A DNA stretch of 64,000 nucleotides, taken from the NCBI RefSeq assembly GCF_003430825.1, contig NZ_CP024047.1, positions 3,224,001 through 3,288,000 of the forward strand, in the 5' to 3' direction. The notes under the pieces are model-generated. The model ran no database searches. It was not told the origin of the DNA and saw only the letters and a list, made by a program, of their open reading frames with translations. The DNA comes from Natrarchaeobaculum sulfurireducens (lineage in GTDB: Archaea; Halobacteriota; Halobacteria; Halobacteriales; Natrialbaceae). Shown in pieces: positions 1 to 64,000 of this stretch. Numbering within the stretch: the stretch's first letter is position 1; every line of letters starts with the position of its first letter. The translations under genes were made by a program, and so were the position numbers.

Positions 1-213
1 CCATAGCTGGAGGGCGAGCCAGAGTCCGACGAGGTAGACGGCGGCCCTCGCGAAGACGGTGCGCTCGAGACCAACGCCGACGACCGACGAGAGCAGCTCA
101 GAAACGACTATGACGGCGTAGAACGTCAGCACGGCGAGGACGACGAGCCTGACGAACAGCCAGTTCGCGAGGTCGAACGTCGAGGCCGTTGGCTCGGGGG
201 TGAACGCTGCCAT
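1..213 (-). CDS. Membrane protein, C-terminus cut by window edge
   Basis: The reading frame opens at an ATG at 213 on the minus strand and is still open at base 1, so only the first 71 residues are visible. After a short N-terminus (MAAFTPEPTASTFDLAN) there are two hydrophobic stretches, about residues 18-40 and 54-71, which look like membrane helices. I do not recognise the family. It lies 45 bases downstream of the next minus-strand membrane gene (259-528) and reads in the same direction, so the two could be co-transcribed. The function is unknown. Confidence 0.6.
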   Translation of the reverse strand, partial: MAAFTPEPTASTFDLANWLFVRLVVLAVLTFYAVIVVSELLSSVVGVGLERTVFARAAVYLVGLWLALQLW

Positions 214-258
214 AACGGGGATCGATCACGGAATACGGGTAGTCTTTCGATAGGTTCG

Positions 259-528
259 TCACGATAATCGTCCTTCGTCTTCGAGTCGTCGCTCGAGTTT
301 CGACTCGAGCAACTCGTCGATCGCGTCGAAAACCGCGTGGACGACGAGCCACAGGACGGCAACGTTTACCAGAGCGACGGCAATGTACACCAGCGGACCG
401 TGCGGAGCGACAATGAAAAACGCGATGAAACTGAGTACGACACTCACGAATCCAATAAGAAGCAGGTGGCCCACCAGCCGGTTCGCGACGTCGTGGGTCG
501 TCAGTTCGGTACCAGAGGGCGTGCTCAT
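259..528 (-). CDS. Small two-helix membrane protein, uncharacterised
   Basis: This encodes 89 residues. A polar N-terminus (about 20 residues) is followed by two hydrophobic segments, about 21-41 and 47-70. The tail is charged and probably cytoplasmic, ending LESKLERRLEDEGRLS. Small two-helix proteins like this are common in haloarchaea and usually lack an assigned function. The codon pattern (GC-rich third positions, acidic tail) agrees with real coding. It is upstream of, and co-directional with, the truncated membrane gene at the window edge. No catalytic motif is visible. Confidence 0.7.
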   Translation of the reverse strand: MSTPSGTELTTHDVANRLVGHLLLIGFVSVVLSFIAFFIVAPHGPLVYIAVALVNVAVLWLVVHAVFDAIDELLESKLERRLEDEGRLS

Positions 529-610
529 ATCGGCGCCTCGAGCGTCGAACTATTCAACGTTCTGATCGGTACGCAATTCGATCGGAATCCAACCGTCTCG
601 GTGTCGGTCT

Positions 611-975
611 AACTCTGTTTGCTCTCCCGAGTTCGACCAAACGAATTCCTGCCGGTGTCAGATCTCGACCGACGCCAACCGGGAGCTGTACGCGGTGACG
701 ACCCGCGTCGTCGCCCAGATGGACGCCCCGGTTCCGACGGTTGCCGTGCTCTCACGGGGACGGGAACTCGCGGCCGACCAGACTGCCGCGACGAGACTGG
801 GTCGCCTGCAGCACTCGCCAGCGCACTCGAAACGCTCGAGGCCCGCATCGACGAAACGCCCACCAAAGACCTCCGCGAAGCCGTGGGCATCTCCTCGCTG
901 TCGATCCTTTCGCCCGAGCGGCCTATCGTGAAACTGCGAGAACTCGAGAAATCTCGGACGGCTTCCCCGTCGTAG
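611..975 (+). pseudogene. Decayed or frameshifted coding region
   Basis: Two plausible protein segments are in different frames. In the frame of base 659 there is ANRELYAVTTRVVAQ and then PVPTVAVLSRGRELAADQ, ending near 810. In the frame of base 619 there is ALASALETLEARIDE and then LREAVGISSLSILSPERPIV, ending at the TAG at 973-975. Neither frame alone gives a convincing protein over its whole length, but joining them near 805-820 gives one continuous amphipathic protein. That suggests one indel in a former gene, or a sequencing error. I do not recognise the family. It ends 5 bases from the convergent pncB gene. Confidence 0.4.
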
Positions 976-980
976 CCGGC

Positions 981-2138
981 TTATTCGTCGGCACCGAACC
1001 CGACCGCCTCGGCGTCGGCCAGACAGCGTTCGGTCGCCGTCTCGAGGTCGAACTCACGGACGACCTCGCCGTCGCGGACGAGCGGCTCGAGCAGCGCCTC
1101 GCCATCGGTGGGCCCGTCGCGGTCGGCGAGCGTGACGTGGTGGTCGCCGTCGGGGGTACGGTAGACGTCCTTGACGCCGGCGAGTTTGCCGCGCTTGGAG
1201 AGTGGCTCGCCCGCTATTTCGACGATATCGAGGCTGAAGTCGACCGGATCGCAGTTCGTTATATGACTGCCAACGCCGAAGCCGTCGGCCACGTCTCGCA
1301 GGTCACGGAGTTGCTCGGGACCGAGGCCGCCACTGCAGAAGATGTCGATGTCCTCGTAGCCCCGCGCGTCGAGTTCCCAGCGGACTTCGCGGATGATGTG
1401 TCGGAAGTCGCCACGTCGAGAGCCGGTCGTGTCGATGCGGACGCCGTCTAAGTCGTCGCCGAGCGTCTCGGCTGCCAGAAGGCTCTCGCTTTTTTCGTCC
1501 CAGAAGGTGTCGACCAGCGCGATGCGGGGCGTGTCCTCGGAGACCGCTTCGTCGAACGCCCGCCAGGCGTCGGACTGGTTGCCCTCACCGAAACAGAACA
1601 TGAGCGCGTGGGGCATCGTCCCGCTCGCCTCCCGGCCGAGGATGTCGCCCGCCGCGACGTGGGAAAAGCCGTCCAGGCCAGCCAGAAGCGCCGCGCGCTC
1701 GACGACCGCCGCGATCGAGGGGTGGACGTGCCGGGCACCGAACGAGAGGACGAGCGAGTCGGGCGCTGCAAGCCGCACCTCGAGCGCCGCCGTCGCGAAG
1801 CCACTCGGCTGAGAGAGTAGCCCGAGCAGGGCGGTCTCGAGTTCGGCGAACTCGAGGTACGGCCCCTCGAGACGCATCACGGGGCCGCCGTCGAACAGCT
1901 GGCCGTCGGGGAAGGCGTCGACGTCGACGGCTCGCCCCTCGAGCAGCGTCGCGGCGTCTGCGACGCCAGTAAACACCTCGAACGCGCCGGTCGAGAACTG
2001 GTCGGCGGTCACCTCGGCGACGACGTGTGGGTTCTTGCCGGCGTGCTCGAGCGTCGCCCGGGTGCGCTCGAAGTAGGCGTCCGTCGCGGACCCCTCGAGG
2101 ATCGCCTCGGGTGGAACGGTTCCGAACGGGTTTGACAT
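981..2138 (-). CDS. pncB: Nicotinate phosphoribosyltransferase
   Basis: The 385-residue protein matches the archaeal nicotinate phosphoribosyltransferase family, which makes nicotinate mononucleotide from nicotinate, PRPP and ATP in NAD salvage. The typical N-terminus MSNPFGTVPPEAILEG is followed by TDAYFERT. Later come the core segments SFGARHVHP, DTFWDEKSES and IFCSGGLGPEQL (phosphate-binding strand), then KRGKLAGVKDVYR. The start was placed at the ATG at 2138: a frame extension to 2165 adds nine residues that look unlike the family. A nicotinamidase-like hydrolase lies at 5704-6276, so both steps from nicotinamide to nicotinate mononucleotide are present within 5 kb, separated by two surface-protein genes. 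Confidence 0.93.
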   Translation of the reverse strand: MSNPFGTVPPEAILEGSATDAYFERTRATLEHAGKNPHVVAEVTADQFSTGAFEVFTGVADAATLLEGRAVDVDAFPDGQLFDGGPVMRLEGPYLEFAELETALLGLLSQPSGFATAALEVRLAAPDSLVLSFGARHVHPSIAAVVERAALLAGLDGFSHVAAGDILGREASGTMPHALMFCFGEGNQSDAWRAFDEAVSEDTPRIALVDTFWDEKSESLLAAETLGDDLDGVRIDTTGSRRGDFRHIIREVRWELDARGYEDIDIFCSGGLGPEQLRDLRDVADGFGVGSHITNCDPVDFSLDIVEIAGEPLSKRGKLAGVKDVYRTPDGDHHVTLADRDGPTDGEALLEPLVRDGEVVREFDLETATERCLADAEAVGFGADE

Positions 2139-2201
2139 GACGTCGAGTTTCCGCGGCAGCGGCAAAAGCTACCCGTCTTCGTCGCCGCTGCCGCCAGCAG
2201 T

Positions 2202-3758
2202 TCAGGACACAGCAGACCCGAGACTGCTCCCGGTCGCCGTGGGGGCGTCGACGCTTGCGGCCACCTCGACGTCAGCGCTTGCGGCTACGTCGAGGTCAAC
2301 ATCCGCGGCCATACTGGCGTTGGCGCTCGCGTTCCCACCGGCTTCGAGGGTTGCGTCTGTATCGACATCGGCGTCAGCATCAGTGCTCGCGTCTCCGTCG
2401 GCGGTGGCGTGGATCTCCTCGAGGGCGTCGACGTCCGGCCCGCCGACGATCGTCACCCGCTCGTCGTCGACGAATACGTGGAAAGCCCCAGCGAAGCCGC
2501 CGTCGTCGATGCGGTAGGTGTCGCTGTCGGCCCCGGCATCAACCGGGTCGGCACCGTTGGCCTCGAGGACCCCTCGGTAGGCGTCCGCGAACGCCTCGGC
2601 GTCGGCGGCGTCCGCCCAGGCGAGTTTCCAGACGTGGGCCGTCACGTTGTCGTCCGTCTCCTCGTCGGTGTGTTCGTACGCCGTGAGCGTATCACCGGCC
2701 CAGCCATCGGTCGTCGGGTGGGTGTAGTTGTAGGGTGCCAGCTCGGAGCCGCCCTCGGTAAGCGGGCGATCGACGACGCCGTTCGTCCACAGCGACCCGA
2801 ACAGCGTCGCCTCGCCGATCGTCTCCGTCCGAATCTCGCCGTCGTCGTCGTCGGTGATCGGGTCCCACGCGTCGCTCGAGCGATCGGTGATGTCGACGTC
2901 GACCGGCTCGTCGTCCGGATATCGCGCGGGATGGATCACCTGCGAGGTGCTCACCGGGCGGTCGTCGAACGCCCGATCGACGGCCGACCAGCCCTCGGTC
3001 TCGTGGAGGTGCGAGACGAACGCCGGTCCCTCGGCGTACGGGGCGTAAATAGAGAGGAACAACCCGAGGTTGAACGGACGATCCCCGGGCTCGAGTTCGG
3101 CCGGCGTGCCGGGATCGGGGAGACACTGCCACTCGTCGGCACAGCGCTCGTCGTACAGGTATGGCAGGTAGTTCGCCTCGCCCTCGATCAGTCCCAGTTC
3201 CGCGCGGCGCTCGTCGATCGTCTCCCCCTCGCGCTCGAGGCCGAAGTGCTGATCCTGAAGTGCGTGCGTGAGTTCGTGGACGAGCGTCCCGCGATCGATC
3301 CGGATCTCGTCGCTGTCGTCGGCAACGAGGACGATCCGATCGCTCGAGTAGTAGCCCTGGACGGCATCGCCGTAGAGTGCCTCGAATTCGTCGTTAACGT
3401 CGGTTTCGCCGTCGACGACGAACGGTGCCCGCCATACCTCGTTTCTGAACGTCGACGCCGCCTCGGGCTCGCCGCGCTGCTCGCGGTACTCCTCGCGTGT
3501 GATCACCTCGATATCGACGGCGCGTTCGAACTTCATGCCACGTATCACCTCGAGACGTGCCATCGAGCGATAGGTGACGGCCTCGAGTTCGTCCTCGGTG
3601 AGCGTCGCCTCCTCCCCGAACGCGAACTCGTCATCGGCGGCATAGCCCGCCACAGAGCCGAGTTCGCGGTCAGTATCGAGTTGCCCCGGCGTTCCGGGAA
3701 CCGTACAGCCCGAGAGGACGACGAGAACGACGACCGCGAAGAGAGTCCCCCGACGCAT
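2202..3758 (-). CDS. Hvo_1808-family surface lipoprotein with HExxH motif
   Basis: This is a 518-residue exported protein. The N-terminus has a lipoprotein signal peptide with the lipobox LSGC (Cys18), so the product should be anchored outside the membrane by lipid. The body matches the haloarchaeal Hvo_1808 surface-protein family. It contains HELTHALQDQHF (His161, Glu162, His165), the zincin-type metal-binding and catalytic signature, so a metallopeptidase role is plausible but unproven. Residues from about 450 are an extreme Ala/Asp/Val/Thr low-complexity tail with two NAS glycosylation-type sequons and no membrane helix. It is followed in tandem (76 bases) by a paralogue at 3835-5592, which is anchored differently. 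Confidence 0.85.
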   Translation of the reverse strand: MRRGTLFAVVVLVVLSGCTVPGTPGQLDTDRELGSVAGYAADDEFAFGEEATLTEDELEAVTYRSMARLEVIRGMKFERAVDIEVITREEYREQRGEPEAASTFRNEVWRAPFVVDGETDVNDEFEALYGDAVQGYYSSDRIVLVADDSDEIRIDRGTLVHELTHALQDQHFGLEREGETIDERRAELGLIEGEANYLPYLYDERCADEWQCLPDPGTPAELEPGDRPFNLGLFLSIYAPYAEGPAFVSHLHETEGWSAVDRAFDDRPVSTSQVIHPARYPDDEPVDVDITDRSSDAWDPITDDDDGEIRTETIGEATLFGSLWTNGVVDRPLTEGGSELAPYNYTHPTTDGWAGDTLTAYEHTDEETDDNVTAHVWKLAWADAADAEAFADAYRGVLEANGADPVDAGADSDTYRIDDGGFAGAFHVFVDDERVTIVGGPDVDALEEIHATADGDASTDADADVDTDATLEAGGNASANASMAADVDLDVAASADVEVAASVDAPTATGSSLGSAVS

Positions 3759-3834
3759 TGACGTCCCGTTTCGGCGCCACGAGCAAAGCTGCGTCGCTCG
3801 TGTGACTCGGTTCCGGGTGCATCGCTCCTCTCGA

Positions 3835-5592
3835 TCAGCCTAGAGTGCCGATCGTCGTCGAAGACGACTCGTGGCGGCTGCACTTGCGGCGGCTGCTCGA
3901 GACGAACGCCACGCGGGCGCGGCGTCGGTCCCGAACGAGGAGGACCACGACGCCAGTTCCAAAGACGACGACTGCGGCGAGAGCGACCGAGCCCAGCCCG
4001 GTACCCGCCGGCCCGCCGAGCGCGTCGGTGTCGTCGGAGCCCTCGTTAGCGGTGGAATCGTCGTCCCCGGCGTCGAGTGCGCCGTTGCCGAGCAGATCTT
4101 CGCCCTCGGGACCCGCTCCCTCGTTGACATCGTCGAGCGCGTCTACGGACGGCGCGCGAACGATCGTCACGGTTTCGTCGTCGGCCTCGAGAGCGTACGC
4201 ACCGGGGAAGCCGTCGTCGATCTCGTAGGTATCCTGGCGCTCGTCGACTGGCTCGGCGTCGTAGTACTCGAGCAGGTGTACGTAGCCCTCGAGGAACTGG
4301 GCGGCGTCGTCGTCGCTCACCCACTCGGATTCCCAGACGTACGCCGTGTGGTCGACGGCTTCGTCCGTCCCGTCGGCCTCGAGCGCGTCGTCGTGGACGT
4401 ACGTGACGAGTTCGTCGCCAGCCCAGCCGTCGGTGTACGGCTGGTCGTAGTCGATGTTCGCAACCCTGCCGTCGTCGCCCTCGAAGAAGGCGTCTTCGTC
4501 GATCACCGACGGTCGGTCGGGATCGAGCACGTCCGCGGCGAACATCGACACCATCCCGACCTCACCGACCGTCTCGGTCGCGACCTCGCCATCGACCTCG
4601 AACTGACGCCATTCGTCGTTCGAGCGGTCCTCGACCTCGATATCGGCTGGTCCGCGCTCGTCGCCGGGCCGGATCACTTCGGAGCTGCTTGCCGGCGGCT
4701 CGTCGTAGGCAGCGTCGACGGCACCCCAGCCGTCATCCTCGAGGAGGTGATCCACGTAGTCGGGGCCGTCGTCGTACGGCTGGAAGACGATCAGGTACAG
4801 TCCCCAGTTCATCACACCCGAGCCCGCCGGCTCGCCGGCGGGACTGACACAGTCCCACTCCGCACCGCAACGGTGTTCGTACTCGGTGTCGACCCAGACC
4901 GCATCGCCCTCGATAAGCCCGTTTTTGGCGGCGTCCTGGTCGATCGTCTCGCGGTCGTAGCGCTGGAGGTCGAAGTGCTGATCCTGTAAGGCGTGTAAGA
5001 GTTCGTGGCCGAGGGTGACCTCGTCTGTCTCAGGCGCGTCGGGGTCGTCCGAGACGAGGACGATCTCGTCGGTCGCGGGATCGTAGTAACCATCCACGGC
5101 GTCACCGAAAAGCGACTGAACTTCGTCTTCGGCCGCGGTGTCACGGTCGATCATGAACAGCGCCTCGAATACACCCTCCTGATGCAGGCGTTCCTCGTCT
5201 GAAACGTCTGCGAAGAGGTCCTCGTCCTCTTCCTGGAACTGCTCACGGGAGATAACCTCGACATCGACCGGGTCCTCGAACGTCAACTCGCGGATCTGCT
5301 CGACACGAGCCATCGACCGATAGACGACCGCCTCGAGTTCGTCCGGCTCGAGTGCGGCATCATCGCGCTCGTCGACGGGGAGGTCGTCGTCGTACCAGTA
5401 GCCCTCGACGTAGCCGACCGTCTCGGTGGTCGAGGGCTCGTCCGGACGGTCCGCAGTGTCGTCAGCCTCGAGTGACGACTGGCCGTCCGAGAGGGCCGAG
5501 AACAGTCCCCCAGTGGCGGCCGCGACCCCGAGGACGACGATCAGTGACGCTGCGAGGAGGACGACGAGAAGCTGGGTGCGGCTACGGTCCAT
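3835..5592 (-). CDS. Hvo_1808-family surface protein with C-terminal membrane anchor
   Basis: This 585-residue protein is a paralogue of the one at 2202-3758. The ATG at 5592 gives a clean N-terminal hydrophobic segment (about residues 7-27), signal peptide or anchor; a frame extension to 5631 adds only unlikely residues. The conserved block GHELLHALQDQHF carries His196, Glu197 and His200 (HExxH). The C-terminus has a low-complexity Asp/Ser/Asn linker, then a membrane helix (LAAVVVFGTGVVVLLV) and a basic tail. So it is probably held by a protein anchor, where its neighbour uses a lipid. Both share the order YRSMAR, HExxH, TDGWAGD. A surface metallopeptidase role is inferred from the motif only. 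Confidence 0.83.
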   Translation of the reverse strand: MDRSRTQLLVVLLAASLIVVLGVAAATGGLFSALSDGQSSLEADDTADRPDEPSTTETVGYVEGYWYDDDLPVDERDDAALEPDELEAVVYRSMARVEQIRELTFEDPVDVEVISREQFQEEDEDLFADVSDEERLHQEGVFEALFMIDRDTAAEDEVQSLFGDAVDGYYDPATDEIVLVSDDPDAPETDEVTLGHELLHALQDQHFDLQRYDRETIDQDAAKNGLIEGDAVWVDTEYEHRCGAEWDCVSPAGEPAGSGVMNWGLYLIVFQPYDDGPDYVDHLLEDDGWGAVDAAYDEPPASSSEVIRPGDERGPADIEVEDRSNDEWRQFEVDGEVATETVGEVGMVSMFAADVLDPDRPSVIDEDAFFEGDDGRVANIDYDQPYTDGWAGDELVTYVHDDALEADGTDEAVDHTAYVWESEWVSDDDAAQFLEGYVHLLEYYDAEPVDERQDTYEIDDGFPGAYALEADDETVTIVRAPSVDALDDVNEGAGPEGEDLLGNGALDAGDDDSTANEGSDDTDALGGPAGTGLGSVALAAVVVFGTGVVVLLVRDRRRARVAFVSSSRRKCSRHESSSTTIGTLG

Positions 5593-5703
5593 CTGGATGA
5601 TACCAGTCAGCCGGTAAGGCGGCCAGCGCAAAAAAGACGGGGATCAGCGGCCCCGTCTCGGGTGCTGGTGAACGTTTTTATCGCCCCGACCGAACGATCA
5701 CGC

Positions 5704-6276
5704 ATGCACCTCGAGCCAACCCAGACCGCAGTGGTGGTAGTCGACATGCAAAACGGCTTCTGTCACCCCGACGGCTCGCTGTACGCGCCGGGAAGCGAAG
5801 ACGTAATCGACCCCGTCAGTGAGTTGGTCGAACGAGCCCACGAGGTCGATGCGTCGGTCGTCTACACCCGAGACGTTCACCCGCCCGAGCAGTTCGGCGA
5901 CGCCTACTACTACGACGAGTTCGAGCAGTGGGGCGAACACGTCCTCGAGGGGTCGTGGGAGGCCGAGGTCGTCGAGGGACTCCCCGTCGACGTGGCCGAC
6001 CACGTCGTCGAAAAACACACCTACGACGCCTTCCAGAAGACCGAACTCGAGGGGTGGCTGACCGCTCGCGGCATCCGTGATCTCGTCTTCTGTGGCACGC
6101 TTGCGAACGTCTGCGTGCTCCACTCGGCGGGCAGTGCTGGCCTGCGGGATTTCCGGCCGATCCTCGTCGAAGACTGCATCGGCCACATCGAAGAAGACCA
6201 CCGGGAGTACGCCCTAGAACACGCCGAGTGGCTCTTCGGCGAAGTGACGACGAGCGACGAGCTCGAATTCGTCTGA
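5704..6276 (+). CDS. Isochorismatase-family hydrolase, probable nicotinamidase
   Basis: The 190-residue protein belongs to the isochorismatase/nicotinamidase cysteine-hydrolase superfamily. The catalytic triad is visible: Asp14 in VVDMQNGF, Lys104 in VVEKHTYDAF and Cys137 in GTLANVCVLH. A metal-binding DxH (Asp57, His59) lies in YTRDVHP. Deamidation of nicotinamide to nicotinate is the likely reaction because pncB sits 3.6 kb away, but the superfamily has other amidase activities and I cannot separate them. The start is the ATG at 5704; the 42 bases of open frame before it do not look coding. It is divergent from the Hvo_1808-type gene that starts at 5592. Confidence 0.85.
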   Translation: MHLEPTQTAVVVVDMQNGFCHPDGSLYAPGSEDVIDPVSELVERAHEVDASVVYTRDVHPPEQFGDAYYYDEFEQWGEHVLEGSWEAEVVEGLPVDVADHVVEKHTYDAFQKTELEGWLTARGIRDLVFCGTLANVCVLHSAGSAGLRDFRPILVEDCIGHIEEDHREYALEHAEWLFGEVTTSDELEFV

Positions 6277-6332
6277 CGGCAGTCGGGGATCGGTCAATAT
6301 CTTCAACACGACGGACGCCGGATCGAGAGGCG

Positions 6333-6800
6333 TCAGTCGGCGACGTCCTGGCCGATCGAAATCGGGTCTCTGTCGTCGTCGGGTTCCCGAAGCCGGACGA
6401 CGATCTGCCCACCCGCTACCGTTTCACCGTCTGGACCACCAGGGTAAAGCCCGGCTTCTCTTGCTTCGGTTGCACCACGTTCACACGCCGCTTCGACGTA
6501 GAACGCGCCAGGTTCGATACCGAGATCACCGTTCGTCTTCGACTCTCCTGGGTCGACGGTGAACTCCCAACTACGGCTCCAGTCGGGGTCAGTAGGCGGC
6601 TCCGGCTGGGTCTCGTGCCGGTCGGCTTCGTCGGCGTCATCAGCAACCTTCGCAATGTGGACCGTCCCCGTCACTGTCTCGTCTAGGGAGTTGACGAGCC
6701 GAACCTCGCTCGAGTCGACCGATTCGGAAACGACAGCACACCCGGCCAGAGAGACGCCGAGGGCCGTGCCGACGCTAACGAGAACCTGCCGCCGATCCAT
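6333..6800 (-). CDS. Secreted lipoprotein, uncharacterised
   Basis: The 155-residue protein begins MDRRQVLVSVGTALGVSLAGC, a twin-arginine-like signal peptide ending in a lipobox (LAGC, Cys21). Haloarchaeal lipoproteins of this kind are usually exported folded by the Tat system. The mature part is Asp/Glu-rich and reads like a single beta-sandwich domain (VRLVNSLDETVTGTVHI, EFTVDPGES, GAFYVEAACERG). No catalytic motif is visible and I do not recognise a named family. It is convergent with the nicotinamidase-like gene, 56 bases away. Confidence 0.75.
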   Translation of the reverse strand: MDRRQVLVSVGTALGVSLAGCAVVSESVDSSEVRLVNSLDETVTGTVHIAKVADDADEADRHETQPEPPTDPDWSRSWEFTVDPGESKTNGDLGIEPGAFYVEAACERGATEAREAGLYPGGPDGETVAGGQIVVRLREPDDDRDPISIGQDVAD

Positions 6801-6938
6801 ACGGAAGATAGTTTGTTAGCGAACAAGTGTTTTGTGTAACAATTCCACTGGCATCGACCGACGACGACCAGTCCCGGCCGGACTCGAGCGACGACGGCGG
6901 AGAGGTGGCTTTTTGGTCGTCCTGACGAAGGGAGCGGT

Positions 6939-7061
6939 ATGAACGGGTTTCAGACGGTCGGCCGGCGACACCTCGAGCACGCGACGCTCGAGTCGGTTGG
7001 GGCGACCGGTAACGAGGAGACAGCAGTCGGTCGTGACGACGGTAAAGCGGGTGGTGCGTGA
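6939..7061 (+). CDS. Possible 40-residue protein
   Basis: A short frame of 40 residues begins at an ATG preceded by GGGAGCGGT, which could be a weak ribosome-binding site, and ends two bases before the ATG of the next small gene (7064). The predicted protein (MNGFQTVGRRHLEHATLESV, then a Gly/Asp-rich end) has no membrane segment and no recognised motif. The tight spacing to the next frame suggests translational coupling, which is the main reason to list it. It could also be just a leader. Confidence 0.35.
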   Translation: MNGFQTVGRRHLEHATLESVGATGNEETAVGRDDGKAGGA

Positions 7062-7063
7062 CG

Positions 7064-7231
7064 ATGGAGCGACGGCGACTCCGGCTGTTGTACGTCGTCG
7101 GGATTGCACTCAACGCGATCGCGTTGACGGCCGCGTGGACGGCTGGGGAGCTGCTGTTCGCCGGCACGTTTGCCCTCGTCATGGTCTATCTGGGGCTTCG
7201 GTACTGGATGGTCGCGACGGATCGTACCTGA
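7064..7231 (+). CDS. Small two-helix membrane protein, 55 residues
   Basis: The 55-residue frame starts MERRRLRLLYVVGIALNAIA. It has a positively charged N-terminus followed by a helix (about residues 9-29) and a second helix (31-48). A charged end RYWMVATDRT follows. The positive-inside charge distribution and two clean helices argue for a real small membrane protein. The family is unknown to me. It sits two bases after the 40-residue frame and is convergent with the EamA transporter, whose stop is 13 bases away. Confidence 0.6.
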   Translation: MERRRLRLLYVVGIALNAIALTAAWTAGELLFAGTFALVMVYLGLRYWMVATDRT

Positions 7232-7244
7232 GACGACCCGCCAG

Positions 7245-8156
7245 CTAGCCGCTGGCACCGAGTCGACCGTCGAGGGCGCTGGCGATGGCGCGGCGTTTGA
7301 CCAGCGCGAAGCCCGCCACGATGAGGGCGAAGCCGACGTAGGTGAGCGGCGTGATCGACTCACCGAGGACGAAGACGCCGACGAGCGTCGCGACGACCGG
7401 CACCAGATACTGGATGAGCGCCACCTGAAACGCGCCGTAGGTCGCGAGTACCGTGAAGTAGATGAAAAAGGCGATGGCCGTCGAGAAGACGGCCAGGTAG
7501 ACGACGACGGCGACGGCCTCGAGCGAGACGGCCTCTGCCCCGGGCACCTCGCGGGCGGTCAGGCTGGCACCGTGGAGAACGAGCCCACCGAGGAGCATCG
7601 ACCAGCCGGTCAGCGGAACGGTATCGATCGTGGGACTGGCTCGCTGAACGAGGACGCCCCCGAGTGCGACGCTTGCGACCTGGCCGAGGATCAGGAGGTG
7701 GCCGACGGTGTCACCCGCGAGCAGGTTCGCGGGATCGGGCTGGACGATGAACCCGATGCCGACGAGTCCGACACCGACACCGGCGACACCGGTCGGTGAG
7801 AGTCGCTCACCAAGTAAGAGATACGCCCAGATGGCCGTCACGAGCGGGATCAGTGACGTCAGGATCGCGGCAACGCCGCTCGGGACCGTCTGTTGGCCCA
7901 TGAAAATGAGCCCGTTGCCGGCGACGAGAAAGAGCCCGCCACCAGTGATCCCCAGCAGGTTGCGTCGACTTCTCGGAATCCACTCGTCGGTCCGGATCGC
8001 TGCATACCCCAACAGGACGAGCGCCGCGACGTCGTAGCGAAAGGCGGCGAACAGCAACGGTGGAAGATACTCGAGGCCGATTTCGATCGCTGGAAACGAC
8101 AGTCCCCAGAGCACGGCGAGTGCGAGGAAGAGACCGACGTCGGCGGGACGCTGCAC
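7245..8156 (-). CDS. EamA/DMT-family transporter
   Basis: The 303-residue membrane protein belongs to the drug/metabolite transporter superfamily. It has ten predicted helices in two EamA repeats: ALAVLWGLSFPAIEIG opens the first and GWSMLLGGLVLHGASL lies in the second. EamA proteins export or import small metabolites, and the substrate cannot be told here. A GTG at 8156 was chosen because the first helix begins immediately after it, and TACAAA on the plus strand (TTTGTA on the minus) at 8179-8184 is a TATA-like box at about -25, fitting a leaderless start. The frame remains open to 8360, but the extra 68 residues look non-coding. Confidence 0.85.
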   Translation of the reverse strand: MQRPADVGLFLALAVLWGLSFPAIEIGLEYLPPLLFAAFRYDVAALVLLGYAAIRTDEWIPRSRRNLLGITGGGLFLVAGNGLIFMGQQTVPSGVAAILTSLIPLVTAIWAYLLLGERLSPTGVAGVGVGLVGIGFIVQPDPANLLAGDTVGHLLILGQVASVALGGVLVQRASPTIDTVPLTGWSMLLGGLVLHGASLTAREVPGAEAVSLEAVAVVVYLAVFSTAIAFFIYFTVLATYGAFQVALIQYLVPVVATLVGVFVLGESITPLTYVGFALIVAGFALVKRRAIASALDGRLGASG

Positions 8157-8310
8157 GTCTGAAAGGCGGTCGAACGCGTACAAACCGTTGTCGATTCGAG
8201 AACGTCGGCTGGGCTGACTCGACGGCCGGTATGCCCACCGTCGGGTTCTCGCTAGCCGTACTGTGAACCGTCGAGCCACATATATCGTGGAGTCGTACAG
8301 GTGAGGGAGT

Positions 8311-8340
8311 ATGAAACTCGAGGACGACCGCCGACTATGA
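8311..8340 (+). CDS. Mini reading frame (9 residues) overlapping the next gene
   Basis: ATG at 8311 opens a nine-codon frame (MKLEDDRRL) whose TGA overlaps the ATG of the 48-residue membrane protein as ATGA at 8337-8340. A TATA-like CATATAT lies at about 8279-8285, which would put the transcript start at about 8309-8311, so this would be a leaderless first cistron. It may act as a translational leader for the next gene. It could also be chance. Confidence 0.3.
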   Translation: MKLEDDRRL

Positions 8341-8483
8341 TCGACTCGGTGCCCCTCCACGTCGAGGTGATGATCTACCTCTATTTCGCCCTCGTTGCGT
8401 CGGTCGGCGGTTACCTTCTCGCGCGGCTCTGGCTTGCGTCGCGTCGAACCGACGAAGTCGGCGACGGTATAAACCCGAACTGA
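8337..8483 (+). CDS. Small single-helix membrane protein, 48 residues
   Basis: The protein starts MIDSVPLHVEVMIYLYF and has one strong hydrophobic helix (about residues 10-31). The tail is short and charged (ASRRTDEVGDGINPN). The ATG at 8337 overlaps the stop of the mini frame as ATGA. An in-frame GTG at 8301 would add 12 residues, but the promoter position favours the shorter form. I do not recognise the family. It reads divergently from the EamA gene. Confidence 0.55.
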   Translation: MIDSVPLHVEVMIYLYFALVASVGGYLLARLWLASRRTDEVGDGINPN

Positions 8484-8606
8484 CGGTATCGCACCGACAC
8501 TCGGGGCGACGCTATCGGTGTCGTACCGGCACTCGAGGCGGCGCTACTGTGTTCGGTCAGTCGGCCGAGGACCTCGAACGACACCGAATCAGTGGCCACC
8601 GATCGC

Positions 8607-9089
8607 TTACTCGGAACGAAAAATTCGGTAAGCACCCTGGCCAGTCGCGACCTCTCGGGTCTCTCCGTCAGGGGTCGTACTCTCGACGGTTACCTCGCTG
8701 ACGCCGACGCTCCCGCCGGCGCGGATCACGGTCGCCGTCGCCGAGAGGTCGCCCGTCGCTGGGCGCAGGTAATTGACGTTCAGGTTGATCGTCGCGATGT
8801 GGGCACCGAAGGGGTCCTCGAGTTCCGTCCGGAGCCCGAGCCCACCCGTCGTGTCGATCAGGGTGGCGGCGATTCCACCGTGGATGTCCGCTCGCTCACC
8901 GGTGTCGTTTAGACGCGTGTTGGTCAGCTTTTCGTCGTAGGGGACCGACATCGTCATCGTCCCGTCGTCGACGTGGTCGACCGTCGTCCCGATCCACGAG
9001 AGGAACTCGTGGTGCTCGTCGATGAAGTACTGAACGAGTTCCCGGAGATCGTCGAACTCCCGCACCGCCGTCTCGAAGTCCTCAGTCAT
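8607..9089 (-). CDS. PaaI-type hotdog-fold thioesterase
   Basis: The 160-residue protein fits the PaaI/YbgC-like acyl-CoA thioesterase family (hotdog fold). The core segment NDTGERADIHGGIAATLIDT contains the conserved HGG on the long central helix, and the Asp in LIDT matches the usual acidic catalytic position. TINLNVNYLRPA is the typical following strand. The reaction would be hydrolysis of an acyl- or aryl-CoA thioester, with the substrate unknown. The gene stands alone. The preceding 249 bases (9090-9338) show nothing recognisable. Confidence 0.85.
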   Translation of the reverse strand: MTEDFETAVREFDDLRELVQYFIDEHHEFLSWIGTTVDHVDDGTMTMSVPYDEKLTNTRLNDTGERADIHGGIAATLIDTTGGLGLRTELEDPFGAHIATINLNVNYLRPATGDLSATATVIRAGGSVGVSEVTVESTTPDGETREVATGQGAYRIFRSE

Positions 9090-9338
9090 GACCTCTCATC
9101 CACGGGCAACTGTCTTTAGATCAACGCTTCGACTCGAGTCCGTTTTCGAGCGTTTGTTCGACACTCGGCCTCAGTGATACGGCCCAGGGTATCCGGGAGC
9201 CGCGGATTCGGCCTCGAGTGGGCTCAGCCGTACGGCGTGGTGATTGTTCAAATCCGGATAGGACTGGGGATCGATCAACGTCGATTCGGACGAGTCCATG
9301 AGCAAAGGTAAGAACGGAGACCACCGGAGCGTACGTTT

Positions 9339-10268
9339 CTACTGTTCGCCGTTCGAGCCAACGCCCACTCGAACCGTCTCGCCGACGCTGATCTCGAGGT
9401 CGGGACAGATGAGTTTCGCCCCGAAGTCACCGTCCCGAGCGCAGAACGTCGAGAGACCGGTGATCGGCTCACCCGCTACGGTGACGGGTACGTTGGCCCA
9501 GGTGATCGTGCGGCCGTCGGAACCCACGACACCGAGATGGTCGCCGTTGAGCGAGACGTGTGGGTTCCGATCCTCGAGCGGGCGGTCGGCGACGAGCGCG
9601 CCGCGGCCGTGGACGCCCCCGCCGTCGTAGTGGGGGAGCCCGCCGTCTATGACGCCGCCATCGTCCAGTCCGATACCAACGAAGCCGGTGCCGGGAGCAG
9701 GGTGGGCCGGCGCGTCGAGGACGGCGTAGGTCTCGCCGGTGGCGACGACGGTGCCGGTGCCGTCCCACTCGAGGGGGCGAACGCCGACGCCCAGTTCGAG
9801 CGGGAGCGATCCTGACGCGCGGTGAAGGTGCTGGTCAGGGGTCCGAAAGCCGACGTGGAGGTGGTTGTCGACCCAGGGGGCGAAAAAGCCCGCGCGGACG
9901 AGGGCTCCGAGGGAGTCACCGCGGTCGACCTTGTCACCAGCGGCGACTGACGGCTCGACGTGGAGGATGCGAGCGATCAACCCCTCGAGCGGGGACGGGC
10001 CGTCGCACTCGAGCAGGATGAGATGGTCGTGTTCGACGGCGTAGGGTTTCGGCGGCGCGCGGACGGTTCGGGTCTCGAGGACCGTCCCCGAGACGGGACT
10101 CGGCGCGGCGGTGGTTCGGCCGTCCCGAAGCGTACCGGGATAGAGGTCGACCGCACAGCCACCGTCGTGGGCAGGATACGGCGAATTGTACAGCGAAAAT
10201 CGCGCATACTGAGACAACACCACGTCGGGAAGAGTGACGGCCGTCCGGTGGGACTCACGGATCGACAT
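9339..10268 (-). CDS. Haloarchaeal protein with M23-like HxH motif
   Basis: This 309-residue protein is all beta in appearance. SPYPAHDGGCAVDLYPG, then SPVSGTVLE, then SVAAGDKVDRGDSLG, then DNHLHVGFR follow the order of elements in lysostaphin-type (M23/LytM) metallopeptidases: His...Asp, a carrier-like hairpin, and a closing HxH. The His-to-Asp spacing (seven residues) differs from the usual HxxxD, so activity is uncertain. Haloarchaea lack murein, so a peptidoglycan role is unlikely. The start at 10268 was chosen over one at 10328 because the latter would overlap the divergent lplA-like start. CTAAAG near 10297-10303 could be its promoter. Confidence 0.65.
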   Translation of the reverse strand: MSIRESHRTAVTLPDVVLSQYARFSLYNSPYPAHDGGCAVDLYPGTLRDGRTTAAPSPVSGTVLETRTVRAPPKPYAVEHDHLILLECDGPSPLEGLIARILHVEPSVAAGDKVDRGDSLGALVRAGFFAPWVDNHLHVGFRTPDQHLHRASGSLPLELGVGVRPLEWDGTGTVVATGETYAVLDAPAHPAPGTGFVGIGLDDGGVIDGGLPHYDGGGVHGRGALVADRPLEDRNPHVSLNGDHLGVVGSDGRTITWANVPVTVAGEPITGLSTFCARDGDFGAKLICPDLEISVGETVRVGVGSNGEQ

Positions 10269-10326
10269 CGATTCGAGGGACACTCCGCGGCGAGAGCCTT
10301 TAGCACCATCGACGCTAACGTCGACC

Positions 10327-11040
10327 ATGCGCGTGTTCCGTGGACGGGCGGCGACGATCGAGGCCGACCGAGCAGTCAGCGATCGGCTGCTGTCGGTCGC
10401 TGGCGACGGCGAGCCAGCCGTTCGCGTCTGGCAGCCCCACCGACAGCTCGCGTTCGGCCGCCGGGACTGCCGACTCGAGGGCTACGACACCGCCCGCGAG
10501 ATCGCCCGCGAGCGCGGTTTCTCACCCATCGAGCGTGGCGTCGGCGGCCGAGCGGTCGCCTACGACGGCGAGACGACGCTTGCGTTCGCCCGTGCCGACC
10601 CCGTTGCCGACTTTCGCCGTGGGACCGACGAACGCTACGAAAAAGCCACCGCAACGCTCGAACGGGCACTGGCCGAAATCGGCCTCGAGCCCCGACGTGG
10701 CGAGCCACCGGAGACGTTCTGTCCGGGCACCCACTCGCTGTCTGTCGCCACGACCGACTCGAGCGAGCGAAAAGTGGTCGGTATCGCCCAGCGGGTTCGA
10801 CAGGACGCCGCGCTCACCGCCGGTATCGTCCTCGTCGAGGCCGACGACGAGTTCGTCGGCACGCTGGAGGCGGTGTACGACGCCCTCGGCGTCGGATTCG
10901 ACCCCGAAACCGTCGGCAGTGTCGCCGGTTCCGGCGGCCCCACCGACCCCGACACCGTCCGGGCGACGATCGAAGCTGAACTGGTCGGCGACGCCACTGC
11001 AACGGTCGAACCCGTCCCCGACCGGCTCGAGTCACCGTGA
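10327..11040 (+). CDS. lplA: Lipoate--protein ligase family protein
   Basis: The 237-residue protein fits the biotin/lipoate ligase (BPL_LPL) fold. RVWQPHRQLAFGRRD is the N-terminal substrate loop, IERGVGGRAVAY the glycine-rich segment and SERKVVGIAQRV contains the lysine (about Lys149) that typically contacts the lipoyl-adenylate. It would attach lipoate to acceptor proteins such as 2-oxoacid dehydrogenase E2 or glycine-cleavage H protein. TTTA at 10299-10302 is a TATA-like box at -25 to -28, supporting a leaderless start at 10327. It is divergent from the M23-like gene. Octanoyl transferase activity is an alternative within this fold. Confidence 0.82.
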   Translation: MRVFRGRAATIEADRAVSDRLLSVAGDGEPAVRVWQPHRQLAFGRRDCRLEGYDTAREIARERGFSPIERGVGGRAVAYDGETTLAFARADPVADFRRGTDERYEKATATLERALAEIGLEPRRGEPPETFCPGTHSLSVATTDSSERKVVGIAQRVRQDAALTAGIVLVEADDEFVGTLEAVYDALGVGFDPETVGSVAGSGGPTDPDTVRATIEAELVGDATATVEPVPDRLESP

Positions 11041-11322
11041 GCCGTAGTCCCGACGTCGGTGACCGGTTCAGGTGGGACGCCCTCGTTGAAATCGTAAGCA
11101 GAGTTTCTATCGAGTCAGCAGAGCCTGCTCAAACCACCGAATTTCTGTCAAAGTCCGTGTGCTGCATGCAGAGGGTGGATTCATCACCAGCATCCGAGTG
11201 AGCGAAGCGAGCACGGTTCTCGGACGGCTCGGTCTCCGGCCTCGCCGTGTGACGGACGACACCGTTTTCGACCTGCCCACCGTTTCTCCTCCAATGGACG
11301 AACGAGCCACCGAGGGTGAGCG

Positions 11323-11838
11323 ATGACCGACGACGGATTGCCCCTTTCCGGACCGGAGTGGGACGAGTTGCTCGAGGATGCAACGGCGATCGCCGACGGC
11401 TACCGCGAGGCGGGCTGGGACACCGTTGTCTGTGAGTCGGTTTCGGTCTCGCCGACGACCGTCGAGGACCGAGTCGGCCTCGACGTGTTCGTCTCCGAGG
11501 ACGAGTACGAGCGGGTCGCGTCGCTCGTCGACGGCGGCGTGATGATCGACGACGCCGAGGTGTACTACCGCCCGGCCGACGGTGCAGACCGACGGTTCGC
11601 CCTCGTCGTCGAGCGCGCCTCCGAAAGCGAAACGGCCGTCTGCCTCCCACTTACGTACTCGTTCGACCGGGCTCGCCCTGTCCTCGAGACGGCGCTGCTC
11701 GAGGGTGAACTGCTGGTGTACGTCCGGCCCATCGACGGCACAGAACCGAGCGTCGAGCCACCGGAAGCCAACGAATGGATCACGTTCTCACACGACGATC
11801 CATCGCTATTTCTCGACGAAAACGACGTTCGCACGTGA
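11323..11838 (+). CDS. Acidic cytoplasmic protein, haloarchaeal, unknown function
   Basis: This 171-residue protein is soluble and acidic, with no membrane segment. It starts MTDDGLPLSGPEWDELLEDA and includes GYREAGWDTVVCESVSVSP and TYSFDRARPVLETALLEGEL. The layout suggests one alpha/beta domain. I believe it belongs to a haloarchaea-restricted family of unknown function but cannot name it with confidence. It is convergent with the gene at 11869-12504. The preceding interval 11041-11322 may contain a decayed mobile-element end. Confidence 0.7.
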   Translation: MTDDGLPLSGPEWDELLEDATAIADGYREAGWDTVVCESVSVSPTTVEDRVGLDVFVSEDEYERVASLVDGGVMIDDAEVYYRPADGADRRFALVVERASESETAVCLPLTYSFDRARPVLETALLEGELLVYVRPIDGTEPSVEPPEANEWITFSHDDPSLFLDENDVRT

Positions 11839-11868
11839 AGCGGGTGCGTAGCGGCGGGCAATCACAGG

Positions 11869-12504
11869 CTACTCGTCGGCTTCAGCGTCGCGGAGTTCCT
11901 TGCTTGCCTCGCGGACCTCACGCATCACACTCGAGATGCGCTCTTCGGCCTCGAGTTCGTCCTCGACGGAGAGGTCGACGCCCTCGACCTCGAGTAAGAA
12001 CTTGGCGACCTCGGTGACCTCGTACATCACGTCGTCGAGTTCTTCGGCGGTGTAAAAGTCACACATCGCGCCGTAGAGAAACGTCGCCCCCGCTTTGCGA
12101 ACCTTATCGTCGAACGACGAACGGGCCTGATTGACCGCCTGTGGGGTGTAGGTGTCGGTCATGAACGGGACGAGTTCGGGCAGGTTTTCGCCGATCTTGG
12201 TCATTTCGACGCCGGTTTCGGTCCGAAAGTCAGAACAGAGACGAGCAATGGCCCACTCGCGGGCCGTGACGTAGGTCCGATCTCGCAGAAACTCGTTGAC
12301 CCGATCGTACTGTGCCCCGTCCATTTTCTTGAACCGAGCGTACTTTCGTATCTCTTCAGGTACGTCCGACGTCTCCGACTCCGGTTCCGGTACGTCCGGC
12401 ATGGGCCCCTCGCCATCCGGGGCGTCCTCTCGGCCGTCGGCCTCGAGCGACGGGGCTCGAGCGTCGGCGTCGCGTTCTGGTGGCTCCAGTCCGTCGTCTG
12501 TCAT
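11869..12504 (-). CDS. DUF5806-like conserved protein
   Basis: The protein is 211 residues. The first 50 are disordered and rich in Asp, Glu and Pro. A compact helical domain follows: KYARFKKMDGAQYDRVNEFL, then REWAIARLCSDFRTETGVEM, then MTDTYTPQAVNQARSSF and FYTAEELDDVMYEVTEV. It resembles the haloarchaeal DUF5806 family, named here from memory. Arg/Lys-rich helices in the core would allow nucleic-acid or partner binding, but nothing proves it. Two ATTs and a purine-rich stretch upstream do not give a clear promoter. Confidence 0.72.
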   Translation of the reverse strand: MTDDGLEPPERDADARAPSLEADGREDAPDGEGPMPDVPEPESETSDVPEEIRKYARFKKMDGAQYDRVNEFLRDRTYVTAREWAIARLCSDFRTETGVEMTKIGENLPELVPFMTDTYTPQAVNQARSSFDDKVRKAGATFLYGAMCDFYTAEELDDVMYEVTEVAKFLLEVEGVDLSVEDELEAEERISSVMREVREASKELRDAEADE

Positions 12505-12652
12505 GGCCGCTTATTCTGAGAGCCGCGAAATAAGGGTTGTTCTCGCGTACCGGTTCGTTGTGTCGACGCGACCGAAAGCGGGGACGGTAAACTCCCTCTG
12601 CGTCCCTGAGAGTTCGACCGGATTTAAGTTCGTGAGGGATGTCCGCTAGTAC

Positions 12653-13789
12653 ATGTCACAGACACCGGTCGTTGTGAAAGCGGTACGGACGCCACAGGGG
12701 AAAGAAGACGGCGTGTACGCTGACCTGCGCAGTGAGGACCTTTCGGTGCCGTTGATCGACGAGATCCTCGCGGAAACCGGCCTCACGGGCGAGGACATCG
12801 ACGACCTGATGTGGGGGTGTGCCCAGCAACGGGACGAACAGGACAACAACCTGGCACGGGTCATCGCCTTGCTGTCGGAACTGGGTGAGAGCGTCCCGGC
12901 GACGACGATCAACCGCTGGTGTGCGTCCTCGATGCAGGCCGTTATCTCTGCAGCTGACGCCATCGCTGCGGGCAACCGCGACGCGATCATCGCAGGCGGC
13001 GTCGAAAGCATGTCCCGCGTCCCGATGGGCGACAACATCGCAGCGGTCCACCCACGCCTCGCCGAACTGTACAACGTCGGCGAACTCCAGATGGGTATGA
13101 CCGCAGAGAAAGTCGCCGAGGAGTACGACGTGAGCCGCGAAGAACAGGACGAGTACGCTGCCAGGAGCCAGCAACGCGCCACCGAAGCGACCGAATCGGG
13201 CCGCTTCGACGACGAAATCGTCCCGATCGAAACCGAAGACGACACCGTCGACGAAGACGAGGGAATCCGCCCCGGCACGACCGCCGAAAAGCTCGCCGGC
13301 CTCCCAACGGTGTTCAAATCCGACGGGAGCGTCACGCCCGGCAACGCCTCACAGATCTCCGACGGGGCCGCCGCCTTGCTCGTCACGAGCGAGGCCTTCG
13401 CCGAGGAACACGACCTCGAGATCGTCGCCGAGGTCGGCATGAACAACGTCGCCGGCGTCGACCCGACCGTCATGGGGATCGGTCCGGTGCCTGCGACCCG
13501 TGGCCTGCTCGAGCGCAACGGCCGCGACATCGACGAGTACGACCTCGTGGAACTCAACGAGGCGTTCGCTAGCCAGGCGATCTACTCCCGTGACGAACTC
13601 GGGATCGACCCCGAACGCTTCAACGTCAACGGCGGCGCGATCGCCATCGGTCACCCGCTTGGGGCGTCAGGAGCACGCCTGCCGGTCACGCTGATCCACG
13701 AACTCACAAAGCGCGGCGGCGGACTCGGGCTGGCAACGCTCTGTGTCGGCTTCGGCCAGGGTGCGGCGATCGAGTTCGAAGTCAACTGA
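12653..13789 (+). CDS. Thiolase (acetyl-CoA C-acyltransferase)
   Basis: The 378-residue protein is a full-length thiolase. The nucleophile Cys90 is in NRWCASSMQAV, the glycine-rich AGGVESMSRVPMG follows, and the C-terminal catalytic pair is His334 in AIGHPLGASGAR and Cys364 in LCVGFGQG. It either cleaves 3-ketoacyl-CoA (beta-oxidation) or condenses two acetyl-CoA; the sequence does not decide. GATTTAAG at 12621-12628 is a TATA box at about -28, so the mRNA is probably leaderless. An acyl-CoA ligase (17214-19157) on the other strand could supply its pathway. Confidence 0.92.
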   Translation: MSQTPVVVKAVRTPQGKEDGVYADLRSEDLSVPLIDEILAETGLTGEDIDDLMWGCAQQRDEQDNNLARVIALLSELGESVPATTINRWCASSMQAVISAADAIAAGNRDAIIAGGVESMSRVPMGDNIAAVHPRLAELYNVGELQMGMTAEKVAEEYDVSREEQDEYAARSQQRATEATESGRFDDEIVPIETEDDTVDEDEGIRPGTTAEKLAGLPTVFKSDGSVTPGNASQISDGAAALLVTSEAFAEEHDLEIVAEVGMNNVAGVDPTVMGIGPVPATRGLLERNGRDIDEYDLVELNEAFASQAIYSRDELGIDPERFNVNGGAIAIGHPLGASGARLPVTLIHELTKRGGGLGLATLCVGFGQGAAIEFEVN

Positions 13790-13986
13790 GACGAGTCGTC
13801 TAGACTTTTTCCACATGTTGTGAGCGAGGCGCGGTTCGGAGCGAACCAAGAGACCCGTGGGCGCAGACGGGGACGAAAGAGACCCGTGAGCGAGAGATAG
13901 TGTGACGAGCAAGACAGACGGTGGTCGTGACGAGGTGCAGCGATCGAGCTCGAGCGTGTTCTCGCGTCGTGAACGGAAGCTCTGTA

Positions 13987-14067
13987 GTGACAACAGAAGT
14001 GGATTGCACACCGATCACACAGCCGTCGTGTGATCGGGTACACACTGAGGTTCAGTGACTACTATAC
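13987..14067. repeat. Dispersed double-hairpin repeat, copy A
   Basis: This copy has two consecutive hairpins. The first is a perfect 10-bp stem CCGATCACAC (14011-14020) / GTGTGATCGG (14028-14037) with a 7-nt loop. The second is CACTGA (14043-14048) / TCAGTG (14052-14057), followed by ACTACTATA. The element lies between the thiolase stop and the convergent acidic-protein stop. Related copies are at 14759, 19825, 52910 and 56059. Confidence 0.75.
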
Positions 14068-14567
14068 TAGAGGTCAGGAAGTTCGACCTCGCCGACGTCG
14101 TCACCGACGATACTCTCGTCGGCGACATCCTCATGAGCGTCGTCGGCAGCGCCTTCGGTCTCGTCGACAGCGCCTTCGACATCGTCGGCAGCGCCGTCGT
14201 CCATCGCATCGCCAGCGACGCCGTCATCGACCGGATCGGCGATAGTATCAGCAGCGAACAGTCCGGCGACGAAGTCCTCACCGAGCAGGCCGTCGACCCG
14301 CTCTTGGAGATCCGCGCCGATCAGGTCGACGTCACCGTCGACGTCCGTTTCGGTTTCCGTTACGGTCTCCCCGTCCGTCTCCTCCTCGGTGGTTTCCTCT
14401 TCGATTTCGACCGAGTCGGCCTCGTTTTCGATGTTCTGTGTCTCGTCGGTATCGGCCGCTGCCAGCCCCGCGCCCATGGCGAGGAATACGGCAAGTGCCA
14501 CCGAAAACGCAATCAGTCGTCCATATCGCTCGAGTAGCGTCGACGTCGGGAGTGTCGGTCCTGTCAT
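14067..14567 (-). CDS. Exported acidic low-complexity protein
   Basis: The protein is 166 residues from the ATG at 14567. A hydrophobic segment (about residues 16-38, ending LAMGAGLAAA) looks like a signal peptide or single anchor. The rest is almost entirely Asp/Glu/Ala/Thr: a Glu/Thr run (EIEEETTEEETDGET), then DLIGADLQERVDGLLGEDFV, then a Gly/Asp/Ala tail. Such acidic secreted proteins are common in haloarchaea and hold few conserved residues, so no function can be assigned. A frame extension to 14648 was not used because it adds hydrophobic residues unlike a real N-terminus. Confidence 0.6.
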   Translation of the reverse strand: MTGPTLPTSTLLERYGRLIAFSVALAVFLAMGAGLAAADTDETQNIENEADSVEIEEETTEEETDGETVTETETDVDGDVDLIGADLQERVDGLLGEDFVAGLFAADTIADPVDDGVAGDAMDDGAADDVEGAVDETEGAADDAHEDVADESIVGDDVGEVELPDL

Positions 14568-14963
14568 ACGTAATCTGCCCCGCTGGGCAGCGGCCAGTCG
14601 ATTTGGCAACCAATAAACGACCAGTATCGTACGCAGGTAGAACTCCAACTTTTAGCGAGATAACTGTGAGTTGAACGGTCGAACGGTCGGCTAGGGAGGC
14701 GAAACAGCCGAATCACCTCGAGAGAGAACACCTCGAGTCTGGCGGAAAAAGCGAGAGAGTGACAACTGTACCGAGTCACACACTGATCGCCGATCCGGCT
14801 GGCGAGCAGGTGCGCACTGCCGTGCAGTGGCTACTATAGCTCTCCCCTTCGTGCGGTCACGGGTTCCTAACTCGGTGGACACACAGGGCCTACAGGTGAT
14901 CGGAGCGAAAACTCGGGTCGACGGATGGCGGTCGGTTTAGTATCCTCGGGCCGTACGGCGCAT
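14568..14963. other. Intergenic region, 396 bases
   Basis: This gap lies between two divergent small genes. It holds repeat copy B (14759-14838), an AT-rich stretch near 14607-14618 that may be the promoter of the minus-strand gene, and a TATA-like TTTAGTATCC at about 14937, some 26 bases before the plus-strand ATG at 14964. I saw no other coding signal. Confidence 0.55.
14759..14838. repeat. Dispersed double-hairpin repeat, copy B
   Basis: This copy closely matches copy C over about 80 bases. Stem one is CTGATCGCC (14783-14791) / GGCGAGCAG (14801-14809) with one internal mismatch. Stem two is CACTG (14815-14819) / CAGTG (14825-14829). The end is GCTACTATA, like copy A. Confidence 0.75.
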
Positions 14964-15290
14964 ATGAGTAGACTACTGCTGGTGGCGATCGTGGGGATAC
15001 CGCTCGCCTGGCACCTCGGGCTCACGGCCGTCGCCTACTACGATGCGGGTCGCGTGGGCCTCGAGCCACCGATCAAGTGGGCTGCGATCACGTTTTGCAT
15101 CCCGCTGTTCGGCTTTTTCATCTACCTTTTCGAACGCAGCGAGCTCTCATACGACGAGGAAAGCGACCCGTACAAGGGACACAACTTCAATATTCATCCC
15201 TCCCGAGCCGACGACGCACCGCTTCGGTCGCGGGGTGACGATCGACTCTCACCGGACGACGAGGACGGAGCCGACGAGAACTCGGAGTGA
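14964..15290 (+). CDS. PLDc_N-like small membrane protein
   Basis: The 108-residue protein starts at the ATG at 14964 (a frame extension to 14925 is not supported by the promoter position). There are two membrane segments, about residues 2-22 and 33-53. The second, KWAAITFCIPLFGFFIYLFE, closely resembles the PLDc_N domain that forms the N-terminus of cardiolipin synthases but also occurs alone as a small membrane protein. The acidic C-terminal 45 residues look disordered. It ends six bases before the convergent AOR gene. Confidence 0.65.
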   Translation: MSRLLLVAIVGIPLAWHLGLTAVAYYDAGRVGLEPPIKWAAITFCIPLFGFFIYLFERSELSYDEESDPYKGHNFNIHPSRADDAPLRSRGDDRLSPDDEDGADENSE

Positions 15291-15296
15291 ATAGTG

Positions 15297-16982
15297 TCAG
15301 TCGTCGGCAGGGGCCCCACTCGAGCCCTCGAACCGTTCGGCGGGGACCGTACCGTCGTCGTTCCAGCCGCGTTCGGCGTAGTACGCCTCGAGACCGGCCT
15401 CGAAGTCGGGAATCTCGTACGGAAGCGTATCGTCTGTACGGTCGAACCCACGCTGGTTGTTGAAGTGGCGCTCGAGCGAGATGACCTCGCCACCGAGTGC
15501 GAGTAACTCGTCGTAGTCGGCATCGAGCAGCGTCTCGAGGCGGTCTGCATCGACGAAATCCCGCGAGAACTTACAGAGGACGGCGCTGTCTTTGATGGCG
15601 TTCAGGTTCTCGAGTTCGACGATCTTTGGCGGTTTGTCTTCGAGCCCTGCCTTCTCGAACGCGTCGTCTTTGTCGACGAGCGGGTACTCGTAGGGATAGA
15701 ACTCGGCGTACATGTGGTCGGCACCGCGGTTGGAGGTGGCGAATGCCAGTCCCTGACCGTTCAGCGTACGGCCATCGTGGGCGGGGAACTCCATTCCCTT
15801 GACACTCCAGTTTTCCACGCCGAGGTCGTCGTGGATGCGTTCGACGCCCTCCGCGAGCGTGTCGCCGATCCCTTCGCGATAGGCGATCTGTTCGACGGTT
15901 TCGTGGATGAGTTCGACGTTGCCGAACTCGTCTTCGCTCGCTAAGTAGGCCGCGACGACGTCGCCTGCGGAGATCGTATCGAGGCCGAGTTCGTCACACA
16001 GCTTGTTCGATTGCATCACGTCGACGATGTCGTCGACGCCCGAGTTCGAGCCGAACGCCATGACGGTCTCGTACTCCGGCCCTTCGGTCTCGAGGCCCGA
16101 TTCCTCGTCTCTGGTCGGCAGTTTGCAGGCGAACGCACAGGCCGAACAGGTCCCTTTCTTGTACTTTTTCTCCTCGACGCGGTCGCCACTGATCCCCTCT
16201 GCGCCATCGAACGACAGTTCCGAGAAGTAGTGGGTCGGCAGGGCTTCGACCATGTTCGCGAACTCCGTCATCGAGGAGGTCCCCTGGCGCTTCATGATGT
16301 GGTCGGACTGGGCAGCCTCGCCGTGAACTTCCATCTGAAGCGGCGGAATCTCGACCTCGTGGGTCGACTCGCCGTCGAAGGTGATCGCCTTGACGTTCTT
16401 CGAGCCGAGGATCGCACCGAGTCCGCCGCGACCGAACGCGCGTTCTTTCGAGGTCATAAGCGAGGCGAACCGAACCTCGTTCTCGCCTCCAGGGCCGACG
16501 ACGGCCGTGTGTTCGGCTTCGAGGCCGTGTTCGGCTTCGATGTAGTCACAGGTCTCGGAGACGGTCGCCTCCTCGAGATCCGGCACCGACTCGAACTCGA
16601 CGCCGTCGTCGGTGACGTGGACGATCACGAGGTCGTCGCTCTCGCCGGTGATCTCGACGGCGCTGTAGCCCGTGCCTGTGAAGTTCCGTGAGAGAAAGCC
16701 ACCGGCGTTCGACGAGAGCAAGCCGTTTGTCAGCGGCGAGAGTCCAGTCGCAGACATCCGACCGGTAAAGCTCATCGTCGAGTGCTGGAGCGGCCCCGTC
16801 GCGAAGAAGACGCTGTTTTTCGATCCGAGCGGATCGGCATCGAACGGGATTCGATCGTGGGCGAGTTTCGTCCCGAGCGCGCGCCCGCCGAGATACGTCT
16901 CCACCAGCTCGTCGATCGGTACCGACTCGGCCGTCTGCTCTCCGACATCGACCGAACAGAGTGGTCCCCGGACGTGTTTCAT
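15297..16982 (-). CDS. Aldehyde:ferredoxin oxidoreductase
   Basis: The 561-residue protein is a full-length member of the tungsten (tungstopterin) aldehyde:ferredoxin oxidoreductase family, which oxidises aldehydes to carboxylic acids with ferredoxin as electron acceptor. The [4Fe-4S] ligands are Cys279, Cys282 and Cys286 (CSACAFAC) and a downstream Cys470 (AVLCKFSR). Conserved cofactor segments include GGRALGTKLA, SNAGGFLSRNF, TSKERAFGRGGLGA and ATSNRGADHMYAE. The start ATG at 16982 is the only good candidate. A co-directional acyl-CoA ligase lies 231 bases upstream and could activate the acids produced, which is inference. Confidence 0.93.
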   Translation of the reverse strand: MKHVRGPLCSVDVGEQTAESVPIDELVETYLGGRALGTKLAHDRIPFDADPLGSKNSVFFATGPLQHSTMSFTGRMSATGLSPLTNGLLSSNAGGFLSRNFTGTGYSAVEITGESDDLVIVHVTDDGVEFESVPDLEEATVSETCDYIEAEHGLEAEHTAVVGPGGENEVRFASLMTSKERAFGRGGLGAILGSKNVKAITFDGESTHEVEIPPLQMEVHGEAAQSDHIMKRQGTSSMTEFANMVEALPTHYFSELSFDGAEGISGDRVEEKKYKKGTCSACAFACKLPTRDEESGLETEGPEYETVMAFGSNSGVDDIVDVMQSNKLCDELGLDTISAGDVVAAYLASEDEFGNVELIHETVEQIAYREGIGDTLAEGVERIHDDLGVENWSVKGMEFPAHDGRTLNGQGLAFATSNRGADHMYAEFYPYEYPLVDKDDAFEKAGLEDKPPKIVELENLNAIKDSAVLCKFSRDFVDADRLETLLDADYDELLALGGEVISLERHFNNQRGFDRTDDTLPYEIPDFEAGLEAYYAERGWNDDGTVPAERFEGSSGAPADD

Positions 16983-17213
16983 GTTTACTCAGGTATATTC
17001 GCCGTCAGCAAAATGGTACCGATTCACTATCTCCCGAGGAGTGGACAGGAACGCTAATCGAGACGTCATAGCCGTCGTCGAGGACGGACACCAACACCAG
17101 GTGACCGATGGCGGATTCGCGGCCGAGTCCTCGAGTAGAGCGCGTCCGCGATGAGCCGGCAATGCTATACTAACGGAACGCAATCCGAACGACAACGACA
17201 GATGTGGAGTCGG

Positions 17214-19157
17214 TTACTCCTCGGCGTACATCCGGTCGACGCGGTCTTCGAACTCGTCTAGGATGACGCGGCGCTTCTTTTTCATCGTGGGCGTCAACAT
17301 CCGGTTTTCTTCGGTGAACTCCCGCGGGACGAGCTCGAATCGCTTGATCGTCTCGTGTTTCTCGAACGCCTCGTTGATCCGGTCGACCTCGTCGCCGACG
17401 TACTCGCGGACGCGGTCGTCGTCACACAGTTCCTGTGGGTCCTCGGGGAGGTTGATACCTTTTTCCTCGGCCCACTCGCGGATGTGCGCTTCGTTGGGGA
17501 CCAGCAACGCGCCGATGAACTTCTCGCCGTCGCCGGTGACCATCGCCTGCTCGACGATCTCACTCGCCGCAAACTTGTCCTCGATCGGTCCAGGGGCGAC
17601 GTTCTTTCCCGTCGAGAGGACGATGATCTGTTTGACGCGGTCGCGGAACTCGACGTAGCCGTCCGGCCGCAGGTGGACGATATCGCCGGTTCGGAACCAA
17701 CCGTCGTCGGTGAAGGCACCTCGGGTTGCACCAGGTTTGTTCCAGTAACCCTGCGTGACGTTCGGTCCCTTGACGAGCAGTTCGCCAACCTCGCCGGAGT
17801 CGTCGAATGCGTCCTGGTCGGCGACCTGCTGTTCGACCTGTAACTCGACGTCAGGGAGTGCCGGACCGATCGTGCCGATCTTGACCTCCTCTGGAGGGTT
17901 CACCGTGACGACGGGCGACGTTTCGGTCAGCCCGTACCCCTCGTGGATGGGAAGTCCCATCGCGTGATAGAGACGACAAAGCTCCGGCGAGAGACTGCCG
18001 CCACCGCTGATGAGAAGTTTGATCTCACCGCCTAAGGCCTCACGAACCGTCGAAAAGACCAGTTTGTCGGCCAGTGACTGCTTGAGCGAGAGGATCGTCC
18101 CCGGGTTATCGGCACGCTGGTACTCGACGCCGACGTCGGTCGCCCACTCGAAGATTCGACGTTTCACACCGGATTCACTCGCCTGTTCGCGGATCGCGTC
18201 GTAGATCTTTTCGTAGACGCGCGGGACGCTCGTGGCTGCCGTCGGCTGGACCAAACCGAAGTCCTCCTGAAGCGTGTCCGGATCCTCGGCATAGGCCACA
18301 CAGCCCCCACTGGCGAACATTACGAAGTGGCCGGCCGTTCGCTCGAAGACGTGTGCTAGCGGAAGATACGACACCGCCTGTGTCTCCTCATCGAGCGCCG
18401 GCACGTCGTCGGCCTTGTCGGGACGCGGACCGACTCGCTTCCGAATCGCGTTGACGTTCGACCGAAAGTTCCAGTGGGTAAGCTGGACGCCCTTGGGCTG
18501 GCCCGTCGTTCCGCTCGTGTAGATCAAACTCGCCAGGTCGTCCAGTTCGGGCTCGTCGACCCATCCCTCGTACGTCTCGAGGTCGAACGTCTCCTCGCCG
18601 CGGTGGTAGATTTCGTCGAGCGTGTAGATGTCGTCGCGGTCGTCGTACCCCTCGAGTTCGTCCATCGAGACGATGAACTCGAGGTCGAGGTCGGCTTCGA
18701 CCTCGAGAACGCGCTCGAGGAGGTCCTGGTTCTCGACGACAACGGCCGATGCCTCGGGGTCGTCGAGTAAGTACTGGACCTGTTCGGGTGAGGAACTCTT
18801 GTAGACCGTCGTGATGACGGCACCCGCACAGAGGAGCGCAAAGTCAGACTGAGCCCACTCCATGCGAGTGTTGGCGAAAAGACCGACGCGATCGCCGGTC
18901 TGGACGCCGAGATCACGAAAGCCGGCTGCGAGGTTGCGGACGATATCACGCATCTCGGTGTACGAGATCGCCCGGAACTCACCCGGTGTTGCCGATGGCA
19001 GGACCGAGTCCGTCAACGAGCGATCGTAGACACCTCCCTTGTACTTCTGTGCAGGTCGGTTCGCATTTCGATCGACCGACTCCTCGAACATTCGGCCGAG
19101 CGTCGTCTCCCCGATTACCTCGTCGTCGTACTCTCGTTCAGCCTCCCGCCAGTTCAT
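17214..19157 (-). CDS. Long-chain acyl-CoA ligase (AMP-forming)
   Basis: The 647-residue protein fits the long-chain fatty-acid-CoA ligase branch of the ANL superfamily. The AMP-binding P-loop is LIYTSGTTGQPKGVQLTH. The A5 motif YGLTETSPVV and the hinge GWFRTGDIVHLRPDGY are present, and EFRDRVKQIIVLSTGKNVAP is the A8 and end region. It forms acyl-adenylate then acyl-CoA, at the membrane or in the cytoplasm. A TATA-like TTTTATC on the minus strand (19181-19187) is 25-30 bases upstream of the ATG, and a perfect 7-bp inverted repeat lies just beyond it (19193-19210). Confidence 0.93.
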   Translation of the reverse strand: MNWREAEREYDDEVIGETTLGRMFEESVDRNANRPAQKYKGGVYDRSLTDSVLPSATPGEFRAISYTEMRDIVRNLAAGFRDLGVQTGDRVGLFANTRMEWAQSDFALLCAGAVITTVYKSSSPEQVQYLLDDPEASAVVVENQDLLERVLEVEADLDLEFIVSMDELEGYDDRDDIYTLDEIYHRGEETFDLETYEGWVDEPELDDLASLIYTSGTTGQPKGVQLTHWNFRSNVNAIRKRVGPRPDKADDVPALDEETQAVSYLPLAHVFERTAGHFVMFASGGCVAYAEDPDTLQEDFGLVQPTAATSVPRVYEKIYDAIREQASESGVKRRIFEWATDVGVEYQRADNPGTILSLKQSLADKLVFSTVREALGGEIKLLISGGGSLSPELCRLYHAMGLPIHEGYGLTETSPVVTVNPPEEVKIGTIGPALPDVELQVEQQVADQDAFDDSGEVGELLVKGPNVTQGYWNKPGATRGAFTDDGWFRTGDIVHLRPDGYVEFRDRVKQIIVLSTGKNVAPGPIEDKFAASEIVEQAMVTGDGEKFIGALLVPNEAHIREWAEEKGINLPEDPQELCDDDRVREYVGDEVDRINEAFEKHETIKRFELVPREFTEENRMLTPTMKKKRRVILDEFEDRVDRMYAEE

Positions 19158-19192
19158 ACGTGCTAGAGAGGAACTCCCCCGCGATAAAACGT

Positions 19193-19210
19193 GATGAAAC
19201 TAATTTCATC
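19193..19210. promoter_or_regulatory. Candidate operator upstream of the acyl-CoA ligase
   Basis: GATGAAA-CTAA-TTTCATC is a perfect 7-bp inverted repeat with a 4-base spacer. It lies just upstream of the TATA-like box of the acyl-CoA ligase, where an activator or a repressor could act on BRE/TATA recognition. The regulator is unknown. Confidence 0.5.
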
Positions 19211-19339
19211 GGGATCATCGTTTATCAGATGCGAAAAGCCGACGAACGACAACTCTACACGGAGCTGTACAGTGCAGTATGAATCCTTCGGGCGTTGTTT
19301 TCAACTTTCGAGTGGGTGTACTCTGAAGACAATAGGAGA

Positions 19340-19830
19340 GATATCGACCACCTCCCACGACTAACGTCGTGGGATTCCCCGAAGGGGAGTTCAAGATTGC
19401 ACGTTTCCCCGATGGCGAAGTACGCTTTCGCGTCTCACCTCGGCGGTTGCCTCCCAATTATGACCAAGGGAGTGCGTTGCAGCGCGTCTAGCCCGGTCAA
19501 ACGGGCTCCGCCCGACGCGCGGTCGGCGTTTCGCCGTGACGAATACCGCTCGTCGCTCCACGGCGGGGTATTCAGCCCGCACGGTACCACGATTCGCGTC
19601 AGCCAAGCCGGTACGCCGTGGACTGGTTCGGTCGGATTTGGTACCACGCGAGACCATAGAGCGAAGCTCTGATACTCTCGAATACGGCGTTTCCCCACGT
19701 AAAAATCTCGAATACGGCGTTTCCCGACGTGGAAACTCCGGTACTGCTGACTACGCTACTACGTCACATACAACTCACGGATTCATCCCACGGCTACCGC
19801 CGTGGGCTTTCTCCTGTATTCCGTGTGATA
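19340..19830. mobile_element. Remnant of an IS200/IS605-type (IS1341-like) element
   Basis: Two hairpins mark what appear to be element ends. CCCACGAC-TAAC-GTCGTGGG is at 19354-19373, followed by GATTCCCC. CCCACGGC-TACC-GCCGTGGG is at 19787-19806; read on the minus strand it is followed by GATGAATCC. Hairpins of this form at subterminal positions are characteristic of haloarchaeal IS200/IS605 elements that carry tnpB. No tnpA or tnpB frame survives, since all frames here are short. The hairpins face each other, so this may be a deletion product, a non-autonomous relative or two overlapping scars. Confidence 0.5.
19676..19730. repeat. Two direct repeats, 30-base period
   Basis: TCTCGAATACGGCGTTTCCC occurs at 19676-19695 and again at 19706-19725. 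The match continues as (C/G)ACGT, giving 25 bases with one mismatch. The repeats are inside the mobile-element remnant. Confidence 0.7.
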
Positions 19831-19904
19831 ACTGCAACGAGTTGCACATTGACCGCCGATCCGCCTGCCGAGCAGGTGGGCACTGACGTGCAGTGACTAT
19901 CATC
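19825..19904. repeat. Dispersed double-hairpin repeat, copy C
   Basis: This copy starts GTGATAACTGCAACGAGTTG, with a GC-rich first hairpin around GCCGATCCG and GAGCAGG, then CACTG (19881-19885) / CAGTG (19891-19895) and ACTATCAT. It aligns with copy B along the full length. Confidence 0.7.
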
Positions 19905-19996
19905 GCTGTCACAGCCCCATACTGCCGGACAGTGTAAGCATTCACCGCTCTCGTCCGGCGAATACTCACCAGTTGCTGCTAGCTGACAGTATCGGG

Positions 19997-20911
19997 TTAC
20001 TCCTCGAGCGAGTCGAGCACCCCGCGGGTGTTCAACTCGGCTTCCGCGCGGACCTTCCGTTCGTTCCACGCGCCGGGGAGGGAAGCGTTCGAGACGAAGT
20101 AGTCGATCACAGCCCTGTCGGCTTCGAGTTCCTCGCGTTTCGCGTCGACGGCCTCGACCCACTCGGTAAGAACGGTGGCGTACTCATCGAGGACCTCGTC
20201 GAGGTCGTCGCTAACGTCACGCGGGCCGAAGTGGGTGTAACAGAGGACGTTTGGATCGAGTTCACGGATCGTCTCGAGGTCGTCGAGACACTCCTCGAGA
20301 TCGAAATCGGAGGGTGGAGAGGTCTCTTTGATCCGCTCGAGGTCGGGGATCCAGATGCCAGCGGCGTCACCGGTGAAGACGGTCTCGTTTACGGGATCGT
20401 CGAAGATGACCTGATGAAATGCATGCCCCGGTGCGCCGTGGACGTGCAGTTCGTGATTCCCGAGGTCGATCACGTCGCCGTCGTCGATCTCGACGATCCG
20501 GTCATCGGGGATCGGCTCCGGTTCGACGTAGTACTGCCACTGATCGCCGACGGCGGCTTTCGTTCCGGCGACCAGCCGCGACGGCTCGGCGAGCAGTCCG
20601 GCCCCCACCGAGGGGACGTAGACGTCGGCGTTTGGGCACGCCTCGACCAGAAAGCCGGCTCCGCCGGCGTGATCGAGGTGGATGTGGGTCACCGCGACGA
20701 CCTCGAGGGCCTCGCTGTCGATACCGATCTCGTCGAGCGCCTCGAGGAGGTACTCGTAGTTCGTTCCGATGCCAGCTTCGACGATCGCCGGTCGATCGGC
20801 ATCCAGTACGTACGCAGCGCCGTAGCCGGCCGTATCGTACATGCCGGTATCGACGTAGTACAGGTCCGAACAGCCGTCAATCGTGACTTCGCTGACGTCT
20901 CCAGGCTCCAT
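19997..20911 (-). CDS. Metallo-beta-lactamase-fold hydrolase
   Basis: The 304-residue protein has the metallo-beta-lactamase (MBL) fold. The signature THIHLDHAGG supplies His76, His78, Asp80 and His81. VHGAPGHAFHQVIF carries the next metal-binding His, VFTGDAAGIW the bridging Asp, and LCYTHFGP the last His. The substrate cannot be told: members include glyoxalase II, lactonases and nucleases, and the small size with a C-terminal helical stretch (YATVLTEWVEAVDAKREELE) is like glyoxalase II or lactonase types. GTTTTTAACC upstream (20932-20941) places TATA at about -27 for a leaderless start. Confidence 0.88.
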   Translation of the reverse strand: MEPGDVSEVTIDGCSDLYYVDTGMYDTAGYGAAYVLDADRPAIVEAGIGTNYEYLLEALDEIGIDSEALEVVAVTHIHLDHAGGAGFLVEACPNADVYVPSVGAGLLAEPSRLVAGTKAAVGDQWQYYVEPEPIPDDRIVEIDDGDVIDLGNHELHVHGAPGHAFHQVIFDDPVNETVFTGDAAGIWIPDLERIKETSPPSDFDLEECLDDLETIRELDPNVLCYTHFGPRDVSDDLDEVLDEYATVLTEWVEAVDAKREELEADRAVIDYFVSNASLPGAWNERKVRAEAELNTRGVLDSLEE

Positions 20912-21022
20912 ACAGGGTGGGTGCGACCGGACGGGTTAAAAACTGTGCGACCGAACCGCACGACGGAGTCCCATCGACGTCCTCGAGCGGACGGGACAGC
21001 GGACGAGTTCGTTCGATCCGAC

Positions 21023-21925
21023 TCAGTGCTCTTCGGGCTGGTCTTTCCACTCACCGATCCCCGAGGGATCGAGATGGACGTGCGCGTCGCCAACTGACTC
21101 GAGCGAGCGCAGTCGACTCACGAGCATCGACTCGACGTCGTGGGCCCGCCGGAACGGCATATCTCCGTCGACCTCGACGTGAACTTCGACCTCGAGGACG
21201 GCCCCATCGTAAAAGGCGGTCAGGTCGTGGACGCCCTCGACGTTGGGGTGGTCATACAGCGTGCGGGTGATCTCCGCCCGTTCTTTCGGTGAGGCCGCGG
21301 CTCCGGTGAGATACGCGATGTTTTCGCGGCTGATCTCGACGCCCTGATAGATGACGAACAGGCTGACGAGGCCGCCAGCGATCGAGTCGAGCAGCGGTTG
21401 CCCGAGCAGGACGCCGACGACACCGACGACGGCGGCCATACTGGTGTAGATATCGTTCAGACAGTCGATCGCCAACGCCTCGAGCGCCGTCGAACCGATG
21501 TCGGCGTTGACGTACTCCGTGTACCGGTAGACGAGATACATGTCGACGATGGCGAACGCCAGGGCGACGAGCAAGATCGGATTCGCCGCCGGAGGATCGA
21601 ATACGAAAAGTCGCTGAACGGACTCGAAGAGTAACGACAGCCCGAGCAAGGCGAGGACCGCACCGACGAACAGCGCCGTCAACGGTTCGATTCGGTCGTG
21701 GCCGTGTGGATGTGTCTCGTCCGGCTGGTCGAACGAACTTCGGCCCCAGACGAGGACGACGAGGCTGCCGACGAGATCGGCCACCGAGTGCGCCGCGTCC
21801 GCGAGCAACGCGACGCTGCCGAACGCAAGGCCCACGGCTCCCTCGACGGCGATCTTCGCTGCATTTCCGACGACGTTCGCCGCTGCCGCCGCGGTGAATC
21901 TGCGTCGGTCACCAGTCGCCTCCAT
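21023..21925 (-). CDS. Cation diffusion facilitator (divalent metal exporter)
   Basis: The 300-residue protein is a CDF-family proton-coupled divalent cation exporter (Zn, Fe, Mn or Co). Six membrane helices are visible. The transport-site motifs are ADAAHSVADL in helix 2 and ALAIDCLNDIYTS in helix 5 (both Asp-containing). TGAAASPKERAEI opens the cytoplasmic C-terminal domain, which ends VGDAHVHLDPSG. Metal-type specificity cannot be read safely. The promoter overlaps a perfect inverted repeat (21933-21949), so regulation by a metal-dependent repressor is likely. Confidence 0.92.
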   Translation of the reverse strand: MEATGDRRRFTAAAAANVVGNAAKIAVEGAVGLAFGSVALLADAAHSVADLVGSLVVLVWGRSSFDQPDETHPHGHDRIEPLTALFVGAVLALLGLSLLFESVQRLFVFDPPAANPILLVALAFAIVDMYLVYRYTEYVNADIGSTALEALAIDCLNDIYTSMAAVVGVVGVLLGQPLLDSIAGGLVSLFVIYQGVEISRENIAYLTGAAASPKERAEITRTLYDHPNVEGVHDLTAFYDGAVLEVEVHVEVDGDMPFRRAHDVESMLVSRLRSLESVGDAHVHLDPSGIGEWKDQPEEH

Positions 21926-21932
21926 GCAAGGA

Positions 21933-21958
21933 TTTAGACCCAGTCTAAACTTGGGTCT
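21933..21958. promoter_or_regulatory. Palindromic operator over the CDF exporter promoter
   Basis: TTTAGAC-CCA-GTCTAAA (21933-21949) is a perfect 7-bp inverted repeat. It overlaps a second repeat AGACCCA (21936-21942) / TGGGTCT (21952-21958). The site covers the TATA-like box just upstream of the ATG at 21925. A DtxR/SirR-type metal repressor is a reasonable guess, but the binder is not in this window. Confidence 0.65.
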
Positions 21959-22144
21959 TTTCCTTCGTCGTCCACTCCACGACCGAGTGGATAGCCGATG
22001 AGTGCCGACCCTGGCGATCGTGGGCTCGAGTCGACCCGTCAGCCGACGACCCGAGTCGAAGGGTTATCAACGGCTCGAGTCAGCGAGCGAGACGGTCGGC
22101 AACTCCGGGTCCGCGAACGAACCAGTCGTTCGACAGTGAGACGG

Positions 22145-22540
22145 CTACTCGTCGTCGGTCAAGACGATCTCGTCGTCGCCGTTGGGCACGGCACAGAGGA
22201 ACGCACCAGGCTCGTCGCCGTCGTTACGGTACCAGTGGACCGTCTCGGCGGGGATCAACAGCGAGTCACCTGCCGATACCCTGTGCTCTTCGTCGTCGAT
22301 TCCTACGACGTACTCGCCCTCGAGGACGTACTGTTCGTGTTCGACGGCGTTGGTGTGGGCGGGCACCTCGGCGCCGGGCTCGAGGACGAATCGACGGATC
22401 GCGAAGTTCGGCGCGCCGTGGTCGTCCGCGATCAGTACGCCTTTCTGCATCCCGTCGGCGGCCCCGACGGGCTCGTACTCGACGTCGTCGTGGCGGCGGA
22501 TCAACGGTTCCGGATCGAAGTCCGAGTCGGATTCTGCCAT
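22145..22540 (-). CDS. Cupin-domain protein
   Basis: The 131-residue protein is a single cupin. Motif 1 is PGAEVPAHTNAVEHEQYVLEGE (His, His, Glu-type metal ligands) and motif 2 is SAGDSLLIPAETVHWYRNDG. Small cupins of this kind may be isomerases, dioxygenases or sensors, and the sequence gives no substrate. It starts at the ATG at 22540, and no operon partner is close. Confidence 0.85.
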   Translation of the reverse strand: MAESDSDFDPEPLIRRHDDVEYEPVGAADGMQKGVLIADDHGAPNFAIRRFVLEPGAEVPAHTNAVEHEQYVLEGEYVVGIDDEEHRVSAGDSLLIPAETVHWYRNDGDEPGAFLCAVPNGDDEIVLTDDE

Positions 22541-22684
22541 CGGTGTCCGTTGACGCTGGCGCTACTAAACGTTCGTCACGGCCGGAACGTCGACTCCTCC
22601 CTGTCGTCAGGTGTCGAGCGACGGCGCTGTCGCTCAGGGGTGGAAAATACTGCAATCAAGAGTCGATACCTCAGTGAATTCGCC

Positions 22685-22879
22685 TTACAGGCGCTCGACG
22701 TTCGTCGCGCGCGGGCCTTTGGGGGCCTGCTCGATGTCGAACTCGAGTTCCTGTCCTTCCTCAAGGTCCGGGCCGCCGATGTCTTCCATGTGGAAGAATA
22801 CGTCGTCGTCCGCGTCCTCAGTCTCGATGAATCCGTAGCCGCCAGTGTCGTTGAAGAAATCAACGGTTCCTTTCGCCAT
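22685..22879 (-). CDS. cspA: Cold-shock protein
   Basis: The 64-residue protein is a single cold-shock domain with the RNP1-type motif TGGYGFIET and the RNP2-type motif VFFHMEDI, which bind single-stranded RNA or DNA. It starts at the ATG at 22879. The open frame to 22984 is not used. TATAAA on the plus strand (TTTATA on the minus) at 22907-22912 is about 30 bases upstream, giving a 5' leader of only a few bases. It functions as an RNA chaperone in cold response or growth. Confidence 0.93.
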   Translation of the reverse strand: MAKGTVDFFNDTGGYGFIETEDADDDVFFHMEDIGGPDLEEGQELEFDIEQAPKGPRATNVERL

Positions 22880-22961
22880 TGCTTCTAAAGAGAGCTGCCG
22901 GATAGGTATAAACGCTCCGACTCGAGTCGGAGCGGAAAATAGGCCACCAGAACGGCCGAAT

Positions 22962-23180
22962 TCAGGCGTCTTCGGTCTCCTCAAGCCGGTGGACGGTCAT
23001 CGAGACGAAGTAGACGAGCATGAACAGCAGGAAGCCGATCACGAGCCCGCCAAGCTCGCGGGCGCCGATCCCGGCGGGTGCGATCACCGCGAGCACCGCC
23101 AGCCCGACGACGAAAACGGCGATCGTGAACGCGCCGACGGCGTAGTAGAAGCCGACGTCGGACTCGAGCAGCGAGCGCAT
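22962..23180 (-). CDS. Small two-helix membrane protein, 72 residues
   Basis: The 72-residue protein from the ATG at 23180 begins MRSLLESDVGFYYAV. It has two membrane helices, about residues 12-35 and 43-63, separated by a short loop (PAGIGARELGG), and an acidic C-terminus LEETEDA. The function is unknown. It is 82 bases upstream of cspA and co-directional, but cspA has its own TATA box. Confidence 0.7.
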   Translation of the reverse strand: MRSLLESDVGFYYAVGAFTIAVFVVGLAVLAVIAPAGIGARELGGLVIGFLLFMLVYFVSMTVHRLEETEDA

Positions 23181-23278
23181 GACTGGATGTTTCGCCGCGA
23201 GTATCAAAACGATACCGACGCCGGCGGATTAGACGGCCGCGGTCGATTCCTCGACGGTTCGACGATCCGGCACCCGTC

Positions 23279-23980
23279 TCAGTACAGCAGACTGTCCGTC
23301 GCCGTCTCGTACTGGTCGGGGATCAGATCCGCGATGGCATCCGGGTTCGTTTCGCCGTCGACGTTGACCAGATACGCCCGGCCGTACTCGTTGCCGTAGA
23401 CGCCCTGAAAGTCGTAGACGAACCCGTAGACGGAGACGTCGTCGGGAACGACGTCCGACTCACGCAGGAAGCGCGCCTGATAGTCGACGTTGTACTCGAC
23501 GAGCTGGTTGATCACCGTCTCCTCGTCGGCCGCTGGGTCGATCAAGTCGCTCTCGAGCCCGTCTTCGACGACGGGGACGAGCAGGTCGACCCACTTGTCG
23601 ACACCAGCCGGTCCCGGCAGATCGGCTCCCGTTGCGACCTGATAGGCAGCGGTGACGGCTCCACAGCCGGTGTGGCCGACGACGGCCGCGGCGTCGGTCC
23701 CCGCGTGGTGGATGGGGTAGAGTACCCCGCCGTCGACGATCCGCTCGCCGTCGTCGTCGTCCCAGACCTGATTGCCGATGTTACTCGGTGTGAACACGGT
23801 TCCCGGATCCTCGACGCCCCACATGCGTTCCTGTGGCACCCGCGAATCCGAACAGCAGACGGCGACGACGTCCGGGTGTTGGCCAGCCTGAACGTCCGAG
23901 AAGTAGTCTTCCGGGAGCGATTCGACGTGGCGTTCGTTGCCCGCGAGCAACGCCTCGAGCGTCCCGTGGTCTGCGCCCAT
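23279..23980 (-). CDS. Beta-class carbonic anhydrase
   Basis: The 233-residue protein is a beta-carbonic anhydrase (CO2 to bicarbonate). The zinc ligands Cys43 (CCSDSR), His103 and Cys106 (GHTGCGAV) are present, with the catalytic Asp45-Arg47 dyad. The start at 23980 (MGADHGTLEALLAGNERHVE) matches the family; a frame extension to 24172 is not supported. It is divergent from the MDR reductase. It would support carboxylases or pH balance. The cytoplasm is the expected location because no signal peptide is present. Confidence 0.9.
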   Translation of the reverse strand: MGADHGTLEALLAGNERHVESLPEDYFSDVQAGQHPDVVAVCCSDSRVPQERMWGVEDPGTVFTPSNIGNQVWDDDDGERIVDGGVLYPIHHAGTDAAAVVGHTGCGAVTAAYQVATGADLPGPAGVDKWVDLLVPVVEDGLESDLIDPAADEETVINQLVEYNVDYQARFLRESDVVPDDVSVYGFVYDFQGVYGNEYGRAYLVNVDGETNPDAIADLIPDQYETATDSLLY

Positions 23981-24115
23981 ACACCGCTGTTCACGAATCA
24001 AGGTGAAAAACGATTCCGTCCGGATCGAGTGTGGTCGTTCGAGGGATAGGCCACGTGCTGACTCTGGGACTTCCGCGAGCCCAACGTTCACCTGTCGAGA
24101 GAGCCACAGACGGGT

Positions 24116-25141
24116 ATGGCACAGACCAGACAGTGGCGACTCGCCAGTCGGCCCGTCGGTGAACCGATCCACGACGACTTCGAACTCGTGACCGTCGATC
24201 GACCTGCGCCCGGCGACGGCGAGGTGCTCGTAAAGACGCTGTACCAGTCGGTCGATCCGTACATGCGCGGTCGAATGCGCGACGCGGAATCATACGCCGA
24301 CCCGTGGGAGGTCGGTGAGCCGATGCGTGCCGGTGTGATCGGCGAAGTGCTCGAGTCCGAGGCCGACGCGCTCGAGCCCGGCGACGTCGTGACGGGCGAG
24401 CTCCTGTGGGCCGAACACGCAGTCGCCGACGCCGATGACCTACGCCGAGTTGATCCCGATCTCGGGCCGGTCTCGACCGCCCTCGGCGTGCTCGGCATGC
24501 CCGGAGTCACCGCCTACTGGGGCCTGCTCGACGTGGGCGAGCCGACGCCCGGCGACACCGTCGTCGTCTCCGCGGCAGCAGGCGCGGTCGGCTCCGTTGT
24601 CGGCCAGCTCGCTCAGCTCGCGGGCGCTCGAGTCGTCGGTACCGCCGGCAGCGACGAGAAGGTCGCGTGGCTCACCGACGAGCTCGGCTTCGACGCGGCG
24701 ATCAACTACAAAGAAACTGACGACCTCGCCGGAGCGGTGGCCGAAACCTGCCCGGACGGCGTCGACGTTTACTTCGACAACGTTGGCGGCCCGATCACCG
24801 ACGCCGTCTGGCCACAACTGAACGTGCGCTCGCGTGTCGTCGTCTGTGGCCAGATCGCACTCTACAACGCGACCGAGGTACCGACCGGCCCGCGAAAGCT
24901 CACCAAACTCATCGAGACTCGCGCGACGGTTGAAGGTGTTCTCGTCAGCGACTACGAGGATCGATGGGGAGAGGCGCTACGGCGGCTCTCGCGGTTTATC
25001 CGCGAGGGAGACCTGCACTATCGCGAAAACGTCGTCGACGGCTTCGAGAACGCGCCCGACGCGTTCCTCGGGCTGTTCGAAGGAGAGAACGTCGGGAAAC
25101 AACTCGTGAAAGTCGCAGATCGGTCGACAGAGACACAGTAA
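24116..25141 (+). CDS. Zinc-independent MDR NADP-dependent oxidoreductase
   Basis: The 341-residue protein belongs to the medium-chain dehydrogenase/reductase superfamily, leukotriene B4 dehydrogenase/curcumin reductase branch. The N-terminal substrate motif YQSVDPYMRGRM is typical of the branch. The nucleotide-binding core is VVSAAAGAVGSVVGQLAQL, then GTAGSDEKVAWL, and VDVYFDNVGGPITDAV. It lacks the zinc ligands of alcohol dehydrogenases. It reduces C=C bonds of enones with NADPH, with an unknown substrate. Confidence 0.9.
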   Translation: MAQTRQWRLASRPVGEPIHDDFELVTVDRPAPGDGEVLVKTLYQSVDPYMRGRMRDAESYADPWEVGEPMRAGVIGEVLESEADALEPGDVVTGELLWAEHAVADADDLRRVDPDLGPVSTALGVLGMPGVTAYWGLLDVGEPTPGDTVVVSAAAGAVGSVVGQLAQLAGARVVGTAGSDEKVAWLTDELGFDAAINYKETDDLAGAVAETCPDGVDVYFDNVGGPITDAVWPQLNVRSRVVVCGQIALYNATEVPTGPRKLTKLIETRATVEGVLVSDYEDRWGEALRRLSRFIREGDLHYRENVVDGFENAPDAFLGLFEGENVGKQLVKVADRSTETQ

Positions 25142-25169
25142 GCAGGTTGTGACGGCGGCGACGGTAACC

Positions 25170-26279
25170 TCACGCCTCCCCGTTCCAGCGTTGCAGGCGA
25201 ATCGTGACTCGAGAGCCACCTGCACGGCTCGTATCGAACACGATCTCGCCGCCAAAGGTCTCGACGGTCCACTTGACGAGCCACAGTCCGAGGCCGCTTC
25301 CGTGACGTAACTCGGTGATCTCGCTCTCGCCGGTGATTACCTCCCGCTCGACCGGTGGAATCCCTGGACCGTCGTCGGCGACTGCGAGGAACGCCCACTT
25401 CTCACAGTCGTATCCGCCCTCGATCCTGACCCGTGGGTCGTCCGACGGATTGTGGACGATCGCGTTTTCGAGCAGGCTCTCGAGGGCGACCTCGAGTCGG
25501 TCGGTCGCCGCGACCTCGAGGGTCTCGGGGAGGTCGATCGTGATGGTGCCACCGGGATAGTGCCGACCGAGCTGGCCAGCCACCGAGCGGGCGAGGGGGA
25601 CGGCGTCGACGTGGGGATCGTCGGGAACCGACGCGTCGGCGATTCGTTGCAACTCACCGGCTTCCCGGGCCAGCGCCCGGAGTTCGTCGACGCTTTTGCG
25701 TGCGGTCTCGGAAAGCTGTTCGACGGTCGGGTCGGCGTCGTCCTCGAGTTCCTCGAGCAAGCCCTCAACACAGCCCGCGACGAGCGTGACCTTGTTGCGG
25801 AGATTGTGTCGTAACACGCGGTTGAGGACGTCAACACGACTTTGGTTGCGGCGAGCTTCCGTGAGATCGGTGTAGACGGCGAATCCGCGGCAGTTTCCGT
25901 CGTCGGTCTCGTAGGGAATCCCACGGTAGAGGAACTCGCGGAGACCGTCGGCCGTCTCGCGGCGGACGCGTCGATAGTTGACCTTGCCAGCCACCGTCCG
26001 TTCGTCGAGGGCCGTCGCCTCGGCCTCGAGCCAGGATGGAACGACACACTCGTTGAGCGGCTTGCCGACCACGTCGGCCCGGTCGTAGCCGAACAGATCG
26101 ACGAACGCCGGATTGACGTCGGTGACGATCGGCTCTCCGTCGTCGATCACGAACTCGACGACAGCATCGTGGAGATGTCCGATCAGGTGGTCGAACCGAC
26201 GTGGATCGGCTACGGCAGTGACCGTTTCCTCGAGCGTGTCGGACTCGTTCGAATTCGTCGAACCGTTCACACAGACCAT
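25170..26279 (-). CDS. PAS-domain sensor histidine kinase
   Basis: The 369-residue kinase has a PAS domain at about residues 30-140 and the phosphoacceptor region LNRVLRHNLRNKVTLVAG (His158). The HATPase comes next, with N-box LLENAIVHNPSDDP, G1-type VADDGPGIPPVE and G2-type GSGLGLWLVKWTVE. No membrane segment is present, so it senses in the cytoplasm. The start was set at the ATG at 26279, and a TTG at 26318 in the same frame is less likely. It lies divergent from the SdhA-like gene. No response regulator is next to it. A CTACTATCC stretch near -30 may be its promoter. Confidence 0.88.
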   Translation of the reverse strand: MVCVNGSTNSNESDTLEETVTAVADPRRFDHLIGHLHDAVVEFVIDDGEPIVTDVNPAFVDLFGYDRADVVGKPLNECVVPSWLEAEATALDERTVAGKVNYRRVRRETADGLREFLYRGIPYETDDGNCRGFAVYTDLTEARRNQSRVDVLNRVLRHNLRNKVTLVAGCVEGLLEELEDDADPTVEQLSETARKSVDELRALAREAGELQRIADASVPDDPHVDAVPLARSVAGQLGRHYPGGTITIDLPETLEVAATDRLEVALESLLENAIVHNPSDDPRVRIEGGYDCEKWAFLAVADDGPGIPPVEREVITGESEITELRHGSGLGLWLVKWTVETFGGEIVFDTSRAGGSRVTIRLQRWNGEA

Positions 26280-26570
26280 CGACGAGTCATCGTCGTTCTC
26301 GAATGGATAGTAGAGCAAGATTAACCTTTTCGATCGGGCAGAATTAGGGAGCCCTGATAGTCAATCGGGCACGGGAAAAGAGAAATAACAAACGGTCATA
26401 TTCCAGAGCCATCCAATCAGTAGGTATTGGCTTACTCGTCGAGTCAGACGGTCTGTTGTGATTTGTTGCCGGTACAACGATCCGTATCAGTCCAGCTCGG
26501 ACGATGACGTATGACCGACTGTACATTGAAGCACACCACATAGGCTACACGAGCTCCAACAGTCTACTCT

Positions 26571-28397
26571 ATGCGCGAACACGACGTGCTCGTCGTCGGG
26601 GGTGGCGGGGCCGGCCTTCGCGCCGCGATTGCGGCCCACGAACACGGAGCCGACGTTGCGATCGTCTCGAAGCTCCACCCTGTCCGATCACACACTGGTG
26701 CGGCCGAGGGCGGCGTCAACGCTGCGCTCGACCCCGAAGACTCGATCGAGAGCCACGCGTACGATACGATGAAGGGGGCGGACTACCTCGCAGACGCCCC
26801 GGCCGTCGAGACGTTCGCCGAGACGATCCCCGAGGAGGTCACCCAGCTCGAGCTATGGGGGATGGCTTTCTCGCGTGAGGACGACGGTCGGATCGCCCAG
26901 CGACCGTTCGGTGGGATGTCGTTCCCGCGAACGGCCTACGCGGGCGCTGAGACGGGCCATCACATGTTACATACGCTGTACGAGCAGGTGGTCAAACGCG
27001 GCGTCCAGGTCTACGACGAGTGGTACGTCACCCAGCTCGCCGTCACCGACCACGACGACCCGACCGATCGGGCGTGTCACGGCCTCGTCGCCCTCGATAT
27101 CCAGAGCGGCGAACTGGCGGGCTTTCGGGCCAGAAACGGCGTCATCCTCGCGACCGGCGGGGCTGGACAGGTCTTCGAACACACGACCAACGCCGTCGCG
27201 AACACCGGCGACGGCATGGCGATGGCCTACCGCGCGGGTGTCCCGCTCGAGGACATGGAGTTCATTCAGTTCCACCCGACGTCCCTGCCGAGTACGGGCG
27301 TCCTCGTCACCGAGGGCGTTCGCGGTGAGGGCGGACGCCTGTTCAACGTCGAGGGTGAGCGGTTCATGTTCGAACACGGCTACGCCAACAACGCCGGCGA
27401 ACTCGCCTCCCGCGACGTCGTTTCGCGAGCCGAGCTCACGGAGGTCAACAAGGGCCGGGGCGTCGACGACGACTACGTCTACCTCGACATGCGCCACCTC
27501 GGCGAAGGGCGCATTCTCGATCGACTCGAGAACATCGTCCACCTCGCGGAGGACTTCGAGGGGGCCGACGCCCTTACAGAGCCGATGCCGGTGAAACCCG
27601 GCGCTCACTACACGATGGGCGGCATCGAGGTCGATGAGTACGGCCAGACCTGCATCGATGGGCTCTACGCGGCCGGCGAAGCCGCCTGTGTCTCGATGCA
27701 CGGGGCGAACCGCCTGGGTGGGAACTCACTCGCCGAGACGATCGTGTTCGGTCGGCTAGCCGGCGAACACGCCGCCGGTGCAGCCCTCGAGAAACCAAAG
27801 ATCGGGACCGGGAAACCCGACGTCTACGAGCAAGCCGACCTCGGCCCCGAGATCGAACTCGGCACCGTCGAGCGTGATGCCGCGGTCGCCGACGGCGGCC
27901 CGGCGCTCGAGCCCGCAGAGACCGTCGAGCGAACGCTTCAGGTCGAACGCGAACGAATCGAACGACTGCTCGAGTGCGACGGCGGCGTCTCGGCGGCTAC
28001 CGTCCGGAGAAAGGTTCAGGACACGATGGGGAGATACGTCAACGTCTTCCGCGAGGAGTCGGGGATCGAACAGGCGCTAGGAGACCTCCGTGACGCTCGC
28101 GAGCTGTACGAGGACGTCGCCGTCGACGATCCATCCCGGACGTACAACACGAATCTGACGCAAACGCTCGAGGTGCGCAACCTGCTTGACGTCGCCGAGG
28201 CGGTCGCCGTCGGTGCACTTGCCCGAACCGAGTTCCGCGGTGCTCACTGGCGAGCGGCTCACCAGGAGCGCAAGGACGACGAGTGGCTCAAACACACCAT
28301 GCTCTCGTGGAACAGTGGCGATCCCGAACTCTGGTATCGGCCCGTGATTCTCGAGGGCGAGTTACAGACCTACGAGCCGAAAGCCCGGAGCTACTGA
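26571..28397 (+). CDS. sdhA: Succinate dehydrogenase/fumarate reductase flavoprotein subunit
   Basis: The 608-residue protein is a full-length SdhA/FrdA-type flavoprotein. The FAD dinucleotide fold is VLVVGGGGAGLRAA. RSHTGAAEGGVNA contains His41, the residue expected to bind FAD covalently. FHPTSLPSTGVLVTEGVRGEGG and RLGGNSLAETIVFG hold the dicarboxylate and catalytic residues. SRTYNTNLTQTLEVRNL and FRGAHWRAAHQERKD form the C-terminal domain. In haloarchaea sdhA usually stands in an operon with sdhC, sdhD and sdhB, but here no iron-sulfur or membrane-anchor subunit is on either side. It may be an extra copy with another partner. Confidence 0.9.
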   Translation: MREHDVLVVGGGGAGLRAAIAAHEHGADVAIVSKLHPVRSHTGAAEGGVNAALDPEDSIESHAYDTMKGADYLADAPAVETFAETIPEEVTQLELWGMAFSREDDGRIAQRPFGGMSFPRTAYAGAETGHHMLHTLYEQVVKRGVQVYDEWYVTQLAVTDHDDPTDRACHGLVALDIQSGELAGFRARNGVILATGGAGQVFEHTTNAVANTGDGMAMAYRAGVPLEDMEFIQFHPTSLPSTGVLVTEGVRGEGGRLFNVEGERFMFEHGYANNAGELASRDVVSRAELTEVNKGRGVDDDYVYLDMRHLGEGRILDRLENIVHLAEDFEGADALTEPMPVKPGAHYTMGGIEVDEYGQTCIDGLYAAGEAACVSMHGANRLGGNSLAETIVFGRLAGEHAAGAALEKPKIGTGKPDVYEQADLGPEIELGTVERDAAVADGGPALEPAETVERTLQVERERIERLLECDGGVSAATVRRKVQDTMGRYVNVFREESGIEQALGDLRDARELYEDVAVDDPSRTYNTNLTQTLEVRNLLDVAEAVAVGALARTEFRGAHWRAAHQERKDDEWLKHTMLSWNSGDPELWYRPVILEGELQTYEPKARSY

Positions 28398-28437
28398 ATC
28401 CGCGGGAAAGTACAGTCAGACACTCGAGCGGAGACGG

Positions 28438-29235
28438 TCAGTCCGTCAGCCCGTAGCCGATTTTGAACAGATAGACGTCGAGTGCCATGACGGCAACGGT
28501 CAACAGTGTGAGGACCCCGAGCGAGGCGTACGGGGCGAGTTCGGCGTAGGCAGCCGGTGCGATCTGGAGCATGTCGGAATACCCGAGCAAGCCGTATCGG
28601 ACGCTGTCGACCATGTAGACCATCGGGTTCAACAGCGAGACGTACTGCCAGATCGGCTCGAGCATCGTTAGCGAGTAAAAGACCGCGCCGAAGAACACCA
28701 GCGGCCGCAGGATGAACTGGTTCATCACGGTCAGGTCGTCGAAGTCCCGGGCGACCAGCCCGCCAACGATCCCCAGCCCCGAAAAGAGCGCGGCGATGAC
28801 GACCATCGTCGCGACCAGAAAGAGGCCGTTCTCGATACTCAACGGGACGAACAGGGCACCAATGACGGCGACGATGACGCCGACGATCAGTCCCCGAACC
28901 GCACTGGCAGCCACGTAGGCGACGACCATCTCGACGTAGGACAGCGGCGAGGTGAGCGTCTCGTGGATGTACTCGTTCCACCGGCCGTGGAAGATCGAAA
29001 ACGAGGCGTTCTCGAAGGCGTTCGAGATCGTTCCCAGGACCACGAGACCGGGGATCAGAAAGAGGATGTAGCCAATCCCGGAAACAGGCTCGTCGATCCG
29101 TCCGCCGAGGATGACCCCGAAGACCGCAAAGTAAAGGACGTTCGTGATCGCCGGCGGCATGAACGTGTTCTTCGGCCGCCGGACGAACCGCAACACTTCG
29201 CGCCGAAACAGGGCACGGAAGCCGACCGACAGCAT
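28438..29235 (-). CDS. ABC-2-type transporter permease
   Basis: The 265-residue protein is an ABC-2-type permease with six membrane helices. Segments typical of the family are RRPKNTFMPPAITNVLYFAVFG at the N-terminus, LTSPLSYVEMVVAYV, and PIWQYVSLLNPMVYMVDSVR, the last a family signature. It is translated from the ATG at 29235, which overlaps the TGA of the ATPase gene by one base (TGATG), so the two are co-translated. Its stop is 40 bases from the convergent sdhA stop. Together they form a two-component exporter of unknown substrate (drug, lipid or polysaccharide). Confidence 0.92.
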   Translation of the reverse strand: MLSVGFRALFRREVLRFVRRPKNTFMPPAITNVLYFAVFGVILGGRIDEPVSGIGYILFLIPGLVVLGTISNAFENASFSIFHGRWNEYIHETLTSPLSYVEMVVAYVAASAVRGLIVGVIVAVIGALFVPLSIENGLFLVATMVVIAALFSGLGIVGGLVARDFDDLTVMNQFILRPLVFFGAVFYSLTMLEPIWQYVSLLNPMVYMVDSVRYGLLGYSDMLQIAPAAYAELAPYASLGVLTLLTVAVMALDVYLFKIGYGLTD

Positions 29236-30254
29236 CAGGCGACCCCCTCCTGTTCGCGTTCCTGTCTCCTATCAGCGTCGTCGCCGTCAGCACTCGCAGC
29301 CGACGATCTGGTCACCGTCCGATCTTCGCTTCGAGTCAGATCGACGAAGATCTCCTCGAGCGACGTCCGCGAGATCTCGAGATCGACGATCTCGTGGCCC
29401 CTCGTTTCGAGGTCGCTGAGCAACTGTGGGACGGTCGAGCCGCCGTCGTCGACACGAACCTCGAGCGTGTTACCCGCCGCTGTGACAGCGTGGGCGTACG
29501 CGCCGAGATCGCTCTCGAGATCGGCCGCCAACGACGAGGTGACCGGCGACTCGAGACGGAGTGAGATCGTATCGGTCCCGCGCTGTTTCAGCTCGTCGGG
29601 CGTCGCGACGGTGACCTTTCGCCCTTCGTTCACGATGGCGACCCGATCACAGAGACGCTCGGCCTCTTCGATGTAGTGGGTCGTCAGCAGGATCGTCGTC
29701 CCCTCTTCGTTGAGTTCGGTAACGAGTTCCCAGAGGTCGTGGCGGAGCTGGACGTCGACGCCCGCCGTCGGCTCGTCTAAGATGAGCAAGTCGGGATCGG
29801 TCACGAGCGCCCTGGCGAGTAGCAGTCGGCGTTTCATCCCACCGGAGAGCCAGTCGAACCGCTCGTTTCGTTTGTCGTAGATTCCGACGCGTTTGAGCAC
29901 CTCGTCGGCACGTTCGGCGGCCTCGTCTTCGGGAACCCCGTGGTAACCAGCCTTGTGCATCAGCACCTCGCGAATGGGAAAAAAGCGATCGACGTTGAAC
30001 TCCTGAGGGGCGAGGCCGATGGCGTCGCGTGCTTCGCGGTAGTCGCTTTCGACGTCGTAGCCGAAGACGCGGGCCTCGCCGCCGGACTTGCGGACGAGTC
30101 CGACCAACGTGTTGATAAACGTCGTCTTGCCGGCCCCGTTCGGGCCGAGCAAGCCGAAGAATTCGCCCTCCTCGACCGTCAGCGTGAGTTCCTGTAACGC
30201 ACGAAGGTCGCCGTACTCCTTGACGAGATCGACGGTCTCGATGGCCGGTGGCAT
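29235..30254 (-). CDS. ABC transporter ATP-binding protein
   Basis: The 339-residue ATPase has the usual sequence of motifs: Walker A GLLGPNGAGKTTF (residues about 35-47), Q-loop GLAPQEFNVD, signature LSGGMKRRLLLARAL and Walker B LLILDEPTAGVD. The D/H-loop follows (LLTTHYIEEAERL). The C-terminal extension (after residue 230) resembles the DrrA/CcmA-type exporter ATPases. The start is MPPAIETVDLVKEYG at 30254; the extension to 30392 adds Ser/His-rich residues of no support. It overlaps the permease gene by one base. Confidence 0.93.
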   Translation of the reverse strand: MPPAIETVDLVKEYGDLRALQELTLTVEEGEFFGLLGPNGAGKTTFINTLVGLVRKSGGEARVFGYDVESDYREARDAIGLAPQEFNVDRFFPIREVLMHKAGYHGVPEDEAAERADEVLKRVGIYDKRNERFDWLSGGMKRRLLLARALVTDPDLLILDEPTAGVDVQLRHDLWELVTELNEEGTTILLTTHYIEEAERLCDRVAIVNEGRKVTVATPDELKQRGTDTISLRLESPVTSSLAADLESDLGAYAHAVTAAGNTLEVRVDDGGSTVPQLLSDLETRGHEIVDLEISRTSLEEIFVDLTRSEDRTVTRSSAASADGDDADRRQEREQEGVA

Positions 30255-30333
30255 CGCCGAATCGTCGGCTCCGCCGGTGGTTAAGGGTGTTGAATGCGGT
30301 ACTCGAGACGGCGACTCGCGTCCCGACGTGTGA

Positions 30334-31530
30334 TTACTGGCTGATTTGCTGGGCCGACCGTGGCCGTCCGCGCAAGTCGACGCTGCCGCCACTTTTCTGG
30401 ACGATGTCGAACGCCGTCATCAGGTCAGACCGGGAGATGATACCCACGAGATCGTCGCCCTCGACGACGAGCAGCCGGCCGATGCCGTTTTTCTGCATTC
30501 GCTCGATCGCCGCCATCGCGTCAGAGCCGGGCTCGATCGTCTCGAGGTCCGTCGTCATCACGTCCTCGACGGTGTATGCATCGCGTTCGACCGGATCGAT
30601 CCCGCGAGCGTCAGAGAGCGTCACGAGCCCGATCAGCCGGTCGTCACCCCAGGCGTCGCTCTCGATGACCGGATAGCCAGTGTGACGCTCGGTGAACATC
30701 CGTTGGAACAGTTCGGCGACCGTCGCGTCCGGTTCGACCGTGTGCAACTCCCCCGCGGGAGTCATGATATCGGCGACAGTGACGTCCTGGAACGCTGCTT
30801 TCATCGTCACCTGCTGGGCCTCGCTCGAGGCGGCGATGTAGATGAAAAACGCGACCGCGATGAGGATGATGTTGAACGCGAACAGGCCGAACAGCCCGAG
30901 GAAGATCGCGAACATCTTGCCGATGCTCGCGGCCTGCTGGGTCGCCCGAGCATACGGCTGACTTCGAGCGAGCAGGGCTCGCAGGATACGCCCGCCGTCC
31001 ATCGGAAACGCTGGAAGCATGTTGAAGATCGCGAGGAAGACGTTCAGGATCGCCAGATAGGCGAGAACGAACTGAGCGCCGTTCATCGACTCGGGCGTCA
31101 CCAGAAAGAGCGCATACGAGGCGATGCCGACGAGCACCGAGACGATCGGGCCGGCGATGGCGATATTGAACTCCTGTTTCCAGTCTTCCGGCATCTCCGA
31201 GAGCGCGGCGACGCCGCCGAGCAGCCACAGCGTGATCGAATCGATCGGAAAGCCATACCGCTGTGCGGTCAGTGAGTGGCCGAGTTCGTGGAGAAAAACG
31301 CCGAAAAACAGTCCGAGAGCGGCGGTCAATCCAAGTGCCCACGGCATCCACCACGGCGACGTCACGGCTGCGACGTCGATTCCCGCACCCATCGTGAGGT
31401 TGAGGATATCGGCGACCTCACCGATCTGCATCCCGATCAGATACGCAAAGATCGGGAGAATCAACAGAAAAGTCACGTCGAGCTTGATCGGGATACCAAA
31501 GACGGATCCGACCCGGAAACTCCACATCAT
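30334..31530 (-). CDS. M50 site-2 protease-like membrane protein with CBS domains
   Basis: The 398-residue membrane protein has the M50 zinc-protease active site: FLHELGHSL (His81, Glu82, His85) and MLPAFPMDGGR (Asp178). Six or so helices make up the first 230 residues. Two CBS domains (VADIMTPAGELHTVEPDAT and VEDVMTTDLETIEPG) follow at about 245-385. CBS pairs bind adenine nucleotides, so energy state may tune proteolysis. The start is at 31530 (MMWSFRVGSV), where CCTTAAACA (TTTAAG on the minus, 31552-31557) is a TATA box at -26. Confidence 0.9.
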   Translation of the reverse strand: MMWSFRVGSVFGIPIKLDVTFLLILPIFAYLIGMQIGEVADILNLTMGAGIDVAAVTSPWWMPWALGLTAALGLFFGVFLHELGHSLTAQRYGFPIDSITLWLLGGVAALSEMPEDWKQEFNIAIAGPIVSVLVGIASYALFLVTPESMNGAQFVLAYLAILNVFLAIFNMLPAFPMDGGRILRALLARSQPYARATQQAASIGKMFAIFLGLFGLFAFNIILIAVAFFIYIAASSEAQQVTMKAAFQDVTVADIMTPAGELHTVEPDATVAELFQRMFTERHTGYPVIESDAWGDDRLIGLVTLSDARGIDPVERDAYTVEDVMTTDLETIEPGSDAMAAIERMQKNGIGRLLVVEGDDLVGIISRSDLMTAFDIVQKSGGSVDLRGRPRSAQQISQ

Positions 31531-31752
31531 GGGGGTACCTATCAGTGGAGAACCCTTAAACACGCCGCCGGTGTACTGGTTTCGCCGGTTCGTACCGACT
31601 CGCCCGAGCACCCGATCGCGCTCGAGCGACAGCAGTCGTCGACGTGCTGTGTAACGGGAATGAAACACATATAATGCCATACGTATGTTCTAACGAATAT
31701 GGATTCTATACCCCATAGAGCTATACGTCAGTTCGTGGTTCGTGTTAGTAGA

Positions 31753-31983
31753 ATGACTGCACAGACACACACCCTCGACCGACCGACCCTCGTCCCCGCC
31801 GAAGTCACCTCACCCCAGGCCAAGCTCGTCTACCTCTACCTCGACGCGACCGGCGGCGCGTCCGTCGGCGACCTGAACCAGACGCTCGCGATGAACAAGC
31901 TGTCGGTCCTGAGCGTCCTCGAGTCGCTCTCGAGTCGCGACCTCGTCGTGAAATCCGGCTCAGAGTACACGACGGTCAACTGA
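31753..31983 (+). CDS. Winged-helix DNA-binding protein, 76 residues
   Basis: The 76-residue protein starts [20 protein letters not shown]. Its core [40 protein letters not shown] and YTTV reads as a single winged helix-turn-helix of the MarR/ArsR type, with the recognition helix near residues 46-58. A CTATACG TATA-like box at 31721-31727 lies about 28 bases upstream. It is followed by the uL16 gene at 32127. It may be a transcription factor or a small DNA-binding regulator with unknown targets. Confidence 0.75.
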
Positions 31984-32126
31984 CGACGCCGTTTTCGGGC
32001 TCGACGGACAGGGACCCCGAGACGACCGGCGCGGTCGCTCGAGGCGTCCGAGAAGGCGGCCTCGACGCCGAAACGCGCTTCGAAGGCTTTATCGGCACAG
32101 TAGCTCTCCGTTTTCGTAAGATAACC

Positions 32127-32657
32127 ATGTCCGACAAACCTGCCTCCATGTACCGGGAGATCAGTAAGCCGGCATATACGCGCCGCGAATACATCACCGG
32201 TATCCCGGGCTCGAAGATCGCACAGCACAAGATGGGCGACGTCAGCGCCGACCCTGAGGAGTACCCCGTTCAGATCAGCCTCGTCACCGAAGAGGAAGTC
32301 CAGATCCGCCACGGCAGCCTCGAGGCCTCGCGTCTGTCGGCTAACCGCCACATGCTCAAAAACGCCGGAGAGAACAACTACAAGATGATCCTCCGGAAGT
32401 TCCCCCACCACGTCATCCGCGAGAACAAGCAGGCGACGGGTGCGGGTGCAGACCGTGTTTCCGACGGGATGCGCCAGTCGTTCGGGAAGATCGTCGGCAC
32501 CGCCGCCCGCATCGACCGCGGCGACCGTATCTTCACGATCTGGTGTGACGTCGATGACGCCGCCTTCGCCAAAGACGCACTCCGTCGTGCCTACAACAAG
32601 ATCACGCCGCCGTGTCGCGTGGTCGTCGAACGCGGCGAAGAGCAGCTGATCGCGTAA
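32127..32657 (+). CDS. rpl10e: 50S ribosomal protein uL16 (archaeal L10e)
   Basis: The 176-residue protein matches archaeal uL16/L10e, a large-subunit protein at the tRNA-binding region near the peptidyl-transferase centre and the GTPase-associated site. Typical segments are [56 protein letters not shown] and [14 protein letters not shown]. The ATG at 32127 gives the standard N-terminus. A T-rich run (TTTTT) at 32664-32668 just after the stop is a likely terminator. Confidence 0.97.
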
Positions 32658-32983
32658 CCCGGCTTTTTGCTCTGTCGTTCGAAAGACGGAAGCGTTTCTC
32701 GTGATCACGAGACGGCTTTGCCGCCTCGAACGACACGGTCTATCGAGAGCGAGGCTGTCAGCCTCGCTCGCGGCAACTGTCGGTAAACCGCCTGCTCTCC
32801 CCTTGCTGAGCGAACGCAAAGTCCGCGCTGCTCGGAAAGCACTTGCGCTTCCGTTGGGTCGTGGGGCCCTCGGGTCTGGTCGGGCCCCACTCCCGGCCAG
32901 GTTCTCCCAGAGTCGGCGTCTCGAGCCAGCGTTTGCGGCTCGCTTCGAGCCAGCTTTTTGCTCTCTGCATCCCCACTCGAGGT
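32658..32983. other. Structured intergenic region, 326 bases
   Basis: This gap between uL16 and the ATP-grasp gene is full of inverted repeats: a 16-base perfect palindrome (TCTCGTGATCACGAGA, 32697-32712), a stem CGAGACGGC/GCCGCCTCG (32708-32728), a perfect stem GAGCGAGGC/GCCTCGCTC (32747-32769) and a perfect stem GTGGGGCCC/GGGCCCCAC (32861-32890). Frames in it are shadows of each other with no good starts. It may encode a structured non-coding RNA or regulatory leader, although that is not shown. Confidence 0.45.
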
Positions 32984-33856
32984 ATGATCGAACTGGCGGT
33001 CGCAAACGACCAGGAGACGTTCCGGCGGATGCGCGAGCCCCTCGCCGAACGAGGTATCCGGGCAACTCACGTGCCCGCAAGCGAGCGCGTTATCGCGCTG
33101 GGGGAAGACACCACGTGGGACGCCAACGAGTACGACGTCGGGTACGTCTATCCCGGTCGGCTGATGGAAGGCGGAGTCGCCGACGCCCTGCTCGAAGTGC
33201 CGTGGCTCAACGACCGCGACGCCGTCCTCACCTCGCGGAACAAAGCCGAAGTGATCGCCCGATTCGAGCGAGCCGGTCTGCCGGTTCCACACTCGGTCTA
33301 CGTCTCGAACGACGTCTCCGAGACCGAGCTGGTCGACGTCTTCGAGCGGTTCGAGCCGCCAGTCGTCGTCAAACCGAACTCGACGACCAGAGGCGTCGGT
33401 GTCGCGAAAGCACACGACCTCGATTCGTTCCTGGGGATCTGTGACTACCTCTCGCTGGTCCACGACTACCGGGCGACCGGCGACCGCTCGTTTCTCGTCC
33501 AGGAATACCTCCCCGGGGCGACCGACTACCGCGTGATGGTCCTCGAGGGCGAGTACGTTGGCGCGGTCGAGCGTCGGCTCCCCGAGACCGCCAGCGCGCG
33601 CGGCCAGTGGAAACACAACGTCCACCGGGGGGCCGAGGCAACCGGCGTCGAGTTGCCCCAGGCCTGGCGCGAAATCGCCGAATCAGTGGCTCACGAACTC
33701 GAAATTCCGTTTCTCGGTGTCGACCTGCTCGAGACGGGCGACCGGCTGGTAGTCAACGAGACGAACGCCCGACCGACGATCGACGCGGCGACGAAGTACG
33801 AAGCGGGATTCTACGACCGGCTCGCGGACGCGATCCGCTCGGCTGTCGAGGCGTGA
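32984..33856 (+). CDS. ATP-grasp ligase, RimK-like
   Basis: The 290-residue protein has the ATP-grasp fold of RimK-like glutamate ligases. Signature segments are LTSRNKAEVIARFERAGLPV (ATP-binding entry), PVVVKPNSTTRGVGVAKA (first grasp loop), SFLVQEYLPGATDYRVMVL, and LVVNETNARPTID (the metal-binding Glu-x-Asn). It would form a peptide-like bond between a carboxylate and an amine with ATP. The N-terminal substrate domain is short. The start ATG at 32984 is preceded by GAGGT. RimK adds glutamates to ribosomal protein S6 in bacteria, but the haloarchaeal partner is unknown. Confidence 0.82.
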   Translation: MIELAVANDQETFRRMREPLAERGIRATHVPASERVIALGEDTTWDANEYDVGYVYPGRLMEGGVADALLEVPWLNDRDAVLTSRNKAEVIARFERAGLPVPHSVYVSNDVSETELVDVFERFEPPVVVKPNSTTRGVGVAKAHDLDSFLGICDYLSLVHDYRATGDRSFLVQEYLPGATDYRVMVLEGEYVGAVERRLPETASARGQWKHNVHRGAEATGVELPQAWREIAESVAHELEIPFLGVDLLETGDRLVVNETNARPTIDAATKYEAGFYDRLADAIRSAVEA

Positions 33857-33894
33857 CGACCGGAAAATACGGGGACTGCGACCGCGACGAACGG

Positions 33895-34296
33895 TTACTC
33901 GAGACTGATGTCCGAGGACTGTTCGGCTGGCTCGAAGACGACCTCGAGGACGCCGTTGTTGTACGTTGCGGAGGCCGTGTGCTCGTTGACTCGGGTTGGA
34001 AGCGAGACGCGCTCGTCGTACTGGCGGTGTTCGGTGCCGGCGGAGATCGTCAGCATTTCGCCGTCGCACTCGAGTTCGATCTGTTCTTTCTCGACCCCCG
34101 GAAGGTCGGCGATGACGCGGACCTCCTCGTCGGTCTCGTGGATATCGACGTGCGTGTCCATCCCGAAGCCGTTCTCGGCGTTGGTTGCGGAATCGAAGCC
34201 GACGTCACGGTCGGCACTGTTCATCATTTCGTTCATCATGCGCTCGATTTCACGAAAGAGGTCGTCGAAGGGCTCGTCGCGGTCGTCTCTTCGCAT
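33895..34296 (-). CDS. Hsp20-family small heat-shock protein
   Basis: The 133-residue protein has an N-terminal helical segment (EPFDDLFREIERMMNEMM) and an alpha-crystallin domain: THVDIHETDEEVRVIADLPG, then GEMLTISAGTEH, then SLPTRVNEHTASATYNNGVLEV. It acts as an ATP-independent chaperone, likely as an oligomer. The start at 34296 is supported by CTTTTGAAA at 34317-34325, a TATA-like box at about -26. The frame extends to 34323, but the short form fits a leaderless mRNA. Confidence 0.9.
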   Translation of the reverse strand: MRRDDRDEPFDDLFREIERMMNEMMNSADRDVGFDSATNAENGFGMDTHVDIHETDEEVRVIADLPGVEKEQIELECDGEMLTISAGTEHRQYDERVSLPTRVNEHTASATYNNGVLEVVFEPAEQSSDISLE

Positions 34297-34370
34297 GGGG
34301 GTGTCTTGGGCACCACGTTTCAAAAGCTTTCTGTCGGTCTCGAGAATCGCCGGCTGCTCGGTACCGGACC

Positions 34371-35384
34371 CTACAGGCCGATGCCGAGTGTCTCGTTCGT
34401 GGTCTCGACGCTCGTTTCGGCGTCGGCTTCGCCGAGGACCGCCCGGATCGCGTCGACGTTCTCCGGGACGACGTCTGACTCCTGGTGGATGCCCTGGAAG
34501 AGATACAGATCGCGACCGACTGTCGAGATCGATTCCTCCCAGATGCAGTTCTCCCAGATGTCCGCGCGTGGACGGCCGGCGTCCATGGCGTACTCTTTGA
34601 GCTTGCCGCTGCCGTCGATTGCGAACCGCTCGGGGATCAAGAACAGGCGCGACTCGTCGGCGAACAGGCCGCGAACGTCGTCGGCGTCGACTTCCTCCTC
34701 GAGCGTGACGTTTAAGCTGTGCATGTGCATCAGCGTTGCCGGAACCTTCATTCCGAGCGTGTCGATGTCGAGGTCGTCGAAGATCGTCTCGACGTCGGGG
34801 CCGTGGTGAGAGGGGATGGTGACCGGGTTCGGGAGGATGTCGTTGATCGGGCCGCGGCCGGTCTGGCCGGGGTCGCCACCACGGCGGACGAGCGTCGCGC
34901 GGACCTTCTCGACGCCGTACGCCTCGCGAAGCGGTGCGATGACCCGCGAGAGGCCGGTGGTGTTACAGGAGACGACCCGGACGTGGTCGACACCGATTGC
35001 CTCGGCGTAGTTCGAGCGAGCGTTGAAGCTAACGTCGGCGATGTCGGCGTCCTCGCCACCCTGGTAGAGCGCGGGCGTCTCGTGGTCCTCGTAGAGCGTC
35101 TTGTTCTCGGCACCGATCCCCGACGGCGTCGCGTCGACGACGACGTCCGCGTCAGCGATCAGTTCGTCGACGAGACCGGCGATTTCGAGGCCGGCCTCGG
35201 CGAACTGGTCGGCGCGGTCTTCGATCGCTGCGTACAGCGGGAATCCCTTCTCGATAGCCATCTCGGCCTCGAAGTTCGGCCGAGTCTTGGCGACGCCGAG
35301 AACCTCCATATCGGGCTGGAGGGCAACGGCATCCGCAACGCGTTTGCCGATCGTACCGTAGCCGTTGATCGCGACCTGTATCAT
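34371..35384 (-). CDS. gapB: Type II glyceraldehyde-3-phosphate dehydrogenase
   Basis: The 337-residue protein is the archaeal type II GAPDH, NAD(P)-dependent. The Rossmann motif [14 protein letters not shown] is at residues 7-20, the catalytic Cys140 is in [10 protein letters not shown], and the downstream [14 protein letters not shown] and [15 protein letters not shown] are typical. It works in gluconeogenesis or glycolysis. The start ATG at 35384 gives the canonical [10 protein letters not shown]. Haloarchaea often also hold a bacterial-type GAPDH for the catabolic direction, so this one may favour gluconeogenesis (inference). Confidence 0.95.
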
Positions 35385-35540
35385 ATACCCGGGAGTGCAA
35401 GACGGAAGCGGATAACCGTTTCGAGGCGTCTCGACGGGGATTTACTCGGTCTCAAGTAGTTCGGTGGGAAAGTGACTCGAGACACATGACAGCCTGCGGG
35501 GAAGGCAAGACATTTCGACCCGGTCGCACGACTAGCAGCT

Positions 35541-36542
35541 ATGTCCGAACTCCGCGCAGCCGCCGAAACGGCCGTCGAACAGTGTCTGGCTCTCGAGGCC
35601 GACGACTCCTGCGTGATCGTCACTGACGACGAGCGCGAGCCGATCGGCGAGGCACTGTACGCGGTCGCACGTGAGATCACCGATGACGTCGCCATCGTCC
35701 GATACCCACCAGGCGATCAACACGGCGAGGAGCCACCCGAGACGGTGGCGACCGCACTCGCCGGTGCCGACGCCTTCCTCGCACCGACGACGAAGAGCCT
35801 GAGCCACACCCGTGCTCGCTCCGACGCGACCGAGGCGGGTGCCCGCGGTGCGACCCTGCCTGGAATCACCGAGGACGTCTTCGTGGCCGGACTCGACGCC
35901 GACTACGGCCGTATTCTCGAAGAATGTGAACGCACCCTCGAGCGTGTCGCCGGCGCTGACGAGATCCGCGTGACGACCGATCGTGGGACCGACATCACGT
36001 TCGACCTCGGCGACCGCGAGTGGTTCGACGACACGGGCGACGTGAGCAAGCCCGGGTCGTTCTCGAACCTTCCCGCCGGCGAGGTGTTCATCAGCCCCGA
36101 ATCGGCCGACGGCACGTTCGTCGTCGACGGCACGATGCGCCCCCACGGTCTTCTCGAGGAGGGCCAGGAAATCGAGTTCGTCGTCGAAGACGGCCTCGTG
36201 ACCGAGATTTCGGACGACGAGATCCGACAGGACGTCGAGGCGGCCGCGGAGGAGTGCGAGGCGCAAAGCGTCTCGAAGCGGAGCGGTGAAACCGCGGAGC
36301 AAGCAGGTGACGCGGCCTACAACCTCGCCGAACTCGGCATCGGAACGAACGTCGGCGTCACCGAACTCGTCGGCTCGGTCTTACTGGACGAGAAAGCCGC
36401 TGGCACGGTCCACATCGCCATCGGCGACGACGCCGGGATCGGCGGCGACGTCGAGGCCCCGATCCACCAGGACGGCATCCTCCGGGAGCCAACGGTGTAC
36501 GTCGACGGCGACAAACTCGAGTTGCCGACGGCTGGCCACTGA
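35541..36542 (+). CDS. M29-family metal aminopeptidase
   Basis: The 333-residue protein fits the M29 aminopeptidase family (AmpS/PepS). All five metal-binding residues are visible: Glu181 (LPAGEVFISP), Glu264 (NLAELGIGTN), His291 (GTVHIAIGDD), and His309 and Asp311 (IHQDGIL). It releases N-terminal residues from peptides in the cytoplasm. It is a little shorter than the usual 370-410 residues, with most of the difference in the N-terminal half. The start at 35541 is well placed 57 bases after a region without coding signal. Confidence 0.85.
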   Translation: MSELRAAAETAVEQCLALEADDSCVIVTDDEREPIGEALYAVAREITDDVAIVRYPPGDQHGEEPPETVATALAGADAFLAPTTKSLSHTRARSDATEAGARGATLPGITEDVFVAGLDADYGRILEECERTLERVAGADEIRVTTDRGTDITFDLGDREWFDDTGDVSKPGSFSNLPAGEVFISPESADGTFVVDGTMRPHGLLEEGQEIEFVVEDGLVTEISDDEIRQDVEAAAEECEAQSVSKRSGETAEQAGDAAYNLAELGIGTNVGVTELVGSVLLDEKAAGTVHIAIGDDAGIGGDVEAPIHQDGILREPTVYVDGDKLELPTAGH

Positions 36543-36660
36543 GGGCGTCGCACGCGCTCGTCCCTGCATCCTGGAACGCACTCGAGAGCCCGTCGTGTGA
36601 GCCCGACACGTTCGATCGGCGGTTCAATCGCCTTTTCAGTACGTAGCGTATAGGGAGGGT

Positions 36661-37329
36661 ATGAACGATACGCAGGACACCCCTGATCGGGTGCCGACGC
36701 CGTGTCCCTCGTGTTCACCCGACCTCGAGACGGTCCACGAGATTCTCACGGTCACGGAAGGCGGTGGCACGTTCACCGTCCGCTGTAGCGAGTGTGGCCA
36801 CGTCCACAAGGTCACACCGGATCATACACACGAAGTCACCCTCGACGTCGTCGTCTCCCAGGAGGGCGAATCCTTCACGGCGAACGTCACGACGGACGAG
36901 GACGCGACCATCGAAGTCGGCGACGAGTTCATCTTAGAGACCGACGAGGTGCTCTCGACCGTCCGCGTCACGAGCGTCGAACTGGACCAGCACCGACGGG
37001 TCGAGGTCGCCGACGCCGAGGAGATCGAGACCGTCTGGAGCCGCGAAGTCGACAACGTCGCGGTCAACGTCACCGTCCATCCGAAAGACGGCCGCCGGGA
37101 GGACAGCCGCTCGATTACGGTCTACGTCCCCGGCGACTACGAGTTCGAGGTCGGCTCGATCGAGGAGTTCGGTGACGACGAGTTCGAGATCGACGCCTTC
37201 GTCGTCCGGAGCGACGCCACCGGCTACGACCGCGACCGCTACGAAGTCGAAGGCGACACCGTCCCCGCAAAGGACACCAAACGCGTCTACGCCTACGACC
37301 AGGCCTCGACCGCCTGGTCCGCCTGGTAG
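36661..37329 (+). CDS. HVO_0476-family zinc-finger protein
   Basis: The 222-residue protein starts with a zinc ribbon formed by Cys15-x-x-Cys18 (PCPSC) and Cys42-x-x-Cys45 (RCSECG). A repeated beta-strand domain follows (EVTLDVVVSQEGESF, EVGDEFILETDEVL, RSITVYVPGDYEFEVGSIEE). It matches the haloarchaeal HVO_0476 family, function unknown; RNA or protein binding is plausible. A T-run (TTTTTT) at 37362-37367 just after the stop is a likely terminator. Confidence 0.85.
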   Translation: MNDTQDTPDRVPTPCPSCSPDLETVHEILTVTEGGGTFTVRCSECGHVHKVTPDHTHEVTLDVVVSQEGESFTANVTTDEDATIEVGDEFILETDEVLSTVRVTSVELDQHRRVEVADAEEIETVWSREVDNVAVNVTVHPKDGRREDSRSITVYVPGDYEFEVGSIEEFGDDEFEIDAFVVRSDATGYDRDRYEVEGDTVPAKDTKRVYAYDQASTAWSAW

Positions 37330-37731
37330 TCGGTTCGAACGCTGGCACTGACTCTGAACGCTTTTTTGCGTCTACCACCACGAAAGCCCCTGCCGTCATC
37401 CGGTCGATGGACTTGCTGTGCGCTTCACTCACTGCGTTCGCTCCAGTGCTTGCTGCGTCCGTCTTCCCGGATGCCGGCAGCCCCTTTCATTCCCACCCTG
37501 CGGTGGCCAGACCGGACAGCCGACACGGGCGGGAATGAAAGGGGCTGACACGCTCGAGCCGTCCCCGACGACGCAAGGACCGCAGCCGGTAGGCGAGGAC
37601 CGCAGCGAGTCGCGGGAGGTCGAGCGTGTCAGGGGCTTTCGTGGTGTTCTCAGTAGCAGGGTGTGCAGATGGGATGATTCGAATCCGGCTAGCGCCCTAC
37701 ACCTATTGCTCGCGAGCGCGTACGCTCGAGC
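37330..37731. other. Intergenic region, 402 bases, dominated by an inverted-repeat element
   Basis: This gap holds a T-run (37362-37367) ending the upstream gene and then the 271-bp nested inverted-repeat element at 37376-37646, described separately. The remaining part (37647-37731) contains GATTCGAATCC and leads to the pcm ATG at 37732. I saw no convincing short gene in any frame. Confidence 0.5.
37376..37646. repeat. 271-bp element with nested inverted repeats
   Basis: The outer pair is a perfect 17-base inverted repeat (CACCACGAAAGCCCCTG at 37376-37392; CAGGGGCTTTCGTGGTG at 37630-37646). The inner pair is another perfect 17-base repeat (CAGCCCCTTTCATTCCC at 37478-37494; GGGAATGAAAGGGGCTG at 37531-37547). 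A third perfect 13-base pair (CTGACACGCTCGA at 37545-37557; TCGAGCGTGTCAG at 37620-37632) overlaps both. It could be a MITE or a structured RNA; no frame covers it. Confidence 0.7.
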
Positions 37732-38385
37732 ATGGTCGATCGGTTCGAGTCCGACGACGCAGCCGACTACGAGGCCGCCCGTGAGCGGATGGTCAAGGCC
37801 GTTTCGCGTCACGTCGACAGCGAACGGGTACTCGAGGCGCTCGAGGCGGTCCCACGACACGAATTCGTTCCGGAGATCCGCCGGGACGGTGCCTACGCGG
37901 ATCGACCGTTGCCGATCGGGGACGGCCAGACCATCAGCGCCCCGCACATGGTCGCAATCATGGCCGACGAACTCGCCCTCGAGCCCGGCGAAAACGTCCT
38001 CGAGATCGGGACCGGCTGTGGCTACCACGCCGCCGTCACGGCCGAACTCGTCGGCGCGGACCACGTCTACAGCGTCGAGTACAGCGAGGAGCTGGCCGAA
38101 CGCGCCCGTGAGACGCTCGCAGAACTCGGCTACGGCGACGTCTCCATCCGCGTCGGTGACGGTCGCGAAGGGTGGGTCGATCACGCGCCGTACGACGCCG
38201 TCTACGTTACCTGCGCGGCGACGGGCTTTCCCGAGCCGGTCGTCGACCAGACCCGACCGGGCGGTCGATTACTGGCCCCCATCGGAACCGCATTCCAGAC
38301 GCTGGTAAAGGCCACCAAATGCGAAGACGGGAGCCTCGAGCGAAGCGAGCATGGTGGCGTCCAATTCGTCCGAATGCGTGGCTGA
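37732..38385 (+). CDS. pcm: Protein-L-isoaspartate O-methyltransferase
   Basis: The 217-residue enzyme repairs isoaspartate in damaged proteins using S-adenosylmethionine. The substrate loop PRHEFVPEIRRDGAYADRPL, IGDGQTISAPHMVA and the SAM-binding motif NVLEIGTGCGYHAAV are all present, as is the Asp in VYSVEYSEELAERA. It has the expected size. A second, divergent copy follows 91 bases after its stop. The ATG at 37732 comes 85 bases after the nested inverted-repeat element. Confidence 0.95.
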   Translation: MVDRFESDDAADYEAARERMVKAVSRHVDSERVLEALEAVPRHEFVPEIRRDGAYADRPLPIGDGQTISAPHMVAIMADELALEPGENVLEIGTGCGYHAAVTAELVGADHVYSVEYSEELAERARETLAELGYGDVSIRVGDGREGWVDHAPYDAVYVTCAATGFPEPVVDQTRPGGRLLAPIGTAFQTLVKATKCEDGSLERSEHGGVQFVRMRG

Positions 38386-38476
38386 AAGCGCTCGTCGAGC
38401 GGCCGACGGCACCCACCGACGGGTCGACGATTCGGGCAAGCGCGGGGTTCTTACCGTCCGGCGGGATAGCTCGAGT

Positions 38477-39232
38477 ATGGATCCTGCGGTACTGCGAGAG
38501 GACATGGTCGACGGCCTCGAGACACCACCGAAGGAGGTGCTCGACGACGAGGCCGTCTCCGTCGCCATGCGCGACGTCCCTCGCCACGCATTCGTCCCCG
38601 ATCCGAAGACGGCCTACGCCGACCGCGAACACGAGGTGCGTGGAACACGTGTTCTCGCACCCAGTACAGTCGCCAGACTCCTCGAAGCGCTCTCGCTCGA
38701 GGCGGGCGACAAGGTTCTGATCGTCGGCGTCGGCGTCGGCTACACGGCCGCCGTCGTCGCTGAACTCGTCGGAGACACGAACGTCCACGCGATCGATATC
38801 GCCCGCCCGCTCGTCTTCGAAGCTCGCGAGAATCTCGACAGCGCTGGCTACGAGGGCGTGCTCGTCGACCGCCGCGACGGTGCCGACGGCCTCCCCGAGT
38901 ACGCCCCGTTCGACCGCATCCTGGTCGAAGCCGGCGTCGTCGAGCCACCCCGGCCGTTGCTCGAGCAGTTGGCGGACGACGGGCGCATCGTCTATCCTCG
39001 GGGGGCGCAAGTACAGCGTCTCGAGGCGCTGTCGAAAGACGGTAACCGGGAGCACTTCGGCGTAGTTTCGTTCGATCCGTTGCTCCTCGAGGGTGAACAG
39101 CCGGGGACCGTCGAACGAAACCGGATGGCCCGCGAGGATCGTGAACACGCCGAGCGGCGCGCTCACTCACGTCGTGGCTGGGAACAAAACTGGATCGAGT
39201 GGGACGACTCGATCGGTCACCGCTCCGACTGA
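38477..39232 (+). CDS. PCMT-like methyltransferase paralogue, divergent
   Basis: The 251-residue protein is a paralogue of pcm. VPRHAFVPDPKTAYADREHE keeps the substrate-loop pattern and VLIVGVGVGYTAAVVAELVG keeps the SAM fold, but the usual E-x-G-x-G-x-G first motif is altered to V-x-V-x-V-G. IGDGQT is replaced by GTRVLAP. The substrate and activity may therefore differ. A C-terminal extension (about 40 residues, charged, ending NWIEWDDSIGHRSD) is unlike pcm. The start at 38477 fits the family. It is probably co-transcribed with pcm, given the 91-base gap. Confidence 0.8.
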   Translation: MDPAVLREDMVDGLETPPKEVLDDEAVSVAMRDVPRHAFVPDPKTAYADREHEVRGTRVLAPSTVARLLEALSLEAGDKVLIVGVGVGYTAAVVAELVGDTNVHAIDIARPLVFEARENLDSAGYEGVLVDRRDGADGLPEYAPFDRILVEAGVVEPPRPLLEQLADDGRIVYPRGAQVQRLEALSKDGNREHFGVVSFDPLLLEGEQPGTVERNRMAREDREHAERRAHSRRGWEQNWIEWDDSIGHRSD

Positions 39233-39415
39233 GCCGCGTGTGGGATGCGACACGTCGTCGGTCGACTCGATGTCTCTCGTGAACAAGCGGTATCCGAAAG
39301 TGGGGGTGGGGGATTGGGGGGTGGCGACAGTCTATCGCGAATCGCCATTGCATCCTATGGGGGGAAGAGGATTAAACGTAGTTTCTAACTGTTTAGTATA
39401 GTCAGCTAGAGTGTA

Positions 39416-41509
39416 CTAATCATCTAGAGGGGAGTCGAAGACAAGCGAGACGAGCTTTCGTTCGGCCGCCCGAAGGTGATAGTGATACGTCGGGGCCGAG
39501 ACGTCGAGTGCATCGGCCAGCTCCTCGCCTGTGCTCGCACGCGGCCACTCGAAGAACCCGCTGTAGTGAGCCGCCTGTAACGCTTCGAGCTGCCTGTCGG
39601 TGAGTCGTTCTTCGAGATAGGTGTCGAGCTGACGAGCCGATCGCGTCCGCGACGTCTCCCGTTTGGCAACCAATTCCGTCGCAGGATACTCCTCGCAAAC
39701 CGCCTCGACGAGCGATCGCGTCTCGGTCGGTTGTGGCACCTCGAGGACGAGCGTCGCGCTCCCGGCGTTCGCCCGTGCGGTCCGCAGTCGAACGTCGTAC
39801 GACCGTAACACATCGACGATGGGCATCGACGCCAGCGTCAGCTCGAACAGCCGTTCGTCTTCACCCTCAGAGACGAGTGACGCCGACTCTACGGCCGCAC
39901 GGTCGTCGATGAGTGTGGGCAGATCGACCGCCGACGGGGCACTAACGAACGCGACCGTCGTGCCGTCTCGGTCGATCAACCCCTCGACGGTCACGCCGCC
40001 GTCGACGTGCTCGCCGAGGCGGTTGAGCAACAGTCGATCGTCACGACACTCGAGTTCGATCTCGAGGCGGCTGTCGGTGAGCATCGCGCGCGTCCGCTCG
40101 ACCGACCGGATCGCGTGGCCGATCGTCTCGCCGAGTTCCGCGAACACCTCGTACTCGCCGTCGCCGAGCGAGTCGACACCGCCGAGATGTACGAGCAAGA
40201 CCCCATACTGCTGTTTACCGGTGGTGAGTGGGACCGCGACTACCGTCTGAAAGCCGTAGGTCAAGGCGTCCGTCCGTCGTCGATCCCAGCCGTCGGCCTC
40301 GAGGACGTTCCGGACGACCTCGACGTCTTTACGCGCGAGCGTTTGCTCGATCAGCGCTCCTTCGGGTGCTCGGTCGTCGTCGCCGATCCGGTCGAGATAG
40401 CAGGGATCGACGCCAGCCCAGGCCCGTGGTTCAGAGAGCCCGTCGTCGCTCGAAGCGATCCAAGCGAACCGGTAGCGGTCGGTGTCGGCCAGCCGGTCAC
40501 AGACCGTCGACTCGATCTCAGAACGGCATGACGCCTGTGCGATTCCGTGATTGATCTGCCGAACGATTTCGTTGATGTGATTGAGTCGCGTGAGTTCCTC
40601 GTTTTTTCGGGTGAGCGTCCGATCGTGTTCGCGAAGGAGGTGTTCGCGTTCGGCCCGATCCAGCGCCGCCTCCGTGTTGGCCGCAAGCACATAGAACAGC
40701 TCCGCTATCGGCTCGTCGAACCCATCGCGTGCCGTCGTACCCGCGACGACGACTCCGTGAGCACCTAGTGGAACGAGCAGTTCACTTCGGCTCACCGGCC
40801 CCGTGATCGCGTCGCCACCGTCGACCGTGAGGCTCTCGCCCGTCGAAAACACGTCCCAGATTCGTCCCTCCCCGCGTTCGAACGACGAAGCCGAATCGAC
40901 GGGCTCCCGAGCCGATGAGGCAGTACGTTCCAGCGAGCCAGCCCCAGGATCGAACGCGTACGCCACGGCAACTGGCGTCTCGAGAATGTCACTCGCGGTC
41001 TCGACCGCCTGCCGATAGATTTCGGCTTTCGTCTCGGCGCGCATCAACGTCCTGGTCGCCTCGTGAAGCGTCGTCACCGTCTTCTCGTATCGACGCTCGC
41101 TCTCCCGGAGCGCGGATTTCGTCCGGTACTGAGATACTGCGTTCGTAATCTGGTTCGCCAGCAACGCGTACTGTTCGCTCCCGGTGGTTTTCTGGCTGTA
41201 CTGGGTCACACCTGCTGCAATCGCTTCGCTCGCGAGTTCTTCCGACCCTTGGCCCGTAAAGAGGATAAACGGCAACTCCGGATTGTGCTCACGGACTCGC
41301 TCGAGTAACTCGAGTCCGGACAGCTCGGGCATCTCGTAGTCACTGACGATACAGTCGATTGGCCGCTTCTCGATGCGCTCGAGTGCCTCGAGGCCGCTCG
41401 TCGCCGACTCGACGACGAGCACGTCGCGTTCGCGCTCGAGCATCTCGGCGACCAGTTCTGCAGAGCTGGGTTCATTGTCGACGACGAGGACGGTGATCGG
41501 TTGTGACAT
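39416..41509 (-). CDS. Bat-like regulator: receiver, GAF domains, HTH-10
   Basis: The 697-residue protein is related to the bacterio-opsin activator family. Order of domains: a receiver domain (residues 1-125) with Asp57 (VSDYEMPELSG) and Lys107, then a helical linker, two GAF-like domains (about 150-290 and 320-470) and a C-terminal HTH-10-type DNA-binding domain: LTDRQLEALQAAHYSGFFEW, then TGEELADALDVSAPTYHYHLRAAERKL. Its target genes are not identifiable. The upstream gap before 39416 is AT-rich with no gene. It could be controlled by a hybrid kinase elsewhere. Confidence 0.88.
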   Translation of the reverse strand: MSQPITVLVVDNEPSSAELVAEMLERERDVLVVESATSGLEALERIEKRPIDCIVSDYEMPELSGLELLERVREHNPELPFILFTGQGSEELASEAIAAGVTQYSQKTTGSEQYALLANQITNAVSQYRTKSALRESERRYEKTVTTLHEATRTLMRAETKAEIYRQAVETASDILETPVAVAYAFDPGAGSLERTASSAREPVDSASSFERGEGRIWDVFSTGESLTVDGGDAITGPVSRSELLVPLGAHGVVVAGTTARDGFDEPIAELFYVLAANTEAALDRAEREHLLREHDRTLTRKNEELTRLNHINEIVRQINHGIAQASCRSEIESTVCDRLADTDRYRFAWIASSDDGLSEPRAWAGVDPCYLDRIGDDDRAPEGALIEQTLARKDVEVVRNVLEADGWDRRRTDALTYGFQTVVAVPLTTGKQQYGVLLVHLGGVDSLGDGEYEVFAELGETIGHAIRSVERTRAMLTDSRLEIELECRDDRLLLNRLGEHVDGGVTVEGLIDRDGTTVAFVSAPSAVDLPTLIDDRAAVESASLVSEGEDERLFELTLASMPIVDVLRSYDVRLRTARANAGSATLVLEVPQPTETRSLVEAVCEEYPATELVAKRETSRTRSARQLDTYLEERLTDRQLEALQAAHYSGFFEWPRASTGEELADALDVSAPTYHYHLRAAERKLVSLVFDSPLDD

Positions 41510-41630
41510 GATCGATCGGAAATCACAGGACGACTAAACGTCGTGTTCCGATGAATGTTCGACAGTACACTAAATGATTAGCGTTCACCGGCCGATAGCC
41601 TGGCAAAGCGTAAGCGGTCGGTGCGCGGAA

Positions 41631-42047
41631 TCATCGAGGGATTGTACCGGTGAATTCGTACGCCCGTGCCCAGTTTATCGAAGGATGGTCGATCTGAGCC
41701 TCAAACCGAAGTTCCATCTTCTGTTCGGTCGCGTCGGCAGCATCGATCCAATAGAACGTCTCATTAGCCGGATAGTATACGAAGAACGCGTCGACCTCAC
41801 CGTCGTACGTCTGTTCGTGATACCGTCCGTTCTTCGTCGTCTGGGAGTGCGTATTGAATCGTATCGTCTCCGGCTTGTTCGTCCAGGCAGTCTTACACTG
41901 AATCCGGTATAGGTCGCCTTCGTCGTCGACGACGAGATCGTACTTGTCGTTATCACCAAACGGGACTGAGATGCTGTAGCCGGCGACAATAAGGGTCGTG
42001 ATCGCTCTCGCTTCCGTTTCGTCTCCGATCGCTTTCGAATTTCGCAC
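41631..42047 (-). CDS. PD-(D/E)XK nuclease, group-I-intron-associated type
   Basis: The 138-residue protein fits the small PD-(D/E)XK nuclease family named for its link with group I introns (PDDEXK_5-type, from memory). Active-site residues, numbered from the GTG start, are Glu12 (GDETEAR), Asp37 (KYDLVVDDEG) and Gln50-x-Lys52 (IQCKT). The start is a GTG at 42047. An earlier TTG at 42071 is in frame, but TTTTAAT on the minus strand (42071-42077) is a TATA box 27 bases before 42047, so a leaderless GTG start is favoured. It is next to duplicated tRNA-Asp genes. Confidence 0.75.
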   Translation of the reverse strand: MRNSKAIGDETEARAITTLIVAGYSISVPFGDNDKYDLVVDDEGDLYRIQCKTAWTNKPETIRFNTHSQTTKNGRYHEQTYDGEVDAFFVYYPANETFYWIDAADATEQKMELRFEAQIDHPSINWARAYEFTGTIPR

Positions 42048-42441
42048 GACTGTAGGTGCTGCCTCTTCCAATTAAAACGGTCGCCCGTACCAGACGACGC
42101 ATCCAGAAATTGGATCTCCCTGTCCGAGAAAGGCAACTGATCGACCGTATACGAAACGGATCTGGGGCACTCGAGATGGATTCGGAGCCAGTCCAACGAG
42201 CCGACGGTAGCGATGGAATGTTTGAGAAGTAAGACTCGAAAAATCTGGTAGACACTATCCTATGATCAAGCCGAATTTTTAGAAAGGTGCTCGAGGCGGG
42301 AGTTGAACCGGAGCCAGACGTGCTTGTTCACTTCGTTCGCTGTGCGCGACTGTCAAGGCTCAAATCCCTCGTACCGTTTTTCGATCTCAGAATATTCGCG
42401 GCGAGCACGCTGGCCGCTCGTGGGAATTGAGTATCGGAAAA
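42048..42441. other. Region between nuclease gene and first tRNA-Asp, 394 bases
   Basis: It holds the nuclease promoter (42071-42077), a short open minus-strand stretch at about 42080-42240 (WLRIHLECPRSVSYTVDQLP, then FSDREIQFLDASSG) that reads like a decayed protein with no recognised match, a degenerate tRNA 3' fragment (42289-42309), and a 75-base stretch related to the one before the second tRNA-Asp. It looks like remains of an integrated element. Confidence 0.45.
42289..42309 (-). repeat. Degenerate tRNA-Asp 3' fragment
   Basis: 21 bases match the 3' end of the adjacent tRNA-Asp genes (T-arm and acceptor part, 19 of 21 identical) on the minus strand. The rest of a tRNA is absent. It may be an old attachment-site scar. 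Confidence 0.55.
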
Positions 42442-42528
42442 CGCCCGAGGCGGGATTTGAACCCGCGTCACAACCGTGACAGGGTTGTATGATGGGCCAC
42501 TACACCACCCGGGCTTGCAACTCTTCGT
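42414..42528. repeat. 115-bp direct duplication, copy 1 (contains tRNA-Asp)
   Basis: Bases 42414-42528 are identical to 42794-42908 (offset 380). The block includes the tRNA-Asp gene, 28 bases downstream of it and 14 upstream. Copy 2 is annotated at 42794-42908. Confidence 0.9.
42442..42514 (-). tRNA. tRNA-Asp (anticodon GUC)
   Basis: A 73-base cloverleaf on the minus strand starts GCCCGGGTGGTGTAGTGGCC. The acceptor stem GCCCGGG pairs with CTCGGGC (one G·U). The anticodon stem CAACC/GGTTG encloses the loop CTGTCAC, so the anticodon is GTC (Asp). The T-arm is CGCGGGTTCAAATCCCGC. The 3' CCA is not encoded. A TATA-like TTAATAC at 42541-42547 (minus strand) is 27-33 bases upstream. An identical copy is at 42822-42894. 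Confidence 0.93.
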
Positions 42529-42821
42529 TTTCAGGAGAGAGTATTAAGGGTTTTGTTCCGGTGTCGGCTATGTTATCGGTTCCGGACACAGTATATCTCA
42601 CTAACAATTTTCGGACGCAGGAGACGATCGCGTTGGAAGGGGCACGAGAGACAAGACAGCGCAGCGTGTCGGTCGTTCACGAAGTTAAATTACGAGAAGG
42701 TGCCCGAGGCGGGATTTGAACCACGATCGTGCCGCTCACTGCGTTCGCTCCACCCATTTTTCGATCTCGGAATACTCGTGGCCAGCATGCTGACCGCTCG
42801 TGGGAATTGAGTATCGGAAAA
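42515..42821. other. Spacer between the two tRNA-Asp genes, 307 bases
   Basis: It holds the tRNA promoter of copy 1 (GTATTAAG at 42541-42548), a second tRNA 3' fragment (42702-42722), and stretches shared with the left spacer (TTTTTCGATCTC and GGAATTGAGTATCGG). I see no gene; two short plus-strand frames across it are shadows. Confidence 0.5.
42702..42722 (-). repeat. tRNA-Asp 3' fragment, exact
   Basis: 21 bases (GCCCGAGGCGGGATTTGAAC plus one more C) are identical to 42443-42463, the 3' part of tRNA-Asp. The upstream half of a tRNA is missing; ACGATCGTGCC follows instead. This pattern is usual where an element has integrated at a tRNA gene and left an attachment site. Confidence 0.7.
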
Positions 42822-42908
42822 CGCCCGAGGCGGGATTTGAACCCGCGTCACAACCGTGACAGGGTTGTATGATGGGCCACTACACCACCCGGGCTTGCAA
42901 CTCTTCGT
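42794..42908. repeat. 115-bp direct duplication, copy 2 (contains tRNA-Asp)
   Basis: This block is identical to 42414-42528. The flanks resemble copy 1 but carry scattered substitutions, so the duplication is older than the identical part implies, or gene conversion has kept the tRNA core uniform. Confidence 0.9.
42822..42894 (-). tRNA. tRNA-Asp (anticodon GUC), second copy
   Basis: This gene is identical base for base to the tRNA-Asp at 42442-42514: same acceptor stem, anticodon loop CTGTCAC and T-arm. A TATA-like GTATTAAG lies at 42921-42928, 27-34 bases upstream, as in copy 1. Both can therefore be expressed separately. Confidence 0.93.
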
Positions 42909-43223
42909 AGCCGGGTGTGGGTATTAAGACTTTCCAATCGACCACCGTTTGGTAGGGTGGGACGGGCCACGATTGGGACCTCGAGCGACGGTCTCGAGCG
43001 GATTTCGCGCCACCAGAGTGTCATAGCGTACCACGACCCACAAGGAATTTAACCGATAGTCGGGTACTGGCACACGTGATCGGACCTCCCGGTCAGGTCA
43101 GCCCGGGCGGTTAGCTGTGCTTGTGGATCGAGTTAGTAACGGTTAAATGCGTCCCCCCGATAACTGTCTGTAGTATCTCGTGACAGCCACTTCTCTCCCG
43201 ATAGCCCACACGCACATCGACAC
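42895..43223. promoter_or_regulatory. Promoter region of the RNA polymerase cluster, 329 bases
   Basis: The left end is the promoter of tRNA-Asp copy 2. ATTTAAC (43047-43053) and TTAAAT (43143-43148) are two candidate TATA boxes for rpoH at 43224; the second would give an untranslated leader of roughly 50 bases. GACCT/AGGTC (43083-43099) is a short inverted repeat. No gene is seen. Confidence 0.5.
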
Positions 43224-43451
43224 ATGGTAGACGTAAGCAAACACGAACTCGTTCCGGAGCACACCGTCCTCGAGGAGGAGGACCTCGAGGAAGTGCTCAC
43301 GGAGTACGACATCGACCGTACAGACCTGCCGAAAATCAAGCGCAACGACCCCGCCCTCCCGGACGACGCGGAGGTCAACGACGTCATCGAGATCGTTCGC
43401 GACTCACGAACGACCGACCGAGCCGTCGTATACCGACTCGTGGTGGAATAA
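43224..43451 (+). CDS. rpoH: RNA polymerase subunit H
   Basis: The 75-residue protein is archaeal Rpo5/RpoH (RPB5 C-terminal domain), part of the lower jaw of the polymerase. Typical segments are [30 protein letters not shown] and [10 protein letters not shown]. Its TAA is followed directly by the ATG of rpoB2 (43452), with no spacer, so the two are translationally coupled. Confidence 0.97.
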
Positions 43452-45029
43452 ATGGCAATGGAACTCGACAGAAACACACGACGGGACATTTCGCGCGAAT
43501 ACTTCTCGAGGGATCGACTCGCCGAACATCACTATCGCTCGTTTAACGCCTTCCTCAACCGAGGGATGCAAGAGGTCGTCGACGAGAAGGCAACGATCGA
43601 TACGGATATCGGCGACAAAGAAGGCGAAGAGCCGGTACACGTCGAACTGGGCGACGTGCGCGTCGTCACGCCCCGCGTTCGCGAGGCCGACGGTTCCGAG
43701 GAGCTGCTGTACCCACAGGAAGCCCGACTGCGCAACATCACCTACTCCGCGCCGGTGTTCATGGAGATGTCGATCGTTAAGGGCGAAGAGGGCGACCAGC
43801 GCGTCGTCGACTCAACGGAGACGAAGATCGGTCGGATGCCGATCATGGTCGGTTCGGATAAATGCAACATCGCCGGCTTCTCCGACGAGGAACTGATCGA
43901 GATCGGCGAGGATCCCGCCGACCCCGGCGGCTACTTTATCGTCAACGGCTCCGAGCGAGTCCTGATGACCAGCGAGGACCTCGCACCGAACAAGATTCTT
44001 GCGGAGTACGATACGAAGTACGGCGACGAAATTCAGGTCGCAAAGACCTTCAGTCAGCGCCGTGGCTACCGTGCACTCGTCCTCTGTGAGCGGACGCGAA
44101 ACGGGCTGCTCGAGGTCTCGTTCCCCTCGGTCTCCGGCTCGATTAACTTCGTAACGCTCGTGCGCGCGCTCGGGCTGGAATCCGACGAAGAGATCGTCCA
44201 CAAGGTCTCGAACGATCCCGAGGTCGTCAAGTACATGCTCGAGAATCTGGAGGAAGCCGAGGTCCAGACCGAAGAAGAGGCCATCGAGACCCTCGGCAAA
44301 CGCGTTGCCTCCGGTCAGGGCAAAAATTACCAGCTCAAGCGGGCGAACTACGTGATCGACCGCTACCTGCTGCCACACCTCCACGAAGACGGTGTAGACG
44401 AAGAGGACGTCCGGATCAACAAGGCCCACTATCTCTGTCGGATGGCAGAGGCCTGTTTCGAACTCGCACTCGGGCGACGTGACTCCGACGACAAAGACCA
44501 CTACGCGAACAAACGCCTGAAGGTGTCGGGGGATCTGATGAAAGACCTCTTCCGGACGGCACTGAACAAACTCGCACGGGACGTCAAATACCAGCTCGAG
44601 CGAGCCAACATGCGAAACCGGACCCTCTCGGTTTCCACCGTCGTCCGGTCTGACGTGCTCACCGAGCGCTTAGAGCACCCGATCGCGACGGGCAACTGGG
44701 TCGGCGGGCGCTCGGGCGTGAGCCAGCTGGTCGACCGGACGAACTACATGGGCGTTCTCTCACACCTGCGACGGCTTCGCAGTCCGCTCTCGCGCTCGCA
44801 GCCACACTTCGAGGCGCGGGACTTACACGCGACCCAGTGGGGTCGTATCGGTCCCTCCGAAACGCCCGAAGGGCCGAACTGTGGGCTCGTGAAAAACTTC
44901 GCACAGGCGGTCGAGCTCTCACAGAACGTCGAGGACGAACAGGCACTCAAACGCGAACTGGCGTCGATGGGCGTCGAGGGGATTCCGGGCCTCGAGAGTA
45001 TCGACCGAACGACTCCGGCCGACGACTGA
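43452..45029 (+). CDS. rpoB2: RNA polymerase subunit B''
   Basis: The 525-residue protein is the N-terminal part of the second-largest RNA polymerase subunit, split in euryarchaea. Conserved segments include RIGRMPIMVGSDKC-like text (IGRMPIMVGSDKCNIAG), YFIVNGSERVLMTSEDLAPN, and near the end QWGRIGPSETPEGPNCGLVKN with the rifampicin-region fold. It forms the lobe and protrusion of the enzyme. The ATG abuts the rpoH stop, and rpoB1 begins six bases after its stop. Confidence 0.97.
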   Translation: MAMELDRNTRRDISREYFSRDRLAEHHYRSFNAFLNRGMQEVVDEKATIDTDIGDKEGEEPVHVELGDVRVVTPRVREADGSEELLYPQEARLRNITYSAPVFMEMSIVKGEEGDQRVVDSTETKIGRMPIMVGSDKCNIAGFSDEELIEIGEDPADPGGYFIVNGSERVLMTSEDLAPNKILAEYDTKYGDEIQVAKTFSQRRGYRALVLCERTRNGLLEVSFPSVSGSINFVTLVRALGLESDEEIVHKVSNDPEVVKYMLENLEEAEVQTEEEAIETLGKRVASGQGKNYQLKRANYVIDRYLLPHLHEDGVDEEDVRINKAHYLCRMAEACFELALGRRDSDDKDHYANKRLKVSGDLMKDLFRTALNKLARDVKYQLERANMRNRTLSVSTVVRSDVLTERLEHPIATGNWVGGRSGVSQLVDRTNYMGVLSHLRRLRSPLSRSQPHFEARDLHATQWGRIGPSETPEGPNCGLVKNFAQAVELSQNVEDEQALKRELASMGVEGIPGLESIDRTTPADD

Positions 45030-45035
45030 TCAATC

Positions 45036-46865
45036 ATGAGCAGCCAACAGCGAGAAGCCAAGGTGTACGTCAACGGGTCACTGGTGGGAACACACCCCGA
45101 CCCGAACGAACTCGCAGAACAGATTCGAGAAGCGCGACGCATCGGTGACGTCAGCGAGATGGTCAACGTGTCGGTGAAAGACCGGACCCGCGAAGTGATC
45201 ATCAACGCCGACGCCGGACGTGCCCGACGACCCCTGCTGGTCGTCGAAGACGGTGAGGCCCGCATCTCAGAAGCCGAGATCGAGGCGCTCCAGACGGGCG
45301 ATCTCGAGTTCGAGGACCTCGTCTCTCACGGTTACGTCGAGTTTATCGACGCCGAAGAAGAAGAGGATATCCTCGTTGCCGTCGACGAAGAGCACCTGAC
45401 CAAAGACCACACACACCTCGAGATCGATCCGTCGCTGATCTTCTCGATCGGTGCGGGAATGATCCCCTATCCCGAGCACAACGCGAGTCCGCGTATTACG
45501 ATGGGGGCAGGGATGATCAAGCAGTCGCTGGGGCTGCCGTCGGCCAACTACCGAATTCGGCCGGACACCCGCCAGCACCTGCTGCACTACCCACAGCTAT
45601 CGATGGTCAAGACCCAGACGACCGACCAGATCGGCTACGACGACCGGCCAGCGGCCCAGAACTTCGTCGTCGCCGTGATGAGCTACGAGGGGTTCAACAT
45701 CGAGGACGCGCTCGTCATGAACAAGGCGTCGGTCGAACGCGCGCTCGCCCGTTCGCACTTCTTCCGGACGTACGAGGGCGAGGAACGACGCTATCCCGGC
45801 GGTCAGGAAGACCGCTTCGAGATCCCTTCACAGGACGTCCGTGGGGCACGCGGTGAAGAAGCGTACACCCACCTCGACGAGGACGGCCTCGTCAACCCCG
45901 AGACGGTCGTCGACGAAAACAGCGTCCTGCTCGGGAAGACGAGTCCGCCGCGCTTTTTAGAGGAGCCGGACGACATGGGCGGTCTCTCGCCCCAGAAGCG
46001 TCGCGAGACGAGCGTCACGATGCGCTCGGGAGAAAGCGGTGTCGTCGACACCGTCACGCTGATGGAAGGCGAGGACGGCTCGAAGCTCTCGAAAGTGAGT
46101 GTTCGGGACGAACGGATCCCCGAACTCGGGGACAAGTTCGCATCGCGACACGGTCAGAAAGGGGTCGTCGGTCACCTCGCACCCCAGGAGGACATGCCCT
46201 TCACCGAGGAGGGCGTCGTTCCCGACCTCGTCGTCAACCCGCACGCGCTTCCCTCGCGGATGACCGTCGGACACATCTTGGAGATGATCGGCGGCAAACT
46301 CGGCGCGCTCGAGGGCCGACGCGTCGACGGGACGCCGTTCCTCGGCGAGGACGAAGAGAAACTCCGCAACGGACTCGAAGAGGCTGGCTTCGACTCCGCG
46401 GGGAAAGAGGTCATGTACTCCGGTGTCACCGGCGAGAAGGTGCAAGCCGAGATCTTCGTGGGCGTGATTTTCTACCAGAAGCTCTATCACATGGTCTCGA
46501 ACAAGCTGCACGCCCGTTCGCGCGGGCCGGTGCAGGTGCTCACCCGACAGCCTACCGAAGGTCGTGCCCGTGAAGGTGGGCTGCGTATCGGGGAGATGGA
46601 ACGGGACGTGTTCATCGGCCACGGGGCCGCGATGACACTGAAAGAACGACTGTTAGACGAGTCCGACCGCGAGTTCATCCACGTCTGTGGGAGCTGTGGG
46701 ATGAGCGCGGTCGAAAACGTCGAACAACGCCGGGTCTACTGTCCGAACTGTGGCGAGGAGACTGACATCCACGAGATCGAGATGAGCTACGCGTTCAAGC
46801 TCCTCTTAGACGAGATGAAGGCCCTGGGAATCGCACCGCGACTGGAACTCGAGGACGCTGTATAA
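45036..46865 (+). CDS. rpoB1: RNA polymerase subunit B'
   Basis: The 609-residue protein is the C-terminal part of the second-largest subunit. [29 protein letters not shown] (active-site and nucleotide contacts), [13 protein letters not shown] and the zinc ribbon CGSCGMS...CPNCGEE near the end are all family marks. It lies 6 bases after rpoB2 and 3 bases before rpoA1 in one transcription unit. Confidence 0.97.
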
Positions 46866-46868
46866 CTC

Positions 46869-49796
46869 ATGCGAAATAGCACACCAAAAGACATCGGAAC
46901 GATCAACTTCGGGCTCATGGAGCCCGAGGAGTACCGGGAGATGAGCGCGACGAAGATCATCACCGCCGACACCTACGACGACGACGGCTTCCCCATCGAC
47001 ATGGGGTTGATGGACCCGCGTCTCGGCGTGATCGATCCCGGACTCGAGTGTAAGACCTGCGGGAAACACTCGGGGTCGTGTAACGGTCACTTCGGTCACA
47101 TCGAACTCGCCGCGCCGGTGATTCACGTCGGCTTTACGAAGCTCATCCGGCGATTACTGCGTGGAACCTGTCGAAGCTGTTCGAAGCTGTTGTTGACCGA
47201 GGACGAACGCGAGGAGTTCCACGGACAGATCGACCAGACGCGCAAGCTCGGTCGGGATCTGAACGACGTGACGAAGGCCGCGATCCGACAGGCACGGAAG
47301 AAAGATCAGTGTCCGTTCTGTGGCGAGGTCCAGTACGACATCGAACACGAAAAGCCAACCACGTACTACGAGGTCCAGCAGGTCCTCACGAGCGAGTACT
47401 CCCAGCGCATTGCAGGCGCCATGCAGGGCAACGAGGAGGAGGGTGTCGAGCGGACGACACCCGACGAGCTCGCCGAGCAAACCGAGATCGATCTCACGCG
47501 GATCAACGAGATCCTCTCGGGATCGTTCCGTCCGCGGGAGAGTCAACGAAAGGCCATCGAGAAGGCGCTTGGGATCGACCTCACGGAAGAGGACACGAAC
47601 AAGCTGATGCCCAGTGACATCCGCGACTGGTTCGAGGCGATCCCGGACGAAGACATCGAAGTGCTCGGGATTGATTCGGATCGCTCCCGGCCGGAGTGGA
47701 TGATCCTTACCGTCCTCCCGGTGCCGCCGGTGACGGCACGCCCGTCGATCACGCTCGATAACGGTCAGCGGTCGGAAGACGACCTCACCCACAAGCTCGT
47801 GGACATCATCCGGATCAACCAGCGCTTTATGGAGAACCGCGAGGCCGGTGCGCCACAGCTGATTATCGAGGACCTCTGGGAGCTGTTGCAGTATCACGTG
47901 ACGACGTTCATGGACAACGAGATCTCGGGGACGCCACCGGCCCGTCACCGGTCCGGCCGTCCGCTCAAGACGCTCTCTCAGCGACTGAAAGGCAAGGAGG
48001 GACGCTTCCGTGGCTCGCTGTCCGGAAAACGCGTCAACTTCTCTGCCCGAACGGTCATCTCGCCGGACCCGACGCTTTCGCTGAACGAAGTCGGCGTCCC
48101 CGACCGTGTCGCGACGGAGATGACTCAGACGATGAACGTCACCGAGCGAAACGTAACGGATGCACGCCGATACGTCTCGAACGGCCCCGAGGGCCACCCC
48201 GGCGCAAACTACGTACGCCGGCCGGACGGCCGCCGGCTGAAGGTCACCGAGAAGAACTGCGAAGCGCTCGCAGAGAAAGTCAAGCCCGGCTGGGAAGTCA
48301 ACCGCCATCTCATCGACGGCGACATCGTCATCTTCAATCGCCAGCCGTCGCTCCACCGGATGTCGATCATGGCCCACGAAGTCGTGGTCATGCCGTATAA
48401 GACGTTCCGGCTCAACACCGTTGTCTGTCCACCGTACAACGCGGACTTCGACGGCGACGAAATGAACATGCACGCGCTCCAGAACGAGGAGGCTCGTGCA
48501 GAGGCGCGCGTGCTCATGCGCGTTCAAGAACAGATCCTCTCGCCACGCTTCGGTGAGAACATCATCGGCGCCATCCAGGACCACATCAGTGGGACGTACC
48601 TGCTGACCCACGACAACCCGCGGTTCAACGAGACGCAGGCGCTCGACCTCCTGCGGGCGACCCGGATCGACGAACTGCCAGAACCCAGCGGTATCGACGA
48701 CGATGACGAGCCGTTCTGGACGGGCCACGACGTCTTCTCGGAGCTCCTGCCCGACGACATGGACCTCGAGTTCACCGGCACCATCGGCGACGACGTCGTC
48801 ATCGAAGACGGCCAGCTCGTCGAGGGAACGATCGCCGAAGACGAGGTCGGCGAGTTCGGTGGCGAGATCGTCGACACGATCACGAAGGTCTACGGCAACA
48901 CCCGTGCCCGGATCTTCATCAACGAGGTCTCGACGCTCGCAATGCGGGCGATCATGCACTTCGGGTTCTCGATCGGGATCGACGACGAGACCATCCCAGA
49001 GGACGCCCAGGCGCGCATCGACGAGACGATCGACGACGCTTACGACCGCGTCGAAGAGCTCATCGAGGCGTACGAACGGAACGAACTCGAGAGTCTGCCG
49101 GGACGAACCCTGGATGAGACCCTCGAGATGAAGATCATGCAGACGCTCTCGCGTGCGCGTGACAACGCGGGGAACATTGCGGATGAGCACTTCGACGACG
49201 ACAATCCGGCGGTCGTCATGGCGAACTCCGGTGCGCGTGGGTCGATGCTCAACCTGACACAGATGGCCGGCGCCGTCGGCCAGCAGGCAGTCCGCGGCGA
49301 GCGGATCAACCGCGGCTACGAGGATCGGACCCTCAGTCACTACAAACCGAACGACCTGTCGGCGGAGGCCCACGGCTTCGTCGAGAACTCCTACACCAGC
49401 GGGCTCACCCCGCGGGAGTTCTTCTTCCACGCGATGGGTGGCCGCGAAGGGCTGGTCGACACCGCCGTTCGTACCTCGAAGTCCGGGTACCTCCAGCGTC
49501 GGCTGATCAACGCGCTGTCGGAACTCGAGACGCAGTACGACGGTACCGTCCGCGATACGTCCGATACGATCGTCCAGTTCGAGTTCGGCGAAGACGGTAC
49601 CTCGCCGGTGAAGGTCTCTTCGGGCGACGACAACGAGATCGACGTCGAAGCGATCGCCGATCGCGTCCTCGACTCCGAGTTCGACTCCGAACAGGACCGA
49701 CTCGAGTTCCTCGGCTCGAAACCACAGCCGACGAACCTCTCCGAGCACGCCGACCACCGACTCCTCGAGGAAACGGGGGTGAGCTCCGATGACTGA
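46869..49796 (+). CDS. rpoA1: RNA polymerase subunit A'
   Basis: The 975-residue largest-subunit N-terminal part holds the catalytic NADFDGD motif (Asn524 to Asp530; the three Asp residues bind the active-site magnesium). The N-terminal zinc site [20 protein letters not shown] and a second CPFCGE-type site are present. Its last codons overlap the rpoA2 start by 8 bases (ATG at 49789). It runs as part of the rpoH-B2-B1-A1-A2-nusA unit. Confidence 0.97.
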
Positions 49797-50982
49797 GATC
49801 ACCTACGACGTCACCGACGACATGATCGCGGTCGTCGAGGACAGCGACCTCCCCCGACGGCTCAAAGACGAGGTCTACGAGGTACTCGAAGATCGCGACG
49901 ACGCGACCGTCGAGGACGCCGACGAACTCGCGAAGGCGGTCGAGACGCGATACGTCGACACTCGAGTCGATCCGCTCGACCCCGTCGGTACCGTCTCCGC
50001 ACAGTCGATCGGCGAACCGGGAACGCAACTGACGATGAACACGTTCCACTATGCAGGGGTCGCAGAGATCGACGTGACTCAGGGGCTGCCACGACTGATC
50101 GAGCTCGTCGACGCCCGGAAGACGCCGGACACGCCGATGATGACGGTCCACCTCGAGGACGAGTACGCCACCGAACGCGAGAGGGCTCACGAGGTCGTCT
50201 GGAAGATCGAGGCGACGAAGATTCTCGCGCTGGGTGACGTTTCGACGAACGTCGCGGACATGCGCGTTCAGATCTCGCTCAACCAGGATACGCTCGAAGA
50301 GCGGATGATCACCCCCGAACAGGTCGCCGAGACGATCGAAGACCACCTCGGCGTGAGCACGGTTCAACAGGGCACCCAGATCGAGTTCGGTCCAGAAGAG
50401 CCGTCGTATCGCGACCTGCTCCAGCTCGTCGAGGAACTGCGTGACATCACGTTCAAGGGAATCGAAGAGATTACACGAGTCGTCATCCGCCGCGAAGAGA
50501 TGGACGACGGCTCCGAGGAGTTCATCCTCTACACTGAAGGGTCGGCGTTCGGCGACGTCCTCGACATCGAGGGTGTCGACGCCTCACGAACGACGTGTAA
50601 CAACATCCACGAGATCCACCGCAACCTCGGTATCGAGGCCGCCCGCGAGGCGATCATCGAGGAGACGAACAACACGCTCGCCGAGCAGGGCCTAGACGAC
50701 GTCAACGTACGCCACCTGATGCTCGTCGCCGACATCATGACCAACAACGGCGAGATCGAGTCGATCGGTCGTCACGGCATCTCGGGTTCGAAAGAGTCCG
50801 TTCTCGCGCGTGCGGCGTTCGAGGTGACGGTCAACCACCTGCTCAACGCCGCTATCCACGGCGAGATCGACGAACTCCACGGCGTCACGGAAAACGTCAT
50901 CGTCGGCAAGCCGATCAAACTCGGCACCGGCGATGTCGACCTCCGGATGGGATCGACGAGTTCCAGCGGCCAGGCCGACTGA
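49789..50982 (+). CDS. rpoA2: RNA polymerase subunit A''
   Basis: The 397-residue C-terminal part of the largest subunit contains [21 protein letters not shown], the trigger-loop region, and [41 protein letters not shown]. It forms the jaw and part of the clamp. It overlaps rpoA1 by 8 bases and is followed after 3 bases by the NusA-like gene. Confidence 0.97.
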
Positions 50983-50985
50983 TCG

Positions 50986-51414
50986 ATGAACGTCACCCTC
51001 GACGACGACGCCCGTCGGTATCTCGCGCTGTTCGAAGACGTAACGGGGGCGACCGGAATCGACTGCGTCCTCGCGGACGGCGACGAGGACCGACTGATCG
51101 TCGTCGTCTCGAGCGGCCAGATGGGTGAAGCGATCGGCCCCGGCGGCCGAACAGTACAGCGGTTCGAAGAGCGCGTCGAGCGGCCGGTTCGACTCGTCGA
51201 AGGCGCCGACGACGCCGAATCGTTCGTCGCGAACGCGTTCGCGCCTGCAGCAGTGTACAACGTGACGATTAGCGAAAACGACGATACGGTCGCCTACGTC
51301 GAGGTCGCCGACGAGGATCGCGGCGTCGCCATCGGCTCGAACGGTCGGACGATCGAGACCGTCCGAAGGCTCGTCGACCGACACTTCGGAATCGACGACG
51401 TGCAGTTGCTGTAG
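50986..51414 (+). CDS. nusA: NusA-like transcription factor
   Basis: The 142-residue protein is the archaeal NusA type: two KH domains without the bacterial N-terminal domain. Gly-rich RNA-binding loops are visible at SGQMGEAIGPGGRTVQRFEE and EDRGVAIGSNGRTIETVRRL. It is expected to bind nascent RNA and affect pausing or termination. It sits directly after rpoA2, as usual in archaea. Confidence 0.93.
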   Translation: MNVTLDDDARRYLALFEDVTGATGIDCVLADGDEDRLIVVVSSGQMGEAIGPGGRTVQRFEERVERPVRLVEGADDAESFVANAFAPAAVYNVTISENDDTVAYVEVADEDRGVAIGSNGRTIETVRRLVDRHFGIDDVQLL

Positions 51415-51770
51415 ACACGACAGCCCTCGCCGTCACGCTCTCGAGCGCAGGAACGGCCAACTGGATCTTACGAGGGGAGGCTGTCAGGATAGACATCGGT
51501 CGACGAACGATGTCAAAACGTAGGTATCGAGGCCAAAATCCCTGTATTTGCCAGCTGAGAGGGGTCACATCGAACGGAGAAACGACCGGCGAAGATCCAG
51601 CGCGTTCGGAAACCTCTCGCCCGCCGAGAGACGCTAACCGATTCTCCGGCCGTAATTCGGATCGGCGAAACGGGCTCAGATTCGGCGAGCGGGGTACCTC
51701 GAGCGCTCTCGCGGCGTAACGGGCGAGTCGAAACGGGTCGCTTAAGTGGCTCCGACGGATATCGACCCCC
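51415..51770. promoter_or_regulatory. Gap between nusA and rps12, with the rps12 promoter
   Basis: Across 356 bases no gene is convincing: a 69-codon plus-strand frame (51510-51719) lacks conserved features. CTTAAGT at 51741-51747 is a TATA-like box 24-30 bases upstream of the rps12 ATG (51771), so the ribosomal genes have their own leaderless promoter. Confidence 0.6.
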
Positions 51771-52199
51771 ATGGCAAACGGCAAGTACGCCGCGCGCAAG
51801 CTGAAGAAGGACCGCCAGAACCAGCGGTGGTCCGACTCTGACTACGCGCGCCGCGCCCGTGGGCTTCGCGAGAAGTCCGACCCGCTCGAGGGCGCACCAC
51901 AGGCCCGCGGTATCGTACTGGAGAAAGTCGGCATCGAGGCAAAACAGCCCAACTCGGCGATCCGAAAGTGCGTTCGAGTGCAGCTGATCAAAAACGGCAA
52001 GCAGGTCACCGCGTTCTGTCCCGGTGACGGCGCCATCTCGTTCATCGACGAACACGACGAAGTTACCATCGCCGGTATCGGTGGGGCGAAGGGTCGTGCG
52101 ATGGGGGACCTTTCAGGCGTCAACTACAAAGTCGACAAGGTCAACGGCGTCGCGCTGCTCGAACTCGTTCGCGGTAACGCGGAGAAACCCGTTCGATAA
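51771..52199 (+). CDS. rps12: 30S ribosomal protein uS12
   Basis: The 142-residue protein is archaeal S12. [19 protein letters not shown] is the basic N-terminus, [20 protein letters not shown] holds the decoding-site loop and [19 protein letters not shown] follows. It checks codon-anticodon pairing in the small subunit. Promoter: CTTAAGT at 51741. The stop is 2 bases from the rps7 start. Confidence 0.97.
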
Positions 52200-52201
52200 C
52201 C

Positions 52202-52810
52202 ATGGCAGCCGAAGACCAACCAGATCCAGACGCCCCAGCAGGAGGAACCGATGTCGGTGCGAAACTCTTTGGCACCTGGGAGATCGGCGAAATCGAGTAC
52301 GCCGATCCGTCGACCGAACGGTACGTCAACGTCACGCCGGTCGCACACACCGCCGGCCGACACGCCAACAAGCAGTTCAAGAAGTCCCAGATCTCGATCG
52401 TCGAGCGCTTTATCAACCGGCTGATGCAGACCGAAGAGAACACGGGCAAAAAACAGCAATCGCTGAACCACGTCCGTGACGCCTTCGAGCTCATCAACGA
52501 ACGGACCGAGGAGAACCCCGTTCAGGTGCTGGTGACGGCCGTCGAGAACTCCGCCCCCCGCGAGGAGACCGTCCGTCTCAAGTACGGTGGCATCTCGGTG
52601 CCCAAAGCCGTCGACGTCGCCCCACAGCGACGGGTCGACCAGGCGCTGAAGTTCCTGGCCGAGGGAGTCTACAACGACTCGTTCAAGTCCTCGACGCCCG
52701 TCTCGGAGGCTATCGCCACCCAGCTCATCGGCGCAGCCAACAACGACGTCCAGACCTACGCAGTCAGTCAGAAAGAAGAAAAAGAGCGCGTCGCGGCGGC
52801 TGCCCGCTAA
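52202..52810 (+). CDS. rps7: 30S ribosomal protein uS7
   Basis: The 202-residue protein is archaeal S7, which organises the small-subunit head. YADPSTERYVNVTPVAHTAG, KKSQISIVERFINRLMQTEE and YGGISVPKAVDVAPQRRVDQ are typical. It follows rps12 by two bases. TTTTT at 52816-52820 after the stop is a probable terminator; the next gene in many archaea is aef2, but here a chemoreceptor gene intervenes. Confidence 0.97.
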   Translation: MAAEDQPDPDAPAGGTDVGAKLFGTWEIGEIEYADPSTERYVNVTPVAHTAGRHANKQFKKSQISIVERFINRLMQTEENTGKKQQSLNHVRDAFELINERTEENPVQVLVTAVENSAPREETVRLKYGGISVPKAVDVAPQRRVDQALKFLAEGVYNDSFKSSTPVSEAIATQLIGAANNDVQTYAVSQKEEKERVAAAAR

Positions 52811-53123
52811 CGCGGTTTTTACTTCTGTTTCGCGACCGTCCGTCTAGCAGCTGGTCTCTGACAGCCGCCATCGACACACCGGTTGTGGACTCGAGTCGTC
52901 GATACGATAGGACCAACTGAAACGGTTTGTACACCGATCACACCGCCGGCGTGCGATCGGATAGCACTGAGTTCAGTGGTTACGGTAGCCAGACGCAAGC
53001 TGCAGGCTCGAGGAACGAGATCTGGGTTTTCTTCTGTGGAACACCCATCGGTTACCAAGAAAATAAACGCACCTAGAGTTTCAATCGCTAGAAACTATAG
53101 TGGCGCGACAAGATACGTGAGCC
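52811..53123. other. Intergenic region after rps7, 313 bases
   Basis: It has a T-run (52816-52820), repeat copy D (52910-52989), and near the right end ACTATAG (53094-53100), a TATA-like box 24-30 bases before the chemoreceptor ATG at 53124. No short gene is seen. Confidence 0.55.
52910..52989. repeat. Dispersed double-hairpin repeat, copy D
   Basis: CCGATCACAC (52934-52943) / GTGCGATCGG (52951-52960) is a 10-bp stem with one mismatch and a 7-nt loop, then CACTGA (52965-52970) / TCAGTG (52973-52978) and GGTTAC. It is most like copy A. It lies between rps7 and the chemoreceptor. Confidence 0.75.
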
Positions 53124-56003
53124 ATGAGCGTAGAGCGTAGATCGTCGGCGGTGGGTACGGGCGTACGGACTGGGGTGCTTGCAGCCGGGGTCGCGGCCGT
53201 GGTTGTCGCCGTCGGCTGGCTGGCGGGTCTCGAGGGGCTACTCGCCGGGGGCGCACTGATCGTCGTCGCCGGAACACTACTTGGCTATCGGACGGGGAAC
53301 CGCATCGACGAGACGATCGACCGGCTCCGTACTGAAGCACAGTCGGTTGAGACGGGTGACGATACGTACGAATCGATCGACGATCTCGAGGATGTCGCCG
53401 ACGTTGTCGGGTCGACGCTGCAGGAGAACCACCAGCTTCGTGAGCGCACCCGAGAGCTCGAGAAAACGGTCAACCGACTCGAGGGACAAAACGAGCGGAT
53501 GGAGGCACAAACAGCGGAGCTCGAAGAGGCGATGCAACTGTGTGCGGCGGGTCGGCTCGCCCACCGACTCGAGCCGGACGAAGCGGCACCGTTGTCGGTC
53601 GCCGACGAGTTCAACGCCATGATGGACGAACTCGAGGGGACGATCCGTCATCTCAAGGACTTCGTCATGCTGGTGGTGACCTCGAGTGACGAGCTCATGG
53701 CCGGGGTCGAACAGGTGACGGCCGCAAGTGCAGAGATCAGCGACGACGTCCAGCAGATCGCAGATGGGGCGTCGGTCCAGTCGCAGCGACTAGACGCGGT
53801 CACCGACGAGATGAGCGTTCTTTCGTCGAACATCGAGGAGATCGCGAGCCGGGCTGAACACGTCGCGACGCTTTCAGAAGAGACTGCACAGACTGGCCGG
53901 GCCGGGAAACAGGCCGCAAAAACGGCGATCGACGGGCTCGAAGAGATCGAGGCCGGGTCGACCGAGGCAGTCGAGGCGATCGAACGATTGCGTGCGGACG
54001 TCGACGAGATCGACGAACTGGTAGAGATGATCGCCGAGATCGCTCACCAGACGAACATGCTGGCGTTGAACGCCAACATCGAAGCCTCTCGGGGAACGAG
54101 TGAGGACGGGAGCGGCGAGGGGTTCGCAGTCGTCGCCTCGGAGATCAAATCACTCTCGGGCGAAGTGCAGTCTGCAGCCGAGTCGATCGAAACGCGACTC
54201 GACCGGATCCAGACCCGGACCGAGGAAACGACAGCGACCGTTACCGAGGCCGAGTCGATGATCGCGGCTCACACCGATGCCGTCGATCGCGCGCTGACTG
54301 CACTCGAGAAGATCGCCGAGTACGCAGAGCAGACCAACAACGGCGTCCAGGAGATCCACGCAGCGAGCGACCAGCAGGCCCAGTCGACCCAACAGGTCGT
54401 CGCACTGATCGACGAAACAGCGACGATCGGCGACCGGACGTCGTCGCTCTCGGGGAACGTCGCGGCATCGGCCGAAGAACAGGCGGCCGCGCTCTCGACG
54501 ATCTCGGGGCGCGCAGGCGAACTGTCGGAGAACGCGGCGTGGCTTCGAGACACCCTCGACATGTACAAGGCTCGCCAGGACGTTCCGGGACAGGAACGCC
54601 CGCCAGTCGCACCGACGTCGGTAACCGCCGACAACTCGAGTGCAGCCGAGGCCGAGGAGATCGACGGAACGACAGGAACCGGTTCCGACGAGAGTGCCAC
54701 CGCGGAAACAGCAGACTGGGCGTCCGACCACAGGGAGCAAACCACGTTCGAGTTTAGCGACGACGACGTCGAGGATGTTGGGCTTTCGACGCAGTTTGGA
54801 AGTGGGATCGCCGCCGGCGACGACGGGTTCGAGGTCGGGAAACAGGCGGCGACGCGCGCGGCGGCAAAACTCGAGAGCGACGGGCGCGTCGACTTCGGGC
54901 AGGTGTTCTGTTCGCCGACGTACGACTACGAGGCCGTACTCGAGGGGATTCGCTCGGTCGTCGGTGAGGACGTCGATCTGATCGGCGCGTCGTCGTCCGG
55001 CGAGTTCACCGAGGAGGCGAGTTCCAACGGGGGCGTCACAGTCGCGCTCGTCGCAAGTGACACCATCCGCTTTTTCACCGGGGTCGGAACCGACCTCTCA
55101 GGTGGCGTTGCCGCGGCAGTCAACGAGGCCATCGATTCGCTTCCGGCATCGGTCGAAGGCTACCCACACCGATCTGCAATCGTCCTCCACGATGGCCTCG
55201 CTGGCGTCGGCGATCAGGTCGCGGTCGCGACCCAGCGAAGACTCGGACACGACGTGAGTCTCGTCGGCGGATCGGCCGGAGACGATCTGGCGATGGAGGC
55301 GACACACGTCTTCTGTAATGAGACCGTTGCCGGCGATGCGGTCGTCGTGGGGCTGCTGGCCTCGAAGACCCCGACGACGGTCAGCGTCGACCACGGCCAC
55401 ACACCGATCTCGGAGCCACTGACAGTGACTCAATCGGACGGCGGGCGCGTCCTCGAACTCGACGGCAAGCCAGCGTTCGAGGCCTGGCGTGAGGTCGTCG
55501 AACCGTATCTCACAGAGCGCGGCCGAAACGTCGACTTCGACGCCCTCGAAAACGACAGTCGGGAGTTACTCGACTTGCTAACCGAGTTCGAGTTCGGCAT
55601 CGAGGAAGGTCGCGGCGCAAGCGACGACGGATACAAGATCCGATGGCCAGGGCTGGCCTTGACGACGGCAGGCCACTTCGAGTTCCCGGTTGGCGTCCCC
55701 GATGGAACGAAACTGCGGGTTATGCACAGTCCCAAACCGGACCAGATCGAGTCGGCCCGGAACACTGCTCGTGAAGCCGTGACCAACGCTGGCCGGAGCG
55801 AGATCGCTGGTGGCTTCGTCTACGACTGCGCTTGCCGGTCGATCATCCTCGAGGACTCGTTTGGCGAAGCCGTCGACGCGATGGCCGACGAACTCGAGGT
55901 GCCGTTTACCGGGATCGAGACGTACGGAGAACTCTGTATGGAACGGGGACAACTCAGCGGGTTCCACAACACGACGTCGGTCGTCATGTTACTCCCCGAG
56001 TGA
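53124..56003 (+). CDS. Chemoreceptor with C-terminal FIST sensor domain
   Basis: The 959-residue protein joins a methyl-accepting chemotaxis domain to a FIST sensor. Two membrane helices (about residues 15-35 and 38-55) have almost no external loop. A long coiled coil with a HAMP-like segment (GRLAHRLEPDE) follows. The signalling tip is EIAHQTNMLALNANIEA near residues 303-320. A Ser/Glu/Thr-rich linker covers about 500-550. From about residue 557 (STQFGSGIAAGDDGFEVG, then SPTYDYEAVLEGIRSVVGED) lies FIST_N, then FIST_C (LGHDVSLVGGSAGDDLAME to SGFHNTTSVVMLLPE). Sensing should therefore be cytoplasmic, perhaps of amino acids or small metabolites. ACTATAG at 53094 is the likely promoter. Confidence 0.85.
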   Translation: MSVERRSSAVGTGVRTGVLAAGVAAVVVAVGWLAGLEGLLAGGALIVVAGTLLGYRTGNRIDETIDRLRTEAQSVETGDDTYESIDDLEDVADVVGSTLQENHQLRERTRELEKTVNRLEGQNERMEAQTAELEEAMQLCAAGRLAHRLEPDEAAPLSVADEFNAMMDELEGTIRHLKDFVMLVVTSSDELMAGVEQVTAASAEISDDVQQIADGASVQSQRLDAVTDEMSVLSSNIEEIASRAEHVATLSEETAQTGRAGKQAAKTAIDGLEEIEAGSTEAVEAIERLRADVDEIDELVEMIAEIAHQTNMLALNANIEASRGTSEDGSGEGFAVVASEIKSLSGEVQSAAESIETRLDRIQTRTEETTATVTEAESMIAAHTDAVDRALTALEKIAEYAEQTNNGVQEIHAASDQQAQSTQQVVALIDETATIGDRTSSLSGNVAASAEEQAAALSTISGRAGELSENAAWLRDTLDMYKARQDVPGQERPPVAPTSVTADNSSAAEAEEIDGTTGTGSDESATAETADWASDHREQTTFEFSDDDVEDVGLSTQFGSGIAAGDDGFEVGKQAATRAAAKLESDGRVDFGQVFCSPTYDYEAVLEGIRSVVGEDVDLIGASSSGEFTEEASSNGGVTVALVASDTIRFFTGVGTDLSGGVAAAVNEAIDSLPASVEGYPHRSAIVLHDGLAGVGDQVAVATQRRLGHDVSLVGGSAGDDLAMEATHVFCNETVAGDAVVVGLLASKTPTTVSVDHGHTPISEPLTVTQSDGGRVLELDGKPAFEAWREVVEPYLTERGRNVDFDALENDSRELLDLLTEFEFGIEEGRGASDDGYKIRWPGLALTTAGHFEFPVGVPDGTKLRVMHSPKPDQIESARNTAREAVTNAGRSEIAGGFVYDCACRSIILEDSFGEAVDAMADELEVPFTGIETYGELCMERGQLSGFHNTTSVVMLLPE

Positions 56004-56058
56004 GTGACTCACAGTGGCAACTGACGCGACGGCACTGCCGGTCAGAACGAGTGTGGGC

Positions 56059-56100
56059 AGTCGCCGCTTCTCCGGCGAGCTCGCTACAGTGACTGCTAAT
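56059..56100. repeat. Dispersed repeat, truncated copy E
   Basis: TCGCCG (56061-56066) / CGGCGA (56073-56078) forms a stem like that in copies B and C; CTACAGTGACTGCTAAT then resembles their common end CAGTG-(A/G)CTACTATA. The second hairpin has lost its left arm. It is between the chemoreceptor and the DUF5781-type gene. Confidence 0.5.
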
Positions 56101-56197
56101 GGCCTGTGCTGGGCGCTGATCCGCAGTCGAGTGTAGACAGACTGGTACTAAAGCTGCCAATAGTCGTGTAGCGCTCGATCGATACCCGGTATCGAAC

Positions 56198-56953
56198 TCA
56201 GTCCGCCGCCGGTCCCTCACCGCCGACGTACGACCGCGTCGCGTCGACGAGCACCTGGCGATAGCCGCTCGAGTCCGGATCGTGTGTGAGTTCGCGGAAC
56301 CGACGCTTGAAGCCCTCGAAGTCGATTCCGGGGGCGTCCATCGCGGCGACGCGCGCGAGGTCGTACAGGCGGTGGTCGTCGTCGACGAGGTCGTGACGCT
56401 CGGCGAGTGCCAGCGCGAACGCGGCGTTGACGGCCGTGATCTCGGGGTCGGCACTCGGTGAGAGACGCTTTAAGCCCGGCCGGGAGGGCGTTTCGGGACG
56501 GTCGGCAAGCGCCATCGCGAGGCTCGACTCGAGGTACGCGAGCAGTTTCTCTCCGGGGCCGACCGCGAGGGTGATGTCGTCGGCGTAGATGTCTTTCATG
56601 TGATTTGCGATCTGGTGGCAGTGGGCGAGTTTTCGCCGCTCGACGCGTTTGCCGGCCAGCGCGAGGTAGAGGACTTCCTCGATGGACTGGACGTGCGACG
56701 GGTGTTCCTGCTCGTATCTGGCCATGTGAGAGAACTCGTGAAGAGCGAGTTCGCGAGCCATCGCACTCGAGGCGGCCTGTCTTGAGATATTGAGGACGTG
56801 TCGGTCCTCGTAGTGGCCGGCCCAGGTACGCTCGTCGGGGTCGTCGCGTAACTGGACGTACACCGGCAACGAGAGGTCGTGTTCGGTCTCGAAGAGATCT
56901 CGAGCGCTGAGAAAGGGAGACGTGGGTCCAGGACCCTGTACTCGTATGTCCAT
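56198..56953 (-). CDS. DUF5781-like protein with HExxH motif
   Basis: The 251-residue protein is of the haloarchaeal DUF5781 type (from memory). LALHEFSHMARYEQEHPSH holds His72, Glu73 and His76 (HExxH), with His84 and His87 following, so it may be a zinc-binding peptidase or a relic of one. Long helices follow (IEEVLYLALAGKRVERRKLAH and the AITAVNAAFALALAERHDL region). There is no signal peptide, so it is cytoplasmic. The start ATG at 56953 was preferred to an open extension to 57061, which overlaps the promoter of aef2. The gene is divergent from aef2. Confidence 0.75.
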   Translation of the reverse strand: MDIRVQGPGPTSPFLSARDLFETEHDLSLPVYVQLRDDPDERTWAGHYEDRHVLNISRQAASSAMARELALHEFSHMARYEQEHPSHVQSIEEVLYLALAGKRVERRKLAHCHQIANHMKDIYADDITLAVGPGEKLLAYLESSLAMALADRPETPSRPGLKRLSPSADPEITAVNAAFALALAERHDLVDDDHRLYDLARVAAMDAPGIDFEGFKRRFRELTHDPDSSGYRQVLVDATRSYVGGEGPAAD

Positions 56954-57168
56954 GCGTATAGATGCCAAGGGTTGAGACAGTATGGCTCTTACGCCGGGAG
57001 TCACGAGTTGTGACCCGGTGAGTCCGGAACCAACGGCAGCCACCAGTATCCTGTGTGGCAATTACTCACTCAATAAAGAGATTTCAGGGGTCAAACCCGA
57101 GGAAACGGCGGATCAGCCCGAGGACGAAACACTACCCTTTTGACCCCGCTGGCGGTAACAGGGTGTAT

Positions 57169-59355
57169 ATGGGCCGACGCAAGAAGATCGTCCAAGAGTG
57201 TGAACGGCTGATGGACGAACCGGAGAACATCCGGAACATCGCCATCGCCGCTCACGTCGACCACGGTAAAACGACCCTTTCTGACAACCTCCTCGCGGGT
57301 GCAGGCATGATCTCCGACGAGACTGCTGGCGAGCAGCTCGCGATGGACACGGAAGAAGACGAACAGGAACGTGGGATCACCATCGACGCCGCAAACGTTT
57401 CGATGACCCACGAGTACGAGGGAACGAACCACCTCATCAACCTCATCGACACGCCGGGCCACGTCGACTTCGGTGGCGACGTCACCCGTGCGATGCGTGC
57501 CGTCGACGGTGCGCTGGTGGTCGTCGACGCCGTCGAAGGTGCGATGCCCCAGACCGAGACCGTCCTGCGACAGGCACTGCGCGAGGGCGTCAAGCCGACG
57601 CTGTTCATCAACAAGGTCGACCGCCTCATTTCCGAGCTGCAGGAAGGCCCACAGGAGATGCAAGAGCGTCTCATCTCGGTCATCGCCGACGTGAACGAAC
57701 TCATCGCCGGCATGACCGACGACATGGACGACGTCGACGACTGGACCGTCTCCGTCGAAGACGGCACCGTCGGCTTCGGCTCCGCGCTGTACAAGTGGGG
57801 CGTCTCGATGCCGTCGATGCAGCGGACCGGCATGGACTTCGGCGACATCATGGAACTCGAGCGAGCGGACAAGCGCCAGGAACTCCACGAGCGCACGCCG
57901 CTTTCGGACGTCGTGCTCGACATGGTCTGTGAGCACTTCCCGAACCCAGTCGACGCACAGCCCCGCCGTATCCCACGGATCTGGCGTGGCGACGCCGAAT
58001 CCGACCTCGCAGAGCAGATGCGACTGGTCGACGAAGACGGCGAAGTCGTCTTCATGGTCACCGACATCGCGATGGACCCCCACGCCGGCGAGGTCGCTTC
58101 CGGTCGTGTCTTCTCGGGCAGCCTCGAGAAGGGCCAGGAGCTGTATGTCTCCGGGACCGCGGGCAAAAACCGCGTCCAGTCGGTCGGCATCTACATGGGT
58201 GGCGAACGCGAGGAAGTCGATCACGTTCCCGCCGGAAACATCGCGGCCGTCACCGGCCTGCGCGACGCCATCGCTGGCTCGACCGTCTCCGAGACGGACA
58301 TGACGCCGTTCGAGTCGATCGAACACATCTCCGAGCCAGTCATCACGAAGAGCGTCGAGGCCCAGACGATGGACGACCTCCCCAAGCTCATCGAGACGCT
58401 CCGCCAGGTCTCGAAAGAGGACCCGACCATCCAGGTCACGATCAACGAAGACACCGGCGAGCACCTGATCTCCGGACAGGGTGAACTCCACCTCGAGGTC
58501 ATCACCCAGCGTATCGAGAAGAATCAGGGCATCCCGGTCAACACCGGTGAGCCGATCGTCGTCTACCGCGAGGCTGTCCAGCGCGAGAGCGACACCGTCG
58601 AGGGCATCTCGCCAAACCGTCACAACCGCTTTTACATCTCCGCCGAGCCGCTGTCGGACGAACTCGTCGAGACGATCAAGCTGGGCGAGGCGACGATGGA
58701 CATGCCCGAACTCGAGCGCCGTGAAGCGCTCATGGATGCCGGCATGGAGAAAGACGACGCCCAGATCGTCGAGCACATCCACGGCTCGAACATCCTGCTC
58801 GACCAGACGAAGGGTATCCAGCACCTAAACGAGACGATGGAGCTGTTCATCGAGGGACTCGAGGAAGCCCTCGACAACGGCCCGCTCGCCAACGAGCCGG
58901 TCCAGGGAACGCTCATCCGACTGCACGACGCCAAACTCCACGAGGACACCATCCACCGCGGTCCGGCACAGGTCATCCCGGCGACGCGTGAGGCCGTCCA
59001 CAAGTCGCTGATCGACGCTCGCATCAAGGTGCTCGAGCCGATGCAAGACGCCCGCATCGACGTGCCAAACGACCACATGGGTGCCGCCTCCGGTGAGATT
59101 CAGGGCCGTCGTGGCCGCGTCGACGACATGTACCAGGAGGGTGACCTCATGGTCGTCGAGGGTATCGCACCCGTCGACGAGATGATCGGCTTCGCGAGCG
59201 ACATTCGCTCTGCGACCGAAGGCCGTGCCTCCTGGAACACGGAGAACGCCGGCTTCGAGGTCATGTCCGACTCGCTCCAGCGTGAGAAGATCATGGAGAT
59301 CCGCGAGCGCAAGGGCATGAAACTCGAGCTCCCGCCGAGCATCGACTACATCTAA
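57169..59355 (+). CDS. aef2: Translation elongation factor EF-2
   Basis: The 728-residue GTPase translocates tRNA and mRNA on the ribosome. The P-loop is AHVDHGKTT (residues 28-36), followed by [12 protein letters not shown] and [10 protein letters not shown] (G3), and NKVDRLI (G4). The diphthamide-modified His is expected at about residue 596 in [12 protein letters not shown], since the HxDxIH pattern of EF-2 is complete. The start at 57169 ([10 protein letters not shown]) is the archaeal standard; CTTTTG at 57137-57142 may be the TATA-like box. It is usually next to rps7 in haloarchaea, but is separated here by two genes. Confidence 0.97.
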
Positions 59356-59524
59356 CTCGCGACAGTCGGTTTCGTCGCGTTATTCTTCGATCGGTTTCGA
59401 TCATCGAACGCCACACTCGAGAGTAGCGCTCAAAGTCTCAGCCCATCGATACGGTCCGTCTTCTACGTCACTGAACGTGACGTCGATCGAGTGTCACAGC
59501 GTTCGAGATCGGGCGCAAAATAGC

Positions 59525-59803
59525 TCAGGCGTGGACGATCCGGTACCGATCCGCCGACGTCTCCTCGAGGACGGCTTCGGTTCGAAGCGAGACGATCTCG
59601 CCGGTCGGCTGCGGTTCGGTTTCGGCGTCGGCCTCGACGGACTCGAGCGTGCCGAGGAGGGTTGCTGAGGGCGGTTTCTGAGCAGCGCCGCAGTCGTAGA
59701 TCGTCAGGAGACCGCGGTCGCCCTCCTCGCGGTCGTAGACGACGATGTGGGCGTGATTCGGGAGGTGCCAGCGATCGTCGTCGATCGGGACGAGGTGGTT
59801 CAT
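59525..59803 (-). CDS. Small uncharacterised protein, 92 residues
   Basis: The 92-residue protein starts MNHLVPIDDDRWHLPNHAHI at 59803. A compact beta-rich middle (VVYDREEGDRGLLTIYDCG) is followed by an acidic second half (LLGTLESVEADAETEP, then VLEETSADRYRIVHA). There is no signal or membrane segment. The family is unknown to me. It lies downstream of cofH, co-directional, 69 bases from its stop. Confidence 0.6.
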   Translation of the reverse strand: MNHLVPIDDDRWHLPNHAHIVVYDREEGDRGLLTIYDCGAAQKPPSATLLGTLESVEADAETEPQPTGEIVSLRTEAVLEETSADRYRIVHA

Positions 59804-59872
59804 GCAGAGTGGTACGACAGACCGAACCAAAAGTTCACCCCTCCACGGTCGCGACGCCGCGTGGCACCGGGT

Positions 59873-61258
59873 CTAGTCGTCCGCGAGTACGGCCCGGTCG
59901 GCGCGTTCGTCGTCGGAGAGCAGCGGCGTGCCATCGGCCTGCGGGCCGAGACGTGGGCCTACGGGCGGGTCGTCGGGGTCGATCACCCGTCGCCGTTCGT
60001 AGTCGGTCGATCGTTCGACCGGGACGCGACCGATCGAGGATATTAACTCCGCGTAGGCCGCGAACGAACGGAACTCACCGTAGTCGCCGCCGGCTCGCTT
60101 CGTGATCTCTTCGGAGAGGATCGTTCCCATGAAGTCGTCCGCGCCGCAGTGGAGCATTTTCAGGCCGTGTTCGTCGCCGTATTTGACCCACGACGACTGG
60201 ATATGCTCGATGTTGTCGAGAAAGAGCCTCGAGACGGCGATCATTAGTTCGTCCTCGTCGGTGCTCGCACCGCCGGAGACGACGCCGTGTTCGAAAAGCG
60301 GCGTCTGCTGGTGGACGAACGAGAGCGGGACGAACTCCGTGATCGCGCCATCGACACGTTCCTGGAGGTCCCGCACGCGCTTCAGGTGCATCGCGCGGTG
60401 AGCATCGTTTTCGACGTGGCCGTACATGATCGTCGCCGTCAGCCCGAGGCCGACGTTCGCGGCGGCCTCCATCGCCTCGAGCCAGTCGTCGGTGCCGATC
60501 TTGCCGGGACAGATCGCGTCCCGGACTTCGTCGACGAGAATCTCGGCGGCGGTACCGGGAACTGTATCGAGGCCGGCGTCCCGCAAGCGACGGTAAACCT
60601 CCTCGTAGGACCAGTCGGTACCCCGGCGGGCGTGATAGCCCTCTTCGGGGGTCATCGAGTGGACGTGGACGCCGTCGACGTCCATCGCTGCGATCTGGTC
60701 GACGTAGGTGCCGGGGCTTTTCGCGTACACCTCGGGTGGCTTGTAGTTCGCCTCGCGGTAGGGGTCGTCGAGCGCCTCGAGGAGTTCGCGGTGTTCGTCG
60801 TCGAGTGCGAACGCGGGGTGGAGTCCCGAGACCGAACAGACCTCGGAGATGCCACGGGCGACGGCGTCAGAGACGATCTCGCGAGACTCGGCCGGCGTCT
60901 TGGTAAAGCCCGCAGTCTCGACGTCGGACTCGTGCTCGAAGCTGTGTGCGGAGTCTTTGAAGTTACAGAACAGACAGCCGACGTTACAGGCCGTCGTGAC
61001 GTTGTTGTTCAGGTTCGCGACGAAGGTGACCTCCTCGCCGACCACCTCGGCGCGGCGACGATCCGCGGCCTCGAGCACTTGCTCTTTGCGCCGGCGATCG
61101 ATCCCCTCGACGTCCGTCCCTGTCGTCAGCAACTCGATGGCGTCGTCGACGGTCAGTCGGTCACCATTGCGGGCTTTCGCTAAGGCGTTCTCGAACGACT
61201 GGTCAGTTTCGGGGACGTGTTCGAACGCGAGGTCGGCCTCGGTCACCGGTCGCTCCAT
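59873..61258 (-). CDS. cofH: FO synthase subunit CofH (deazaflavin synthesis)
   Basis: The 461-residue radical-SAM protein makes the deazaflavin ring of coenzyme F420 together with CofG. The CX3CX2C cluster site is Cys91, Cys95 and Cys98 (ACNVGCLFCNF). VCSVSGLHPAF, HVHSMTPEEGYHA, GTAAEILVDEVRDAICPGKI and MYGHVENDAHRAMHL are family segments. The first 80 residues are a haloarchaeal N-terminal extension, and the last 40 form an acidic tail. CofG is not in this window. The gene is divergent from the MFS transporter. Confidence 0.93.
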   Translation of the reverse strand: MERPVTEADLAFEHVPETDQSFENALAKARNGDRLTVDDAIELLTTGTDVEGIDRRRKEQVLEAADRRRAEVVGEEVTFVANLNNNVTTACNVGCLFCNFKDSAHSFEHESDVETAGFTKTPAESREIVSDAVARGISEVCSVSGLHPAFALDDEHRELLEALDDPYREANYKPPEVYAKSPGTYVDQIAAMDVDGVHVHSMTPEEGYHARRGTDWSYEEVYRRLRDAGLDTVPGTAAEILVDEVRDAICPGKIGTDDWLEAMEAAANVGLGLTATIMYGHVENDAHRAMHLKRVRDLQERVDGAITEFVPLSFVHQQTPLFEHGVVSGGASTDEDELMIAVSRLFLDNIEHIQSSWVKYGDEHGLKMLHCGADDFMGTILSEEITKRAGGDYGEFRSFAAYAELISSIGRVPVERSTDYERRRVIDPDDPPVGPRLGPQADGTPLLSDDERADRAVLADD

Positions 61259-61403
61259 CGTCGCAACGATACCGGTACAGCGAGAAAAGGATAGTGGTCC
61301 GCGTCCTCAACGGCGGTCACAACGCACGCGGTTCGGTCGCCCATCCGTCAACAGTCAGTTCGTCCGAAACATCCTTCGCACATCGCACGCGAGGTAGAGA
61401 AAC

Positions 61404-61424
61404 ATGAGGGAAGCCACCACGTGA
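61404..61424 (+). CDS. Mini reading frame (6 residues) overlapping the MFS start
   Basis: ATG at 61404 opens six codons (MREATT) whose TGA (61422-61424) overlaps the GTG start of the transporter as GTGA at 61421-61424. This is the same stop/start arrangement as at 8337. It may be a translation-coupling leader, or chance. Confidence 0.25.
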   Translation: MREATT

Positions 61425-62671
61425 CGAGCAAACAACAGGCAGGGGCGAGGACGTGGCTGCGACGAGACGAGACGGGGACGATCGTCGCTGCGGTTTCGGT
61501 CGCTCACTTCCTCTCGCACGTCTACCTGCTCGCCTATCCACCACTGTTTCCGCTGATCGGCGCAGAGTTCGGGCTCACGACGACACAGCTCGGACTGCTC
61601 GTAACGGCGATCTACGTCCCCACGCTGCTCCTGCAGATCCCGATCGGCGAGGTCGTCGACCGCATCGGGGCCAAGCGAATCCTCGTCGCCGGCCTCGTGG
61701 TCACCTCTCTCGGCGTGGCGCTGTCCGGCCTCGCGCCAACCTACGGGGCGTTGCTCGCGTTCGCGCTCGTCTCCGGCGTCGGTCAGTCGGTCTTTCACCC
61801 CGCCGACTACGCGCTGCTCGAGAGCGTCACCGACGCGACGAACCAGGGGTCGGCGTTCGGGTTGCACACGTTCGGCGGCTTCGCCGGCTTCGCCGCCGCC
61901 CCGATCCTGACCGGGACGCTCGGCATCCAGTTTGGCTGGCGCGTCGCGTTGCCGGCCGTCGGTGCGCTCGGGATCGCCTACGCCGTCGTCCTGCTGGTGG
62001 CGACGAAGCCGGTATATCGCCGCCAGATTCGAACGCGCAAAGAGCCCGAGGTGTCCGCGACGAGCGACGCGGAACCGGGAGTCGCCTCGAGCCTGCGCGG
62101 GCTGTTCAGGACGGAACTGCTCGTCGTCAGCGGCTTCTATCTCGTCTCGATGATGGCCATCGTGGCCCTCCAGTCGTTCACGACGGTGTTCGCGATCGAA
62201 TCGTTCGGGTTCAGCGACTCGGCCGCGAACACCGTGTTGACGGCCTACCTCGTCGGGACGGCAGTCGGCGTCATCGCCGGCGGCCCGTTCGCCGATCGGG
62301 CCCCGTTCCAGTACGTCATCGTCGGCGCGTTCGGCCTGGCTGCCGTCGGCATCTGGGTCACCGTCGTCGCGATCCACGGGAGTTACCTGACAGCCCTGGC
62401 GGTCTTCGGGGTCGTGGGGTTGCTCATCGGAATGGCCCTCCCTTCGCGGGACAAACTCGCGAACTCCTTCGCGGACGAGGGCTCGACCGGGAAGAGCTTC
62501 GGCTTCTTCTTTACGGGTCTCTCCCTCGGCGCCGTCATCAGCCCGGCAGTGGTCGGGGCGATCATCGACGCGTCCTCGGCGACCGCCGCCTTCCTCGTCG
62601 TCAGCGGGATCCTCCTCGTCGGGGCTGCGATCGTCGTCGGGCTTGCCCTGTACGCTCGAGGGCGGTCGTAG
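61421..62671 (+). CDS. MFS transporter
   Basis: The 416-residue protein is a major-facilitator permease with twelve predicted helices. VSVAHFLSHVYLLAYPPLFP opens the first; DRIGAKRILVAG holds the loop 2-3 motif (G-x-x-x-D-R-x-G-x-K type), and FADRAPFQYVIVG its C-terminal counterpart. VFHPADYALLESVTDATNQG resembles fosmidomycin-resistance-type exporters. GTG at 61421 was used, as no ATG in the frame precedes the first helix. The substrate is unknown. Confidence 0.88.
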   Translation: MTSKQQAGARTWLRRDETGTIVAAVSVAHFLSHVYLLAYPPLFPLIGAEFGLTTTQLGLLVTAIYVPTLLLQIPIGEVVDRIGAKRILVAGLVVTSLGVALSGLAPTYGALLAFALVSGVGQSVFHPADYALLESVTDATNQGSAFGLHTFGGFAGFAAAPILTGTLGIQFGWRVALPAVGALGIAYAVVLLVATKPVYRRQIRTRKEPEVSATSDAEPGVASSLRGLFRTELLVVSGFYLVSMMAIVALQSFTTVFAIESFGFSDSAANTVLTAYLVGTAVGVIAGGPFADRAPFQYVIVGAFGLAAVGIWVTVVAIHGSYLTALAVFGVVGLLIGMALPSRDKLANSFADEGSTGKSFGFFFTGLSLGAVISPAVVGAIIDASSATAAFLVVSGILLVGAAIVVGLALYARGRS

Positions 62672-62687
62672 CCGGCTCGAGACCGGG

Positions 62688-64000
<1,313 letters not shown>

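Follow-up and report, generated by a model that had tools for sequence, protein, structure and literature searches.

Two tRNA-Asp Genes and Their Downstream Units

The window, a stretch of 64,000 nucleotides of Natrarchaeobaculum sulfurireducens DNA, covers what we take to be the haloarchaeal rpoH-rpoB-rpoA region, with a pair of tRNA-Asp genes upstream of rpoH. Its nearest named relatives by RpoB'' were Natrialbaceae. An earlier note on this DNA had described two identical tRNA-Asp genes 380 bp apart in an exact 115-nt block, and this was confirmed by ARAGORN and by the sequence: an exact repeat of 115 nt was found at offset 380, containing both genes on the minus strand. A wider repeat of 189 nt with 89% identity (42365-42553 / 42745-42933) encloses it. 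Each gene is followed by a unit (121 and 154 nt, with an H1 hairpin of 64 nt in each) that runs from H1 through a second segment to a copy of the last ~20 nt of the tRNA. The features, with the basis of each assignment in brackets, are as follows:

42822..42894, minus strand: tRNA-Asp(gtc), the copy nearer rpoH (ARAGORN)
42442..42514, minus strand: tRNA-Asp(gtc), second copy, same sequence as the first (ARAGORN and sequence)
42758..42821, minus strand: H1 hairpin of unit 1, directly 3' of the tRNA (helix TTTTC..GAAAA)
42722..42757, minus strand: M2 of unit 1, decayed type b by eye, without inverted tail piece (comparison by eye with type b modules)
42701..42721, minus strand: tail copy of unit 1, discriminator base included, 20/21 (sequence)
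42378..42441, minus strand: H1 hairpin of unit 2 (sequence)
42359..42368, minus strand: inverted tail piece (anti) of unit 2, 10 nt, GGGATTTGAG (sequence)
42309..42358, minus strand: M2 module of unit 2, type a, 50 nt (sequence; core found class-wide)
42288..42308, minus strand: tail copy of unit 2, decaying (sequence)
42414..42528, no strand assigned: exact 115-nt repeat, copy A (sequence)
42794..42908, no strand assigned: exact 115-nt repeat, copy B (sequence)

The two tRNA 3'-end fragments reported in the earlier note were also recovered. The fragment at 42702-42722 is an exact 21-nt copy of the tail, only the adjoining discriminator base being different, and the one at 42289-42309 is a 21-nt copy with two mismatches. 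The general layout of a unit is tRNA tail, H1, inverted tail piece (anti), M2 and tail copy. The two units of the window were not simple duplicates of each other, because the distal one carries an anti piece and a type a module, whereas the proximal one has no anti piece and a different, decayed module. Hence, a single duplication that carried an attachment site along, as had been proposed, was not supported for the locus, which consists of two family members, one fairly intact and one decayed.

The tRNA-Asp Locus in Related Genomes

Among 80 named rpoB loci, tRNA-Asp was present in 76, at least two copies of it in 51 and extra tail copies in 37. At least two tRNA-Asp copies without any extra tail copy were observed at 23 of the 80 loci, a result that the earlier note had itself named as contrary to its reading. 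The arrays at these rpoB loci reached five extra tail copies. Their units follow the order tail-H1-anti-M2-tail, and more than one M2 type can occur in an array. Some other contigs contained N between or inside the tRNA copies (loci L005, L025, L037 and L038), so that individual counts there may be off.

A gene for a PDDEXK_5 endonuclease-like protein (PF11645, E 6e-40) adjoins tRNA-Asp at 41631-42071 of the window (minus strand). In some relatives (L012, L014, L029), inspection by eye also showed the apparent start of such a gene next to tRNA-Asp.

Copies of the Own Tail at Other tRNA Genes

The search was extended to the tRNA genes of the whole genome (G000, 45 tRNA hits) and of a congener (G064, 46 tRNA hits). 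After dropping repeats, genes with too little flank and genes with no plain T loop, 43 and 45 genes, respectively, were tested for a copy of their own tail with ≤3/20 mismatches within 600 nt. Such a copy was detected downstream on the same strand at 16/43 genes in G000 and 20/45 in G064, and downstream on the opposite strand at none in either genome. Upstream, the opposite strand yielded none in either genome and the same strand one in G000 (by reading, the sister tRNA-Asp unit) and none in G064. The tRNAs concerned include Asn, Asp, Gly, His, Ile, Leu, Lys, Met, Phe, Ser and Val in G000, and additionally Arg, Glu and Gln in G064; more than half of the tRNA genes of both genomes had no own-tail copy.

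A total of 204 T-strand tail copies were collected from haloarchaeal loci (287 distinct tRNA genes, many of them picked as pattern matches), and 133 of these sit 100-159 nt from the tRNA tail. A complementary 9-mer (≥7/9) was present upstream of 184 of the 204 copies and was perfect in 118. The inverted piece often matches its tRNA, as with CGGAGATTTGAA at Arg(gcg), GGCAGATTTGAA at Val(gac) and AACTCGG at Ile. Each unit bears the tail of the tRNA that it follows.

Three minor observations concern tail copies and tRNA genes. A one-base insertion recurs in the tail copy, with TTCACAATCC instead of TTCAAATCC (L189, L200, L271, L272, L279), as if the T-loop sequence had been repeatedly broken. Two unit-free tRNA-Thr genes of the window's genome (L086, L093) have another 3' flank motif in common, CTGYAGGATTCGGTAC. 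Finally, tRNA-Gly(ccc) of G064 (L253) is present in three tandem copies 143 bp apart, and a similar pair occurs in G000, its second member being called Glu(ctc) by ARAGORN.

Distribution of the Units and Their Modules in Halobacteria

A strict pattern, TTCAAATC-(48-78)-GATTTGAA-(24-54)-TTCAAATC, was searched with the reversed pattern as a control. Matches were obtained in 230/292 Halobacteria genomes and 71/77 genera, and the reversed control gave 0 throughout. In a draw across the phylum the pattern was found in 62/392 genomes, every one among its 81 Halobacteria, and in 0/311 genomes outside this class. The restriction to Halobacteria is true of the strict pattern and not of the layout, since the pattern fixes one T-loop sequence. 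All 30 of the fetched strict-pattern places (of many more) were located at or within ~130 nt of a tRNA gene.

The M2 modules were similarly widespread. The type a core AGTCGCGC[AG]CAGCGA..GCGAGCACGTCT was found in 92/292 Halobacteria genomes and the type b core CAGNGAG..CGACCGTGGTTC in 85/116 genomes, with no match of either reversed control. A tRNA lay within 700 nt in 32/33 fetched type a matches, the exception being L189 and the tRNA calls at L187 and L209 being doubtful. For type b, a tRNA was located ≤600 nt upstream on the same strand in 29/30 fetched matches, the exception (L267) being probably a chance match, and the tRNA's own tail was recovered at ≥15/20 in 21/30. Orientation was constant (60:0 for type a and 37:1 for type b). 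The types nest, the type a core being found within the type b frame. A type a query against its own genome also gave partial matches of 19-23 nt away from the units, and thus the inner motif is not confined to them. No description of a hairpin-repeat family of this kind was found in titles and abstracts among the literature matches listed, subscription papers being mostly outside this search. The hairpin repeats at haloarchaeal tRNA ends are apparently a large, undescribed family.

Mismatches in the Hairpin Arms

Pairing that is kept in a transcript should leave G-U far above A-C, whereas at the DNA level both mismatches are equivalent. Therefore, G-T and A-C mismatches were counted in helices found by Watson-Crick scoring only. 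The G-T : A-C ratio was 53:38 in H1, 39:37 in tail:anti and 27:22 in M2 other than type a, compared with 66:8 in the acceptor and T stems of the tRNAs at the same loci. The unit helices differed from the tRNA stems with a Fisher p of 3e-5 or lower, values that are too optimistic because the units share ancestry. A second count, taken around the GA..GA motif only, gave 25:34 in H1 and 14:39 in M2. By rate, a mild G-T excess was observed in tail:anti (39/609 possible cells vs 37/1047 for A-C). In the type a hairpins (e.g., window 42309-42358) there were 32 A-C and 1 G-T, mostly one fixed C-A mismatch; read on the other strand, this fixed pair is a G-T. The helix adjoining the AGTCGC core of type a covaries, with Watson-Crick pairs in 46/48 and 43/48 cases at its two inner levels, three main pair types and no G-U at these levels.

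The hairpin arms are thus without the strong G-U preference of tRNA stems. Complementarity that is kept without RNA-like wobble argues for a process at the DNA level, either templated correction of palindromes or a recombinase that reads folded DNA, and the arms are read as parts of DNA repeats that would spread from tRNA to tRNA. Conservation of a sense-strand RNA as the main force was rejected on the mismatch counts.

Turnover and Proposed Spread of the Units

The nearest relative of each M2 was determined for 43 units of the two congeners. It was found at another tRNA of the same genome for 25 units, at another tRNA of the other genome for 9, at the same tRNA of the other genome for 5 and at the same tRNA of the same genome for 4. 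This set includes at least one artefact (a tRNA-Cys entry that is the tRNA-Lys unit read from the other strand) and 19 untyped modules, short type b modules easily resemble one another, and the argument for spread of M2 rests on these two congeners. Type b made up 11/22 units in G064 and 2/21 in G000 (p 0.007, the units not being independent), and its strict pattern gave 17 and 2 matches, respectively. A few M2 types are common to different tRNAs and differ between the congeners at the same tRNA.

Gain or loss of whole units was visible in close relatives. Between Natrinema hispanicum DSM 18328 and CDM_6, and also between Natrialba aegyptia and N. taiwanensis, a tRNA-Asp unit between the tails is exactly present or absent, which could be due to gene conversion between two tRNA-Asp copies. 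At tRNA-Leu(caa) the site is empty in G000, and in G064 two copies of the tail plus 34 nt of flank enclose 40 nt of anti and type b M2.

The explanation that we prefer, and hold with roughly even confidence, is that a haloarchaeal family of short non-coding repeats colonises tRNA 3' ends and spreads at the DNA level. The units would arise and move as DNA: M2 would be copied between tRNA loci across the common T-loop sequence GGTTCRAATCC, and the local tail would be copied around it in direct and inverted orientation, either through template switching or by a putative recombinase that uses the folded palindrome as its substrate. Gene conversion would then keep the parts of the unit in register. 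The units may accordingly be pictured as DNA hairpins, non-autonomous and perhaps selfish, whose ends are fitted anew to each tRNA. A more specific proposal, which we put forward only tentatively, is that of a target-adaptive DNA hairpin element, in which a family of modules would move among tRNA genes and each time rebuild both ends (direct and inverted) from the local tail.

A somewhat less probable alternative is that ordinary mutation and repair suffice, tandem duplication of the tail, fold-back copying and gene conversion having built and homogenised the units with no mobile element or function. The lack of a strong G-U preference fits palindrome-templated correction of DNA, and the two tRNA-Asp copies of Natrialba aegyptia, whose units are nearly identical, together with the identical units found in tandem in G064, are in favor of this alternative. 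So are the repeat-mediated deletions of Haloquadratum, two of them at prophage-related partial tRNA duplications, described in one report (PMC3119063). Nevertheless, these processes cannot alone yield the same M2 cores at many tRNAs class-wide in a fixed orientation. A point against the preferred explanation is that the conservation of the M2 cores could reflect selection for a function.

Comparison With the Escherichia coli tyrT Repeats and Other Systems

Six loci of E. coli were compared: tyrT, argV-Y-Z-Q, three without copies, and leuX, for which there was too little downstream sequence. In E. coli K-12 the 19-nt tail of tRNA-Tyr recurs 178, 356 and 534 nt after tyrV and 175 nt after tyrT. 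A perfect inverted 10-nt piece of the tail is present in each of the three tyrV spacers and a 9/10 piece at tyrT, and a hairpin-rich module follows the inverted piece at both. RF00391 gave four matches at the tyrT/tyrV locus, and rttR is annotated there, at tyrT, as a small RNA; rtT is released as a small RNA together with the tRNA. To our knowledge, the origin of the tyrT repeats was never clear. At argV-Y-Z-Q, tail copies were found 114-116 nt downstream of three of the four tRNA-Arg genes (0-1 mismatches of 19). The inverted piece is 9/10 alike at one and weaker at the others. The module has CGTTGC..GCAACG.CCCGAAGGGCGA..GAGTA in common with that of tyrT, and RF00391 was below its cut-off at this locus (L292, E. 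coli K-12 2817784-2818549).

In rtT / RttR / tpr (RF00391), as in the haloarchaeal units, every repeat includes a copy of the 3' end of the tRNA before it, and the layout at tyrT is the same, that of argV-Y-Z-Q being looser. However, the H1 and M2 sequences differ, and the haloarchaeal units accompany more than a third of the tRNA genes in the two genomes tested, with the pattern in most sampled genomes of the class. The RF00391 covariance model matched neither haloarchaeal genome (G000, G064) at E ≤ 1, with 150/465 and 150/520 first-look candidates scored and a positive E. coli control, and RtT had no match at E ≤ 1 in the 9 sources tested. Because of this lack of RF00391 matches, the units were set apart from RtT despite the shared layout, and membership of this Rfam family was rejected. 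A match to Rfam sot0042 (150 bits) was recorded in Halosimplex carlsbadense (L076 2229-2404, plus strand).

That the units are functional structured RNAs of the tRNA trailer, co-transcribed like E. coli rtT and with a role in processing or regulation, is unlikely, although several observations agree with it. In almost all cases the units lie 3' of a tRNA gene and point the same way, their layout is that of tyrT with its annotated small RNA, long hairpins are predicted for them (without a shuffled control), the helix at the AGTCGC core covaries, and tail:anti has its mild G-T excess by rate. Against this, G-U is hardly above A-C, unlike in the tRNA stems, there is turnover between congeners, more than half of the tRNAs are without a copy of their own tail, and in the 9 sources tested no unit was matched by an Rfam family at that family's gathering score. 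If, instead, the target-adaptive DNA hairpin element proposed above is correct, the same layout at tyrT of E. coli, and its looser form at argV-Y-Z-Q, would mean that Archaea and Bacteria both have such a mechanism, as yet undescribed.

Integron attC-like sites, whose folded strand is recombined by an IntI/Xer recombinase, resemble the units in array behaviour only. Of the Haloquadratum elements SMR-A and PATEs, SMR-A, which is about 110 bp long and whose mobilisation is called enigmatic, is like the units in being of similar size, non-coding, haloarchaeal and palindrome-linked, according to PMC3119063. The SMRs described there have inverted terminal repeats and no target duplication, and insert into other mobile elements. 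In contrast, the haloarchaeal units are located at tRNA tails and accompanied by a tail copy, with which the presence of a unit goes hand in hand.

Viruses, Plasmids and Integrative Elements

Archaeal tRNA genes are preferred targets of integrases, and, according to PMC8371274, the integrative elements of archaeal tyrosine recombinases are like the units in the segment that they target and in leaving an intact tRNA plus a tail copy. The prophages of Haloquadratum likewise have tRNA tail duplications (PMC3119063), and the tail copies of the units do resemble the tRNA 3' end. The units differ from such elements in having no integrase and no cargo, in being mostly 100-180 bp long and in combining many tRNA targets with one module set. 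No integrase gene lies between tRNA and tail copy in the window units, which are too short for one (121 and 154 nt), the only overlapping reading frame being a mechanical ORF of 85 aa (42553-42810, plus strand) in one of them; most other tail copies are likewise close to their tRNA.

Neither the type a nor the type b pattern had a match in the viral contigs searched. The long (strict) pattern matched 8 IMG/VR contigs, all AT-rich (GC 0.27-0.38) and without the modules, and 6 of them had no tRNA on the fetched stretch. In one contig (L174) the match lies 149 nt after tRNA-Asn. In another, tRNA-rich and AT-rich one (L175, 6186-6310), a tail-anti-tail pattern begins in the 3' end of tRNA-Ala. The eight matches were taken as chance or unrelated, and L175 as chance or a distant parallel. 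One Natrialba unit used as a query found no match in phage records and matched two plasmid records.

It is thus very improbable that the units are scars of lost integrative elements (proviruses or plasmids) that had their attachment site in the tRNA 3' end. The copied segment, from the T loop to the 3' end, does fall within the region commonly used by integrases, and the preference for archaeal tRNA genes is in its favor; the short and fairly constant size, the conserved internal modules shared between loci, and the lack of module matches in viral contigs and of phage records for the unit query speak against it. The earlier note had read the fragments as traces of repeated integration and loss. 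Copies of tRNA 3' ends with a discrete insert that is gained or lost, as in the two related pairs, agree with part of that reading; its attribution to lost integrative elements does not agree with the 133/204 copies at 100-159 nt, the same modules class-wide and the missing viral module match. The window fragments belong to members of a large repeat family and are not the scar of one lost element. As for an assembly artefact or chance, N between or inside the tRNA-Asp copies of some contigs is outweighed by window copies that differ outside the exact block, a contig of 3.5 Mb, an arrangement that recurs in relatives and in many independent genomes, and a chance expectation of 2e-6 (21-mer, ≤2 mismatches, 2.3 kb, both strands, equal base use), and this explanation can be dismissed.

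Scraps of tRNA downstream of a tRNA gene are usually read as integration scars. In Halobacteria such scraps belong to a structured repeat family that has its own turnover, and searches for att sites, genomic islands or pseudo-tRNAs would be misled by it. Since the haloarchaeal layout occurs at many tRNAs and empty sites exist in relatives, the origin of the tyrT repeats becomes testable by comparison and by capture experiments. The similar layout at two tRNA loci of E. coli suggests that a shared way of building such repeats may exist.

Additionally, the two plasmid records matched by the Natrialba unit were inspected. In the first, a unit is located at a plasmid-borne tRNA-Val. In the second (L182, about 2931-3072), a tRNA-Cys(gca)-like gene contains a type a module immediately ahead of its T loop; for an intron-like reading of this single case, no clear bulge-helix-bulge was seen in the predicted fold. 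When the module of this tRNA array was compared with phage records, one weak match to a bacterial phage was obtained and no other. The record is a plasmid of Haloarcula halophila (NZ_CP119561.1), and the array comprises more than 20 tRNA genes beside a gene with a TROVE domain.

Follow-up and report, generated by a model that had tools for sequence, protein, structure and literature searches.

A haloarchaeal chemoreceptor with a FIST domain tethered by the flexible receptor tail

The window analyzed here, a stretch of 64,000 nucleotides from Natrarchaeobaculum sulfurireducens, contained a gene in which a chemoreceptor (MCP) and a FIST domain were fused in one protein, in the order of membrane hairpin, MCP rod, acidic disordered linker and FIST. 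This architecture is regarded as near certain. FIST is likely the input of the receptor, and we give a probability of roughly 0.55 to the reading that the protein is a membrane-anchored receptor for a cytoplasmic signal, in which FIST is a tethered sensor and docks at the receptor base; the docking mode and the ligand are offered as hypotheses. As almost nothing of the protein lies outside the cell and FIST is carried on the tail, the cell probably guides its swimming by an internal cue. An earlier note on this DNA, made from the sequence alone, had suggested taxis to an internal metabolite. An internal stimulus is indeed plausible; a metabolite, however, is no likelier than heme or NO, a thiol-reactive compound or a protein partner. 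A role in chemotaxis was supported by the presence of archaellins, two CheA and two CheR in the genome.

Architecture of the fusion receptor

The open reading frame (53124..56003; all coordinates are on the plus strand unless noted) starts with ATG and encodes 959 amino acids, the stop codon being included, exactly as the earlier note had it. The Pfam search detected MCPsignal (PF00015) at residues 261-433 (E 6e-29, above the gathering cut-off), FIST_N at residues 590-782 (E 4e-40, 138 bits vs the cut-off of 23.2) and FIST_C at residues 808-938 (E 6e-20, 72 bits vs the cut-off of 28.5). The complete FIST_N/FIST_C pair proposed for the C-terminus was thus confirmed by the profiles, and the assignment as an MCP was upheld by the PF00015 match and by the hairpin rod in the structure model. 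The signalling region aligned with other receptors over 327 residues with about 43-54% identity. An ordinary MCP tail at the C-terminus was ruled out by the FIST matches and the confidently predicted FIST fold. An artefact of assembly or reading frame was also ruled out, because twelve homologous fusions had the same domain order. The structure models referred to below, of the full-length protein and of the FIST part alone, are those of monomers.

Hydropathy analysis showed a single hydrophobic block at residues 9-54, which the full-length model, with low confidence in this region, split by a one-residue break into helices of residues 10-34 and 36-76. From hydropathy and the model, transmembrane helix 1 was assigned to 53151..53225 (residues 10-34; low pLDDT) and transmembrane helix 2 to 53229..53291 (about residues 36-56). 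The turn between the two helices consists of a few residues (AGLEG), and a short turn was kept in the aligned fusions. The two-helix hairpin agreed with the earlier claim that the receptor has practically no external domain. MpcT of Halobacterium likewise has two membrane helices and almost no external domain, and this short-loop membrane hairpin was found in the fusion receptor. To call FIST the only candidate sensor was however too strong, as three more receptors of the same genome (L002, L009 and L016) have hairpin loops of roughly 20 residues or fewer without FIST, and MpcT is reported, in a paper cited by PMC4806987, as a transducer of membrane-potential changes.

Residues 127-191 (53502..53696) matched a profile of the second HAMP built from 50 unfused haloarchaeal receptors with 49.4 bits and E 2e-14, as one match of 67 positions running into the coiled coil. 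The Pfam search of the open reading frame found no HAMP, and no first HAMP was detectable in the fusion receptor. By the sequence profile, residues 127-191 would be the counterpart of the second HAMP of haloarchaeal receptors.

In the full-length model, the N-terminal arm of the rod comprised residues 158-323 (53595..54092; MCPsignal at 261-433), the hairpin tip region residues 324-331 (54093..54116; a short insertion also present in the paralogue L097), and the C-terminal arm, which returns to the membrane-proximal base, residues 332-485 (54117..54578). As the two arms are nearly equal in length (166 vs 154 residues), the C-terminal arm ends opposite about residue 170, which places residue 485 at the HAMP end and tethers FIST to the rod's membrane-proximal base. 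The former placement of FIST, at the far end of the cytoplasmic rod, thus needs correction: with the rod folded as a hairpin, FIST is last in the chain, yet lies at the base and not at the signalling tip. The earlier note described the order of sensor and signalling tip as reversed; C-terminal sensors are however already known on MCPs, such as CZB of TlpD, a C-terminal domain able to act on the rod base (PMC12871147). The fusion receptor shares this domain order, with FIST as the putative sensor.

The FIST domain and its unfused relatives

FIST extends over residues 556-959 (54789..56000) and was compact and well folded from residue 556 in the full-length model. When the FIST part was modelled alone from 59 homologues, pLDDT of 95 and pTM of 0.93 were obtained. 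The structure search gave the FIST domains of FBXO22 as the best matches, with Z of 20 to 21 over 256-274 residues (PDB 8s7d and 8ua3), and the match to 8s7d_D (Z 20.8, rmsd 3.5, 265 aligned residues) identified the FIST fold. Chorismatase and cyanuric acid hydrolase came next, with Z of 12 to 13.5; a study of FBXO22 names both of these enzyme folds as well (PMC11185555). Although the PDB sequence search with a single sequence gave nothing, the family profile reached FBXO22, and the resulting alignment placed C902 on C326 and E936 on E362 of FBXO22 (numbering counted along the alignment). In FBXO22, aldehyde compounds attach covalently to C326, and activity is lost with the E362A substitution (PMC13316043).

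The conserved residues of FIST were the C-x-C-R motif (C902, C904 and R905; 55827..55838), the invariant E936 (55929..55931), H948 (55965..55967) and the HGH motif (H757 and H759; 55392..55400). Among the homologues, C902 was found in 58/59, R905 in 57/59, E936 in 58/58, H948 in 57/58 and H757 in 56/59. The aligned sequences suggest that the C902-E936 site may be a ligand site common to this FIST and FBXO22.

Relatives of the fusion FIST elsewhere were mostly encoded by separate genes, often directly upstream of histidine kinases. At least 35 of the 76 standalone FIST loci had a same-strand histidine-kinase frame at the end of FIST, and the partners, among the proteins scanned, were mostly PAS-type histidine kinases. 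Borziak and Zhulin reportedly named FIST in 2007, in a paper that may show MCP architectures. The kinase-adjacent arrangement is that described for NosP (PMC12570481, PMC8846402), a heme-bearing FIST that controls its partner histidine kinase in trans (PMC12570481), and the prokaryotic FIST proteins of known function are described as ligand sensors, namely NosP for heme/NO (PMC8846402). Histidine kinases adjoining FIST (L116:7140-8378, L126:7177-8388 and L112:7029-8378) had in common an N-terminal stretch of about 75 residues with no Pfam match, also weakly detected in the bacterial locus L133; the stretch is a candidate FIST-docking domain. An MCP gene was located near FIST, unfused, at five loci (L108, L136, L137, L142 and L177), and these are possible pre-fusion states.

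All the bacterial FIST-MCP fusions examined had FIST first (L224, L228 and L229 in the gammaproteobacterial sample; L319, L320, L322 and L323 in the Bacillota sample). The MCP-then-FIST order was not found among the long frames inspected in 369 and 398 sampled bacterial genomes, a scope in which rare bacterial cases could be missed. A literature search, covering journals other than subscription ones, returned no paper on FIST chemoreceptors.

Distribution of the fusion and the motif in the receptor tail

The window genome had one FIST and 23 MCP matches over the cut-off. FIST was present in 61 of the 391 genomes of the class Halobacteria and in 29 of the 125 genomes of its own family. MCP-FIST fusions occurred in 12 of these 125 genomes, distributed over three genera (two in its own genus, four in Halobiforma and six in Natrinema), with two copies in one Natrinema genome; a partial FIST was also seen in the 55% complete genome G395 of its own genus. 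In its own genus and in Halobiforma, the fusion gene is flanked by rpsG on one side and the DUF5781/EF-2 genes on the other; in Natrinema it has another location. In the tree, five fusion FISTs formed one clade with support of 100/99, nested among haloarchaeal standalone FISTs. The fusions are therefore best read as the result of a single event, inherited or transferred within the family. The membrane hairpin differed between the fusion clades and FIST was strongly conserved.

Several other features were recorded. The DUF5781 protein (window 56198-57061, minus strand; E 8e-132), encoded between the fusion gene and EF-2, contains the sequence HEFSH. At window 62691-64000 (minus strand) and beyond, about 7 kb from the fusion gene, are two receptors in tandem (L099:3192-5813 and 5817-8417) that have external domains. 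A second, ordinary MCP with an external domain was found in the Halobiforma-genus genome G052 (L073:2112-4667), flanked by nusA and rpsL within the ribosomal gene string of the fusion locus. A smaller contig (G000:C2:33659-33781) carries an MCP fragment broken by TGA, probably a pseudogene. In addition to its fusion, Natrinema gelatinilyticum carries a FIST that is broken into two pieces and lies upstream of a histidine kinase (L134:4675-6984).

The linker between the rod and FIST (54579..54788, residues 486-555) is acidic and about 70 residues long, with pLDDT of 26-37 over most of its length and disorder in the full-length model at residues 486-551. It corresponds to the C-terminal tail with which unfused receptors end. 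In the family, the tails of unfused receptors are acidic and of low complexity, and a motif of [FY]x[FYW] followed by G, D, E, S or N was found in the last 25 residues of 13 of the 19 distinct tails. Across 2000 shuffles the motif occurred in 0.31 tails on average and in 3 at most, versus the 13 observed, in a test that treats related receptors as independent and was applied to a motif spotted by eye beforehand. The tail of the paralogue L097, for example, ends in TSFTFGEDSVDE, and FxF[GD]-type motifs were observed in the unfused MCPs L097:700-3597, L242, L253 and L266. The linker of the fusion receptor has a motif of the same kind, FEF (residues 542-544, 54747..54755), just ahead of FIST, and FEF, FTF or FSF was found shortly ahead of FIST in 8 of 9 fusion linkers and in three more. 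As the motif in the linker is the one that ends most unfused tails, FIST was added to an intact receptor tail.

In enteric receptors, adaptation enzymes are tethered by the receptor tail (PMC7390727). The xZxxZ pentapeptide (Z = F, W or Y; last five residues) was scored at 0% in Halobacteriales (PMC7390727), so the tail motif may be a separate haloarchaeal docking motif. The fusion receptor also lacks the pentapeptide, with VMLLPE at its C-terminus and FEF in the linker. Judged by the tail sequences, the haloarchaeal FxF[GD]-type motif may be a candidate counterpart of the bacterial CheR/CheB pentapeptide.

Sensing, docking and comparison with known systems

In the reading that we prefer, FIST would keep its pre-fusion role as an auxiliary sensor, the partner now being the receptor that carries it. 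Because about 70 disordered residues lie between the rod and FIST, FIST cannot push on the rod through a rigid helix and would act by docking. It would dock in a ligand-dependent manner at the base of the same receptor or of one next to it, on the HAMP-like region and the adjacent coiled coil, and this would shift the helical bundle and change the CheA activity. The sensing site would include C902-E936, with R905, H948 and H757 as further conserved residues. By analogy with the ancestral FIST, docking on a partner in trans seems the most economical reading. Against a docking sensor, the membrane hairpin itself could sense, and the FIST of FBXO22, reported to have no obvious ligand pocket, binds proteins (PMC11185555).

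As for the ligand, FIST might bind heme and sense NO as NosP does, resulting in taxis to NO or heme. NosP (NF041558) was the best NCBIfam match of the fusion, but its 79.6 bits are far under the NosP equivalog cut-off of 450, whereas the true NosP L195 scored 562.7 bits. The idea gains from the location of related haloarchaeal FIST genes directly upstream of histidine kinases, through which the heme-bearing NosP works (PMC12570481), and from the conserved FIST_C Cys/His common to the fusion and L195; it loses from the HGH motif, just partly common to NosP-like rows. Moreover, no match to copper nitrite reductase was present in the window genome and its congener G064, and self-made NO from this enzyme is thus not expected there. 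Taken together, we consider a heme/NO receptor possible but rather unlikely. A link to denitrification was rejected, because copper nitrite reductase gave no match in the window genome, G064 and G052 but did so in other fusion carriers; the presence of the fusion therefore does not track denitrification. It is similarly doubtful that FIST is a thiol-reactive sensor, in which C902, activated by E936, would react reversibly with an aldehyde or other electrophile and thereby change the docking of FIST. The exact alignment with the aldehyde-engaged, activity-critical pair of FBXO22 (PMC13316043) and the near-invariance of both residues agree with such chemistry, but their conservation may be structural and the chemistry of FBXO22 came from drug-like compounds. 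We also know of no natural aldehyde ligand of any FIST, which counts against this possibility.

Alternatively, the membrane hairpin may be the sensor, for example of membrane potential as reported for MpcT in a paper cited by PMC4806987, with FIST as an accessory or second input; the short-loop receptors without FIST in the same genome are in line with this. It is nevertheless thought improbable, as the hairpin varies between the fusion clades and a complete, strongly conserved FIST was retained across three genera. FIST may instead be a protein-docking module that recruits a receptor, a kinase or an adaptation enzyme to the array, as suggested by the recruitment of protein substrates by the FIST of FBXO22 without an obvious pocket (PMC11185555) and by its position on the receptor tail, which in enteric receptors is a tether for the adaptation enzymes (PMC7390727). 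The conserved Cys-Glu site, suggestive of chemistry, and the description of known prokaryotic FIST proteins as ligand sensors (NosP, heme/NO; PMC8846402) make such a module unlikely. Still less probable is control of the receptor by sensor-gated adaptation in place of a signal coming down from the membrane: FIST hangs directly behind the conserved FxF[GD]-type motif on a tail where adaptation enzymes possibly dock, and its ligand would mask or expose the motif or move the tail.

This natural chemoreceptor-FIST fusion, whose MCP-FIST order was found in no bacterial genome examined, is a test of how a flexibly tethered sensor can control the chemoreceptor rod. Through the match of C902-E936 to C326-E362, a sensory domain of prokaryotes is connected with the ligandable site in a human ubiquitin ligase, a hint at where FIST domains may have their binding site. 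The tail motif in turn is a candidate counterpart of the CheR/CheB pentapeptide, reported to be absent from Halobacteriales (PMC7390727).

Among the known systems, the bacterial FIST-MCP fusions also have FIST and MCP in one protein, but their FIST is N-terminal of MCP, whereas in the membrane-anchored haloarchaeal fusion FIST comes last, at the C-terminus behind the receptor tail. The same FIST_N/FIST_C pair is present in NosP and in other standalone FIST sensors of histidine kinases; NosP is however a separate protein that bears heme, while the fusion FIST, whose heme binding is putative, is part of the MCP chain and has a score far under the cut-off for NosP. The short-loop haloarchaeal receptors and MpcT share two membrane helices with almost nothing outside, but have no FIST, and MpcT is reported to respond to membrane potential. 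TlpD of Helicobacter pylori resembles the fusion in its C-terminal sensor domain at the base of the rod, but is soluble, and its CZB, a different domain, is continuous with the rod helix without a long disordered linker, in contrast to the membrane hairpin and disordered linker of the fusion. The FIST of FBXO22 shares the fold from end to end (Z about 20), and its Cys-Glu pair is aligned, whereas FBXO22 itself differs from the fusion receptor in being a subunit of a eukaryotic ubiquitin ligase that recruits protein substrates.
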